DNA from: Colletotrichum lupini
Taxonomy: Eukaryota > Ascomycota > Sordariomycetes > Glomerellales > Glomerellaceae
Direction of reading: 5' to 3'
NCBI RefSeq assembly: GCF_023278565.1
Contig: NC_064676.1
Location: 3,038,001 to 3,102,000, forward strand
DNA length: 64,000 nt
In this document: positions 1 through 64,000 of the stretch, in pieces
Layout: each line of letters starts with the position of its first letter
How positions within the stretch are numbered: position 1 is the stretch's first letter
Notes under the pieces: model-generated
The model's database searches: none
The model's input: the letters and a program-made list of their open reading frames with translations, nothing else
Told to the model about the DNA's origin: nothing
Translations under genes and position numbers: made by a program

Positions 1-1678
1 GGATCTCCTGCAGCCGCTTCTTTTTCTTGTCCTCGCCGGACACCATCTCGACCCGTTGCTCGACCGTATCGACGGCCTCGCCAGCATTACCGATCGTGAC
101 GATGGCCGGGCGCCGCAGATACTTTCTCGCAATCTTTTCGACAGTCGGCGGCATGGTGGCCGTGTACATCATCGTCTGTCTGTACCTGTCCCTGGCACCG
201 AGATAACTCTTCATCAAGGTCGCATTTTCCGCATCGTCCGTGTCGGGCTTCTCGTTGGTCACCGGCAGGGCATCGAGAATCTTGTTCACTGACTCCTCGA
301 AACCGAGATCGATCATCCGATCTGCTTCGTCCATGATGACGTAGCAACATTGAGACAGAACAAGAACGCGTCTTTCGATGCAATCAACCAGACGACCGGG
401 AGTCGCGACAATAATCTCGGCACCTTTGCCCAATGCATGCACCTGTTCCTCCATGGAGTGACCACCCACGATGCTGACTACGTTGAAGCCAAGCGGATCG
501 GCGAATTTGTGCGCTTCCGTCTCAATTTGCTGGACCAATTCACGCGTGGGCGCCAGGATCAAGGCGTACGCTCCGTCGTTTTTGTTAATTTCCGTTAGAG
601 GCGGTAGATCCGAGATGTAGACCAGCAACGGCAGAAGAAACGCTGCAGTTTTACCCGAACCAGTGACAGCCACACCGATGAGATCTCGAGCCTGCATCGC
701 GATAGGAATGGCTGCTCTCTGAATGGGCGAAGGGTCCTTGTAGCCCACTCTGTCGACGATCTCCAGTAGCCTTCGCGGCAATCCTGACTCTTTCCAGCTG
801 CGCATCGGGTTGGGGATGAGACCACCCTTTGTCGCAATGCCAAAGTCTTCCTTGAAGATTCTCCAGTCGCGTTCCCGCATGTCTTCGAGTGTCTTTTTCG
901 ACCAGTGCTTGCCCAGGCCTGACCGATCTGCGCGCTCCTTTGCCTTCTCTCGTGCTTTGTAGAAGTCCTCCATGAACTCCTTTGCCCGTTGCTTTCCGAA
1001 TTCGCGGTCTCTCTCCTCAATCATCCTTGCCCTTCTCCTCGCAATCTCTTCGGCTTCTTCGGTGTACTCGCCAGACAGACTGCCGAATGTGTAGGATTTC
1101 AGGGTTGTCGAGTTGGACTCGTACATTGGGTCGTTTTCGAGCGTGGTATCTTCTTCCGCATCCCATTCGAACTTGAACTCCGTTGCCCTCTTGCGCTTCT
1201 TCTTCACCGAGAAGTTGGACTGTTTGTTCACCTCCGGTCCGAGATACCGGTTGCGCAGCAGGTCGGCCTCGATAGCTTCTGCAGTCTTCTTCTCCTTGCC
1301 GTCCTTCGTTGTCGTCTTTCGTTCTGGCTTTTCCCGCCCGCGGCCTCCGGCACCTCGACCGTCTCTGCCGTTTTCCGTGCCATTCATGGCCTTGGGACCA
1401 GTAGGAACTCTGCTGCCATATCCATTCTGCGCTCTGTTATCGCCCGTGCCATTCACTTCGGAAGCCCATTTCCTCTCCAGTTCTGCCTTCTTTTTCGCAT
1501 CCTCCTCGGCTTTACGCTTGCGCTCTTCTTCCTCCTGTTTGGCCTTCTCTGCTGCCTGGCGCTCTCGTTCCTTCTTTGGGATGAATCGTAGCTTCGATGA
1601 TGCTGCATCGGCGGCCTTCTTCTTTTTGAGAATCTCTTCGAGGTCCAAAGGGACCTTCTTCGATTGGTTGGTGCTCAT
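1..1678 (-). CDS. PRP28: Pre-mRNA-splicing DEAD-box RNA helicase Prp28 (partial, 3' end beyond the window)
   Basis: ATP-dependent RNA helicase of the U5 snRNP that helps exchange U1 for U6 at the 5' splice site. The frame is open from the ATG at 1678 to the left edge, giving 559 residues with no intron visible. The first ~230 residues are a Lys/Glu/Arg-rich, low-complexity extension beginning MSTNQSKKVPLDLEEILKKK. The helicase core follows: Walker A VTGSGKT, PTRELVQQIE, TPGRL, the DEAD box in VIMDEADRMIDLGFE, and motif III as TATMPP. Motif III with Thr instead of Ser is typical of the Prp28/DDX23 branch, and with the charged N terminus it separates this gene from other DEAD-box helicases. The second RecA domain is mostly missing because the gene runs off the window. 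It is divergent from the next gene. Confidence 0.95.
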   Translation of the reverse strand, partial: MSTNQSKKVPLDLEEILKKKKAADAASSKLRFIPKKERERQAAEKAKQEEEERKRKAEEDAKKKAELERKWASEVNGTGDNRAQNGYGSRVPTGPKAMNGTENGRDGRGAGGRGREKPERKTTTKDGKEKKTAEAIEADLLRNRYLGPEVNKQSNFSVKKKRKRATEFKFEWDAEEDTTLENDPMYESNSTTLKSYTFGSLSGEYTEEAEEIARRRARMIEERDREFGKQRAKEFMEDFYKAREKAKERADRSGLGKHWSKKTLEDMRERDWRIFKEDFGIATKGGLIPNPMRSWKESGLPRRLLEIVDRVGYKDPSPIQRAAIPIAMQARDLIGVAVTGSGKTAAFLLPLLVYISDLPPLTEINKNDGAYALILAPTRELVQQIETEAHKFADPLGFNVVSIVGGHSMEEQVHALGKGAEIIVATPGRLVDCIERRVLVLSQCCYVIMDEADRMIDLGFEESVNKILDALPVTNEKPDTDDAENATLMKSYLGARDRYRQTMMYTATMPPTVEKIARKYLRRPAIVTIGNAGEAVDTVEQRVEMVSGEDKKKKRLQEI

Positions 1679-2289
1679 TTTCAGGTTGTGTGTGGTACTG
1701 TGAGGGAAGGATGAGGGAAAGCTTGCTGGGTTCGGAGATCTTCGTTATGGCAGTACGTGTTGAGTAGGTGCCGAGAATGGTGGAAACCCCTTGATGCGAC
1801 AAGGTCCACAGTTTCACTATCCGGGGTGGATGCAACAAGTGAAGGGATTGGAAGCAGTCCCTTGCAAAATCGTCGGCCGCTTGCAAGTTGAGTTGGGGCC
1901 TGGTGACTATGTATTTCAGAAGTTAAAGACGAATGATTTATCTCAGATACCTCGAGAGAAGGCTGCGATTTGCGCCACAAGTCAGAAGGCGCCACACAAA
2001 TGCGACCCAATCAGATCGCAGAGCTTCCGGCAATTCTTTCCCAAGCTCTTAGCTCCCACCCCTGTCAGTAGTATGCACGTACAGGGGTGGATAAGGCTGG
2101 TCTTCTCCCAAATTTGTCCAATGTATCGATTGAGAGAGCATCTCCGAACGGAAACTGACGAAGAGAAATCGCCCGACGAAACCCTCCACTCCCGTTCACG
2201 ACAACGACCTGGCAATGCCACAGCGCTTGCACCAGAGGACATAAAGAAGACAGATACTCCCCTCGAGCATCCCGAATCCATCCACACCA
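1679..2289. other. Intergenic, shared promoter of PRP28 and MRPL25
   Basis: A 611-base gap between two divergently read genes. It must hold both promoters and 5' leaders. I see no RNA gene, repeat or recognisable binding site. The longer open frames here have no family resemblance and overlap the real MRPL25 exon in another frame. Confidence 0.6.
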
Positions 2290-2932
2290 ATGGCCGCCGC
2301 CGAGCAATACATCCAGCTGGCAAAGACGCTGCCGGCGCAGCTCCAGCGCTTCTTCGCCCGCTGGCCGCCCGTCGCCATCCTGCCTCACAACGCGGCGACG
2401 CCCAAGACGGGTTTCCAGGAGATCACCCCGAACCCTTTCAAGTCGCAGAAGCACGCCGTCACGGGCAAGTGGCACGACCCCGTCTACTCCATGCGCCGCC
2501 AGGCCGAGATCGTCAAGCTCGCGCGCCAGCACGGCGTCGAGGAACTGCTGCCCCATACGGTCAAGGGCACCGAGTACAGGATTGCGCACCGCGTCGAACA
2601 CGGATTAAGGGTGAAGGGTACCGGTGTTGGGCAAAAGGTCAAGGGAAAGATTCACGAGAGGATGGTGCAGCCCAGGTATGTCTTTACATCCTACATTCGC
2701 AGTCGAGGAAACCTATCTGGGCTTTTCGACTGTTGGTCAAGTCGGAAAGAAATGCTAATCATACATCTGCAGAATGGAGAAGAGGAGAGCGGCTGTGTTG
2801 GCGATGCCGAAGCTCATCAAGGAGTGGAAGAAGGTAAGCATTCATAATCTCATCGGATACTTGTCTGGAAACGGTATACTGACAAACTTGCACTAGGTTG
2901 GAAAGAAGAACTGGACAAGATTCCCCAAATAA
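2290..2932 (+). CDS. MRPL25: Mitochondrial large-subunit ribosomal protein mL59 (MrpL25)
   Basis: Structural protein of the mitochondrial 54S ribosomal subunit. The model has three exons: 2290-2675, 2773-2833 and 2897-2932, with introns 2676-2772 (GTATGT...CTGCAG) and 2834-2896 (GTAAGC...CACTAG), giving 160 residues. The N terminus (MAAAEQYIQLAKTLPAQLQR) and the following RFFARWPP...NPF and GKWHDPVYSMRRQAEIVKLA segments match my memory of the fungal MrpL25 family, which is about this length. Splicing also gives a basic C terminus (KEWKKVGKKNWTRFPK) expected of an RNA-binding ribosomal protein; reading through the first donor would truncate it. No separate cleavable presequence is obvious. Confidence is high for the family and good for the exon borders. 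Confidence 0.9.
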
Positions 2933-3383
2933 GCACTCTGTTCGCACTTTCCACTTGCGCTGCGTCAATACCATAGACGATGTACATATACCATGTATTA
3001 TCATGTATAAGAAACGAACTTCAATCAACTCCCGCCGCCTTGAACCCCATATTTGGGGATTTCCCCACGTCCGGGCAACGGGAAAATATTGACCTTTCCA
3101 CCACATGCTCAGAAACTGGTGCAGATTAACGAGAATCACTAGGAGAACTTGACTTGGAAAGACTAGCTGCTGGTCACGTCTTCAAAAGCCATCTCGGAGG
3201 TTCATTTTCGAGTCGACACTTCAACCACAAACCACTCACGTGATCCCCGCAGAAACAAGCTTCCCAAAAAAACTCCAATTCGCCAGGGAAATTTTCACTT
3301 ACAATCCCAAAAAAACGACAGCCCGCAATCCAAGCGGCCCTGCCCGCCGCCGCCGTTCTTCTCACTTACCCTCTTGGCCCAAA
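2933..3383. other. Intergenic between MRPL25 and DPH4
   Basis: 451 bases containing the MRPL25 3' UTR and the DPH4 promoter and leader, both genes reading rightwards. Nothing else recognisable. Confidence 0.55.
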
Positions 3384-3989
3384 ATGACTTCTTCATCCGC
3401 GGCTCAGGGAACAGGGCACACGCACTACGCGATCCTGGGTATAAGTCGCAAACTCGTGCAGGAACAGTCACCTACGGCGGGGCCGCAGCAAATCATCAAA
3501 CGGGCCTACCACCGCGCCCTCCTCCAAAACCACCCGGACAAATACCCACAATTCAAGAGTACTCCTCCCTCCGGTACAACCACCCGAGCAGTCTCTTCTT
3601 CTGCTACTGCCGCCACCTTTTCAATCGACCAAATCTCATCAGCTTACAAGGTCCTCTCGGACCCGAAGCAGAGGGCTGAATACGACCGCGCTCTAGACCT
3701 GGCACCAAATAATCAAGGTCTCCAGCGCGGCGACGGCGACGAGGAAAAAGCTTTTCAGACGGGCATCGAGGTCGTCGATCTTGACGACCTGGAAGTCGAG
3801 GAGCCTCCGTCAGACGATCCCGAGGCCGAGTGCTCTTGGTACCGTAGCTGCCGGTGCGGCAACCCGCGCGGTTTCTTTTTTACGGAGGCGGACCTGGAAG
3901 AGGCGGGTGAGAACGGGGAGCTGCTCGTCGGTTGTCAAGATTGTAGTCTTTGGATGAAGGTACATTTTGCTGTTGTCTCGGATGATTGA
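3384..3989 (+). CDS. DPH4: Diphthamide biosynthesis J-protein Dph4 (DnaJ + CSL zinc finger)
   Basis: Predicted J-domain co-chaperone with a CSL (DPH-type) zinc finger, the arrangement of Dph4/Jjj3, which supports the first step of diphthamide formation on elongation factor 2. The protein is 202 residues from one exon. The J domain covers roughly residues 10-110: HYAILGIS, then KRAYHRALLQNHPDK with the diagnostic HPD, then ISSAYKVLSDPKQRAEYDRAL; a Ser/Thr-rich insert lies between helices II and III. The C-terminal zinc finger has CRCG and CQDCSLWMKV, the CSL signature. The frame is open upstream to 3240, but the ATG at 3384 is chosen because it directly precedes the J domain and has an AAAATG context. 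The sequence after CSLWMK looks like a donor (GTACAT), but reading on gives the family's usual VHFAVV ending, so no intron is placed there. Confidence 0.92.
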   Translation: MTSSSAAQGTGHTHYAILGISRKLVQEQSPTAGPQQIIKRAYHRALLQNHPDKYPQFKSTPPSGTTTRAVSSSATAATFSIDQISSAYKVLSDPKQRAEYDRALDLAPNNQGLQRGDGDEEKAFQTGIEVVDLDDLEVEEPPSDDPEAECSWYRSCRCGNPRGFFFTEADLEEAGENGELLVGCQDCSLWMKVHFAVVSDD

Positions 3990-4905
3990 TGAAATGAATT
4001 GGGAAGGATGTCTCTTCAGACGAACATAGAATCAAAACACGAAACAAAACTGAAAAGACGCCGTGATTACCAACCAATTGTAATGGGGCCATGTCCATCT
4101 TGTCGGCTCGTTCACTCTCATGTTTGAGAGTGTACAAGTGTCGACCGAATGGATCCCTTAGATGATCTTTGCGATGTGTGCCGCCCTCATGCCAAATTGT
4201 CTCGCCGCATCATGATGAGTACCTTCTTCTCAGCCAATCTCAACTCCGTGGCCGTTATCTTTCTATCACGCATATTAAGCGTTCAAGATCCTCTTCTCAA
4301 AAACATACCGTCCTCCAATGTCTGGCGTTTCTGTCTTTGGCAATCGTCTCTCCAGCCCACCCCATAAGTCTGACTTGTGCTTCAAGCTGTTTGTAGACTC
4401 ATATCTAAGTTTCAGCCTGTATGACTGGGCTCTTGGCCTTCTATGGTCGAATTGACGTCTCAAAGTTGTCCATCTACATGCAAATATGTCGAGCCACTTC
4501 ACCTTTGTCGACCCAAGTGTACTGGTATAGAACAATTTAGACAACATCCCACCATTACCAGGTCAGAACTACTGGCAGTGCCACGCAACTGTATCACACG
4601 ATTTTTTCGAACTGTTTTGCCGGATGTGCTTCTTTGAAAGCAATTTTAGTCTTTTTTTGTTGTTGTCCAGACGGCCTTGCATTAGAGTCTAAAAAAGCAA
4701 ACGTGGAATCAACCTCCAAAATGCTCTTCTTTAGCCCCCAGCCAGCCCCGTGCTAGGAAAAATCAACCCCTTCACAATTCTTGTGTATTGCCTAAACGAT
4801 GCCGATTCGCAAAAACGAAATCTCCAGTCCACACTCCGTAGACACCAGTCCACCCAAATCCGGCGATGAACGCAGGTTGCAGAATGCTACGAGACCAATC
4901 ACACC
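3990..4905. other. Convergent intergenic region between DPH4 and the 14-3-3 gene
   Basis: 916 bases between two converging genes, so mostly 3' UTRs. Moderately AT-rich with several short open frames that show no family likeness. No tRNA, repeat or element recognised. Confidence 0.5.
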
Positions 4906-5931
4906 TTACTCAGCCTTGGGCTCCTCAGCGGCAGCAGCGGCCGGCGCCTCGGCGGAGGCACCCTCCTCCTTGGCGGCGGCGGGGGCCTCGGTGGTGCCTG
5001 ACGCCGCGGGCTCAGCCTCAGAAGAGGTCCAGAGGGTCTATATTCGTTGTCAGCGGCTTTTCTTTTGCAGAGTTGGTCAGAGTCACTTACCAGGTTGTCA
5101 CGGAGAAGCTGCATGATGAGGGTAGAATCCTTGTAAGACTCCTCGCTAAGGGTGTCAAGCTCTGTAGAGACGTTAGTGGATTGCACCTGCTTCGAGGATG
5201 ACGATACGGACCGGCAATGGCATCATCGAAAGCCTGCTTGGCAAGGTGGCAAGCCTGGTCGGGGGCGTTCAGAATCTCGTAGTAGAAGACGGAGAAGTTC
5301 AGGGCGAGGCCGAGGCGAATGGGGTGGGTAGGGGGAAGCTCGGTCTGGGCAACCTCGGTGGCAGCCTTGTAGGCCTCGAGGGACTTGTCGGCAGAGTCCT
5401 TGCGGCGATCGCCAACGGCGAACTCGGCAAGGTAGCGGTGGTAGTCACCCTTCCTGCAGTGGTTGTCAACATATCGTCCCAACACCGAAATAGACGCGAA
5501 TGCTTACATCTTGTGGTAGAAGACCTTGGACTCGCCAGACTTGGCAGAAGGGATGAGGTGGGCATCGAGGACATCGAGAATGTCGTCGCAGATCTTGGCA
5601 AGCTCGGCCTCGATCTTCTGGCGGTACTCCTTGATAAGGCCAACCTGGGAAGAGTTGCCCTTGGACTCCTCCTTCTGCTCGATGGAGGTGACGATTCTCC
5701 ACGAGGCACGGCGGGCACCGATGACGTTCTTGTAGGCAACGGACAGGAGGTTGCGCTCCTCGACGGTGAGGTCACGGTCCTCGGAGGCGACGATCTTCAT
5801 GTTCTCAACCATCTCTGGAAGCCCAATCATCAGTGTAATCCATCTTGTGCGATGAGAGATAGCCACGTACCCTCGTAGCGCTCAGCCTGCTCAGCAAGCT
5901 TGGCCAAGTACACAGCATCATCCTGACCCAT
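4906..5931 (-). CDS. 14-3-3 family phosphoserine/threonine-binding adaptor protein
   Basis: Dimeric adaptor that binds phosphorylated client proteins in signalling and growth control (the Bmh1/Bmh2 family). Five coding exons on the minus strand: 5931-5871, 5814-5508, 5453-5212, 5161-5091 and 5037-4906, 270 residues in total. The spliced protein begins [20 protein letters not shown] followed by [11 protein letters not shown]. It contains the family signatures [20 protein letters not shown] and [20 protein letters not shown], the second assembled across an intron. The C-terminal tail of about 40 residues is Ala/Glu/Pro-rich, as usual in fungi. Four short coding introns (50-56 nt) are phased consistently. 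The third begins GTCCGT, a weak donor, but the frame and the conserved [12 protein letters not shown] junction require it. A further intron probably lies in the 5' UTR (separate entry). Confidence 0.95.
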
Positions 5932-5946
5932 TGTGGCGGTTGGTAT

Positions 5947-6368
5947 CTGGAACGTTGGGATTGGTTAGCACGTGTGTCAGGAGATGAAGCCAAAATTGCG
6001 TTCTAAGTGTATTATGAATGTGAATTTTGGACTGGTTGGCAAATAGAAGCGCAAATTGAATTCGCAAGAGCGACGGGGTGAATTCAACGAGAGAAGAACG
6101 AGTTGCAGCGTATGCGCCTCGCTGACTTCATGACTTGGCTTCGGCCCCCCGCTCCTGGTGGGGTTTTGCGCCTGACCGATCAAGATAGGGCGCGCAGTGT
6201 CGGTGAAGCTCTCAATCGATGCAGAAAGATGGCCGGATGGCAGCTTCGTGAAGCGGTCGACGCAAATCGGTGACAGTCGGTTGTTGGGAATCGGTGGAAG
6301 GAGATTGCGGCGAGGGATGCGATGACGACAGAGGGGGCACGGGGGGATGGGGGGAGGGGACCACGTAC
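5947..6368 (-). other. Probable 5'-UTR intron of the 14-3-3 gene
   Basis: Reading the minus strand, a strong donor (AAG|GTACGTGG) occurs at 6368. A CTAAC branch motif with a following TTCCAG acceptor ends at 5947, just 15 bases before the start codon. The span is 422 nt, much longer than coding introns in this window but common for leader introns of highly expressed fungal genes. This is inference from splice signals only; no coding frame constrains it. Confidence 0.5.
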
Positions 6369-9027
6369 CTTGGTGCGATGTTTTGAGGTTGGCGGGGATG
6401 TTCGAGTGGAACGATGGATAAGTTGTCAATGGAAGATTCCCGTGTCGAAACTCGAGTTGGATCGGAGCAGGGGAAGAGAGCGTGACGAAGGGTAAATAGA
6501 GGCGGGTGTGGGCGGTTTTGCAAAGGTAGTGCGAGAGTTTTGTGAAGTTGAGAAATGGATGAGACGAAAAGGTGATGGATGGAAATTGAGGAAGGGGCTC
6601 TGGGCTGCACAATACGTGAGGTGGCCCAGGCAAGACAAGGCAAGGCGACTGGACTGACTGGGGGGAAACACGCTGGGGCGGTAGGTAGACGTAAGGTAAG
6701 GTAGGCAGGAGGGGGGGGGGGGTGGCTGCTGCCGCACCGACTGGACTGGACGGGAGCCGACTTGAGTGGTTGACTTCCTGCCAGGTTCCATGGGCACTGG
6801 GCAGGGACACACTGGGCTGGTGAGCCACGCTCTGGCCAGTCACGGTCGAGGGGCGTCTCAACCAATCCCCATCTGCGGCGAGCTAGCCCTGGAATGGCCG
6901 GCTCACGTGAATCATCCCGGGGTAGCGTCAGGTATTGCGGCTGTGCTCTGCGGCTGAGAGAGGCACCCCTCCAGAGTGGCAGAGCCCCCAAAGTCTTTCC
7001 AAACGTACGCATAAAGCCTCCAGGGCTCTCCAGACTCTCCGTGCCTGCCTTAGGTACGCTACCAACCTGACTCTGCGACAGATAGTGGGGGGTACGCAGA
7101 GGTACATTCTCATACCTCTTTCCGCTCCTTTCTTTGGGCCCAATTCCCCGGGCTCTTTCCACAGGACACCGGGCCTCGCTCAATGCGGTCTTCCTCTCTC
7201 ATTGCTTGTGGAAGGCCTTGAATCCAGGTACAAATATGATTAAGGCATACCCTATCTAACATGCCTCGCCACAAGTAGCCTGGTTTTGATCCAAGGCCTG
7301 CAAGAAGATAACTTCGTATACCAGTTCGCTGCCGCTGACCTTTACTTACCTATCCAGCTCCGACCTTGCTACACCCAGATCACGTCACCTTGTTTGTTGC
7401 TGCTTCGCTTTCCATGGCCAAACTCTACCACCAGACTCAGAGTTTTGATCTACTGGGTCATATGCATACTGCGTACTTGCTTTCAAATCATACAGCCTGC
7501 AAGTTGATGCGAGGCCAGACTCCTCCTGTCTTCTCTCATCCCACCTCGTCTCTTCTTTTCATGCAATCGCCGAGCGGCCACCGTGCCCCAATTCATCCTT
7601 TGAGTTCAGGCACTTGTTCCGTTGTTTGGTCACATTGGGTTGACTTGCCTGACCCCAAGGTCTTTGAAAGCAAAACATCTTACTTCACGTCAATGTAGGT
7701 TGCATGCTGCTGTTCGTAGCCGGGACCCCTTGAACCAAGAAGGTGTGTTTCCTCGGCTGCCGTTGCCTGACTTGGCAGAGGGGATGGCACGAGATTTGGG
7801 AAGAAAGAGGCTATCCTTTCCTCTTCCTCACTAGCAGTCTGAAGCCATGAAGCCATCTCAGGTTTTGCCCAGGCAGCACTTATACACACGGCGTATGGGT
7901 TCTCTGTGGTCTGCAGAGGGCAGACGTTCTCCTCTCCACTAAAATGGTACCTCGGGCTGCGAGACAAAGACGGAAGACGTCGCACCACGATGACTACACA
8001 CCACCGGCACCCCATCGGTCGCCTTTGAAGCGACAGATCTCCCGCATTTCTCGTCCACAGTCCTGGGGACCATCCCAGTCGAAAAAGGAGATTCAGCCTT
8101 GCCGGAGATAACAACAAGGGCTGATAAGGCTGCGACCTACGGAGTACCTACGGGCTTACGGATATCTGGAGAATGCAACCCACTGTGGAATACTGGACCT
8201 ACGAGAATCATCGGAATGGAGATATGCGAGTCCCATTCTATGCATAAGCCGTCTCGGAGCAACAACACCGGCAGACCGGGTAAAACACCACACGCCTAAT
8301 CCGCAGCCCTTGGTAGGTGCTCAGAGATTCTTGCAGTTCAGTCCCAGCAAAAGGAGAGCGTCTAGCATAGTTAAACGGTGCCCAGAATACGGAGGCAAAT
8401 TGTTGTGTTGCGTGTTGGTCAGGACGGGATTATGCGGATGCTCACAATAGCATCAAAGCTTCATCGACTGCTTGGCCCATCTTGAGTACTGCGTACAGCA
8501 AGCACATTGAGTCAGGACGATTTGGCCGCATGCAGGTGACCACCACTCAGTGGCCTGAGGAAAGCACACTCAGGCAACCTCAGCGCAGCTCTCCGGTTCA
8601 GTGAACCAAACCCGTCGAAGCCGAGAAATGCCGGCACGACCATGTTAACGAGATACCTCGCTCACGCCGGGTATGACGTATCACATCCTCGTACCCCCAT
8701 AGTCGGGTGAAGAAGGACAGACCGGAGTAAGCAGAAGCTCCCTCCCCCGACCAAGAAAGTGACCAGGCACTCCGTAGTTTGACAGGATCAGATCATCCCC
8801 TCCTCGTCCAATAAGCTCCCAAGCAGCATAGCAGCGTAGCCCCCCCTTCCCCGAGCAGGAGCTATTCCAGGCATTACCAGCACCCAGATCCCCACAATCC
8901 AACCTATCACAAAACCCGTCCGACTTGCACCATCGTCATCGGCCGACTTGCTTCACTACAAAAACATAAACACCTCCAATTGGAATCCCCAAAACCCCTC
9001 GAGCACCCTCTAGATACTTCTTTCAAA
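6369..9027. other. Long gene-poor region
   Basis: About 2.7 kb with the 14-3-3 promoter on the left and the ATPase-inhibitor promoter on the right. It contains a run of 12 G at 6711-6722 within a G/C-skewed stretch, and several open frames (for example across 6212-7183 on the minus strand) that are Pro/Ser-rich and show no domain. I find no tRNA, rRNA or transposase signature. Confidence 0.5.
6711..6722. repeat. G12 homopolymer
   Basis: Twelve consecutive G residues on the plus strand. The surrounding bases (GTAGGCAGGA before) are also purine-rich. Length may be unstable or a sequencing weak point. Confidence 0.8.
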
Positions 9028-9617
9028 ATGATGCGCATCGCTGCTACCAAGGCCGCGGCCCGTCCCCTCACTCTCGCCTCGAGAGCTTGCTTCAGCACCA
9101 CTGCTCGCACCATGAGCGAGGGCGACACTGGAGCTCCCTCCAAGTTCGGAGGCGGGTAAGTCTTTGCTCCTCCTTCTCTCTCTCTTGCAGCCCCCTTCCG
9201 CACGAACGCAGTCGTCCCCATGACGCATTGTCATTATCGACAGTTCGAAAAGCGAGGCTGCAATCGACAGCGAACAGATCCAAAGAATGGAAACGAGCAC
9301 AAAGGCTGACAATTTGCCCAACACAGTGACGCCTTCCAGAAGCGCGAAAAGGCCAACGAGGACTACGCCATCCGCCAGCGCGAGAAGGAGAAGCTCCTCG
9401 AGCTCAAGAAGAAGCTCAGCGAGCAGCAGGCCCACCTCCAGCAGCTGTCTGACCACATGTTCGTCCATCACCTTTCATCCTTCCACGCATTTCCACCTTT
9501 TCCCCCTTCCAAACCCGCCCCATCCGCGTGCAATGACGTCGACTTTGTACATTTGCTAACAACGGCACCCAAAACAGTGACGAGATCACCAAAAACCAGG
9601 GTGGCGAGCACAACTAA
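9028..9617 (+). CDS. INH1: Mitochondrial F1F0-ATPase inhibitor (IF1/Inh1)
   Basis: Small matrix protein that blocks ATP hydrolysis by the F1 sector when the membrane potential collapses. Three exons: 9028-9155, 9327-9458 and 9578-9617, 99 residues. The N-terminal ~28 residues (MMRIAATKAAARPLTLASRA...) are Arg/Ala-rich without acidic residues, as in a mitochondrial presequence. The conserved inhibitory core is FGGGDAFQKREKANEDYAIR, built across the first splice junction. A coiled-coil helix follows (QREKEKLLELKKKLSEQQ) and the protein ends DEITKNQGGEHN. Intron 2 starts with an atypical donor GTTCGT but has a GCTAAC branch and CAG end, and the codon phase and C-terminal sequence support it. Two ATGs are adjacent at the start; the first is used. 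Confidence 0.93.
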
Positions 9618-10117
9618 ATTCAAAATCATAAAGATGCAATTTCCCCCCCGCTTCACGGAGGAGGTCTTTTCAAAGCGATAATACCAAATGGAGAGGATTG
9701 GCTCAGGGAAAGCCGGACAAATGTACTAAATCTGAAAGGGGAAAGCAGAGACTGATGATGGTCCGCGTAAACGCGAGCAAACGTCTGAATTTTGAAGCTT
9801 TTCAATCTCATGTAAACCATTCAAGAAACAAACACCTGGTATTCACCCACAAGTTCTATGCTACTGTACAACGTACTCTTTGTGTTGCTCAATGCATTAC
9901 CACCTTTGCGGTGCCGAATCCATCCAACTCAACTGTTGCTAAGCGACCCATCTCTGTTCAAGAAAGACCACCTCAAATTGAGCGATTAATGACAACCAAC
10001 CCCCGAGATTCTGAGTTGTCTTTCATTGTTGCATGTCCCTTGTCTCTCGTAACCTATGCTGCCTAGCAAAAAAAACCAAACTCTGCACGAACCCTTTACC
10101 GTGTGTCCTGACCTTCA
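9618..10117. other. Convergent intergenic region between INH1 and NSP1
   Basis: 500 bases holding the 3' UTRs of the two converging genes. An open frame of 122 codons (9698-10066) has no recognisable motif and atypical composition, so I do not call it a gene. Confidence 0.5.
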
Positions 10118-12434
10118 TCAACGCCGGCCCATGTAAGATCGGTAAAAGCTCTCTGCAGCGTCGTTCTCCGGCGCTCCGTATTGGCTTCCCAGGTTATTGT
10201 TCGCCTTCTGCGCGGATGAGACCTTGGCCTGCAGAGATGCGGCGTTGGAGTCGATCCATTGGAGCTGGCCGAGATGACCATTGAGAACGCGAACAATCTG
10301 GCTCAACTGTAGATGAGAAGGTCAGCTTTGCAGGTGCAACATGTGGGGAAAAATCAATATCACTTACGGGATCCTCAGGCTTGGTGCCCTTGCTAAGAGT
10401 ACCAGAAATGTCGTTGATCTCCTTAACCATCTTCGACAGGTCTCTACTCTTCTCGTCAAGGTTCTGTGTGAGCTTCTCGGCAAGCTTGTATGTCCGCTCG
10501 CGCTCCTGGTCGGGTCCGGCAAGGGTCTCGCCCTGTCCCATCTGGCGGGAGAACATCTCCTTGACGTCGGCCTCGTAACGGTTCAGCCAGTCCTCAAGTT
10601 CATCCTGCTGGCTCTCGACGGCTTGAAGTTGGCGCTCAATCTCGTGACTCGCCTTCTCAGCCTCGAAGGTGTTGAGGTAGAGCTTCTGAATCTTCTCGCC
10701 GTTGTCGACCAGGCCCAGATCCCAGTCGGCGACCTGGTTGGCGTAGTGCTTGAAGTCCTTCTGGTATTTGGACAAATCAGAAGCCCACCGTGTGATGATG
10801 TCGTCCATGGACTTGTTCTTCAGGCGAGGAAGCTGGGACGTGGGGCCAGTGGTGGAGGCAGCGAGGGTATTTGAGTTGCCGGTTGTGGCAGATGTGGTGG
10901 CGGGCGTAGTGCCATTCTGAGCTGATGTTCCAGCTGCCGGGGTAGCTGCTGGCTTAGCTCCGAAAAGACCACCAGCTGCAGCCGTTGTGCTGGGCGCGGC
11001 AGCTGATGTGGTTGTAGCGGCGGTAGTCGCAGTCGCCGCAGGGGTAGAAGCTGGCTGAGAGGTGCCAGCTGCAGGTGTAGCTCCAAAGAGTCCTCCGCTC
11101 GCAGGCTTGCTCGCAGGTGTAGCTGCGGCCGCACCACCAAACAGTGACGAAGGTGCCGCTGCGGTGGTGGGAGTAGAGGCTGAGGGTGCGGCAGGCTTCG
11201 CGCCGCCAAACAGACCTCCAGTACTTGCGCCAGCCTGTGTCGTGGCAGCTGCTGGCGTCGAAGATGTGTTGCCGCCAAACAGACCACCGGCGGGGGTCGC
11301 AGCTGGTGTTGAGGTTGTAGGAGTGGCAGGCTTTGCGCCGCCAAAGAGTCCACCGCCGGCAGCGGGAGCAGCGGCAGAAGTGGAAGCCGGCTGTGCTGAG
11401 GTAGCGGTGGCAGCGCCTTGGCCGAAAAGACCACCGGAGCTAGGAGCGGCGGTAGCAGCAGGTTTTGAGCCTCCGAATAGACCACCGGCCGCAGCAGGCT
11501 GCTGTGGTGTTTGACCGCCGAAAAGACCACCGGAACTGGCTGGCTGCGCTGTAGATGCAACCTGGGACTGAGCCGCACCACCAAAGAGGCCACCGCTGGC
11601 GGGAGGTTTGGCCGTCGAAGCAGCCGTAGCCGGTGCGGCGCCGGCCGCAGCAGATCCAGACGCCGCAGCAGCTCCAAACAAGCCTCCAGTAGCTGGCTTC
11701 TTGTCAGCAGGCGGAGCTCCGGCTGGTGTGGTAGATCCTCCTAGAGAGAACATAGGCTTTGCGGGAGTGGCCTGGGTTGCTGGAGCACCGGCGGGTGTGC
11801 TTGAGGCGGCCTTGTTACCAAACAGGCCTCCAGCTGCGGCAGGAGCGGGTGTGGTCGACGCGCCCGCTGCGGCATTCTGACCGAACAAGCCTCCAGTGGG
11901 AGCAGGACTGGCAGTGTTTCCACCGCCGAAGAGACCTCCAGCTGGCTTCGCCGCCGCACCTCCTCCGAAAAGACCTCCTGACGATGCGGCCGGTGTGCCG
12001 GTCGAGGCAGCGGCACCGCCACCAAAGAGCCCTCCAGTAGGCGTGGATGTGCTAGGTGTAGAAGCACCGGCTCCTCCAAACAAGCCGCCAGATGCGGGAG
12101 TCGAAGAAGCACCGGCAGCGGGCTTGGCGCCAAAGAGACCTCCTCCAGCCGATCCAGGCGTTCCTGCAGCAGCGGCCGGCGTGCCACCGCCAAAGAGTCC
12201 GCCTGCTGGTTTCTGTGCAGTGTTCTGTCCGAAGAGACCTCCGCCTGAAGCCGGTGTGCTGGCGGTCGATCCAGCTGCCGCTCCTCCAGATCCTAGGTTG
12301 CCGAAGGAAAAGCTGGGAGTGCCGCTGGAGGCAGCAGCGCCGCCGAAGAGACCTCCAGATGCGGGCGCAGAGGTTGCCGGGGTCGAGCCGCTGTTCGACG
12401 TCGGCGTAGCTGTGTTACCAAAGCTGAATGACAT
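10118..12434 (-). CDS. NSP1: FG-repeat nucleoporin Nsp1
   Basis: Central-channel and cytoplasmic component of the nuclear pore complex; its C-terminal coiled coil assembles with Nup57 and Nup49, and with Nup82. Two exons, 12434-10368 and 10306-10118, 751 residues, with one 61-nt intron (GTAAGT...CTACAG). Residues ~1-540 are a low-complexity FG domain with many GLFG or SGGLFGG repeats spaced by Ala/Thr/Pro/Ser linkers, starting MSFSFGNTATPTSNSGSTPA. Residues ~555-751 are the conserved Nsp1 coiled coil, including DDIITRWASDLSKYQKDF and LEDWLNRYEADVKEMFSRQM. The second exon supplies the last 62 residues, ending SFYRSYMGRR. The repetitive DNA of the FG region opens long artefactual frames on the opposite strand. 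Confidence 0.96.
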
Positions 12435-13254
12435 TGTGTAGAGGATTCGTGAATCGATTGGGGCCTGTCGAGATGAAGCCTAACGGAGTCTCGCAAGCTA
12501 TGTGCGAGCTAGTGACAACAAGCTGATGTCTGGACAATCGTATTTCGTTCGGTTCAGTGTCGTCGCATTGAGGTGCGAATCGACCCCCTAAAGCTCTGTT
12601 GTTCGTCGATGAAGCAATCGTATCTGCCTCGTAGATATGCGCTGACTCGTTGCGACGTGTGGTTGCTACCGGCTGTTGGGGGGAGCTGCAACAGGTGTTG
12701 ATGGTTGACAGCTTTTTTTTTGTGATGCTCCAGCCTTTCAGGCCTTGCCTCCACGCGACTGGCGCGCTGCACCTGCCCAAAGACCCAAGACCAGGGACAG
12801 GCTGCCTATCAAGTACTAGCGCGAAATTAACCGGGGTGTGCCCCACGTGATGCTTGGCGGGCGAGTCTAGAAGCTGCAAGAGGTGCTTGAGCCTTGATAG
12901 GTACCGTCTGCGAGCCTGCTTTTCTTATGCCACCCAGCCCAAGAGCCTGAAAGTCGCTTCCATTCTTTCTCGTCGTCTTTGTGTCAACAAGCCCTTGCCT
13001 AAGCTTGACTCCTTCCAAAGTTGCGGTTGCCCTCAAATCATCGATTTGGGGATATCGTTCTTGCTAGTTGCTACCTACTTATACCTATTCGGCCCACACA
13101 ATTACGTATCCGCTAATCGACAGGCTCCCCCTCCACTGCCCACTCCTATTCTCTCCCACCATCGATAACTCCCTAAGCTGCCTCAGCTTGTTGTAACCTC
13201 AAGAAACATTGCCCTATTATTCCTACAGCTCTCAATTGGGCTCACAACGGAATC
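12435..13254. other. Divergent promoter region NSP1 / Laa2-like gene
   Basis: 820 bases between divergent start codons. Contains promoters and leaders only, as far as I can see. There is a T/A-rich stretch near 13070-13110. No RNA gene or repeat recognised. Confidence 0.5.
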
Positions 13255-14921
13255 ATGTCAGACGACGAGGCTCTTTCACCGCCGAAACGGTCTGGAACTA
13301 GCGACCCTGGCGCACACGATCTGGGTAAGCAACCCCCACCCCTTGTCAATGTCTCCCTTGATGATCGTGCAGCCGTTTTTGTCTAACAATCTGCAGCCAA
13401 CGCCTCCGACTCAGAAGACCACTTCTCCGATGCGCAATCCGCTCCCCTCAGCCCCGGAACGTCTCCGATTCCCAAAACCCGCGTAGAGAAAGTCGACGAT
13501 GAACCGTCGTACGGCGAGGTCCCCGGAACAGAGGCGTACCGCTCGAGGGAGGGTGATGCTGAGCCGGACGAGATTGCTATCCAGGAGAAGAACAGCAGCG
13601 AGGCGTCGTCGACGGCAGACAGTGCGCCCAAGTCGCCAGTCATTCCCAAGACTGTCGTCGAGGAGGCCCCGGGCGATTCAGGGCCGCACTCAGAGGAGTT
13701 TTTGGAGAAGCGCAAGGCAGATGCCCCAGCCGACTTGATTGTCAAGCCTGACGGCGAGACTGAAGAGGGTGGCAGTTCCGGTACGATGTAGAGATCCCTG
13801 AAATTCAAAGAGCATTTTGTCGTTGACCTGGCGTCATTCTTCGTAGATCCCCCCCCTGTATCACCTGCGCTATCAACACCAAGCTCGCCTCGTATAAAGC
13901 GGCAACCCTCCAAAACGGCACTCTCGTCTGCTCCGTCCAGCGCCGGCCTTGCGCCTCCTCCCGATGCAGCTGACAACGATGACGAGGAAGGAGAGGACGC
14001 TGAAGGCGGAGATGAGGATGATGATGACTTTGGTGACGATTTCGACGACTTTGAAGAGGGTGCTGAGGCCGACGGTGACTTTGACGACTTTGAAGATGGA
14101 TTCCAAGAACCCGAGTTCCAAGCTCCAGCTCCGGCTCCAGCGCCCAGCTTACCACAAGTACCAGCACTGCCTTTCGTAAGCACATTGCTATTCCAAGTTC
14201 GTTTGACTGTTCTAACACCTCAATCCAGGATATACCAGACTTTGACGGCTTGGACGGCGAAGACGTCCTACAAGCCGTCGACCCATACCTCAACACCCTC
14301 TTTCCCCCAGAGAGCCTAGACGTCAGCTCCCCGCCACCGTTAACGAAAGAAAACCCCATCTTCATTACACCACGTAGTGCGTCACTGTGGTCGCAGCTGG
14401 TGGCACCTCCGCCGCTGGCTCCCCCAGATTGGATCCGCTCGCGAATCCGCCGTCTCTTTCTCGTCTCCCTAGGCGTGCCGGTCGACCTGGACGAGATCCT
14501 CCCGGCCTCCAAGCAAAAGAAGCTCGTGCTGCCTTCATTACAAGTCCCCTCCGGCTCCCCGCGGACATCATCAGATTCTCGATCCGTATCACGGTTGCGG
14601 GCCGAGGCAAACGCGTCGTCGACGTCTGTCGACTCAAAAGGTAAACCGACGGCGTCATCCAAGAGGAAGGGACCGCCGCCAGTGCCGGACCTGGACCTCG
14701 TATCGGCCAAGCAGCTCTGCACGACGACGGACGAGGCCCTGAACGGCATGACGGACGACGAGCTTAAGGCGCACGTGGATAGGCTAAAGGCGATGGAGGA
14801 AACGGCCAAGGAGGCATTAGAGTACTGGACCAAGAAGACGGACGAAAAGATAGGCGACAGAGAGGCTTTTGAAGGCGTGATAGAAAACCTGGTCAAGCAT
14901 GCGCGCAAAGTCAGGAAATAG
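13255..14921 (+). CDS. Acidic coat-accessory-like protein (possible Laa2/DUF5102 family)
   Basis: Four exons: 13255-13324, 13397-13780, 13847-14175 and 14229-14921, 491 residues. The protein starts MSDDEALSPPKRSG. The N-terminal half is Ser/Pro/Glu-rich and predicted disordered. A central acidic stretch carries tandem Asp-Phe motifs (DDFGDDFDDFEEG and GDFDDFEDGF), the kind of peptide that binds the gamma-adaptin ear. The C-terminal ~220 residues look folded: a segment with SLWSQLVAPPPLAPPDWIRS and IRRLFLVSLGVPVDLDEIL, then a helical end (DELKAHVDRLKAMEETAKEA). From memory this layout resembles yeast Laa2, an AP-1 clathrin-adaptor accessory protein, but I could not check that. The assignment is tentative; the gene model is well supported by consistent phases. 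Confidence 0.7.
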
Positions 14922-15314
14922 AAAACTAATAGAAAATTTAAAAGGGGCTCATTCGTCGTCCAGGCCTATCTATCAGCATACACCGTCTAGCTTTTCCTTG
15001 TACGTTGTGTTTTTCTTTCCCTCGAGAATTCTCCGCCATCAAATGGGACCCTGAATCTCTGGACCTTCAAATTTCGCGAATTTCGAGTGTCTCTCTCTTC
15101 TGGTCATTTTGAATTTACGCGGTAAGTTGGTAACCTTGTTCATGTGCATTCATTACCCGCCTGGTACTCAAAAACTTTGCCGGATCCGCGCGCCCCCGCC
15201 CCTCCCATTCGGCTCTCTACCAGACTGACTGATTGTTTTTTAGACTCCTGTGATGCTGAAGAATGGGCTTTTGAGACTTTGTGTTTTTTGATTTGATTTG
15301 GGTCGGTTGTCGAT
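14922..15314. other. Convergent intergenic region
   Basis: 393 bases between the Laa2-like gene and eIF2-gamma, which converge. Contains 3' UTR sequence only. The bases just left of 15315 belong to the eIF2-gamma 3' UTR once its last exon is recognised. Confidence 0.55.
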
Positions 15315-16996
15315 TTAAGACGAGCTGGGCTCGAGAGTGACACCACTGTAGAAACGTCAGCTTTCTTTTGCAACTTGATTGTATGAACATAGGAGGTATA
15401 GACTTACGCAGCGATGGTGGCCCAACCAATCAGACGCCAATGCTTCTCAATACGACGGGACAGAGCGACCTTCTCGCCAATGTTTGTGCAGGCAGGGGAG
15501 GTGAGGACGAGCTTGGCGGCATCGTTCTTGATAGCGGCAACCTTGGCACCGGTGGACGTGGAACCAATGTTGACCATGATGACCTCGTTCTTGGTGAGCT
15601 TGGCGACCTTGGCCTGCTTGCCGTCGGCGGTGCGGACACCGAGGAGGCGGCGCAGGAGGTAGAAGTTGACCTCGATCTCGCTGTAGATCTCGGGCAGGCG
15701 TCCCTTGAGACCCAGGACGAAACCGACGAGACGATCGGCTCTGCAGAGGGTGGGGTCGATGCGGGTACCGACACCGATGAGACCACCGGGAACGGCGTAC
15801 TTGAGGTCGTTGAACTCGGAGTTGAGGGAGACGATTCTGCTGAAGATGGGAGTGCACTTGAGGGCACCCTTGTCATCTCTCGTGACGATACCGGGACGGA
15901 TCTCGATCTCGTCGCCGAGCTTGAGGACACCGTGCAGAATGGAGCCACCAGCGACACCTCCCTTGAGGTCGTCAATCTCAGCACCGGGCTTGTTGACGTC
16001 GAAAGATCGAATGACGATCATGTGGGGGTCCTGGGTGAAGTCACGAGGGGGCACGGGGATGGTGTTGACGATGGCCTCGTTGACGGCGTCGATGTTGAAC
16101 TTGAGCTGGGCAGAGATGGGGATGACGGGAGACTTTCCGGCAACGGTACCTCTGATGAACTTCAGGATGGACTGGTAGTGTTGCTGGGCGGCCTCCTCGC
16201 GCATAAGATCGACCTTGTTCTGGAGGATAATGATCTTATCCAGCTTCATAATCTCAATGGCAGCCAAGTGCTCAGAGGTCTGGGGCTGAGGGCAGGTTTC
16301 GTTGCCGGCAATGAGCAGCAGGGCGGCGTCCATGACGGCGGCACCTGACAACATGGTGCTCATGAGAATGTCGTGACCGGGGCAATCGACGAAGCTAAGT
16401 GGAGATATGGTATTAGCCACGAGTCCTTGCGATTCACAATTCCGGGGTAAGCTCTCTCTCTAAGCTTCAGCTACTTACGAAACGTGGCGCAATAATCTGT
16501 AGGTACCGCTGCAGCCCTCGCGCTCGCAAGGAGGGTCGACCTCCTTCTCACTCTTGTAACTCCTGAAGCATCCCGGCCGAGGGCACTCCTGGTTGTCGCA
16601 CTGGTAGATCTTTGCGTTGGCGTAACCAAGCTTGATGGTAATGTTACGGATCAGCTCGTTCTTGAAACGAACGGTCTGGACGCCGGAGATGGCCTTGACG
16701 ACGGTAGACTTTCCGTGGGCGACATGGCCGATGGTACCGATGTTGATTGTTGCTTGGCGAGCGATAATCTCGGGGGTGAGGGGGCTGAGGGTCTTGACGT
16801 CGAGGTCTTTGGGATCGGTTTGCGGGGGCAGAGCAGGGCGCTGAACTGTGGTGTCGGCGGTAACGGGGTTGGAGGACTTCTTGAGGGCGGGCTTGAGAGT
16901 CTTCTCCTCGTTGAGCTCGGTCTGCTCCTCGACAGACTCGCCAGAGTCGGACTCCGACTCGATGTCGTCGTACTTGTTATCGCCGTTGGCAGACAT
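15315..16996 (-). CDS. GCD11: Translation initiation factor eIF2 subunit gamma
   Basis: GTP-binding core subunit of eIF2, which delivers initiator Met-tRNA to the 40S subunit. Three exons on the minus strand: 16996-16479, 16394-15408 and 15345-15315, 511 residues. An acidic N-terminal extension of ~80 residues is followed by the GTPase domain: G1 [10 protein letters not shown], zinc-ribbon-like Cys pairs ([11 protein letters not shown] and CEREGCSG), G3 DCPGHD, and G4 NKVD. Domain II/III segments [20 protein letters not shown] and [10 protein letters not shown] follow. The largest open frame stops at 15404, but that TAA is created by a splice donor (GC|GTAAGT). A third exon after a 62-nt intron adds [10 protein letters not shown], matching the usual eIF2-gamma ending (GVT), so I place the true stop at 15315. 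Confidence 0.95.
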
Positions 16997-19900
16997 TGTC
17001 GCGACGGGGTGTGAGTGGATGGCGGGGTAAATTCGTCTAGGTTGACTTGTGACGGGTCGGGGGACGTCGGACTTTTTTCTCGAAGTTAGATCGTCTGATG
17101 AGTGAACAGGTGATTAGGTGTAGGTATTCGACGGTACCGGAGAGGGAGGATGGGGCCTCTTGTTCGTGGGTTTCGTGACGTCGAGGTTGATCCGTGAAAT
17201 TTGCTTCCGATGAGTAACAACCTGGAATTTACCTCGCTGAGGGTCGATTCGAATTCTGTGGTCAAAGTCAACGCTAACCTGTTTGGGACTGATAAGCTGA
17301 TAAGTGCCCCGCCTGGCCTTTGCCCACCCAACCCTGCTGCCCTCTGCTCTATTACCTTACCTTACTTAGCACGCCTAGTATCTTTCCTGCCTGGGGAAAG
17401 AACAGAGTTGGTGATAGCATCATGCAAAATGAGTCATACCTAAAACTTACATGTGCGACATGTCTTCTTGATATTCTGCAAAAATTTGCATGTTGGAAGG
17501 TCTATGCCATCTTGTAGGAGTACCACAAGTATTCTCAACCATGGGAAAGGAGGGCACGAGGTTCGTAATTACAACTAATAGACTGATTCTTGCAAAGTCA
17601 ATAGAAAGCCGTTGCACTTATTGTCCCAATTTGGAGAGTGGGCTTGACATGGTCTAGCATCATCAAGAGTTGATGTTAATGTCCGTCATGCCAATTTAGA
17701 TAGAGTTTGTGTGACGCTGCGAGAGATTCTGTGACCTCAGGTCTCAACAATTACCTTGGAATGACGATGTTATAGCAATGTGTATCTTGAATATTGCAAT
17801 AGAGGAATTGTTGAGTATGCGCGAATACGAAATTCTTTTCCTTACAGACTACTAATAGTCATAATTGACTGTGGATAGGTTACTATGGCCACGGGAAACT
17901 ATTAAGCCAGTACCTCATCGGTCAAAATGTTTGCTATGAAAGACAACTCTCCAGATCGTGTACCTTCAATAACCCCAAACTTTCAAGCTGGGGGGCCGGT
18001 CTACGTGACTCCTCGAGGAGTCCCATGCCCGGTCATACTCACAGTACCGACATCCATCCCGCATCCCGTCATCCGGGACTCGAGCTCCGCCGTACAAGAC
18101 CGAGATTGCCGTTCTTTTGCCGCAAAGGAGCGAAATGCCCGGCGGTCCGTCACATCCACCAGGTCACGGCTCGTAGAAGTTGGGTAAAAATAGGCTGGGC
18201 AGGCATCACCTCAAAGTGCTTATCTGTAGGCAAAAGGTAACCCATCTCATTGTCACTGGTGATCTTATTGGACACATCTCCTAAAAATAGGTTTGGGAAT
18301 GCGGGCTAAACTTGACTGCATTCTGTAGTCTTACTCTATCACACTCTGTGATGGAGGGTTAAAAGCATGGCAGCACGGATAACGTAGTCGACCCTTCTTG
18401 GTTCGCTTTGTGATTAGACGAGCAGCGGGATGGGAAAGTGACGGCACACGGGCCATGCCTTACTTACTGTAATTTTTCTTACTACTCTGTAATTATCCGT
18501 GTTGACCACCCACATGCACAACAAGGACGATCGCTGACGGGGCTGATGGCTCTCTCAAAAAGGTAACTCTTCGAAATGAATTCATCGAGAGGCAAGCATC
18601 TTCAGCCAGTTTTGCCTCTGCTTTGTTGCCACATCTGAGATTACACGGCAGTCCTTCTTTCAATTGCACGTCAAGGCTCAGCGAGCTCCTGATCCTGCTT
18701 GTGTCCCAGTACTTCGGTCAAGCTTACGGATCTACGGGTTCCTTCTGCGATTCTCGGTTACGCAAGCGAAAGATGGCCAACGTGAGATTTTGGGCCCGGT
18801 AACAGCGGACGAGGGGGCGAGGTTGCGAACAACACTGACTCCGTACACCTACCTATATCACAAATGAGCAACTTACAGCACAGCCTGCATGCTTCATCAC
18901 TCTACGTATAACCCTCACCGAAGACTATGGGTGAGAGAGGCTGAGAGCAAACACACTTCCTCTAAAGGGAACAGGCAGTTGAAAGACCCCATCTTGAGCT
19001 TCATTAGCGCCCGCGGTCGTTGACCACGCCAGAAGGAAGTCAAAAATCAAGCTCATTGTCCGACTCCCTGGCAGTTCCAGGAACAAGAAGAAAAAAAGCA
19101 GGAACTAAGAGACTCGGGTGACTCGAGCACAAAAGAATACACCAAAAAAAAGGCCACGCCATGCCACCTCGCCATTAGCTACCGTGTTTGCTCAATCGCC
19201 CAATTCTCCATCTCCCCCGACTTCTGCTTACCGCCCAGCCTGCATGTGGCTGGAAGACCATCACGCACTTTTGGCCGTTGATTGGTCGCAGGCCGTTGCG
19301 CCAACGTGCAAGCATGCGGCATTCGGAGGCGGCTGCACCATCTGAGCCTATCACAACTGCAGCTGTCCGACAGGGGGGAGGCGGGCGGCAGCAAGGGTTC
19401 GAAGTTCAAATGTCGATTTTGGAGAGGAGTTGGCGCCGGTGGTTGATCAAAGACCCGTGGGCATGAGCAAGGGTGGCCGCAAGCCTCTCTCCTCTTTCCA
19501 AACTTCCGTCCAACCACATCTTTGTCCTGCCGTTGCTACTTCACCTGCCTCCTCTCAATTTGGATAGCCATGTCCAATCACCGGCCTTACGTGCATCGTC
19601 GAACCATGCGGATGCTACGACGTATGCCGCCAAGCTCCAGTGAGCCTTTGTCGAGGCGAGGAGGGCACGAGGGCCGGTAGAGAAGGGAGGAGTAGGTATC
19701 TGGTAGACTGGTCCTGTCTGTAAGCTGGAAGGGCCGGCCGGTCACTCTGCGAGATGGACGAGTGTGCATGCTCTCTCTCACTTACTCTATCTATCTCCCT
19801 CTCTTCCCCTCTCTTGAGGATGCCTATTTGGGGGTTGCTTCCAATATTCTATATTCGTCTGGATGTTGAGAAATGCGCGCAACTCTTGGCTTGACAAATC

Positions 19901-20677
19901 TCCTCTCAGTGCCTTGTTCTTCTCAGACTCCCATCTCTCCGCCTCTGAATCGGAAATCCGTCTCTAGTGTTCAACCGTTCTACAGACTCCCATCATATCC
20001 CGATATATCCAGTAACCGCCGGCTCATATAATAAGAAACTCGCCAGTATCAAAGTCTCCGCTCGGATCAGTGATCCGTGAGCTAGGAACAGACGACTTTT
20101 GAAGTGCAAAGTGAGTGAAAGAGTCTCGAAGCACCTGCCACCGAGCCAACCAAAGCTCGGCGCCACCTCGTCCACTCTCCTGGGCGTCTATTTCCATCAC
20201 GACCGAATCGCCGACCTGCAACTTTGGCCTCTCACCTATCAGAGCCCTGCTCGACTTCGCGCCATCCTACCCTCCCACGCTACATGTAGGAATTCCCCCA
20301 TTCCGCTTCGTCCCACTTACACCTTGCTGATCTGCCCGCCCCCATGCAGTCCAACCCAGGTCCTGCAGTGCGTGAGAGGGCCTCTGGCTTGGGTCCCTCA
20401 TCTGTTCGAGGTTGCCGGCGCCAATTCAAAACTACCTGCTCCCCCGAGTGACCGAGTTGTTGGACCTCTAGTTCCTCCCTTCCGACAGCTGGTCTCTCCG
20501 AAATCTGATTCCCATCGTGCTTCATTCTTGCTTTGATCACCGAAATCTGTTGCATGTCCCGAAGTCGGTCTTCCTGTTGGCGACCCAAAGTCTAAGGGGT
20601 GCCTTTCCTATATACTAGACACGCTTCTCTTGCTGCCACCTTTTTCGTCGTCCGGAACACAGTCACATAGCACAGCC
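16997..20677. other. Long gene-poor region
   Basis: 3.7 kb without a gene that I can support. The part from about 17400 to 17900 is visibly AT-richer than its surroundings. A pyrimidine-rich stretch (CT repeats) at about 19775-19815 and the following 860 bases probably belong to the promoter and leader of the membrane-protein gene. Short open frames lack introns with coherent phase or any domain. It could hold a non-coding transcript or a decayed element, but nothing in the sequence proves either. Confidence 0.45.
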
Positions 20678-22372
20678 ATGGCTTCCCAAGGTATGTCTGT
20701 TGTCTAGGTTTGGTGATTTACTTCAACACTGTATGCTTACACTTTCATGACAGAAGATAGAAGGCGGCCTGCCGCCCTCAACCTCGCCCCGGCCCGATCA
20801 GCATCCACAGACTCATCCTCCTCAGACTCATCACTCAAGCCTCCTCGCACGCCTCGCTTCGCGGAGGCAACATCAGTTCACTCACCCGTCGACGGCGTAC
20901 GGTCACCGTTCGCAGACCCCGTCAGATCAGAAGTGCCTCAGTCCCAGCCTGGGGATATCGGGTTCGGTTACATCAACAACAGCGGCGGCAACCGCGAGTC
21001 CGTCGCCGTTCCCATGACTCCCAGATCACCGCTCAAGAGCGCCATGAGGGTGCCCGGAACACCAGCGAGGAAGATTGTCGAGAACCCGCTCAGCCCGACT
21101 TTCCGCGAGGAGGATATCTTGGAGAAGCGTGAAGCGGCGACCGACAAGGAGCAAGCACGCGACTTGGTATGTGTGCTCTGATCTGACAGGCTATACATAA
21201 CGCTAACTTTGACTGTGTAGAAAATCAAGACTCGCGTCCGTATGGCAAAGTTCGCTCTTCGTGGGGTCAGCTTCAGTTGCAGTTTGATTATCATCTCTAT
21301 GCTTGCCGCCTCTTTCCAAATCTTCAACGCTACCAAGCGTCTCCCTGCCCAAAGCGGTCTGCCATCATGGGCTGAAGGAACCGCCATCTGGCCCCAGGTC
21401 CTGGTTATCACTAGTGAGTCGAGGATTCATATCTCAAGTCTTTGCCGTTTTCTAACATCCTTCGCAGTGTCTTCCATCTCCCTCGCAGTCTGCATCGGCG
21501 TTCTCCTCGCTTACTGCCGCGGCGGCCACCAACGTGCCGAGAAGGTAGCAACCTATTACACCCTCTTCGCTATCGGCTGGTTCATCCTCTCCATGGTCAT
21601 GTGGGCCATCGCCGCCGGCCTCTTCCAGTCGAGCCGCAGCAACGGCGGCGGCAAGGACATGTGGGGTTGGTCGTGCAAGGAGAACAAGCGCGCCGAGGTC
21701 TTTGGCGAAAAGGTCGACTACGCACTCATCTGCCGCCTCCAGAACTGGGCCCTCATCTGCATGGTCATCGAGATCGTCATCGACGTCATCTGCGTTCTGC
21801 TCTACAGTATCGTCTTCTACCGCTACTACACCAAGCGCCGCCTCCACAAGTCCATGGACATGCGCGATCGCGCCCGCTCCGACCTCTACCTCGCTCAGCT
21901 CCGCTCCCAGTCCGCCCCCAACACTCCCGGCCTCAAGTCCCCCGGCCTCTACTCCCAGTACGCTCTGTCCCCTCGCCACCCGGACAAGACGTTCGAGAGC
22001 CTGTCCCGCATCGAGGAGGCCGGCGCCTCCCCCTTCACCCCCGGCACCCGCTTCGTCGAGCCCGAGTCCAGCTTCGGCAAGCCCAAGCCTGCCTTCCAGC
22101 TCCAGGCGCCCCCGACAAAGGCGCGCGCGGCGACCAAGCCGGGACAGGAGGCGTACACGCCCACTTCGCCCGAGGGTCCCGGTCCGGCATTCCCCTTTCA
22201 GCAGCAGCAGCAGGCGCCGTCATTCCACCAGGAGCAGCCCCAGGCTCAGCAACACGCGCCCATGGCCGCGGACGAGCCCGTCTACGACGCAGTGCCCATC
22301 CCCGGCGCCTATGCCGACGCGCCTGTCAAGAGCCCACCGCCGCACCAATACTCCTTCGGCCAAGCAAGATAA
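20678..22372 (+). CDS. Four-span fungal membrane protein of unknown function
   Basis: Four exons: 20678-20690, 20754-21166, 21221-21413 and 21468-22372, 507 residues. The N-terminal ~160 residues are Ser/Pro-rich and cytosolic-looking. Four hydrophobic segments follow: FALRGVSFSCSLIIISMLAA; WPQVLVITMSSISLAVCIGV; TLFAIGWFILSMVMWAIAAG; and LICMVIEIVIDVICVLLYSI, ending in a basic stop-transfer YRYYTKRRLHKS. The loop before span 4 has two Cys residues (WSCKENK and ICRLQNW). The C-terminal ~200 residues are Pro/Ser/Gln-rich with a polyglutamine tract. The third intron is exactly 54 nt and has no stop, so an unspliced read stays open, but it has a textbook GTGAGT...CTAAC...GCAG structure. I do not recognise a family; a MARVEL-like membrane organiser is possible but unproven. 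Confidence 0.8.
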
Positions 22373-23024
22373 GGACGACTAAAAAAAGACGAGCAAAAGT
22401 AGGGATGTTGGAAAGAAAGAAACGGTGTGATGATCATGAGGACGAGTGAAAGAACGTCAGAGCCTGCGTGTGTGCGTTCCAAAAAGGAACAACTTCTTTT
22501 TTATCCTTTTTTCTTTGTATTCAGCTGAGCTGGCTTTTTTTTTTTTTTTTTAACAACCACAAGACCCCCTACCACCCACTCACGCCTTTCTTCATCTCTC
22601 TCTTTTGACAGGATTCTACTTTTATATACCATTCTGGGCGTTGGGAAAGGAGGGAAATCTCAAAGAACAGGGTCAAAGACTTTGGACCTTTGTTGCAATT
22701 TTTGGGACAAGGGCGATATATTTACTTCGGTGGTTTATAGCAGTAATTTCAAACCCAAAACAAACTGTACAATTCGGAACCAGACTTGACTCTTTCCCTT
22801 GTCCTTCTATGTGACTGTTGTCTGTTCTTTCTTCGATCTCGCTCCGAGTCATTGGTGCAAGCCGCGGCGGACCCCCGGGCCCCATTTTACATACCAGGTC
22901 TTCCGTGCCCTCGGAGACCCTCATCCACCCCATCCACCACAAACCCCACGACAGAGATCCCACAAATCCAACCCGGTATGAACCACCTCGTCGCCATCCA
23001 CGATCACCAATCTTTAAACAGCCT
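22373..23024. other. Intergenic between membrane-protein gene and tRNA
   Basis: 652 bases with the 3' UTR of the membrane-protein gene and a T17 tract at 22535-22551. TTTAAA sits about 12 bases before the tRNA start. No open frame worth calling. Confidence 0.5.
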
Positions 23025-23160
23025 GCCCGGCTAGCTCAATCGGTAGAGCGTGAGACTCTTAATCTCAAGGTTGTGGGTTCGACCCGTAAGCGCCATTGCC
23101 TGTCCCAAAAGATCACAACATTCGAGTAGCACGACTAACACACACCAGCCACGTCGGGCT
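23025..23160 (+). tRNA. tRNA-Lys(CUU) interrupted in the T-stem by a 63-nt spliceosomal-type intron
   Basis: 5' exon 23025-23085 gives tRNA positions 1-61 and 3' exon 23149-23160 gives positions 62-73. Acceptor stem GCCCGGC pairs with GTCGGGC (one G-U), D-stem GCTC with GAGC, anticodon stem TGAGA with TCTCA around loop CTCTTAA (anticodon CTT, reads AAG), variable AGGTT, T-stem GTGGG with CCCAC, T-loop TTCGACC, discriminator T. The last strand CCCAC is formed only when C61 (23085) is joined to CCAC (23149 on). There is no ordinary intron at 37/38. The A box (TAGCTCAATCGG) and nearly all of the B box (GGTTCGACCC) lie in the 5' exon. The whole molecule matches the fungal tRNA-Lys(CUU) as I remember it, so this is a genuine gene and not a chance partial hit. 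Confidence 0.9.
23086..23148 (+). other. Putative GT-AG intron inside the tRNA-Lys gene
   Basis: 63 nt, beginning GTAAGC and ending CACCAG, with CTAAC at 23135-23139 whose branch A (23138) is 10 nt from the 3' end. These are the same signals and the same size as the protein-gene introns in this window (most are 50-100 nt). It contains no run of four T, so RNA polymerase III would not terminate in it. It splits position 61 from 62, far from the canonical 37/38 site cut by tRNA endonuclease. Whether it is removed by the spliceosome, by another route, or not at all cannot be told from DNA. Confidence 0.8.
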
Positions 23161-23189
23161 CAATTCCCGTCCGCGATTGACGCAACATA

Positions 23190-23205
23190 TTTTTTTCCTT
23201 TTTTT
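23190..23205 (+). terminator. Oligo-T terminator downstream of the tRNA gene
   Basis: T7 at 23190-23196 and another T7 at 23199-23205, starting 30 nt after the tRNA 3' end, with more T further on. This fits RNA polymerase III termination and leaves a 3' trailer of about 30 nt. Confidence 0.7.
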
Positions 23206-23916
23206 CCTTATTTTTGACCTTGAAGCTCGTCTTTAGGGCTGTTGACTTTTTGATCCTCCTCGTTTTTGCTCGGATTAAATCCTAAAAGATACATATACAC
23301 TTTTATGTAAGTGATGTGTTGTGATGTAGCGATGGGAACTAACGATGGTGGAGGAATGATGTATGACCTGTAGGCGCCTTTGTGGTAGAAACCAGAGACT
23401 CTTGGGTACCAAACTCCCCTCACACGAGATCATCACCTGGTGTTTCGCCCAACTTCTCACTATCACTCGCTCTCTCAGCCTTGCCTCAGCCTAAGAAGAC
23501 AGCCGGGTAAGGTATCAGGATATTCACATTGGATCCTTGGACTGTAAAGAAACAAGTTCAAGGTCTGCGCTGCATTATCAGGCAAAACCGTTAATTACTG
23601 TGATAAAACGAAAAGACTTGTGAAATCACGACCTGGTACGTGAATTGCTGCCAGCTCTTATATATCCAGCCCAAGCTTTCTCTCTCAAAGTCAAGTAGAA
23701 AACTTCGTTCAAATCATGATCTCATAAATATCGTGAAGATGACAAAATATGCTGGTACCCGTATGATGCTTCCCTGGTGTGCTCCCTGTCAACATCTCTA
23801 TCCAACTCCATGCTTCGTTCGTAAGTTAAAAAAGACAACTGAAATTCCTTCAAACACGACAATACCGGTTGCTGGCATTTCCCATCCTTGAGGGAAAAGA
23901 AGGAGAGATGCTTAAG
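23206..23916. other. Intergenic between tRNA and the Zn2Cys6 gene
   Basis: 711 AT-rich bases, including the 3' UTR of the regulator gene on the minus strand. No feature recognised. Confidence 0.5.
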
Positions 23917-26860
23917 TCACCCAATGAATTCCGTACACAGCAAAGGCTCCCACGGCTGCCCCGTAAGCCACACATTTTCCATGAGCACTCTCGCCTTGTA
24001 GACCTATTCAGAAAAAAAAGTCAGTTCACAGGTCACCAATCATGAAATCAGTGTTACAAGACAAAAATCTTAGCCAAGCTCGAGTTCGAACATACCTGCG
24101 TCATCCCATTCCTCTCCACACTCCGAAACCTCTCCAAAATCTGGCTCCTCTGCGGCCTCTCCAGCGCATGACACCCAGCTGTGAACATGGGAAACAAGAA
24201 CCCCGTCTCCGCCGACCCGCCAGGCGCAATACCCTCCAAGCACGCCACGATCCTGCCTACCGGTCCCTGGACGTCTTCGTGGCCAGGCGGCTTACCCAGG
24301 ATGCGCCTGTGTAGGTGCACAAGCCCAGCCCAGTGGAATGCCTCGTTCAATTGGACGATCTCCCCCCTATTATCCCGCCCTTCGATTTTGATGCCGGTGT
24401 CCTGGCCTAGGTTCTGGCTCGGGGTGTTGATGGTAGTAATATGCCTGCTCGGGCAGGACGGCTGCGCCATGCTGTTAAAAAGCTCCTGCTCCAACAACTG
24501 AGCCCGCTCGACACAAGCCGCATTCGGATACCAGGCGAGTTGCGGCGAGGAACCGCTTAGCGCGAATCGCTGCTCGTCGCAGCGGCGCGCCAGCTCCGCG
24601 ATCTGGGCTAGGATCTGGACACAGCGCGTGGTGAAGCCCATGACGCAGTCAATCTCATCCTGGCTGTCGCCGGGATTGTGGACCGTATACTCAAGCAGCC
24701 AGAACCTCGAGGAATCCGCGTCGGGGACGCCACCACCGCTCAAGCTCCCCAGGACATCCAAGTACGCGAACCAGCTCCACAGGAAGGCACACGCGCTGTC
24801 CTCCCGTAGACCGTTCTCGGCGGTCCTGCGCAGGTCCGCCAGCCGCCTCCACATGAGCGTCCGGGCCAGGTTCAGGTGCCGCTGCCAGGGGATATCGAAC
24901 CCGAACGCCGTGGGCGAGATGATCTCCAGCGAGGCGAGCATGATGGCGGTGGCGAGGCTCGTGTTTGAAATGATTTTGTCCTTGTCGTTGAGGGCCTGCC
25001 GCAGTGCTGGAAAGATGTCCTGCACCCAGATTGCTATCCTCATCTGTGGTTCCTTCTTTCCGAGAAGTCTTGACCTATGGGCGGCTGTGACTAGGTCGTC
25101 AGATCAAGACGATGGAGCAGACAGGAGATATAATTACCCGAGTAGGCCAGGAGTAAGCTGAGGAGGTGGTCGTTACCGACAGCCATCTGCGGCAGAATCG
25201 TGCGAAACGGGTTGGATTGGGGGTCGTCATAAGGCACGAGAACTATACCTGAGTCAGTAAGCTTGAAAGTCGGAAGAATAGAACCCCTTACCCCTGGCCG
25301 TATGGTTCAAAAAGTGATGCTGTCGTTTAGACATTAATTCATGACTGGAGACAATGAGATTACTTGGCTACCTACGAAGTACTGTTCATCAATGTCATCA
25401 GTGTCATTTAAATATCTACTTGGAGATCCAAAGTCTGACTTACAAGGATATTCATTGGGTTTTCTCGAAGCCTTCTATCAGTCAGCCTCGAACTGGTCAA
25501 AGATAGTAGAGACTCACTTGGCGGGGATGGGCTCAATGCTTCGCGGTATCCATATCGGAATAGGCTGGCCATAGTACCAGACCCTTGGCATCGTGCCATT
25601 AATGGTCCCGGATTGTTGGGAATAGGATCCACCACACATAGCTTGGAGGCAGTGCCTATAATGTCTAGTAGAAGATGCTGTTGAAGATATGGATCCCGCG
25701 TCATCATTCTGGGCAATGTCAGCATCTGGAATGCCAAGATCGAAGCCATAAAATGTAGCTTCTTCTGATACATTTTGCTTGCATTCAGAGTTGTACAGAG
25801 GCGGACCAGATGGATGAATTACTCCCTTGTTTGCACCATGCATAACGCGGGAAGAACTCGAGATTAGATAGTTCACAGATAGTCGACTATCTTCTGGAGA
25901 CGCCGGTGAAGGAAGGCTCAAGACAGGCGATCTCGTCTCATCGTCAGGCTTGATCACCAACGAGACGGGCGTCAAGGGGGAACCGGTCGACGTTGAGATA
26001 GCACCCGAGGTTAGGAAAGACGTGGGAGAGCTTTGCCCGATTAGAGAGATTGGCGAAGATATGCGGCCGTACTGGCTCGATATATCCGGTTGACCTGTCT
26101 CAGCGAGGGATTTGGACCTCTTGTATAATCTTGACGAAGCGTTTGCAGTCGCGGGAACGATTCGACGGAGGCTTGATGTCGAGGAGTGGTCTCGTGCATT
26201 GTAGTTTGGTGCACTGCGCGGTGGAGCAAATAGGGCGCCATTCTGGTGCTGGATCAATCGGGAGGACGTATTCTGAAAACTCAAGTAGTCATCACAAGTC
26301 TCTAACTGCTCAAGCTTTCTTTTCCCTGCCTCGACGCCGACAGGAGCAGCGAGGACGCGTTTCGTTAAAGGCTTCGGATCCGAATTCTGAGTCGGGTTGC
26401 TAATGGTAAACGTATGATTGAACGGCGGTTGTTCAGTGCGGGAGGAGTCTTTAAATGGCTGAGTGATCCCCGTGAGTGTTCCCAAAGAAAGAGATCTCTT
26501 CGTTCGACGGCCCTCCCAATTTAGTCGTACACTATAATCGCAAGGCTCCCCAGTGCGTTGGCAACTGTGTACGTACGTTAGCCGTCCACCGATTGTAGTC
26601 TCTCACGCAGATAGTGTCCCAAAGCCAACATCACTTTTGTACAGATAAAACGAACTTGATACACGTTGGGTGTTCCTCACCACATTTCACTTTCCGGGCT
26701 TTGCACGGCCTGTGGGCGGGCATGTTAGTCATCTGAAGACGATAGTTAGACTGAAAGCAGGCCATATACATCAACGCTACAGAGCGTTGTGAACTTACCA
26801 ACAACCATTTCGGCTTCGACGTTTCGGCTCCGGCGCCCCTGGCTTCTTCGGACGTGGCAT
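23917..26860 (-). CDS. Zn2Cys6 transcription factor (Fungal_trans_2-like C terminus)
   Basis: Nine exons by hand assembly: 26860-26799, 26709-26656, 26564-25518, 25474-25444, 25381-25376, 25319-25292, 25242-25138, 25084-24096 and 24003-23917, 802 residues, all phases consistent. The binuclear zinc cluster is split by the first two introns and reads CWPCKARKVKC, GEEHPTCINC and QRTGEPC, with the usual spacing. A Ser/Pro-rich linker of ~300 residues follows. The C-terminal regulatory domain has NILYFHHFLNHTARVLVPYD, FRTILPQMAVGNDHLL, LLAYSAAHRSRLL and AIMLASLEIISPTAFG, typical of the ARCA-like/Fungal_trans_2 regulators; it ends VWLTGQPWEPLLCTEF. Exon 5 is only 6 nt (Tyr-Phe). No target is evident; it lies 20 kb from the biosynthetic cluster, so I would not assume it controls it. 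The micro-exon is the least certain part. Confidence 0.85.
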
Positions 26861-27482
26861 ACTGGACCAGAAACCTCGATCCTGGCAATGAGAAAGGGAC
26901 GAGCCGAACCGAAAAGGGGCGGGGTCAAGGCAGGTTGATTGGCTAGTTCATGCTACGCGAACATGCAGCGCAGGTAGGGAATCCGGAGGCCTGCGTCTAT
27001 GAAATTTCCATATGTGAGATGGTTGAGCGCACTGTCTTCACTATCAACGCTGAAGGTAAGTTGTAGACTACGTTTGAGACCGCTTGCGACAAGGCCGGGT
27101 CGCCCACTTCGTAGAACGGATGTGCGCGCCGTTGAACAAGAGGTACGCCCAAACGTCGTCTATAAGTACGGGGTGTCACTGGCGGGCGAGATCGGGCCCG
27201 AATTGGGTTGCGGTATGGCAGCGCCGATTGCGGGATCGTAAGCGGCCCAATGCTGGCCTTTTCGCGTCCACGTGAACAACATACAGCCTCACTTAGTTGA
27301 GTGGACTTGAGCTGATATGCAGCTGCATCGTGAGGCCCGTCTGTATCAGTTGCGAGGCTTGCGGGGATGCTGCATCATCGAATTGCTTTTTCCACTCCAT
27401 TTCACTTATGCCCTTCTGTGGGGGTCTGTCGAGCAGTCTGGTCTCATGTCTTTCATTACTTGGCGTCTTTCGACGGAACGGG
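26861..27482. other. Intergenic between the Zn2Cys6 gene and PPWD1-like gene
   Basis: 622 bases holding the regulator's promoter and the 3' UTR of the cyclophilin gene, both read leftwards. Nothing else recognised. Confidence 0.5.
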
Positions 27483-29485
27483 CTATACGATGTCGATGTT
27501 GAGGATCTTGATGTCCTCCTCTGGTCTCTCCTTATACGTCCGCGCGTTCTCGATCTTGTGGACAACGTCGAACCCTTGGGTTGCTCGCCCGAAAATGGTG
27601 TGCTTCCCGTCCAGCCAAGGCTGTTTGTGACTGTTAGGACTGCATTATATCTAAGTCACCGAGTTGGGTTGTACTCACCGTCTTTTCCGTTGTAATAAAG
27701 AACTGACTGCCATTGGTGTTTGGGCCTGCATTAGCCATGCTGACTGTGTATGGCTTGTCGTGCTTCAGACTGCTGAATTCATCTGCGAATTCCTTTCCCC
27801 ATATACTCTCGCCACCCGTGCCGTCGCCGAGTGGATCTCCACCTTGGATCATGAACTTGCGAATCACACGATGGAAGATCGTATTGTTGTAGTAACCACT
27901 CTTTGAGTGGGTGACAAAGTTCTCAACAGCCTTGGGTGCCGCATCGGGGAAGAGACGAATGTGAATGTCACCATAGTTGGTGTGGATTACTGCGGCGGTT
28001 CCGGTCTCTGCTTTCTTGGCCTCTTCTGCCTTCTTCTGGCCAAGCATTGTAGGCTTCTCGTTCTGAACGTCTCGCACTGACTTTGAGATTTCTTCGTCAT
28101 TGGTAAACAAGTAAAATCGCTGCTTGTTGACTCCTGTCGTTATCAAGATGGGGTCTCTGGACTCGGACTCCTGGAGCAGGGGATTGGCAGAAGCACCCAT
28201 CTCGACTGTAGTAATGCCCTTCTTCTGCGGTTGACCTTGGTATATCGCCAGGTTGACGGCTCTGAAGTTCTCTTCTTTACCGTACACCTTGACGATCTGG
28301 TTGGTATAGGTATTCAGCACTTTAACGCCGGATATTGAGCCGTAAAGAATAAAGTTGCCAGACTCGTCAAAAATGACGTTCGCCTTATCTCTGTACGCTG
28401 TCGAGTCAATTTCTCGCTCGACCGCGAACCTGCGGCCGAACTCCACAGTTTCGAGTTTTTGCAGTGCCAAACCAGCATGCTGCATATCCTCAATCACTTG
28501 AAGAGATTCGTCATATGTTCGATACAGCTTTCCAGACGCAAAGTCAAAGATTCGGATTTTCCTGTCTGGCTGAGAGAAGGCGGCAAATTGCTTGCCTGTC
28601 GGTGAAATCGTGATAGATGTCGGCACTGCTTTCGCCTTCTTGAAGTCGAATAAATTTGTTGAAGCCTTGAATTCGAATACATTGTCCGGTTTCTCGTAGT
28701 CGCCGCTTGGTCGCCAGTACTCCAGCATGCCCTTGTCGTCCGCAGACAGCACGCAGTCGTAGGCACTATTGAAAGCCATGATTGAGACCGGACTTCTGTG
28801 TAGAGACTTGATTGTGTGAATCGGGTCTTGCCTCTCTCCCCTGCCATCGAAAATGTGGATTTTGGAGTTGGTTTCCTCGGACACCGCAAGGAGAGGTAGC
28901 GAAGCCCCTCGGTTGTGAACCCAGCAAAGACATCTCGGCACAAAGGTCAACTTCAGCATCGCCAGAAGATCAAACGTGATGACATCGAAGATTTTAACAG
29001 TCTTGTCTGCCCCGGCGGTTGCAAAGCTTCTCCCGTCCTGGCTGACGGAGACGGACCTGATCTCGTCCGCATGTGCCTTGAACTCCTTGACGAACTCTAT
29101 CCCCTCAGCCACCTTTTTCCAGAATTTGACGACACCGTCGACAGATGAGGTAATAATGAAGTCCGTCAGAGGCGTCACTGTAACGAAAGACAGCTGCTCC
29201 TTGTGCATCAGAGACTTGGAGTACCGGGTTGACTTGGGCAGCGCAGCAATATAGAGCTTCTCGTGTGGAAGCACGCGACGCTTCTTCTTCTTTGGTGCTT
29301 CGGAGGGGAGCTGGGGACCCATATCGTCATCGGAGGAGCTGTCTAGCCACGCCGTTAGTCCAAGCTTTGTCGGAAAGAGTAGTGCTAGAACATAATTCTA
29401 GATCGCATCGTGTATGCTTACCGTCATCTTGGGCAACAAGGTCCGCATGACTTCGTTTGTTGGTTATGGCATCGTCGTCAGCCAT
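27483..29485 (-). CDS. WD40-repeat cyclophilin (PPWD1-type peptidyl-prolyl isomerase)
   Basis: Peptidyl-prolyl cis-trans isomerase fused to WD40 repeats, in animals a spliceosome-associated protein. Three exons: 29485-29422, 29342-27679 and 27620-27483, 621 residues. The start is [20 protein letters not shown] followed by an Asp/Ser run and a Lys/Arg patch ([15 protein letters not shown]). WD40 repeats fill residues ~70-400, for example [20 protein letters not shown] and [20 protein letters not shown]. The cyclophilin domain begins [20 protein letters not shown] and shows the catalytic [14 protein letters not shown] and [11 protein letters not shown]. The last exon supplies [20 protein letters not shown], needed to complete the fold; without splicing the protein would be truncated. 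The upstream first exon replaces a TTG-like internal start and is supported by the donor/acceptor pair and the acidic junction. Confidence 0.95.
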
Positions 29486-30218
29486 GTTGTCGATGCTGGA
29501 GGTCAAAGGCACAGCGACGGCGAGTGTGGTGACCGTGAGTGCAGGTGCTCGTCTTGTGGTAAGGCTGAGATGGAAATCTAGGAAGCTTGTGGTAGTTTGC
29601 AGGAAGCTATGTCAATTGATCCAATCAGATGAGGGTACCGGGGAAGTGGCAGCCAACGTACAGCAGCCTTGCTGCCGGCACTGGACCCACTGTGAGCTGC
29701 TTCTTAGTTTGGCTTTAGCGGCCGGCAACACATGCCGCGGGCTGCGATGGGGCATCCAGGATTCCAGGTTAGGGGGCCTCCGTGGATCTTTTGGTGACAC
29801 TGGAGGTGCGATCAGGTACGGGGCACCGCGCCGCCGGGATCCATCAGTGACCTCATGACGAAGCCTTCCGAAGGCACCGGACAGTTGCAACTTGCCGCGG
29901 TCCGTCAGCCTGACGATGCATCAGTTGGAACCCTGATTAGTCGGCAACGACTTTTTCTTCCAAAGGAAGATAAATAAATAACAAGTCACCCTTGTAGCGA
30001 ATCTCACCTTCATAAAGTTTTCGTCTCAAGGCATCAACGACATACGACGACCCAATCCCTCGGATTTCTCTCCCTCCCGTTCCTCAACAATTCCTTTCCT
30101 TTGGGCCCGTCTCGTTGCGGAAGTGCCATCTCATCCCTTCTTTTACATCAAACTACCTTACACCAGAACTACAACTGTGGGACAAGCAACATCATTGTCA
30201 ACATCGAGACAAACTAAG
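29486..30218. other. Divergent promoter region
   Basis: 733 bases between the PPWD1-like gene and the AIG1-like gene, which diverge. A frame open from 30123 runs into the AIG1-like gene, but the ATG at 30219 is preferred. No other feature recognised. Confidence 0.5.
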
Positions 30219-30979
30219 ATGGCCAAGCATCAGTTACAGCGGCTGCAGTCGCCGTCCCGGACAGCGTCTCTGTTGCTGCACGTCACCGGCATCGTATCGT
30301 TCATCGCATCCTTCAACTTCCTGAATGGACTCACTCACGACATCTCCATGGGTTTCGGAGGAAACTACCAGCACCTCACCAATATCGGCCTGATTTTGTC
30401 GTTTGTGACATTTGTGATAGGGCTGCTGGCCGATATCACCCTCAGCCCTTCATTGTTTGCTGTAAAGAACGCCCTGTCGACCACGGCAGCACCGCTTGAG
30501 GTGCTCATCAGCATCTTGTACTGGGGAATCCGCTCCATTGATAAGCGATTGCTGATTCCCGAGGGATTCGAACTTCACTGGCTACCGGACGTTGGATTCC
30601 ACCTGGTCCCTGCCGTGGTCCTGTCTCTGGACCTTATTCTGTTCAGCCCGCCATGGACGATTCGCGCATACTCAGCCATGGCCATTAGCATGATCTTCGC
30701 CTTCCTGTACTGGGGCTGGGTTGAGCTGTGCTTCAGCAGGAACGGATGGTAGATTAAAGGATTACCCTCTTCGACCCATTGTATAGCCCGCTAACTAGAT
30801 GCAGGTACCCCTACCCTATTTTCGATGTCCTCAACACCGTACAGCGCGTGGGGTTGTTCACTTTCTCAGCCGCGCTGATGACCGCGAGTACCAGTCTCTT
30901 GAAGTGGGTGTATGGCCGATTTAACGGCTATGTGAAGATGGAGAAGGAGGCTTACAAGCCCCTGAAAAAGACGATCTAG
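30219..30979 (+). CDS. FAR-17a/AIG1-like multi-pass membrane protein
   Basis: Two exons, 30219-30748 and 30805-30979, 234 residues; the intron (GTAGAT...GCTAACTAGATGCAG) is supported by the phase. Members of the AIG1/ADTRP family in animals are membrane threonine hydrolases acting on fatty-acid esters of hydroxy fatty acids; the fungal role is unknown. About six hydrophobic spans are visible, including SLLLHVTGIVSFIASFNFL, LILSFVTFVIGLLADITL, VLISILYWGIRSID, PAVVLSLDLILF and ISMIFAFLYWGWVELCF. The second exon gives YPYPIFDVLNTVQRVGLFTF, matching the conserved Y-P-(Y/F)-P stretch before the last span. The His in HLVPAVVLSLDL and the Thr in the N-terminal half could be the family catalytic pair, but I have not verified them. 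An in-frame upstream ATG at 30123 would add 32 non-hydrophobic residues unlike the family. Confidence 0.8.
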
Positions 30980-33132
<2,153 letters not shown>

Positions 33133-33908
33133 GTAGCTAGTTTCGAACCTAATGATTTTGTGCAACGGTAGTGAGTTCTATGGGATACAGACTAGCCACA
33201 AGGCGTGGCTGTCGACTTAGCGAAGGGATAAAGTGTGCATATACCGATAGCTGCCCGCCGTAGATCGCGGGAGCTACATTCGGTTCGGCGAGGTTGAAAA
33301 GTTTTGTAGTTTTGTCGAATAAAACCCACCTGATACCCAACTCTTTTGCTACCTTTTCAACAACATTTCGGTATTTCTCATGATGGAGGAGCTGCCGAAG
33401 ACTTCGGGCTCAATGCAGTTACTGGAAACGTTGCTCGAAGTTTATCGCCCTTCAGAATAAGTATGGTAGGGGGTTTGGGTTGAAATGACTATTTTATCGT
33501 CTAATGTCGTGTTGTGATGCATGTGACAGATCGCTGCAGTTGCATCCAAGTCAGGCCAATCATGGGGGCGACATTTCTCAGTCCGAGGGTTGGCAGACGC
33601 CAGCTGTTGGGTTCACTTGGGTGAGACGGGCGATCGGAAATACGTGTGGTCAATTGAGTGCAACCGGGCAACTACGGGTAAGAGGAAGGAAGCGAAAAGT
33701 CGCCGGAACGGAAGATGTCATTGACCGTGCCCATCAGCCAATCAGAGACGTCCCATACCTAAGGCACTCGAAAACTGCCTCAAGCGATTTTCTCCTACCT
33801 CGATTGCTGTACCATAGAAACGATCTCCGCCACGAGACGACCTCCCACCAATTGCCCCATCAATCTGTTCGCGGCTGTCTCTGTAGCTGCGGATACGGCT
33901 CGCCCATC
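33133..33908. other. Intergenic between DAHP synthase and cytochrome c1 genes
   Basis: 776 bases, 3' UTR on the left and the cytochrome c1 promoter on the right. The open frame from 33504 runs over the first cytochrome c1 exon in another frame and is not a gene. Confidence 0.5.
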
Positions 33909-35225
33909 ATGTTGGCAAGGTCCTGCTTGCGCTCGGCGCGCACTTTCACAAATGGCGCTGTCACGATTTCAAAGGTACGCAGATGAACTGATCACGAGTC
34001 GAAATTCCCGAGGCAATCCGACCGACCGCCAACGAACACGCCCGAGCCCGGCCTCAATGGCCATCGAAGGACATCAATGGACATCAAGGACTCTGGGGCA
34101 AATTCGCTGACGATGATTGATACAGCGTGCCGCCTCTACTTCCAGCGGCGCTGGTGCCGAAGCTTCCTCTAGATTGAACCTCGCCGCCGTCACGTCGACG
34201 TCTCTCGCCTTGGGCTCCATGGCCTGGTACTACCACCTCTACGGACCTTCCGCCAACGCTGCCGCACCGGCTGAGGAGGGGTGAGTCTTTTGCCTATCCG
34301 TATGCGGTCGCCGAGGGACAATTGCGCGAATGCCGCCGAATCCCTTGGGTTGAGGCATAATCGACATTGAAACCGGGGCCGACCGACAGCAATCGATCAT
34401 TGAGCTAAATTATCATCTTCAGTCTTCACCCTACCAACTACCCCTGGGTTCACGAGCAATGGTTCAAGACCTTTGATCACCAGGCGTAAGCAGAACACCA
34501 CTTCGATTTTTTTCGGCCATCTGAGATGTATGACGCTTACATTGAATTGCAGTCTCCGCCGTGGTTTCCAGGTCTACCGCGAGGTTTGCGCCTCTTGCCA
34601 CTCTCTCAGCCGTGTCCCCTACCGAACTCTCGTCGGTACCGTCTTGACCGTCGACGAGGCCAAGGCCATGGCCGAGGAGAACGAGTACCCCGGTGAGCCC
34701 AACGAGCAGGGTGACATCGAGATGCGCCCCGGCAAGCTCTCCGACTACATGCCCGACCCCTACAAGAACGAGGAGGCTGCCCGTTTCGCCAACAACGGTG
34801 CCCTTCCCCCCGACCTGAGCTTGATCGTCAAGGCCCGCCACGGTGGCTGCAACTACATCTTCAGCTTGTTGACCGGTTACCCCGAGGAGCCCCCTGCGGG
34901 CGCCGTCGTCGCTCCCGGCATGAACTTCAACCCCTACTTCCCCGGTACCGGTATCGCCATGGCCCGTGTCCTTTACGAGGACCTCGTCGAGTACGAGGAC
35001 GGCACTCCCGCTTCCACCTCGCAGATGGCCAAGGACGTTGTCGAGTTCCTCAACTGGGCTGCTGAGCCCGAGATGGACGACCGCAAGCGCATGGGTATGA
35101 AGGTTCTCGTTGTTTCGGCCTCTCTCTGGGCCCTCAGCGTCTGGGTTAAGAAGTACAAGTGGGCCTGGCTCAAGTCGAGAAAGCTCGCGTACGACCCTCC
35201 CAAGGACACCAAGGTTCGCCACTAA
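33909..35225 (+). CDS. CYT1: Cytochrome c1, ubiquinol-cytochrome c reductase (complex III)
   Basis: Haem-bearing subunit of respiratory complex III that passes electrons from the Rieske centre to cytochrome c. Four exons: 33909-33974, 34126-34280, 34423-34485 and 34553-35225, 318 residues. The Arg/Ser-rich N terminus ([20 protein letters not shown]) is a mitochondrial presequence, followed by a hydrophobic sorting segment ([20 protein letters not shown]), the bipartite signal of c1. The mature domain starts [20 protein letters not shown] and has the haem-binding CASCH and the methionine-ligand region in [22 protein letters not shown]-terminal anchor ([20 protein letters not shown]) keeps it in the inner membrane. 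All intron phases agree. A large frame antisense to exon 4 is an artefact of the strong codon bias of this gene. Confidence 0.97.
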
Positions 35226-36775
35226 ATTAGCATGGCAACATTTCGGTTGTCTCTGTGTATGTTATACTAGGCTCTCTAAAACAGCTCCTTTGTTAGTGGA
35301 GGCGGCAGAGACGAGATTCATCGTTGGGAGCAATATGGGGAGCGATAGAGTGTAAATCAGATGGTCCTTTTTCAATACCTGACTCCTTGATAATGACAAG
35401 ACAAGATTAGAATTTCATGCGCCAAACACATGCCCACGTTTCAAAGTGATGTTCCACGAAGCAAAGTACTACCACAACTTGATGATCAAGCTGCAGTCAC
35501 GAAATGAAGTAGATGAGCCTGCTTCGTGCCATCAGTGGGAAACATCTCGTCAGACGCGGAGTCAAGGAGACAGAGCTGAGTATACTACCGGTCGATACGC
35601 GATGCAAACATCGGCTGTCGCAATCAACGGTGTCTTGAACATGCGTACCCTCGGCCATTGATTCGCCGAAACGCAGTTGCACCTTACTTATTTGTAGGTT
35701 GATAGAACAATGCGAGGTTGGTACATAGATGCATGTCCGTACCCATTTTCATAACTTTTTGTCTTTCCTTTTCAGATAATCAGAAAGTTGTTTCATCTCA
35801 TGTTTTCCTCTCAGACCCCTAGCTCGCACACAAAGTTCTGTGACTTTGCAGGCATTTAAAGTGTCGTTTGTCGCCGATGGCCACCCAGTTTCTGAGCAAC
35901 GACATTGACTGAGGAGTGAGTGGCCGGGGTTTGCGTCGACCTTGAGCAGGTAGTCAGGGGTTGTCAATTGGTGGAAGAGACGAATCTTGGTGGGTCTTTT
36001 GGAGGTGCTCCAGCAACGTGCTCCAGAGGCCGCGCGAGTTAAGAGGACCTTGGGCTGGAAGGAAACGATCGGTTTTCCAGCGGACGGCGCGCTTTCCGAA
36101 CAGTTGGATCCAGCGCTGTGTCCGCTGAGATGACTGCGCTGACAGAACAGAAGCAGCCGAAGGTGGAGAGCACGACGCCGACCAATCCTCTGTTTCCTTC
36201 GTCGCCCGTTGGTGTCCACTTCACCTCATTAAACTGGGCAACTTCCGTCAGGCCTAAAAGCTCCGAGCCGGGGCCTGGCCATCAGTGCCACCTCAAAAAC
36301 ACCCTGCCATCCACTGCCAGTCCTGCCAGAGCCTGCTCACATGGACGTATGTGCCTGCAGCTAACTAGCAACACCACCACTACCACCACCACCTTCCCTT
36401 CCCCCCTCCTCCAACGAAGGAGCTGCCGAGTCAAGAAGAGCGAGCGGGAAAGAGCGTACTTCACTCGTCATCAAGTCCTCCCTCTTCTTGTGAGCTCTTT
36501 CACTCTCCATTTCTGACCAGAAGCAAGCCCTCAACGGTTTGGTTCGTCGCCTTCATAACCCTTCCATTCGGTTCCTCTTATTCACAAGAGAAATCTACGA
36601 GGAACCTTATCAGCGAACCTCGCCTTGCCCACCACGCATTCAACCACCACCAACGCCTAGTCACTCGCCCCCTTCCAACGACAAGAAAACCTCTTGCATC
36701 GATCAACGAGCTTCATACCTTACACGACTCACAACAAATCCTGCCTAAATCGAACCATACAAACCAGAAATCCAA
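35226..36775. other. Gene-poor region, 1.55 kb
   Basis: 3' UTR of cytochrome c1 followed by the promoter and leader of the next gene. An ACC/CCA repeat stretch lies near 36370-36400. No RNA gene, transposon or convincing coding exon seen. Confidence 0.5.
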
Positions 36776-37759
36776 ATGCCATCCGTCGCCGAGGAGTATC
36801 CACGGCTGATGGCGATGGCGTCAGGCAGAAAGCGCAGACGAGACGTCAACGACGCCAACAGCAACGACCTGCATTTGCCAGGCCCCCTGTACGAGAAACT
36901 CGCCCAGTATCAGGCTGCAACGAACAACTGGAACGCTGACAGCGTTTTTGGAGGCAGGCCTATTCAGCAGCAGATTCAACAGCAGCAACAGCAGCAGCAC
37001 CTGGGAGGTAACTTCCCTCGCTTCCCTTCCAGTAATAATGAAGGGTTGAGATATGAGTTTGGATTCTCCCACGACATCGCTGCCTCCGCTGAAGCATCAC
37101 GCCAGAACATCGACTCGGTGCCTCGGAAAATAGCGCCGCTTCCTGTATCCAAGCGACAGCGCATGTTTGACGACGATGATGACAATGATAGTGGGGAGCT
37201 GAGTGGCTTGAATGGCGGCACTACATCACAACACGATTTGCAGCAAAGACGGGGTAGCAGGTCGTCTACAGAGTCTCGCCCTGCCTCCCATGCAGCACAG
37301 AACCAGGCGGATGCAGCTGGCAATAGACCCAGGACGCCCTCGTCCTTGGCACCCTGCCACATCTGCCATCGCCGCCCTACCAAGAAATCAGACCTCGACT
37401 CATTTGCAGACTGCCAAGGCTGTGGACAACGATCATGCTATGTCTGCGTCCGGGAATGCCAGGGCTGGGAAAAGGACGGACGACCAAGCAGCAACGGCGG
37501 CATAAAAAGCACGCAACAGAACCAAGGGCAAGACGGACTCGACCTCTCACGGTCATGTACGATGGATGATGTGGATGACGACAGGCAAAGGCAATCAAGA
37601 GAAGAGCAGGAGGCAAAGAGAACCGGCCGAGCCACTCGGCACAACGGCTGGACGGGCGGTGGTCATAGGCAGATGATCTGCAGTCGCTGTTGTATCGAGA
37701 AGGGTTCAGAGGGCGACATCGTTTGCCTAGGCTGCCTCTCACGCATGGAGTCAGTCTAA
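36776..37759 (+). CDS. Cysteine-rich protein of unknown function with a C-terminal zinc-binding-like module
   Basis: One exon, 327 residues. The N-terminal ~200 residues are low complexity: a basic patch (SGRKRRRDV), a Gln-rich tract (about 16 Q in 26 residues), and an acidic run (DDDDDNDSGE). The C-terminal part has eleven or more Cys/His arranged as CHICH, then DCQGCGQRSCYVCVREC, and after a charged loop ICSRCCIEKG and VCLGCL. The pattern suggests two or three zinc sites, RING/PHD-like in spirit but not matching a family I can name. The start is chosen because the frame opens there with a leader of Pro/Thr-rich, non-coding character upstream. A nuclear role is plausible from the basic patch but is a guess. 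Confidence 0.75.
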   Translation: MPSVAEEYPRLMAMASGRKRRRDVNDANSNDLHLPGPLYEKLAQYQAATNNWNADSVFGGRPIQQQIQQQQQQQHLGGNFPRFPSSNNEGLRYEFGFSHDIAASAEASRQNIDSVPRKIAPLPVSKRQRMFDDDDDNDSGELSGLNGGTTSQHDLQQRRGSRSSTESRPASHAAQNQADAAGNRPRTPSSLAPCHICHRRPTKKSDLDSFADCQGCGQRSCYVCVRECQGWEKDGRPSSNGGIKSTQQNQGQDGLDLSRSCTMDDVDDDRQRQSREEQEAKRTGRATRHNGWTGGGHRQMICSRCCIEKGSEGDIVCLGCLSRMESV

Positions 37760-38532
37760 GGCGGCTGCAACGCCCTGCCGAAGGGCAATATTTCTTGTTT
37801 TCTTGTTTTCAATCATAGCGTTCAAGGAGGTTCTTTTTCGACAGTCAAAACGCCCACGGAAGACGGTTGAGCGTATGGCACTGCTAATGAAGGCATGCAT
37901 ATTCATTTGGTAATGGAGCAAATCTGGGCAATGCTGAGGCAGCATGGGACGTTGTTACTTTTCTTTTTGCCAATGGGAGGACCACCTGGGAGATGTTACC
38001 AGGGAACAGCGAGAGCAAGGGATGGGTTGAAAAATACTCGCGTCCCCTTATTCTCACTACGTTAGGTAGGCTGGAGAGGCGAGAGAGTGTGTGCCTCGTC
38101 TAGCTGTAGTTCAATGTAATTCTACGGCCAACAACACCACAAATTTTGCCAAATGAAGCCACCCCCTATGCTTCAGGGGTTGAGAATATCAGGCAGTGAG
38201 TGAGCCAGGGCTTGTAATGTTGCCTTGCAGTACGTTCCTCAAAGCACACCAACCTGCCACATGAAAAGTTACGTTAAGCGCTATCGTTCCTCTCTGCATA
38301 CTTAGGTTGGGCAGGCAGACTCATCATGTCACTTGCAAATTGCGCTAATGTGAAACTGCGATTGGCACATGAAAAGCATGATCTATTTCTCCTTTCTCTC
38401 GGAAGGTATCACGCCCTCTAGAAGCCTTCCCCGATCCGAAGCCTGCCTATTCTTACAGCCTTTAAATAAAGGACATGACGAAACTCCGTGACCCCCTCTC
38501 CATTCCATCTCGTAGCCCCCGGGTTGCCCATC
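37760..38532. other. Convergent intergenic region
   Basis: 773 bases between the cysteine-rich gene and RPT1, which converge. Nothing recognised beyond 3' UTR sequence. Confidence 0.5.
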
Positions 38533-40017
38533 TTAGTTGTATTGCATGTAGCTGGCCGTCGAGTTGAACTTGAGGTTGGCCTTGATGACCTTGTCCACGG
38601 CGCTGAGGAAGTCCTTCTCCGTCGCCACCTTTCTCCGGGCGCGGATGGCGAACATACCGGCCTCCGTGCAGACACTGCGAAGCTCGGCACCTGTGGCGTT
38701 GGGGCACAGACGCGAGATGAGCTCCCACCGAATGTCACGCTCGACGGACATGCTCTTAGCGTGAATACGCAAAATGTTGGCGCGACCCTCGAGGTCGGGC
38801 AGGGAGAATTCGATCTTACGATCGATACGGCCGGGTCTCATCAGGGCGGGATCGAGAGTGGAAGGTCTGTTGGTCGCGAACATGACCTTGATATTGCCAC
38901 GAGCGTCGAAACCGTCCAGCTGGGTAATGAGCTCCAGCATAGTTCTCTGAACCTCGTTGTCTCCACCGGCACCGTCATCGAAACGGGCACCACCAATGGC
39001 GTCGATTTCGTCAAAGAAGATAATGCAGGCCTTCTTCGTCCGCGCCATCTCGAAAAGCTCGCGCACCATTCTTGCACCCTCACCGACGTACTTCTGGACC
39101 AACTCACTGCCGATGACTCGGATGAAGGTGGCGTCTGTTCTGTTGGCGACAGCTCGAGCGCAAAGGGTCTTTCCGGTACCAGGGGGTCCGTACAGCAGCG
39201 CACCCTTCGGGGGGTCGATACCGAGGTTGACGAACCGCTCTGGCGACAAGAGGGGCATCTCGACGACTTCGCGCAACTTCTCGACCTGCTCCTTTGAACC
39301 ACCAACATCTCCGTATGTAACATCGGGCTTCTCCTCGACCGTCATCATCGTAACACTGGCGTCGATCTTGGGCGGGAGCGGCAGAAGAATCTGGTACTTG
39401 TTCCTATCGACACCCACTCGCATGCCCTCTTCGATATCCGTAGGGCTCACTCTCTCGCCGAGCTGTACGACGAACTTGGCAATCTGCTTGACGTTGATGA
39501 CATATTTGCTCTTAGAGTCGTCCTTCTCGTCGGGAATGATCTTTGTACACCGGGCGACCTGGAGAGGCTGTTCTTCCGACATGCGTTGTCGGTCTGCTGC
39601 TACATCCCAAAGGTGAGGAGGGGCAAGACCCGTATCGGATTCCTAGTCATGTCAGTCCGAGTTGCATCAGCCAAGGAGGGACAGATGTAGCTACCTTGAC
39701 GCCAATCTTCTCATCTACACTCGTTTGCTTCTCCTTGATCTGTTGCTCGAGCTTCTTGATGGCAGCACCGTACGGGGCGGCACCGTAGGTCTTGAGCACT
39801 TGGATATCTCTGGGTATTGTTAGTCAACAATTCATCGTAGCTCGAAGTTGGTGGGGTGAACGGACTCATCGGTAAGCGGTGTGATCTTCTTCTCTTCAAC
39901 CTCGTCGTCTGCGTAGGTCTTCTGGTATTTCTCCCAGTTCTGGCCGGTAGCGGAAGGCTAATGATGCCCGGGTTAACACTGCTATCGAGGGAAGTGGACA
40001 CGCAGGGTCCATACCAT
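38533..40017 (-). CDS. RPT1: 26S proteasome regulatory ATPase Rpt1
   Basis: AAA ATPase subunit of the 19S base, which unfolds substrates and opens the 20S gate. Four exons: 40017-40015, 39957-39866, 39809-39695 and 39642-38533, 439 residues. Exon 1 is the start codon alone: ATG is followed immediately by GTATGG, and exon 2 starts CCTTCC. The joined N terminus is [20 protein letters not shown], then [20 protein letters not shown], the expected Rpt1 sequence. The AAA core has Walker A GPPGTGKT, Walker [12 protein letters not shown], the [23 protein letters not shown], and the protein ends TASYMQYN with the C-terminal region typical of Rpt1. The largest open frame begins only at MSEEQPLQ, so it lacks 90 residues. 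Intron 2 uses the weak donor GTCCGT. The gene diverges from CCT4. Confidence 0.96.
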
Positions 40018-40549
40018 GATGTAGGATGAGGACTGAACGTCCTACTGCCGAATATTATGGATGGGGTAGGTTCGTGGGAATCTTCGTTTTGGATAGTTCT
40101 TGGGAATGGGATCGCGGGGTTTCGAAGAGTGGTCGCGTTGGTCGTCAATCAGTATGGTACTGGGGGTTGGAATCGTGGGATGGAGGTGGTGATGGAAGAC
40201 GGTTCCGTAATCCAGGTTGCCTTGAGCTCCAAAGCACGGGCCACAAATGCGAGGCTGCTGTGGAGCTAGGCCCGGTGTGGGCAAAATGCAAACAGAACTG
40301 ACGGCCCGGCTTAGGTAGCAGGCACATAGGGTACCTTAAGGTACCGGGGCAGGAACAACCTGACGGCCGCTAAAAAATATCCCACCGCCGCTGGGGGGGT
40401 TGCTACCTGAGAGAAAGTGGGCGATCGCAAAAGAAGGCGACAGCGGGACAGGCCCACGACGATACCGATACCTTTGCACTCCGTGTTTAGCTTGTCTTTC
40501 CGACCCCGAGTTCTCGATAACAAGCACAACACAAATCAGTTCTGTCAAA
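40018..40549. promoter_or_regulatory. Divergent promoter of RPT1 and CCT4
   Basis: 532 bases separating two protein-quality-control genes read in opposite directions. It contains a perfect 16-bp palindrome at 40330-40345. I do not see a yeast-type PACE (Rpn4) element. Confidence 0.55.
40330..40345. repeat. Perfect 16-bp palindrome
   Basis: GGTACCTTAAGGTACC is identical to its own reverse complement. It lies about 205 bases upstream of the CCT4 start and 313 upstream of RPT1. Could bind a dimeric factor or be fortuitous. Confidence 0.7.
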
Positions 40550-42336
40550 ATGGCCACTACTGCACCAGCCCAGGCCGGAGGAGGCTCTGGCAATGCTACT
40601 TTCAAGGTGCGAACTGCGCGCTCATAGTGAAGCTTCTAGAGGGGAGCTTATTGCTAACACTTCGCCTACAGGACAAGGAGAAGCCCGTCGCCGTCCGCTC
40701 CTCCAACATTGTTGCTGCTAGAGGTGAGCAAGATGAACAGACCTGCAAGCTTCCCAGATCATCAACTGACTCGACCTGACTGCTAGCCGTCGCCGATGCG
40801 ATCCGAACCTCTCTGGGCCCCCGCGGCATGGACAAGATGATTCGAAGTGGAAAGGGCGAGACGATCATTACCAACGACGGCAACACAATGTTGAAGAGCA
40901 TGTCTGTCATGCACCCGACAGCAAAGATGTTGGTCAACCTTTCGGCGGCACAGGACGTGGAGGCGGGAGACGGCACAACATCTGTGGTTGTCATTTGCGG
41001 CAGCTTGCTCGGTGCCGCCGATAGACTGCTGTCAAAAGGAATCCACCCCTCCGTCATCTCAGAGGCTTTCCAGAGAGCTGCTGCCGCAGCTGTCGAGGTT
41101 CTCCACGACATGTCACAACCCATTTCCCTCACCGACACAGCATCCCTGCTTCAGGCAGCCAACACATCTCTTTCCTCCAAGATTGTGTCGCAATACTCCA
41201 ACATCCTCGGGCCCATGGCTGTCAACTCCGTTGTCAAGACCATCGACCTCAAGACGGCAGACAATGTCGACCTAAAGAACATCAGAATTGTCAAGAAGGT
41301 TGGCGGAACTATCGAGGACAGCGAGCTTTCGGATGGCTTGATCTTGACGCAGCCTGTTCTCAAGGGTGCTGGTGGTCCCGCAAGAATCGAGAAGGCCAGA
41401 ATCGGTCTTATTCAATTCCAGCTTAGCCCTCCCAAGCCCGATGTAAGGCTACCCCTCAGATGCCCCCTTTTCCGCTGTTGCTGACCAATACAGATGGAAA
41501 ACACCATCCAAGTGAACGACTACAGACAGATGGATAAGATCGTTAAGGAGGAGCGTCTTTACCTTCTCAACATGGTCAAGAAGATCAAGAAGGCCAAGTG
41601 CAACGTTCTCTTCATCCAGAAGTCCATTCTTCGCGATGCTGTCAACGACCTGTCCCTGCACTTCCTCGCCAAGCTTGGCATTCTTGCCGTGAAGGATATC
41701 GAGCGTGATGAGATCGAGTTCATCTGCAAGTCTACCGGCTGCAAGCCCATTGCTGATGTCGACTCATTTACAGAGGACAAGCTCGGATCAGCCGATCTCG
41801 TCGAGGAGGTTCAGTCCAACGGAGCTCGCATGGTTAAGGTGACCGGTGCCAAGGCCACTGGCAAGACTGTCTCCGTCGTTGTTCGCGGCGCCAACTCTCT
41901 CATTCTTGACGAGGCCGAGCGCAGTTTGCACGACGCCCACTGCGTTGTTCGTTGCTTGGTGAAGAAGAAGGCTTTGATCGCCGGTGGTGGTGCTGCTGAG
42001 ATCGAGATCGCGTCTCAGCTCTCCAAGCGCGCGCGTGAATTGACGGGCACCGAGGCCATTTGCTGGAAGGCATTTGCCGACGCTCTAGAGGTTGTCCCCA
42101 CCACTCTGGCCGAGAATGCCGGACTTAACAGCATCAAGGTCGTCACCGAGCTTCGTCATAGACATGAGCTCGGCGAGAAGAATGCAGGGGTCAGTATCAA
42201 GTCCGGCGGTGTCAACACCAACATTTCCAAGGAGAACGTCCTCCAGCCTCTGTTGGTAAGCACCAGCGCCATTGAGTTGGCAGCTGAGACGGTGAAGATG
42301 ATTCTCAGAATAGACGACATCGCCCTTACCAGATAA
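40550..42336 (+). CDS. CCT4: Chaperonin TRiC/CCT subunit delta (Cct4)
   Basis: ATPase subunit of the cytosolic chaperonin that folds actin and tubulin. Four exons: 40550-40606, 40672-40723, 40787-41442 and 41494-42336, 535 residues, phases consistent. Chaperonin signatures appear in order: [43 protein letters not shown], and near the end [20 protein letters not shown]. The delta subunit is identified by [17 protein letters not shown] and [20 protein letters not shown], which match the CCT4 apical domain. The C terminus is [11 protein letters not shown]. The third intron (41443-41493) falls exactly between LSPPKPD and MENTI. Confidence 0.96.
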
Positions 42337-43339
42337 GGAGGGGAATATGAGTCACGAAATCAAAAACAAAAAGTAAAAGGGGAAATCCAGGCTTGATGAT
42401 CATGTACATTACGGCTACCTGGCTTGATTGCGGTGTAGACGTGGGTGGGCCTGGAATAGAGGCGTCAAAACTATTAGAAGCTGAGAAGCAATTGATCACA
42501 CCAGATACCTTGATGACACCTCAACCTAATCTCATTTGCCTTTTCTAATAACATTCACTTTGAGCATGGAAATTACCCTGGCCAAACTTGCTTTACTCGA
42601 TTCCCACTCGTTCTGGTACATCTAGAGTAAGGCACTAAGTCGTGAATCAGCCTATGCCTGTTTCCAGCCTTCAGCCGGCGATTTCTGGCTTCCCCTTATC
42701 AAATTCGCCCACCCCTCGCTATATAATAACCTAGTCAGTTTGTCCAACGTTCCTCCATCAGCTGCTCTTCTAAATACGGCAAACAGAGCGACCTCCTACC
42801 AACTTCAACTCCAAACACTCAATATATTCGATAGGGTGGATTGCTGAAATTTTGTATTTCACAATCATAAGCAATTGGTCTTCATCAGTAAAACACGTGT
42901 CATTCTTTTAGTCTAAAAGGGACATCCGGCGCCAGAGCCCTCTCAGTCAAGGAGTGGACAATGCTACTCAACGATGTTGAGAGCATAAAGAAGAACGACA
43001 TGACCTTTCATCAGACAGAGAAGAAGAGAAATACAATAAGCACACGTCCTTCCAATCAGCCAAGTTGACATCTCCAGCTGGGGTTACCAACCATCGTCAC
43101 CTGCCACTTTTTGACCCCTCCATATCACCAGCGTCAGCGCCTGAGCACCATAGATGTAATTGCTGGTTGGTTCGTACGTTCTTTACTTTCGCAGAGGCGT
43201 GAACTCGTCAGGAATATCGGCGGCAGAAGTGACGTTGGGGTCGGCTGCAATGGTGAAGCTAGATAGTGAAGAAGCAGTCAGCAACATCATTCTATGTTTG
43301 AAGGATTAAAAACGGAATAACAGATCATCTGTGTGTTGT
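42337..43339. other. Intergenic between CCT4 and the secreted-protein gene
   Basis: 1.0 kb between converging genes. A possible extra exon of the next gene (43183-43258, minus strand) is discussed under rejected items. Otherwise nothing recognised. Confidence 0.5.
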
Positions 43340-43919
43340 TCAGAATGTAAGGGAAAAGATTCGTGGAAGCGCATACTAAACAGAGAGTTAGCGGTGTCTC
43401 TGTCATTGGTCTCTTGGGGTATAAATATCATACCAGTCTGTCAAGCTTGTCGGCCTCAAGACCAACAAGGTTATACTCGGACCCGTCAACAAGAACCAGA
43501 GTATCAGGCTCCTGGCTAGACTCGCACTTCTGCTCCTGCCCCTCACCTTCAGCGGCAGCACACGTCTCCTCGCCGGCCTCCTGAGGCGCCCTCTTCCTGT
43601 TCACAAAGCCGTAGCCGGCACCGGTAAAGAGGAACCCGCCAGAGCGCATGCAGACGGACGTGGCGCCGGCCGAGAGGATGGTGGCACGGCGGTTGCGGCA
43701 GTCGCCGCCGTCGTAGCCTCGGGTCTCGATGCGCCAGTTGGACGGAATGTAGCGGAAGAGGACGCTCTCGGCCGTGGCGCCGACGCAGCATCGGTTCGGG
43801 TCGATGGCTCTGCAGACGCGGAAGTTGCCGCCGCAGTTTTGGCCAAAGTGTTTCTGGATGTCGATGGCCGAGACCGAGACGGCGGCGGCGAGGGTGGTGA
43901 TGAGTTTGAAGAAGTGCAT
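43340..43919 (-). CDS. Small secreted cysteine-rich protein (effector-like), function unknown
   Basis: Predicted exons 43919-43434 and 43375-43340, 173 residues, joined across a 58-nt intron (GTATGA...CGCTAACTCTCTGTTTAG). The start at 43919 is chosen because it begins a clear signal peptide (MHFFKLITTLAAAVSVSA) with likely cleavage before IDIQKHFG; an upstream in-frame ATG at 44042 adds a His/Pro-rich tail that would bury it. The mature part has about nine Cys (CGGNFRVC, NRCCVG, GDCRNRR, SVCMRSG, EETCAA, QKCESS), a Gly-rich centre and an acidic Gln/Glu tail. No family is recognised. If intron 1 is retained the protein ends one residue later at 43428, so the last 11 residues are uncertain. It stands alone between housekeeping genes and the biosynthetic cluster. 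Confidence 0.65.
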
Positions 43920-45739
43920 TTTGAGGGTGGAAAGGGGGTGTTGGAGGTGGAAGTGGAAGTGGAAGTGATGACGGTTGGATGGGATGGTGATGTGGTGATT
44001 TGCTTGCTTGGTCTTGATGGTAGAGGATGAAGAGGATACCACGAGATCATAACTCGGAGCGGTGTGGACCTTTTATAGATTTTCAATACTCTATCAATGA
44101 GACTCATCTTGTGGAATCATTGTCTTCTTACTTAGCCATGCAGGCAGCAAATGCTTCGCTTGATTCCCTCACACTGTCTGGCCACATGGAGGAAGCAAAT
44201 TAGAGACTCACATCCCATCGACTCTCAAGATGACCTGGCAGTAAGCCCTAGATGTCTTCTGCCTTTGATTATTTCGAATTTAACTTGATCTAAACAGGCA
44301 AATCTATGTCGTTGCGACTTGCAGCCCAGGCCCTAGATACCTGCGATACTCTGTAAGTTCCAAGTGGCACGTGAGTAAACTTGTCTTTCAGTAAGGTCTC
44401 GAGTTCCTCCTCAGCATTATCAAGGTTCCCAAATGCATAAGGGGTTGAGAGTAGAGAGGCATTTTAGGATATGGCATATAATGCTCCTCGGTGCTAGCGT
44501 TCTGCAGGGAAATGGATAGTTGTATGCCCGCCTCACGTCAGACAGACAAGATGTCTCACTTTTACGAAGAGGATAGTGATGATTAGCAATTTAGCCAGCT
44601 TTGATCAGTCCAACTCAGGATCCCTATGACCCACGTTATGTGTCTCTATATTGCCAAAAACGATTGAACCAAGAACTTGGCTGTAAGCCGTAGTCGTGCA
44701 TTCGGAGAATAATGCAACATTGGTTGGAAGCTAGTCGCGGTCCCTCCCGTCGAACCATCCCTTTCGGGCGGCTGCGAGCGTTGTCTCACTGCCGCTCGAT
44801 CTTGTCTTCCTATCGGAGTCGTCCCTTCATCCGAACGTTGCATCCCTACCTGATGGCTTGAGAAGGAAAACGATCAGCCACCTTGCCTCGCCAAGTCAAT
44901 GTGACTGAGACTCCTGTGGCCTCCGTAATCATCTCAACCTCTAAAGGACGTAGCAAAAAAGCCCTCATGAAGCCAAAAGCAAGACAAAATGTGCTAGGCA
45001 ACTCAAAAACTGTCCGCTCCATGGCTTGGCGGCTTCAGCTGTGCCCCGCGATACTTCTGACTTCCCGTTCTGGTAATATGTTCTAGTAGGACTTGACAGC
45101 TGCGGCAGGTCCGCCATCTTATAGCTGAACAAGCGCACCACTTTCCCCAATGATATTATATCAACGAGAAGAAAAACATAGTCGCTCGGATTTAAGGACC
45201 GCCTGCTTAAATACTTAATCTCTAGTTGTCAACTCCCAGAAGAAGGGTTGAAGTGGTCGGTGAGACGGCCAATCGAATTTCCACCCCGCGCATAGGGCTG
45301 ATCGGTTCACTGCGATTTCAACCCACTCGGAGTGGTCATGGCCAAGATGGTTTCTTCTACTTCGAGTATGAAGAGCAAGATATCATTTCAACTTTCATTG
45401 CACAGCTGGTACCGTTTCTTCGAGCATTTTTCTTACCGTAGGCTGGTTCTTGAGTAATAGTATAATTAGGTCTGTGAAGTAGCGTTTGAGTGGCAGCCAT
45501 AGGTTCTGCATCAAGTCAACGCCTTTCCGGCGTCAAGTTCTGAACATGAACGCGATTAACAAACTTGTAGAGAATATGGGGATATAAAATCACAGGGCAA
45601 ATCGAAAATTATAACTTGAACTACGAGTTATAGAAACAGACTAGAGTACTGTTTACACCTCTAGTCGACATTCTCCCACAATACCATATATACCAGCATA
45701 ATGAAATAAGAAAAGGTCCCTTAGAACCTATGCCTTCAT
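43920..45739. other. Gene-poor region left of the biosynthetic cluster
   Basis: 1.8 kb. It includes a short GGAAGT/GGAGGT repeat at about 43942-43967 in the leader of the secreted-protein gene, and AT-rich sequence with short unconvincing frames (for example 44883-45086). No transposon, tRNA or 5S rRNA pattern found. It marks the border between conserved genes and the cluster. Confidence 0.5.
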
Positions 45740-48700
45740 TCACTCCAGGTCTGCTCCGAGATACGGCGACACCAGCGGCATCCCGCTCTCAAGCAGGGCC
45801 TCAATATACGCAGTAATAAGCGGGTCCAGGCCCTGTCGAGAAGCACGGACAAGCCATTCTTGCATGTCAATCTCATCAAACGCACCGCCGTAGACGGTCT
45901 CCATGTGTGTGCGGAATTGCGAGAAGGGGGTCTTGATGCCGCCTGAGTGGTGGCGGAAGTGGATGGACGACGATGCTGATGGTGATGAATCTACCGCGGT
46001 AGGCTCATCAGTTGATGAAGAGGTACCCTGTAGAGCCGCCAACTCGACGGCGGCGGCTGCAATTTGTCCCACGACATCGTCGAGCGGCGCAAAGTCTAGG
46101 AATCCTTCTGCGCGCCGGAGGCGAGGTACGCAGCGCATGGCGAGGGAGTAGCGCAGGATGCCGTTCATTGCGTCCGAGTTGGGCGCTTGGGGGCTCACGA
46201 GGGTACAGGATCTGTGGATTGCGATCTTAAGGTTGAAGGGGTCGGGTCTTGGTGGTCCGAGTGCTCCAACCTCAGTGCCGTGATCACGCTCTTTGAGATG
46301 AATGACCAGATTCTCCAGGAATACTTCGCCTGCCCACTTACTCGCCGTGTATCCGTCCGAACCGTCGACGGCTGGCGGGGGGGAATCTCGGAGAGAAGAT
46401 GCGGCCCTGGGGGTTTCGGTTTTGCCTGCTAGGAGCAGGGTGCGCGGGCTCGAAAGGTAGAGAATTGGGATCCCTGTTTTGCGGGGTGAAGCTGATGCTA
46501 GGGAAAGGGAGGCGAGAGAGTGTAGAGACTCGAGGTTCGGGCGGCGGAGAGTGGCGAAGCGGTTCAGGCAATGGCCGTGGGCGGCTGCGTGGACGATGAT
46601 GTGTACGGTTTTGGAGAGGTGTTCTCGTTCGGTGGAGGTTAGGCCGAGGGTTTTGGAGAGGAGGGTGCCTGTGTAATAGACTACCTCGGCGACGGAGGAA
46701 GAGGTGGAAGAAAGGAGTTGCTGGTGATCGGAGGGAACGGCGATGCAGTGGACTTTGCGGACGGATGGGTGATTAAGGAGGGCTGTGAGGATGTGGCCTC
46801 CTGGGAAAGAAGATGCTCCTGTCAGGAGGACTTCGATGCCGGCCTCCATCTTGTCCTTCTCCACAGCGGCGGCGGATGCGGCCATCGCCCCAATTGTCTC
46901 AATTTCCTCCCTCAACCATCCCGGAACAGCCGTCTCAGTATTCCAGTCTATCCGAACATCTTCCTCCGCCGCCGCAGAATCCTCAAAGACGGCACGCGTC
47001 ATGGCGCGCAGCGTGGTAGCCTCGTACATCTGCTTCGTGCTGATTTCAACGCCCGTGGTCTCCTTGATTGCCTTTTGGAGCTTCATCAGCAGCAGCGAGT
47101 TACCGCCGCAGAGGAAGAAGTCGGATGACGGGGCGATACGCTTCTCGCCTAGGGAAGGGAGGACACGTTCCCAGAGGAGACGGAGCTCGCCTTGGCGAAC
47201 GGTAAGTTTTTCTCCTTCGTTTTGCTTAGGTGCGTCTGTGTTTATTGCGTTGGAGTCGGACTCGAGAGGGCTAGACCTCATTCTCTTAGGTAGATGGAGA
47301 CTGGCGATGGCCCTGCGGTCTAGTTTGCCGTTCGGTGTCGACGGCAGCGTCTTTAAGGTGTAGATTGCTGCGGGGATAAAGGCTTGCGGTAACCTCACAC
47401 GAGAGAGGATTGATGAAGAGGAAGAGATTTCGTTGTCTTGCCAGGTGGTGGGGTCCCCATCTTCGGCGAGCGTGGCATGAGCTACGAGGATATCATCTTC
47501 ACTAACACGCCCAGCATCAGCACCATCCAGGCGACGCCGAGATACCACGACAGACGCGAGAACACCCGCAGAAGCCTGGAGCACGGCGGTCTCAATCTCC
47601 TGCAGATCAACCCTCTGGCCGCGCAGCTTGATCTGCGTGTCGCCATCAAGTCGGCCTAGACAGAGGAGCGTCCCGTCGGAAAGGAGGCGGCCTTTATCGC
47701 CAGTGCGGTATACGGTGCTCTTGCCCATCCCCGGGACGTTTGTAAGGAAACGCGAGTGCGTGAGGTCTGGCCTGTCGAGGTATCCCAGCGCCACGCCGGC
47801 TCCGCTGATACAGATCTCGCCTGTTTGTCCTAGGGGTAGGGGCTGCGGGGTGGTGCTGGTGGTGATGGGGTCGACGATGATGACGGTATAATTCGGGAGG
47901 GTTTTGCCTACGGCAAAGGGTCTCCAGATGGCTGAGGGTGCGGAGGGGGATGCTATGCAGGAGGTTGACAACGGGTCGTTGCCGTTGTCGAGGGAGATAG
48001 GTTGAAAGGTTGCTGCTGCTGTGATCTCTGTTGGTCCGTAGCAATTCGTCAGTCGGAGACCTGGGATCCCGAGACGGCCGAGTTCAGTCAGCAGATGGGG
48101 TGGAATCTGTTCCCCGCCCGAGAAGGCCAACCTCCAGGCGGTCTTGTCATCGTCGTTGTCATGGGCTAAGACGTCGGCGGCGGCGTGGATCCAGGCGAGG
48201 TACTCGGTCGGCGTGGCGATGGTCATGGATATGGCCTCACGCTTCAAGAGCGCCGCTATGGCAACGGGATCGCGGCGGGAATCAGCGGGCGCAATGACCA
48301 GGCGGCCTCCGTTGGCGAGGGCGGAAAAGGTCTGGACGAGGGCCATATCGAAGCCCAGGGAGCTCTGTTGCAGGACGCAGTCGGTATGAGTCAGGGAGAA
48401 GGTTTGCGCTTTGAGGGCGATGTGGTTTGCGAAGTTGGGTTGAGTTAAGTGGACACCGTTAGGAGTGCCTGTTGAGCCGCTCGTGAAGAGGAGGAATGCC
48501 GGTGATATCTTGTCTGAGTCACCAAGGTCGCCATGAGCATTGAGGTTGTCTTGCATGTGGTCCACGTCTACTTTAAGGACTTGCATGTGCTGCTCTCCGA
48601 CAAAGTCATCTACCAAGGCGTTTACACGCTTGTCAGTCTGACTGTGGAAGAGCACGAGCGCGGGCTTGCAAAGCCGGAGCATGTCTGCGTGACGGGAGGC

Positions 48701-51700
48701 GGGCAGGCTGACGTCGAGGGGAACGTAGACGGCTCCAACTTCGAGGATAGCGAGCATGGTAACGATACCATCAATCGACGGCTCGCATAAGACGGCGACA
48801 TGGCGCGAGCGAACGCCGGCCTCCTTCAACCGATGTGCCAAGTGACTCGTCCGGTCGGCCAGTTGGGCATACGACACGCACTCAGCAGCGTCAGTGACGG
48901 CTATACGCTCGGGATGTAAGTGACAAATATCCCGCACACGACGAGACAAACACAGAGATGATCCGGCATCAACCCAATCAAACTTCATGTCGGGACCTCG
49001 GCCAACCTCGAGCGCGCGAAGCACACGCGGATCTGAATCATCGTACAAGCTCAACCGGTCCACAGCCGCCTCAGGATCACGAGCGACAGCCTCCAGCAAC
49101 CTCAGATACACATCCATCAGAGACCGGCACGCCTCGGGCCCATACAGCGTGGCAGAGCACCAGATCTGCGCGAGACACCCGCCCCCAGGCATCTCAAAGA
49201 ATCCTAGGCTCACGTCGTACGGGTTCTCGGCCTCTTTTGCGCCGTGCCAGGATAGTTCCATGCGGCTGTCGTCGGCGCCGAGGGGTAGGTCCCATATATT
49301 GATGCCGCCGCCCCCGGCTGTGCGGTAGTTGATGGCGGCTTGGAAGAGCGGATGGGCCTCTGTTGCGCGCGGGGCGGAGGCGAGGGATAAGATGCGGTCT
49401 AGGGGGGGCGTGCCGTGAGCGAAGACGGACATTGCTTTACGGGAGGCGGCGCGGGCTATAGAACTAAAGTCTGGACCAGAGGAAGTAGTTCCGGAAGAGG
49501 CTGTACCGGATGCTGCTATGGTGGCACGCAGGGGTAGCATATTGACGAAGCAGCCGAGCGTGTTGACGAAGCGCTCGTCGCGGCGGTTGGCGTCTACTAT
49601 GCCGATGCAGATGTCTTTGGTGCCAGTGAGGCGTGCGAGGAGGACTTGGAGGAGGGCGAGGTGGACGTGGAAGGGGCTGATGCGTAAACGCTGGCTCAAC
49701 GATTTCACGGCCTCGAGTTGTGCTGGGTCGAGCTCCTGATCCAGATTGTGAGCACTGCTCGGCTGCTGCTGCTGCTGTCTGACCAGAGACGACCTGTCAA
49801 GGCCGCGGGCCATGGGTAAAAGGGGAAGCGTATCGGGGAGTGAGGAGGCGAACTCGGCGCGCCAGAAGGCGAGGTCCTCGTCAAGGGGGCCTGTTTCTTC
49901 TTCACTGAGCTGGTGAAGCGAGTATTCGACGTACGAGAGGCCGCGATCGACAGGAGTGAGCGGTTGCATGCGGTATGCTCTGTCGACGTCTCGCCAGAAG
50001 AGAGCTACGCTCCAGCCGTCTAGGGTGATGTGGTGGTATCCCAGCACGAGATATCCGTACTCCTCTTCTTCATCATCCTTGAGACTCAGCAGTGAGACTT
50101 CCATTGTCACTCCGTGCTCAAGATCCCAAGCGCGCGTCTTCAAGCCCGCAAGCGTCTCTCGCAGCGCCGTGTCAATGCCGTCGCGGCCATCATACTCGGT
50201 GTGCGTGAGGCGGAGAATTAACTCAGACGGCGCCATGACGCCCTGCATTGGATGACCGTCTTCGAGGCGTGGGTAGTAGCAGGTGCGCAGACACTCGTGG
50301 TGAGCCGCGACGAGCCGGAGGGCGTGACGCAGCCGGGCGGCACTGATGCGGCGACGGCCCCGCAGCCGGTAGTAGAAGGCGTTATTGCAGGCGGCTGGAT
50401 TGTCCGAGTGCTTGTGGACGAACCAAAAGCGGGATTGGGCGGCGGACATGGGGGCTTCTCTGATGATGACAGGGTCGGGGCGGACGACGGAGTCCGTCCT
50501 CTTCGGCTGATCCTGGCGTTCTTCTTCTCCTTCCTCCTCATCATCTGTGATCGCCGTTTTGGGGCTGTCTGAGCCAGATCCAGAGTGTTCGACGATGCTG
50601 CTGCTGCTGCTGCTTTCCGTCGAGACCAAGCTTGAGTCAAGCGGGATAGGGGTAGCGACATCAGGGGCTAGAGCTGCTTTGGGAGTCTGCTTGACAAGCT
50701 CTTTCGGAGCCTGGGTGCCTTTCTCGCGCTCCTTGACCTCCTTCTTCTCATCCGTCTTGGGAGGAAGCTCCTTGCGATCAGCCAACATCTTCTTAGCTGC
50801 TTTCGCTGAAACCTCCAACACCGTCTCACCGCCCAAAATTTTGACAATCGGCACCTCGGTATCAAGCTCTTTGAGAAACCACGTACGAATCTCTACCGCC
50901 ACCAGCGAGTCGATGCCTAAGTCAACGATAGGCCTCTCGAGACCGTTGCTCTCGTGGACAGCGCCCTTGGAAAGCTGCAGCATCGTCTCGAGCTTGGCTC
51001 CGAACGCCGCAGCCACAGCCACCACGGCGTCATCCTCCGTCTCGGCGTGGGCCACTTGCTCGCGGACGCCAGCGCCGGCGCTGGAGCGGCTGTCGCCGTG
51101 TCGATTGTTTTGCTGCTGCTGAGAATCGGCTGATAGTGCGGTGTACGGCTTCAGGGCCATGAGCCGGGGATCTGACGTCCACACAGCCTTGTTAACCTGT
51201 CCGGCCTGCATCGGCGCGGTAGGCGGCGCAAGACCCATGGTAATGTCGTGCTCGAGACCCTCGCTAGTGCCGGAGGAGTCAACCCGACTTGTGCGCACAG
51301 CCATCGCAAACGCATCCTGCACATCCGTCTCGGATAACGGTGTAAGTCGAATACTCCGGAAGTGATCGGCCAGCTGCTTCTCCTTTTCAAAGCGCGTAAT
51401 GTATCCCGTGTCCGCCACCCACCCGATATGCACCACAGACGCAGCCAAACCCCTGGCACGGCGGCCCGCGACGACGGCGTCCATGAAGATGTTACCGGCG
51501 TGGTAATTCGCCTGGGCAACGTTGCCGATGGTGCTCGCCGCCGACGACGTGACGATGAAGAAGTCTAGCTGTTCGGCACCCTCGTTGAAAACGGCATCGA
51601 GGTTCTCTGTTCCTACGACCTTGGCTGCTAGCGTCTCATTGAGCTGTCGTGGGGACATGTCCAGGAAGACGGCATCGTGGAGGACCATGGAGAGATTACA

Positions 51701-54700
51701 TACTCCCGCAATGGGCGGCATCGTCGCACGGATGGTGGCGACTGCTGTCTCGACTTCCGCGCGCTGCGTAACGTCCACGGCGAGGGTGTGGACTGTCGCT
51801 CCCGCTCGGCCGGCCTCGGCTTGGAGATCTACGTTTGTCTGGGCGCGACGGGATGTGATTACGATGTTGCAGGCGCCGTGGCGGATCATCCAGCGGGTGA
51901 GAGAGAGGCCCAGGCCGCCGGAGCCGCCCATGATCAGGTAAGTTCGGTTTGGAAGGAGGAGCCCGTTCGGATGGATGTCAATCTCGGGGGGTTGTATTGT
52001 CAAGGAAAGTGATGGTTGTTGGTTCCAAGAGCAGAGGTATCGTTCGCGGGAGAGGGTGCTCGCGTTCATGCCGGCCAGGTCGGCGGCCATGATCATCTTT
52101 GTTGACTTGTGATAGCTTTCGTCTGTGGAGTCGGTAGCAACATCTACAGACTTGAGCAAGGCCTCGATGGTCTGGCTCTGACTATCGGCCTTGATCGCAG
52201 ACTGCTGCGGTAAGAAGCCCCGCAGAAGTCCGCCGTCGAACGTGAATTTTTGGCAATTGGGCAGCAGAGATGCCTTCAAGTGCTCCCGAGCTTGATTGGT
52301 AGCTTTCTCCGACGTCTCCAAGCAGTCTACGAAGAAGTCGATTCTGTGTGACGGCAGACAATGCTTGGCCATACGTCTCGACATGTTCGCGTGGACACGA
52401 ATCCAGCCTGCAGGAGTCTTCTCAACATCAGGATTGGAGGTGACGCAGTAGACCTTAACGTTGACATCCTGGAGCTCTGTCTTGAGCTCTGCCTCGAGAT
52501 TACCAACCATGTCACGTTGCGGTTCGAAGAGCAGTACTTTGACAGTTGCACCGGCGTTGAATGCTCTTCCTGCCATGTGGTGAATAAGAGCACGACGAAG
52601 CAGCGCGTCAGCCGTGGCTCTGATGGACGCTGGCGTGTAACACGAGCTGCTGACCCGGACTACATCCCAGGGCTGTAGGGTCAGCTTCGACGCATTGGTA
52701 GAGCTAAGTGTCATCGCCCACTCGCCATCTACGCGCCCGTGGACGATGTAAACCGAAGACCCATCCTTATGAGATGGAACATGCAGCGCATAGTCGACGT
52801 CCATGCGCAAAGCTCCCTGGCCGTGGTCAACAAACCGCCGTAACTCCATCTTTCCATTCACACTTGCAACAGCCTGGACCGCAACGTCAGTTACTTCAAC
52901 CATCTTGACAACGGGCCGATTGCGCGCGGCAAAACGGTCGTTGAGTGCCGTGGCAGGCATCACGCGCGGAATGCGAATTTCGCCGTTAACCAGAACCTCG
53001 CACTCGGGCTCTATAGACCACAGCGGGAGCGGAGTCCGCCCTTCAGTGTCCCGGATGTCAGCCATGTGTCTCAGTCGCAGGTGTGCTTCGACACAGCGCC
53101 GGGCATCTGCCGCGGATCCGGCGCCGTCTTCGAGCCCGAGAACTTGCACGCTGAGATGGGGGACTTCCTTGGGCATCACGCGCGTGATGCCGCGGATCAT
53201 ACTCGCGCGAAGAGGAGCAGAAGTGCCTGCAGCCGTCACCCACAGCAAGCATGAGGCGGAGAGAAAAAGATGCTGGAGACGGCGCAGACGCGGTTCCGAC
53301 ATGGGCAGGGTCGCGAATAGGGGCTCATCGGCGTCATGCAGGCACAAGACGTCAGCTCGGTTGAGGCTGACGTCGTCGAGATCAATGTCGTCGATGCTGG
53401 GAATAGCGCGCAAGCGAGAACGCCACCCCTTCGGCAGCAACCGAGTGATCTCGTCGATGACGCGGGTAGTGGCAAGTCGCTTTCCCCCGATAAGCAGCAG
53501 CGGAGAAGACGGCGGTGTAGGCAGATCTGCTGGCGTGACAGAGTCGAGCGGGCTACGGAGGCGAAGAACATCCCCATCAACGGCCTGGCTCACGATACAC
53601 GACGTGACGTGCCGGCTCTCGTCGGGACTATCATGCAGCACCGTATCGGCGCCCGAGAACCCGGCGCGGCAGAGTAGGCGGTGCCACTCGAGCGTCGGCA
53701 CGGTGGGACCGTACCGGCGGGACGGCTCCGTGCTCTGCCACCAACCCGGTAACCCGCCGAAGAGGAAGCCGACCATACTCTGCGTACCCGTGGTCTCGAG
53801 GAGGACGAGGTATCCGCCCGGCCGGAGTAAGCTGCGTGCGCGGGCGAGTGTGTCTGCGAGGCTTCTCGTGGCGTGGAGGACATTGGCCGCGATGACGACG
53901 TCGTAGCTGTGCGGCGCGAATCCCTGCGCAGCGATGTCCTGCTCTATATCGAGTGTGCGGTACGCCACGCGGTCAAAGGCAGCGAACTTCTCTGCGGCAG
54001 CGGCGAAGAATGCGGGCGAGACGTCGGTGAAGGTGTACGAGTCGTAGAGGTCATCGACGGCGTGTAAGACGCTCCAGGTTGTCCCACCAGTGCCAGCGCC
54101 GATCTCGAGCATGTTGCAGCGCGGGAATTTGAAGGCGATTTGCTTCATGAGCTGGCCAACGGCGCGATTGGTTGCCACCGAGGTGTTGTTGCGCATGTAG
54201 AACTGGTTGAGGAGGTCGTCTTGCTGCATTACTTGGAGCAGGAGATGGGAATCGCCTTGCACGACGCGGGCGAGCGCGCCGCCTACGGCGTGCATGAGAC
54301 GGAATTCGACTGTGTCGCCGTGTTCGCGGTCTAGTGTAGCGATTTCCTCGGGTCCGTCTGTTAGCCATGCGGCTTGGACAAGCGGGTGTTTGCCCTGGTG
54401 GACTAGGTCGAGGTGGTGGGCAAAGGCCTCGAGCATGCGTCGATGGTGCCAATGCAGGCTGTCTGTCTCATTCTCTCCCTCCGCCTTGTTGGAAGAAGAC
54501 GATGGTGGCACCTTGACTTGAGCTACAACTTGCCGGATATACCATAGAGTGAGTCGCTCCGTTGCCTCGTTGACCTGCAGCGTTCTTTCATCTTGAATGG
54601 GATCGCGCGGTAGAAGCGTAAGCCCCATAACCGAGACATCATGACCATGAGTCGTCCGGCAAAAGATATGTCGGTCCTGCGAGGCATCTAGCCCTCCAGC

Positions 54701-57700
54701 CGCCCGCGTGCGTAAGCCCTCGACCTGCGCAAAGGCCCGCACCGAAGCTTCGCCGTCGACGTACAAGCTGACATCGCCATCGAGTGTAGCACCCGTGAAA
54801 TCGGTTACCCAGGCGTCCATGTGGCACGTAGTCGAAGATGTCATTGCGTTCGTGGTCGTGACGGACACGTTGGGGTCGATGAGCACGCGATCGATGTGCG
54901 ACGGCAGCATCGCTCTCTTGAGCAACAGGCTCGCGGGGTGTGCGTGTGCGACGAACAAGGCTTGGAAAGCCACGTCCAAAATGACTGGATGTAGCACGTA
55001 GGAGCCGCTGCTTGGTCCCAGTGACGCAGCATCGGCATAGGTGTCGACGCTGGCATCGGCTGACCAGACTGCCGTGGCGGCCGCGTAGCCGAGGGCGCGC
55101 TCACAGCTCTTCATGGCCGCAAATCCGTCGTGGTAATCAAGGCCGATCTGGCCCAACATCTCGTGGATGGCTTCGCCGTCGACATGAACGGCGTTATCCG
55201 GAATCGGCTCCCGGCCTGGTAACACCGGACCCGATGCCAAAGTGGGGCCGATGCCGAAGTCGGCGGGGCCGAGAAGGATGACTAAGTTACCACTACAGGT
55301 GAGCATCATGGCGCCCGTCACCTCGTTCGGACACACGTAGTACGCAAACTTGGCACGCACAACCTGGGCAGCCTTGTTGTTCGGACTGTAGTCATCAGCC
55401 GCCGCCGGTAGCACCTGCACGGTAAATATCGTTTCGACTCCGTCCGTGTTATCAGGCACAACCACTGGCCGCAAAATGTCAACGTCCTCCACGGCCAGCA
55501 GAGCCACGGGCCGAGAACCGGCGATGTATTGCGCCGCCTGGGCTGCGATGGAGACGTACGCGGCGCCGGGCAACAGAACCTCGCGAAGCACCTCGTGCCC
55601 CTTCAACCAAGGGATCTCACGCAGACGCAGGACATTGCGCCACCGCAGCTCGTGATCGTTGTCATCGGGCATCCGTCGGCCCAAGAGCTCGTGTGCCGTG
55701 TCAGCGAGGGTACGGTACCGCGCCGAGATGCGCGACTCACGCCAGTATACCCGGTCGTGATCCCACGCGTAGCCGGGCAGATCCGCGAGTAATGACTTGG
55801 GTGTCATGATAGACGTATTACTCTCACTCCATATGCCCCGGAAACCATCAAAATCGACATGCGCCGGTCCAAGCAGGGACCAGACGGACCCGATGGCCTC
55901 TTGCACGACAGCTACATCGCTTGCTTTGCGCTTGAGGAGACTAGCATACGGCGGCGCGGCACCATAAGCCGCCTTGAGCGTCTGCTCGACGGGGCCCTTG
56001 AGAGCCGGATGTGGCCCCAGTTCGATGGCCAGGTCAAATGGTCCGCCGTGCCACACGGCCGACTCGAGCGCCTGTGAGAACTTAACCATCTGTACCATGT
56101 TGGCAACCCAATATGGACCCTTGAGCGCAGCAAGAAGCTCCGCCTCGCCGCCCCGTCGAACAAGGCGAGCGTCGCCTCGGACGCTGGAACTCCATACGCA
56201 CGCCCCTCGCCCTCTTCCTTTCCCTGGCTTAACGGAAATGTCGCAAGCTAGGAGGGCCTGCAGATAAGCATCGGCACATGCAGTCATGTGATGCGAGTGA
56301 TACGCCGTGTCGACCAGCAGCGGACGGGCAAAGATGTTGTCCCGCTCCAGCTGCTCCTTGGCCTCGGCCACGGCCTCTCGGTCTCCAGAGAGCGTGCAGC
56401 TTTGCGGTGCGTTGCTGGCGGCTACCACCAGGCGATCAACGAATGCCGGTTGGCGGCACAGCTCCGAGGCCGCTGAGAGCGAGAGGCCGACCGCCAGCAT
56501 GCCGCCGCCAACCTTTGTGCCAGCGCGGGCTAGGTGAGCGTAAAAGCCGCGGTAGTAGGCGATTTGCATAGCGGCCTTGCGCGAGATGAGACCGGCGGCG
56601 TAGGTCGCTGCGATCTCACCTGAGGAGTGGCCTACAACGGCGTCGAGACAGATTCCTGACGCAGTCAAGATGTCAACTTGGGCGATTTGCAACGCTGTAC
56701 AGAGCGGTTGCGCCAGCTCGGCCTCGCCTAGGCGCGATATGTCCGCATCCTTGCAAAGCTCCTCAATGAGAGACCAAGTCGGCGCGTGCCCGTGGCCCTG
56801 GGGCAAGCCCTGTTGTAGGACGGCTTCACATGCCTCGAGGCTGCGTCGGAAGACCGGAGATGCTGCCATGAGCCCGCGACCCATGGTGGCCCACTGCGCG
56901 CCTTGGCCTGTGAAGACGCCGAGAATGCCGGGAGCTTCGGCCGGGTTGATGAGGCGCGGGACGGAGCCGATGTCACCGCTCTTGGCCTTGCCGGCGTGAC
57001 TGGCCACGAACCGAGCCATGGCATTCAGGATGTCTTGCCTGGTCGCGCCTGTGAAGAATGTCCGCACGCGGTGTACTGACCGATGTGTCTGCAGGATGCA
57101 ACTCAGGTCTCTGAGGTCTAGCGAGTCCACGTGCGTCTCGGCGTAGTCCAAATACGCCTGTACGTTGCGTAATAATGCCGGCCCAGACTGCGCGGAGAAG
57201 AGGAGAGGACCGATAGTCCCATCTGAGAGCTGTTGTTTCTGTCCTTGGCCCTCTGCTACTTCTGGCAAAGCTTCAATGATGGCATGGGCATTAGTGCCTC
57301 CGAACCCGAAGCTGTTCACTGAGGCACGCATCGGAGTGCCCGCAGGCCTCGCCGGCCATGTCATGGCCTTGGTGGCGATCTCAAGCGCTCCAGGACCGTA
57401 GTACGGGGCGATCTTAGGGTTGAGCTGGTTGAAGAGCATGTTGGGCGGCACAGTCTGGTGCTTGAGCATGAGCAGCACCTTGATCACGCCCGCCAGGCCG
57501 GCACAGCCCTCCGTGTGACCGATGATGGTCTTGATACTTCCCACAATCAAAGTCTCCGGCTTGATTATCTCGGACTGCTCCGGTTGATGGTCCTGGCTAT
57601 CTTGACCCTGACCTCGGAAAAAGACATCATACACTGCGCGGGCTTCAACCGGATCACCAGCCTGCGTACCCGTGCCGTGACACTCAAAGTACTGCGGCCG

Positions 57701-58636
57701 ATCCGCCTCACGGAGCGGATCAAGCCCCGCACGGCGATACGTCCGCCGGATCAAATCCGTCTGGGCCGGCGCAAACGGCATCGTGATCCCGGGACTCTGG
57801 CCATCCGAGTTGACTCCTGTCGCACGAATGACACCCTGGACGGGGTCGCCATCGGCCAACGCTTTTGCAAGCGGCTTCAGCAACAGCGCGGCTACGCCCT
57901 CGCCGCGGCCGTAGCCGTTGGCGTCCACATCCCACATGCGGCACTGCGAGTCCGGCGAGAGCATCTGTAGCTTCGACTCGGCGATATACGGCCCGGGATC
58001 CATGATGAGATTCGTACCGCCCACGATGGCGGCGTCGCAGTCGCCCGCGCGTAACCCCTGCACTGCCTGGTGCAGCGCAACGAGCGAGCTCGAGCATGCC
58101 GTGTCAATGGTCACGGAGGGCCCCTTGAGGTCCAGCACGTACGAGACGCGATTGGCGATGATGCTAGGCGCGTGGGCACCCGTCGCGTTGTACTTGGGCA
58201 TCGTCTCTGGGTCGCGCGCCTGGATGACGCCGTAGTCGTTGCTCATCGACCCGACGTGGACCGAGGTCTGGGACCCACGGAGGCGGTCGAGCGTGACGCC
58301 CGCGCTCTCGCACGCTTCGTAAGATACCTCGAGGAGCAATCGCTGCTGCGGGTCCATGCCGGAGGCTACCACGGGGCTGATACCGAAGAAGCCCGCGTCA
58401 AAGACGCGGGTGTCTTCCCCTAGGAGATAAGACAGGCCCCGGACGTCTGTAGACCCGTGTGTCTGTCCGTCGGTGTTGTGAAAACGTTCTAGGTTCAGAC
58501 GCTTTGGGTCGAACTGTTTCCGTACGTCACGGGGCTCGCGGAGGAGCTCCCATAGCTTTGAGGGCGAGCTACAGCCGCCGGGGAAGCGGCAGGCTGAGCC
58601 GATGATGGCAATTGGCTCTTCTGGTAATGAGGCCAT
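45740..58636 (-). CDS. Hybrid polyketide synthase - nonribosomal peptide synthetase (PKS-NRPS)
   Basis: One uninterrupted frame of 4298 residues that makes a reduced, methylated polyketide fused to an amino acid. Domains by residue: KS 1-440 (Cys181 in DTACSSS, His320 in ECHGTGT, His374 in GHTEGCAG); AT ~570-880 (GHSSG, Ser671); DH ~980-1290 (His1014, Asp1221); C-methyltransferase ~1450-1620 (LEIGAGTGG); degenerate ER-like region ~1880-2200 without a nucleotide motif; KR ~2230-2430 (GGSGGLG, Tyr2378); ACP (GIDSL, Ser2577); C ~2727-3160 (HHITLDG 2868-2874); A ~3240-3790 (LLFTSGSTGTPNG, NCYGPTE, NGKLDRR); T (CGGNSL, Ser3847); reductase ~3930-4298 (TGASSFPGGHIL, Tyr4096 and Lys4100 of YTASK). 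The intact Tyr-Lys pair favours reductive aldehyde release over Dieckmann cyclisation, in which that Tyr is often lost. The DH has Arg where the HxxxGxxxxP motif has Gly. The amino acid loaded is not predicted. Confidence 0.95.
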   Translation of the reverse strand: MASLPEEPIAIIGSACRFPGGCSSPSKLWELLREPRDVRKQFDPKRLNLERFHNTDGQTHGSTDVRGLSYLLGEDTRVFDAGFFGISPVVASGMDPQQRLLLEVSYEACESAGVTLDRLRGSQTSVHVGSMSNDYGVIQARDPETMPKYNATGAHAPSIIANRVSYVLDLKGPSVTIDTACSSSLVALHQAVQGLRAGDCDAAIVGGTNLIMDPGPYIAESKLQMLSPDSQCRMWDVDANGYGRGEGVAALLLKPLAKALADGDPVQGVIRATGVNSDGQSPGITMPFAPAQTDLIRRTYRRAGLDPLREADRPQYFECHGTGTQAGDPVEARAVYDVFFRGQGQDSQDHQPEQSEIIKPETLIVGSIKTIIGHTEGCAGLAGVIKVLLMLKHQTVPPNMLFNQLNPKIAPYYGPGALEIATKAMTWPARPAGTPMRASVNSFGFGGTNAHAIIEALPEVAEGQGQKQQLSDGTIGPLLFSAQSGPALLRNVQAYLDYAETHVDSLDLRDLSCILQTHRSVHRVRTFFTGATRQDILNAMARFVASHAGKAKSGDIGSVPRLINPAEAPGILGVFTGQGAQWATMGRGLMAASPVFRRSLEACEAVLQQGLPQGHGHAPTWSLIEELCKDADISRLGEAELAQPLCTALQIAQVDILTASGICLDAVVGHSSGEIAATYAAGLISRKAAMQIAYYRGFYAHLARAGTKVGGGMLAVGLSLSAASELCRQPAFVDRLVVAASNAPQSCTLSGDREAVAEAKEQLERDNIFARPLLVDTAYHSHHMTACADAYLQALLACDISVKPGKGRGRGACVWSSSVRGDARLVRRGGEAELLAALKGPYWVANMVQMVKFSQALESAVWHGGPFDLAIELGPHPALKGPVEQTLKAAYGAAPPYASLLKRKASDVAVVQEAIGSVWSLLGPAHVDFDGFRGIWSESNTSIMTPKSLLADLPGYAWDHDRVYWRESRISARYRTLADTAHELLGRRMPDDNDHELRWRNVLRLREIPWLKGHEVLREVLLPGAAYVSIAAQAAQYIAGSRPVALLAVEDVDILRPVVVPDNTDGVETIFTVQVLPAAADDYSPNNKAAQVVRAKFAYYVCPNEVTGAMMLTCSGNLVILLGPADFGIGPTLASGPVLPGREPIPDNAVHVDGEAIHEMLGQIGLDYHDGFAAMKSCERALGYAAATAVWSADASVDTYADAASLGPSSGSYVLHPVILDVAFQALFVAHAHPASLLLKRAMLPSHIDRVLIDPNVSVTTTNAMTSSTTCHMDAWVTDFTGATLDGDVSLYVDGEASVRAFAQVEGLRTRAAGGLDASQDRHIFCRTTHGHDVSVMGLTLLPRDPIQDERTLQVNEATERLTLWYIRQVVAQVKVPPSSSSNKAEGENETDSLHWHHRRMLEAFAHHLDLVHQGKHPLVQAAWLTDGPEEIATLDREHGDTVEFRLMHAVGGALARVVQGDSHLLLQVMQQDDLLNQFYMRNNTSVATNRAVGQLMKQIAFKFPRCNMLEIGAGTGGTTWSVLHAVDDLYDSYTFTDVSPAFFAAAAEKFAAFDRVAYRTLDIEQDIAAQGFAPHSYDVVIAANVLHATRSLADTLARARSLLRPGGYLVLLETTGTQSMVGFLFGGLPGWWQSTEPSRRYGPTVPTLEWHRLLCRAGFSGADTVLHDSPDESRHVTSCIVSQAVDGDVLRLRSPLDSVTPADLPTPPSSPLLLIGGKRLATTRVIDEITRLLPKGWRSRLRAIPSIDDIDLDDVSLNRADVLCLHDADEPLFATLPMSEPRLRRLQHLFLSASCLLWVTAAGTSAPLRASMIRGITRVMPKEVPHLSVQVLGLEDGAGSAADARRCVEAHLRLRHMADIRDTEGRTPLPLWSIEPECEVLVNGEIRIPRVMPATALNDRFAARNRPVVKMVEVTDVAVQAVASVNGKMELRRFVDHGQGALRMDVDYALHVPSHKDGSSVYIVHGRVDGEWAMTLSSTNASKLTLQPWDVVRVSSSCYTPASIRATADALLRRALIHHMAGRAFNAGATVKVLLFEPQRDMVGNLEAELKTELQDVNVKVYCVTSNPDVEKTPAGWIRVHANMSRRMAKHCLPSHRIDFFVDCLETSEKATNQAREHLKASLLPNCQKFTFDGGLLRGFLPQQSAIKADSQSQTIEALLKSVDVATDSTDESYHKSTKMIMAADLAGMNASTLSRERYLCSWNQQPSLSLTIQPPEIDIHPNGLLLPNRTYLIMGGSGGLGLSLTRWMIRHGACNIVITSRRAQTNVDLQAEAGRAGATVHTLAVDVTQRAEVETAVATIRATMPPIAGVCNLSMVLHDAVFLDMSPRQLNETLAAKVVGTENLDAVFNEGAEQLDFFIVTSSAASTIGNVAQANYHAGNIFMDAVVAGRRARGLAASVVHIGWVADTGYITRFEKEKQLADHFRSIRLTPLSETDVQDAFAMAVRTSRVDSSGTSEGLEHDITMGLAPPTAPMQAGQVNKAVWTSDPRLMALKPYTALSADSQQQQNNRHGDSRSSAGAGVREQVAHAETEDDAVVAVAAAFGAKLETMLQLSKGAVHESNGLERPIVDLGIDSLVAVEIRTWFLKELDTEVPIVKILGGETVLEVSAKAAKKMLADRKELPPKTDEKKEVKEREKGTQAPKELVKQTPKAALAPDVATPIPLDSSLVSTESSSSSSIVEHSGSGSDSPKTAITDDEEEGEEERQDQPKRTDSVVRPDPVIIREAPMSAAQSRFWFVHKHSDNPAACNNAFYYRLRGRRRISAARLRHALRLVAAHHECLRTCYYPRLEDGHPMQGVMAPSELILRLTHTEYDGRDGIDTALRETLAGLKTRAWDLEHGVTMEVSLLSLKDDEEEEYGYLVLGYHHITLDGWSVALFWRDVDRAYRMQPLTPVDRGLSYVEYSLHQLSEEETGPLDEDLAFWRAEFASSLPDTLPLLPMARGLDRSSLVRQQQQQPSSAHNLDQELDPAQLEAVKSLSQRLRISPFHVHLALLQVLLARLTGTKDICIGIVDANRRDERFVNTLGCFVNMLPLRATIAASGTASSGTTSSGPDFSSIARAASRKAMSVFAHGTPPLDRILSLASAPRATEAHPLFQAAINYRTAGGGGINIWDLPLGADDSRMELSWHGAKEAENPYDVSLGFFEMPGGGCLAQIWCSATLYGPEACRSLMDVYLRLLEAVARDPEAAVDRLSLYDDSDPRVLRALEVGRGPDMKFDWVDAGSSLCLSRRVRDICHLHPERIAVTDAAECVSYAQLADRTSHLAHRLKEAGVRSRHVAVLCEPSIDGIVTMLAILEVGAVYVPLDVSLPASRHADMLRLCKPALVLFHSQTDKRVNALVDDFVGEQHMQVLKVDVDHMQDNLNAHGDLGDSDKISPAFLLFTSGSTGTPNGVHLTQPNFANHIALKAQTFSLTHTDCVLQQSSLGFDMALVQTFSALANGGRLVIAPADSRRDPVAIAALLKREAISMTIATPTEYLAWIHAAADVLAHDNDDDKTAWRLAFSGGEQIPPHLLTELGRLGIPGLRLTNCYGPTEITAAATFQPISLDNGNDPLSTSCIASPSAPSAIWRPFAVGKTLPNYTVIIVDPITTSTTPQPLPLGQTGEICISGAGVALGYLDRPDLTHSRFLTNVPGMGKSTVYRTGDKGRLLSDGTLLCLGRLDGDTQIKLRGQRVDLQEIETAVLQASAGVLASVVVSRRRLDGADAGRVSEDDILVAHATLAEDGDPTTWQDNEISSSSSILSRVRLPQAFIPAAIYTLKTLPSTPNGKLDRRAIASLHLPKRMRSSPLESDSNAINTDAPKQNEGEKLTVRQGELRLLWERVLPSLGEKRIAPSSDFFLCGGNSLLLMKLQKAIKETTGVEISTKQMYEATTLRAMTRAVFEDSAAAEEDVRIDWNTETAVPGWLREEIETIGAMAASAAAVEKDKMEAGIEVLLTGASSFPGGHILTALLNHPSVRKVHCIAVPSDHQQLLSSTSSSVAEVVYYTGTLLSKTLGLTSTEREHLSKTVHIIVHAAAHGHCLNRFATLRRPNLESLHSLASLSLASASPRKTGIPILYLSSPRTLLLAGKTETPRAASSLRDSPPPAVDGSDGYTASKWAGEVFLENLVIHLKERDHGTEVGALGPPRPDPFNLKIAIHRSCTLVSPQAPNSDAMNGILRYSLAMRCVPRLRRAEGFLDFAPLDDVVGQIAAAAVELAALQGTSSSTDEPTAVDSSPSASSSIHFRHHSGGIKTPFSQFRTHMETVYGGAFDEIDMQEWLVRASRQGLDPLITAYIEALLESGMPLVSPYLGADLE

Positions 58637-59930
58637 TATGTTAGACTAGTGTATATGGTCTTTGTTCTGCTGTGCGGTTAACACCTGTGGCCACATATAC
58701 TAGGTTCATGGAACAGGTGAGTGGACGTACAATTTTGACTTTGAGATTGACTGTATTTCTAAGAGAGACGGGCCTCGTGGTGTAGTTGATACAACATGAA
58801 ACGAGAGGTCAAAGGTGAGGGCAATCAGGAATGCATTAGCCTAGAACACTCCGTCTGGGCGCCAACAATGGTAGATGGTAAGTTGTTGCTGCCGTACCGA
58901 AGGTGTCTTGATGACCGCTCTGGACGGCCATTGAGAATGGCGCTTTATGCAGACAAGAAGCATCTGATGAACTCCTACTCGACTAGACTCGCTAGTTATG
59001 GCGAGAGGGACCATTCGATGCGTCCCGCTGTAGGAAGTTCGTCTCCGGACCAGGGGCTTTCAACAAACCGAAAGCATATCTCGTACCCATGCCGTTCTTG
59101 ACTTGCCGTGCGGGTTGGGTCCGAACTTTGAAGCCAAAATGTCACTATACAAGAGTATACTAGACCGCTTCTCCCGATGCTGGCATTGCTGCCATGCGTC
59201 GTGGAACTTCTGCTCGTTTGCGATACTTACATCCTGGGCTCCATGGATGTCGGTCTGTCTCAAACTCAATAGCAAATGTCACCGTGTCGAACCAGACCGC
59301 TCATTGACTTGCTCCTTTGGGCCCGGTTACAGGGTGTTCATTTCTTCATATCGCATTTCAACACGGATGTATCAGAAACTCGGAAGCGTGATGCTTGGCT
59401 GAGGGTCAATATGGTACATATCTTCACTGTCAAGAGCACTTACACGAGTAGCAGAAGATGATTGGGGTCTAACAATACAGCGAGCTCATACTGAGTTACA
59501 ATCTGATACTACCGTGGAGACATCGACATGGATACAGAACAACACTCCATGGGTGATTGGTATATGCCTCATTATCTAAAACTCTGTCAGTTGTGCATCT
59601 TTGTCTCCTCCGAGCGAGGCCTTGACGTTGAGAGAATCTTGCGCCACGACTCATCCTGGACACCGAACGAATTCAATTGAGATACTTGAGGACTATCCGA
59701 CCATGGTTGTCAAGCAGGAATCAATACGGTTGCAGAAGTTGTGCCGGATCTTGCCATAATCACATAATTTCTCGTCGGTTCGCTCATGGCTGGGTGGGTA
59801 TATTTTACCAGCCTCTACGTGTAATTTAGAGCATCTTCTTCTTCCAACTTACATCCAAGAGCCTTTCGGATGACCTTCAAACGTACTCGTCCCTTCGATA
59901 TTCATTGTACCCCCTGTCACTTGGACGAAC
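58637..59930. promoter_or_regulatory. Divergent promoter of the PKS-NRPS and P450 genes
   Basis: 1.3 kb between the two divergent start codons. It would allow co-regulation of the synthase and the oxidase. It contains CTACTCGACT at 58975-58984, the reverse complement of a 10-mer also present upstream of the enoyl reductase gene (63873-63882). A TATATTTT stretch lies near 59800, about 130 bases before the P450 start. No regulator gene is inside the region. Confidence 0.6.
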
Positions 59931-61769
59931 ATGAACGCAACGCCATCGGCGCTGGAGACGGTAGCAAAGGCAGCATGGAGTGCCGTCCCAACTCTGGTGC
60001 AAGAGAAGCTATCTCAAGCTGCAGTTGGTAGTCCGGTCATCTTAGGCCTCTCGACCGTCCTCACCCTGTTCTTTACCTGGCTCATTAGCATCTCCATCTA
60101 CCGCATCTGGTTTCATCCCCTCAGCAAGCACCCAGGACCACTCCTCTGCAAACTTACTAGCACCGTGTGGGCATACCACTTCACCAAAGGATCTATCCTT
60201 CAATGGGAAGCCAAACAGCACAAAAAGTATGGTCAGACGGTGCGTCTGGGTCCGAATCGCCTGAGCTTCATCGACCCCCGCGCCTGGAAGGACATTTACG
60301 GCCACAAGTTTGGCAACGCCAAGCCAAACGTCAAGAACCTCGACCGCGCCGTCAAGAACATGCCGAGCGGCCGTCTGCCCATGGCCCTCGAGCCCACCAC
60401 GGCTGGGCACGCGACGCAGCGCAAGCAGTTCAACCCCGCCTTTGGCGAGCGGGCGTGGAAGGAACAGGAGCCTCTTGTGCAAAAGTACGTTGAGCAGCTC
60501 ATGAGCCGGGTGAGTGCGGATATTGCCGCCAGTGCCGACGGCGAGACCGTAGTGGACATTGCTACGCTGTACAACTTCATGACGTTTGATGTCATGGGTG
60601 ATTTGACCTTTGGCGAGGGTCTCGGCCAGCTCGAGACTGGAATCGAGTCCTCGTGGGTTCCGGCTGTATTCGTCATGTACAAGCTCTTGAGTTCGTCCTT
60701 CCTCTTCAACCCCTTTTTTGGCATATAAAGGCTAATATTTTGGGTGTCATTACAGACAAGAGATCTGTCATCAAGGCCTATCCCCTTGGTGGATTCTTGT
60801 TCGATCTCTTCGCGCCCAAGGGTATGCTGCAGGATTCCGCCAAGCACATGCAACATTGCAGCAATCTCGTCGCCAAGCGCTTAGAGAAGGGCAACGACGG
60901 GAGGCCGGACATTTTCGGCCATGTCCTCAAGCAGCCAGGGGAGACCATGTCCCGCACGCTCATGAACGCCAACGCCAACATGTTGATGGTGGCGGGGACG
61001 GAGACAACAGCCACTACCCTGACGACCGTGACGCACTTGCTTCTCCGCAACCCGGACAAGATGGAGAAACTCCTTCGTGAGATCCGTAATATTCCGGACA
61101 GGTTGAGCTTGAACAGCCAGGTTGTCCAGAGGATGCCTTACCTAAACGCTGTCATTGAGGAAGCTCTGAGATGTGAGCACTTTTCCGACATGATCTGTCC
61201 TTTCCCTTAGTAACGGGCAATTTCTGACTATACTTCAGTCTACCCAAGTGGCCAGGTTGGACTAGGAACGCAGCGAGAGATTGCGGCCGGAGGCAACCAG
61301 GTTTGCGATGATTTTCTTGCTGAAGAGGTATGTGCTTCGAGCCCCATCCTCCCCAGACCGCCAGATTCTATGCTGGTAACGTGGATACGAAGTACTCCAA
61401 CTAACCTGAACATGCCCACAGACTGAAGTTGCCGTAGCCGCCTGGACAATGTCCAACTCAACTCTCCACTGGAAAGAACCTGCCAAGTTCGTCCCGGAGA
61501 GGTGGCTCCTCGCCGAAGTCGACTACGCCGCCTACCACAAGTACGACAATCGCGTCGCCTGGCTTGCTTTCGGAACGGGGCCCCGGACGTGCATCGGTAA
61601 GAACATTGCCCTGCATGAGATCCGTGGCGTCCTTGCCAGATTCCTGTACGACTTCGACCTGGCCTTGACGCCGGAGACGGAGGACTGGCTCCATATCAAG
61701 ACGCACTCTATTTGGTCAAAGCCCAAGTTGCTGGCCCGCATCACCCCAGCCAAGATGAGTGATCTTTAG
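59931..61769 (+). CDS. Cytochrome P450 monooxygenase of the cluster
   Basis: Membrane-bound haem-thiolate oxidase, presumably tailoring the PKS-NRPS product. Modelled exons: 59931-60671, 60731-61172, 61239-61327 and 61422-61769, 539 residues. An N-terminal anchor (SPVILGLSTVLTLFFTWLIS) is followed by the proline-rich hinge FHPLSKHPGP. The I-helix is MVAGTETTATTL, the K-helix ExxR is EEALRFYPSG, and the haem loop is FGTGPRTCIGKN with the ligand Cys. Introns 2 and 3 are firm. Intron 1 is uncertain: the frame must shift between PAVF and ANILGVITDKR; I use GTCATG...TATAAAG (59 nt), which keeps the P450-like NILG segment but has a weak donor and acceptor. An alternative is GTTCGT (60691) to TTACAG (60768). 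The family cannot be fixed to a known product. Confidence 0.88.
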
Positions 61770-62537
61770 ACTTTGAGGGAAGTTCAGCTCGGATTCGTAA
61801 AGACAGTGTTGACCGAGTCAAGAGTTGTGGGCAGTTTTCAGGTGGACAAAGACGAGGGTATTTGGTTGTCCCGGCATATGATGTGGAGTTGCGAGATGTT
61901 GAAGAAGGTGGGAAGTCTTTGAAGTCTATTTATGAAATGGTCAAAAAATTGACTTGTCAGATTTTCACATTAGGCGAGTTGCGTATGTATTTGTTGACTT
62001 TGTACTATGCCCACATACGGAGTACAAGCCCACTTGGACTACAAGGATTTAGCTGCCCAAGCAGTTGTCTGTTCTTTCGCTTTACATTTTTCGGCAACTG
62101 AAAGGTGTGAATATTGTGCTTCGGGGGTTCCGGAACGCTGTTCTAATTGGAAATCCTCGAAGCTACATGCCTCATATCATGTCAACTTTTGTCGTGATAC
62201 ATTTCGTACTTTGAACCAAAAACTTGAAAACGCCATATCTTAGGACGAGATTTGCCTATTGGATGATGGGATTCAACTTTCCGGGCAAACAAAAGTATCA
62301 CAAACTTATTTGAAAAGACGCCGACGAGACTTGATTTCTCATGCATTGTCACCGTTGATTTTCAAATCAGACACACAGGCGGCGGTAGTTCTTCCGGCTC
62401 TTTCGGCATTTCGGCGGGGCTGCTCTCGGCCCCACATCCGGCAATCACGATTTGACCTCCACTTACACCTACAGCCTCAATCTGGGGAGCTTTACGGATA
62501 CGTGTAGAATTACTCACTCAGCTCAACTAATCAAGAC
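61770..62537. other. Convergent intergenic region between P450 and enoyl reductase genes
   Basis: 768 bases, AT-rich, with 3' UTRs of both genes. Short frames here carry no motif. Confidence 0.5.
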
Positions 62538-63677
62538 TTAGACCGCAATCTCGGCAACAGAATACACAAGCTTTTTGCCCTTGATCAACCCTCTCCGCAC
62601 CTCCTGCATACCCTCGCCAACGCCCGCCAAACCCCCGCGGCGCACCTCCAACGGCTGCGGTACGACCAGACCCTCGTCCAGCAGCCGCTGCGCAAGAACA
62701 TACCACGCCTCAGCGCAGACACGGTCGTCGACACGGGCATCCAGGTCGAAAGGCGGGGCCCAGGCCACATCGTGACCGAACTGCGTGTAGCAGCACACCC
62801 AATCCGGCTCGACGCTGCGGCGCGTGTGGCCGCGGAGGGGAAAGGGGTCCAGAGCCACGTATCGACCACCGGCGGGACCTAGGGCCTTGTAGCACGTCGA
62901 CATGGAGTTCGAGTCCGAGATGCAGTCGAGAGCAAGCGTGAGAGCGCCCTGCGTGTAGTTCAGGACGTCGGCGCCGCAGCTGGGCGAGCGATAATCAAAG
63001 GTCGCCGCGGCGCCGAGTTCCATGGATCTTGCTGCTGAGGATGCCGAGCACGTTGTGATGGGGGTGAGACCCATCAGCTTGAGGACCTGGATCGCCATGG
63101 CCCCTGTGGCCGTGCCGCCTCCATAGACCAGCACATAGGATGCCGAGCTTGTGGTAGTTGATGCTGCTGCTGAATCCTTGTTGGAGCCGAGCTGCAGAGC
63201 GCCTTCTGTATTGTCTGGCATCGCCATCTTCATGTACTGGAAAAGGGACAGTCCGACGGTGGCCAAGGCGGCAGGCAGGGAAGCAGCGGTGGCAAGGTCC
63301 ATGCTGGCTGGAATTCTCCAGGCCAGACGCGCGGGAACAACGGCATACTCGGCAAACGCACCGTTATCCCGCCGGAGAGGGTTGTTTCCAAAGATGCCGG
63401 CCATGATGCGGTCGCCCACATGCCAAGCCTCTGCGTCGACGTCGCTGCCTAGAGCTATTACAACACCAGAGAAATCAGTGCCGCTGGTTGCGCCGGGTGT
63501 GGGAGATAGGTCGGCAGACTTGCAGTCTACCTGGTTGATCGAGACGCATGCCACGCGTACGAGCAGCTCCGACCGGCCTGGTGAAGGTACTGAGGCATCT
63601 TCGGACACGTAGACATGTCCAGGCCCAGATACTTTGAGTGCCTTGTGGGTGGTGGGCAGAGATTCCGGGGCAGTCAT
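62538..63677 (-). CDS. Trans-acting enoyl reductase (LovC/TenC-like) of the PKS-NRPS cluster
   Basis: Stand-alone NADPH-dependent enoyl reductase of the zinc-independent alcohol-dehydrogenase superfamily; such enzymes work with hybrid synthases whose own ER is inactive. Single exon, 379 residues. N-terminal GroES-like fold: SELLVRVACVSINQVDCKSA and SGTDFSGVVIALGSDV, the family hallmark. The Rossmann motif is YVLVYGGGTATGAMAIQVLK (residues 181-200), then TTCSASSAARSMELGAAATF. A Ser/Thr/Ala-rich insert (~160-180) precedes the Rossmann fold. It lacks catalytic zinc ligands (no GHE...C motif). Its presence fits the degenerate ER segment of the PKS. The start at 63677 gives a standard N terminus. 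It is the last complete gene before the right edge. Confidence 0.92.
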   Translation of the reverse strand: MTAPESLPTTHKALKVSGPGHVYVSEDASVPSPGRSELLVRVACVSINQVDCKSADLSPTPGATSGTDFSGVVIALGSDVDAEAWHVGDRIMAGIFGNNPLRRDNGAFAEYAVVPARLAWRIPASMDLATAASLPAALATVGLSLFQYMKMAMPDNTEGALQLGSNKDSAAASTTTSSASYVLVYGGGTATGAMAIQVLKLMGLTPITTCSASSAARSMELGAAATFDYRSPSCGADVLNYTQGALTLALDCISDSNSMSTCYKALGPAGGRYVALDPFPLRGHTRRSVEPDWVCCYTQFGHDVAWAPPFDLDARVDDRVCAEAWYVLAQRLLDEGLVVPQPLEVRRGGLAGVGEGMQEVRRGLIKGKKLVYSVAEIAV

Positions 63678-64000
63678 GGTGCAATGAGAAGTATTCTAGA
63701 GGTCTGGTTGATGCTGTAGAATTCAGCGGCTTCAAATCACCAGATGTGAGGTGAGCGGGGATATTTATGGTCCGAAAATGGTTGCCATGCCTGGCGCCAT
63801 GGGTTCACCGACATGATTCCTTCTTCAGTCATCGCAAGACTGAGAGTAGATCTCTACTCCACCAGAGAGTAGAGTCGAGTAGACTCTATTGTAAGAACAG
63901 TACTGGATGAGAGGTTCGAAATGCTGCAGATGAATTCCATGTAACCCTCTTCGTTTTATTGTCTGATTAAGGAATAAGAGCACGGAAGGAAATGTAAGTG
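63678..64000. promoter_or_regulatory. Promoter region of the enoyl reductase gene, up to the window edge
   Basis: 323 bases upstream of the reductase start. It holds the clustered GAGTAGA repeats described in the next entry. What lies beyond 64000 is unknown, so the cluster may continue. Confidence 0.55.
63844..63888. repeat. Clustered inverted repeats built on GAGTAGA
   Basis: Inverted repeat 1: GAGTAGA-TC-TCTACTC (63844-63859). Inverted repeat 2: TAGAGTC-GAGTA-GACTCTA (63870-63888). GAGTAGA occurs in direct orientation at 63844, 63867 and 63877. They lie 167-211 bases before the enoyl reductase start codon, a place where a dimeric regulator could bind. Confidence 0.6.

Follow-up and report, generated by a model that had tools for sequence, protein, structure and literature searches.

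A tRNA-Lys(CUU) gene with an insert in its T-stem

At positions 23025–23160 of the window (the whole 64-kb stretch of DNA that was analysed), the plus strand carries a tRNA-Lys(CUU) gene whose T-stem is broken by a 63-nt insert with the signals of an mRNA-type intron. The features of the locus are as follows:

23025–23085, plus strand: exon 1 of tRNA-Lys(CUU), 61 nt, tRNA nt 1–61 (coordinates exact)
23032–23043, plus strand: A box of the Pol III internal promoter, TAGCTCAATCGG, found by sequence reading
23058–23060, plus strand: anticodon CTT (ARAGORN calls the intron-free form tRNA-Lys(ctt))
23076–23085, plus strand: B box, GGTTCGACCC, found by sequence reading; positions 1–10 of its 11-position consensus lie in exon 1
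23086–23148, plus strand: mRNA-type intron, 63 nt, GTAAGC...CAG, between tRNA nt 61 and 62
23086–23091, plus strand: 5′ splice site GTAAGC (GTAAG[CT] in all ten copies described below)
23135–23139, plus strand: branch-site pentamer CTAAC, whose branch A (23138) lies 10 nt from the end of the insert
23146–23148, plus strand: 3′ splice site CAG ([CT]AG in all ten copies)
23149–23160, plus strand: tRNA part of exon 2, 12 nt, tRNA nt 62–73, comprising the 3′ strands of the T and acceptor stems, with U as nt 73
23161–23180, plus strand: 20-nt trailer CAATTCCCGTC[AC]GCGATTGA, conserved in all ten intron-containing copies
23190–23196, plus strand: run of seven T, presumed Pol III terminator

The junction has a single possible register, because the first base of exon 2 is C and that of the intron G, and the last bases of exon 1 and the intron are likewise C and G. 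Once the insert is removed, the sequence folds into a cloverleaf with all four stems paired (folded without nt 73) and ARAGORN names it tRNA-Lys(ctt). With the insert in place, ARAGORN found no tRNA, whether the window or the single gene was scanned and even when introns of up to 100 nt were allowed, and the Rfam tRNA model returned a reduced match (46.1 bits over 23029–23095) relative to intron-free tRNA-Lys copies (65.7 bits). This comparison of spliced and unspliced forms had been called for in an initial annotation of the window, which claimed that the DNA without 23086–23148 is a good four-stemmed tRNA-Lys(CUU), and that the insert begins with GTAAGC, holds CTAAC with its branch A at 23138 and ends with CAG; the tRNA call and fold bear out the former, and the exact coordinates agree with the latter. 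The insert is confirmed as real rather than a chance resemblance.

Ten interrupted and ten uninterrupted genes

We searched the host assembly (63.4 Mb, 12 contigs) with window positions 23000–23200 as the query. The search returned 20 places, the same 20 that contain the exact anticodon arm TGAGACTCTTAATCTCA; this count of tRNA-Lys(CUU) genes consists of exact matches, and copies with an altered anticodon arm would escape it. Half of the genes (class 1, L009–L018, with the window copy as L009) carry GCCCGGC as the 5′ strand of the acceptor stem, are interrupted at position 61/62 in every copy, and are spread over six contigs (C1, C3, C5, C6, C8 and C9). The other ten (class 2, L019–L028) have the acceptor 5′ strand GCCTTGC and no insert. 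The initial annotation had described one split copy; that copy stands, but the phenomenon is larger than described, and the insert position and GT-AG ends that it proposed to compare among other tRNA-Lys(CTT) genes are kept in all ten.

ARAGORN called none of the ten class 1 genes with the insert and all ten without it, each as Lys(ctt), and called the three intron-free copies on which it was tried. No match to an uninterrupted class 1 tRNA was found anywhere in the assembly with up to one mismatch allowed across the junction, whereas the equivalent search for class 2 recovered all ten of its genes; the assembly thus yielded no source of this tRNA other than spliced class 1 exons.

Conservation in class 1 follows the mature molecule and its immediate trailer. 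The last 53 nt of exon 1 are exact in all ten copies and the first 8 nt are identical by reading; over the 73 exon positions mean identity is 0.997 (99.7%), nine copies being identical and L012 carrying one substitution, in the tRNA part of exon 2, that leaves a T-stem mismatch at 51:63. The 20 nt after the tRNA retain a mean pairwise identity of 0.982, and ungapped identity is 0.31–0.32 in the 30 nt before the gene and in the stretch 29–78 nt after the tRNA (0.316). Between the classes (L009 versus L020), 6 of 73 positions differ, and these make up exactly three base pairs: 4:69 (C-G versus U-A), 5:68 (G-C versus U-G) and 50:64 (U-A versus C-G). In class 1 the two partners of every covarying pair lie in different exons; selection has therefore acted on the tRNA fold across the intron.

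Two mundane origins were ruled out. An assembly artefact is incompatible with ten loci carrying different inserts, and a tRNA-derived SINE with similarity confined to exons and trailer and with only ten copies. A search of the genome with the Rfam tRNA model scored 63 of 2262 first-look candidates, with 49 matches listed, so the list of tRNA genes is incomplete and further split tRNAs are possible. An ungapped pattern for T-arm introns in other tRNAs, covering position 61/62 only, gave 12 places: the ten junctions already described, and L099 and L102, neither of which is a split tRNA by eye; a reversed control pattern gave five places, so this search has a chance background. Two patterns each, run against prokaryotic genome contigs and viral contigs, gave no matches, as expected for a fungal gene. 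One 92-nt tRNA match (L065, G000:C9:1420109-1420200) has, by eye, a conventional intron beside the anticodon, which suggests that ordinary tRNA introns coexist with those in the T-arm.

Conserved splice signals in diverged inserts

The ten inserts are 53–69 nt long and differ in their bodies, and all ten share the three hallmarks of a U2-type intron: a 5′ site GTAAG[CT], which conforms to GTRAGY, the 5′ splice site consensus matching U1; CT[AG]AC near the 3′ end, with the branch A 10 nt from the end in nine copies and 11 nt in one; and a terminal [CT]AG. CTRAC occurs nowhere else in the ten introns. None of 50,000 mononucleotide-shuffled inserts combined all three signals, which turned up singly 16, 869 and 1443 times. 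When both strands of the 64-kb window were searched with a strict signature (5′ site, CTRAC at the very distance seen in the insert, YAG, length 48–74 nt), it was found at two places, the tRNA-Lys insert and 13325–13396.

Between the first 6 and last 16 nt, the insert bodies have a mean gapped identity of 0.719, against 0.710 for shuffles. Their summed alignment score (−64) nevertheless exceeded that of all 200 mononucleotide-shuffled sets (mean −198, s.d. 22.6), a trace of similarity that suggests common descent rather than ten independent events.

The insert length is typical of the host as judged from two introns of one nearby protein gene, a cyp15 homologue at 27486–29605. Counted from the sequence, one of these introns is 79 nt long (GTAAGC...CTAAC...TAG) and the other 58 nt (GTGAGT...CTAAC...CAG), in line with the earlier remark that the insert is sized like the protein-gene introns around it; the splice signals of the two introns also agree with those of the inserts. 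The cyp15 homologue itself is 100% identical to a Colletotrichum filicis protein over 95% of the query, and the other named Colletotrichum entries listed reach at most 93%; as the entries matched are 90%-identity clusters, they establish the genus of the host but not its species.

Pol III elements and flanking sequence

By sequence reading, the split genes have the A box and B box of a Pol III gene, and the insert begins directly after the ten B box positions of exon 1. A run of at least five T starts 27–35 nt after the tRNA in nine of the ten; L018, the copy that lacks it, shows not even a stretch of four T within 138 nt after its tRNA. Shortly downstream of the trailer, the 3′ flank of L018 contains a dispersed repeat, TTGTTGGTATCCCTATTA...GGTTCGAACCGT, which is also present at L102 and matched 14 further places in the genome; it may have displaced the terminator of this copy.

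Upstream, between −32 and −7, the motif CAAYMA is present in seven of the ten split genes, four of the ten intron-free tRNA-Lys genes and four of the seven initiator-Met genes (the last named by eye); the corresponding background tiles had it in 4 of 96, 2 of 98 and 2 of 70 cases. Of four motifs tried this one was the strongest, and it was picked after looking. TTTT is absent from the ten introns, but we rejected this as evidence for Pol III: 1488 of 2000 dinucleotide-shuffled intron sets, and 356 of 2000 mononucleotide-shuffled ones, lacked it as well.

U6 introns in the same genome and other precedents

Two U6 snRNA matches were obtained from 47 scored of 3763 first-look candidates, L089 (G000:C3:2600236-2600405) and L090 (G000:C1:6529188-6529350). 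Both contain an intron of the form GTAAG[TC]...CACT[AG]AC...CAG, so the fungal U6 introns that had been invoked as a precedent are found in this very genome. The two U6 introns also contain GTTCGA, a B-box-like stretch; the fission yeast U6 intron likewise holds its B box. The U6 exons are alike and the U6 introns diverged, the same pattern as in the tRNA-Lys genes. A survey of U6 introns has reportedly been made by Canzler and others.

Like fungal U6, the split tRNA-Lys genes combine a short GT-AG intron and a CTRAC branch site with a small structured Pol III RNA; unlike U6, they encode a tRNA, their insert disrupts one of its stems, and the B box lies in exon 1 rather than in the intron. With canonical tRNA introns at 37/38 they share a place within a nuclear tRNA gene and the need for removal before use, but they differ in position (61/62), in having GT, branch and AG signals, and in that the mature fold required by the endonuclease is broken. 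Spliceosomal introns are known from fungal U6, and PMC5832005 (2017) states that, among small structured RNAs, none but U3 and U6 had until then been known to carry an intron often. Fungal U3 snoRNA genes resemble the present case in placing canonical splice signals in a structured non-coding RNA, but there the introns lie almost exclusively on the 5′ side, in the first stem-loop (PMC5832005), whereas the tRNA-Lys insert lies near the 3′ end. Ectopic or multiple tRNA introns at unusual positions occur in archaea and in some eukaryotes, among them the red alga Cyanidioschyzon and the Guillardia nucleomorph; passages of PMC4033280 and PMC3978253 describe these through bulge-helix-bulge motifs and the endonuclease, without GT-AG or branch signals. 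Among the matches listed from the open-licence PMC literature, outside which most subscription journals lie, none concerned a tRNA spliced by the spliceosome, judged by title and start of abstract.

Probable removal of the insert by the spliceosome

The split genes are very probably functional nuclear tRNA-Lys(CUU) genes whose Pol III transcripts are spliced by the major (U2-type) spliceosome, as the initial annotation had ventured from one copy; the signals of the ten copies, their conserved exons and the failure to find an uninterrupted version all favour this reading. It draws on comparison within one genome, in which splicing is deduced from selection: exons are 0.997 identical while insert bodies are nearly unalignable and flanks fall to 0.31–0.32, so selection acts on the joined exons. 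A joined-exon product is the simplest explanation for the retention of exons, splice signals and little else in the insert. In intron-free form, all ten copies yield a cloverleaf with the anticodon CUU, L012 with its one T-stem mismatch. From these patterns we infer Pol III transcription, the spliceosome as the remover and use of the product in translation, and the class 1 tRNA is probably obtainable only if the spliceosome removes the insert. Two copies that look imperfect, L012 (51:63 mismatch) and L018 (no T run), count against this reading, as do the likely common descent of the ten copies and the shortness of the tRNA part of exon 2, just 12 nt, although the trailer would prolong it in the precursor.

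Mechanistically, Pol III would transcribe the split genes from the usual internal A and B boxes, with what appears to be an ordinary short U2-type intron sitting directly after the B box. The spliceosome would then remove the intron as in U6, with U1 pairing to GTAAGY and U2 to CTRAC, and join the exons. Until then the T-stem could not pair, and the enzymes of processing and modification could not recognise a cloverleaf.

The insert could instead be an ectopic intron taken out by the tRNA splicing endonuclease and a ligase, its likeness to GT, branch and AG signals being incidental, but we consider this very unlikely. The eukaryotic tRNA endonuclease measures from the mature fold, and the insert breaks that fold. 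Such a route would leave unexplained why CTRAC is kept 10–11 nt from the end in all ten copies. In the exact-junction register, the one tested (intron nt 2–5 against exon 2 nt 2–5), the central helix of a bulge-helix-bulge would form two of four pairs in nine copies (TAAG versus CACG) and one of four in L012 (TAAG versus GACG). What speaks for the endonuclease is the existence of ectopic tRNA introns in Cyanidioschyzon and the Guillardia nucleomorph (PMC4033280 and PMC3978253); as many of the Guillardia introns form no defined motif according to PMC3978253, the missing motif alone is not decisive.

The alternative named in the initial annotation, that an old insertion killed a tRNA-Lys gene which was later copied while the GCCTTGC class does all the work, gains from the ten intact Lys(CUU) genes, which could by themselves supply this tRNA, and from the defects in two of ten split copies (L012 and L018). 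Pseudogene exons, however, should drift like the inserts, yet they are 0.997 identical beside bodies that can hardly be aligned; splice signals are kept in all ten copies; and whole-gene conversion would have homogenised the inserts also. Kept signals and exons, diverged bodies, the failure to find an uninterrupted version and the introns in U6 together render dead genes highly improbable. It is scarcely credible, finally, that the loci, spliced or not, make a functional tRNA-derived non-coding RNA or serve as TFIIIC landmarks. In favour, a landmark would require just the A and B boxes, and a non-tRNA product might account for a 20-nt trailer nearly as conserved as the exons and able to pair with the 3′ acceptor strand. 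Against this, conservation spans the anticodon arm, both acceptor strands and exon 2; a landmark would have no need of splice signals; three compensated pairs make up the differences from the intron-free class; and that class has a similar trailer, which is thus not special to split genes.

Textbook nuclear tRNA splicing uses a dedicated endonuclease and ligase. If the spliceosomal reading is right, tRNA genes that require the spliceosome would link two RNA-processing pathways regarded as distinct, and the spliceosome would be able to process even a short Pol III transcript that depends on it to complete its fold. ARAGORN misses all ten split genes, which suggests that tRNA genes with a split T-arm have been overlooked in fungal genomes.

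A conserved trailer and a candidate alternative hairpin

The 20-nt trailer motif was found nowhere in the genome outside the ten split copies with up to one mismatch allowed. Aligning trailer positions 6–11 with tRNA positions 66–71 gave a standard pair in 110 of 120 cells, against at most 86 of 120 at 15 other offsets, and the difference between the classes is compensated at two of these pairs (tRNA positions 68 and 69); all ten class 1 copies have one U-U mismatch. This suggests that the trailer and the 3′ acceptor strand may form an alternative hairpin in the precursor. Predicted pair probabilities for the ten unspliced precursors were inconsistent, ranging from 0.00 to 1.00 between the 5′ and 3′ acceptor strands and from 0.00 to 0.59 between the 3′ acceptor strand and the trailer, and consensus folds with the trailer attached kept the cloverleaf, both for the ten joined class 1 sequences and for all 20 (the latter in an alignment that also contained 40 nt of leader). 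The idea of a switch thus rests on covariation, not energy. For the four class 2 precursors folded (L019–L022), the trailer pairing was predicted to be preferred, at 0.91–0.99. Class 2 also has a conserved trailer, which is therefore not a device made for the intron; that it assists splicing is speculation.

Taken together, half of the tRNA-Lys(CUU) genes might depend on the spliceosome and also have a trailer that pairs with the 3′ acceptor strand and holds the precursor in an alternative fold until it is spliced, ordering splicing before end processing. We put this combined model forward as a tentative and rather doubtful one; if it were true, the supply of a major translation adaptor would be tied to pre-mRNA splicing capacity.

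Further features of the flanks were seen by eye. The class 2 trailer has CCTCAC (CCTCGC in L019), complementary to the 3′ acceptor strand GTGAGG, and a small hairpin whose TGGC/GCCA stem varies to TGAC/GTCA, except in L019 and L027; in nine of ten copies the class 2 leader ends in ACCC, which continues into the tRNA as ACCCGC, a complement of GCGGGT in the T-arm. These flanks of tRNA-Lys(CUU) are conserved and possibly structured. Four tRNA-Asn genes (L063, L066, L067 and L068, named by eye) share a trailer of roughly CAGTGGTT...TCC, a stretch that resembles a second T-arm hairpin, and seven initiator-Met genes (L042–L048, also named by eye) show no such trailer conservation.

Elsewhere in the window, the minus strand at 45740–58645 holds a 4301-codon open frame for a PKS-NRPS hybrid with ketosynthase, acyltransferase, dehydratase, methyltransferase, ketoreductase, condensation, AMP-binding and reductase-like domains.
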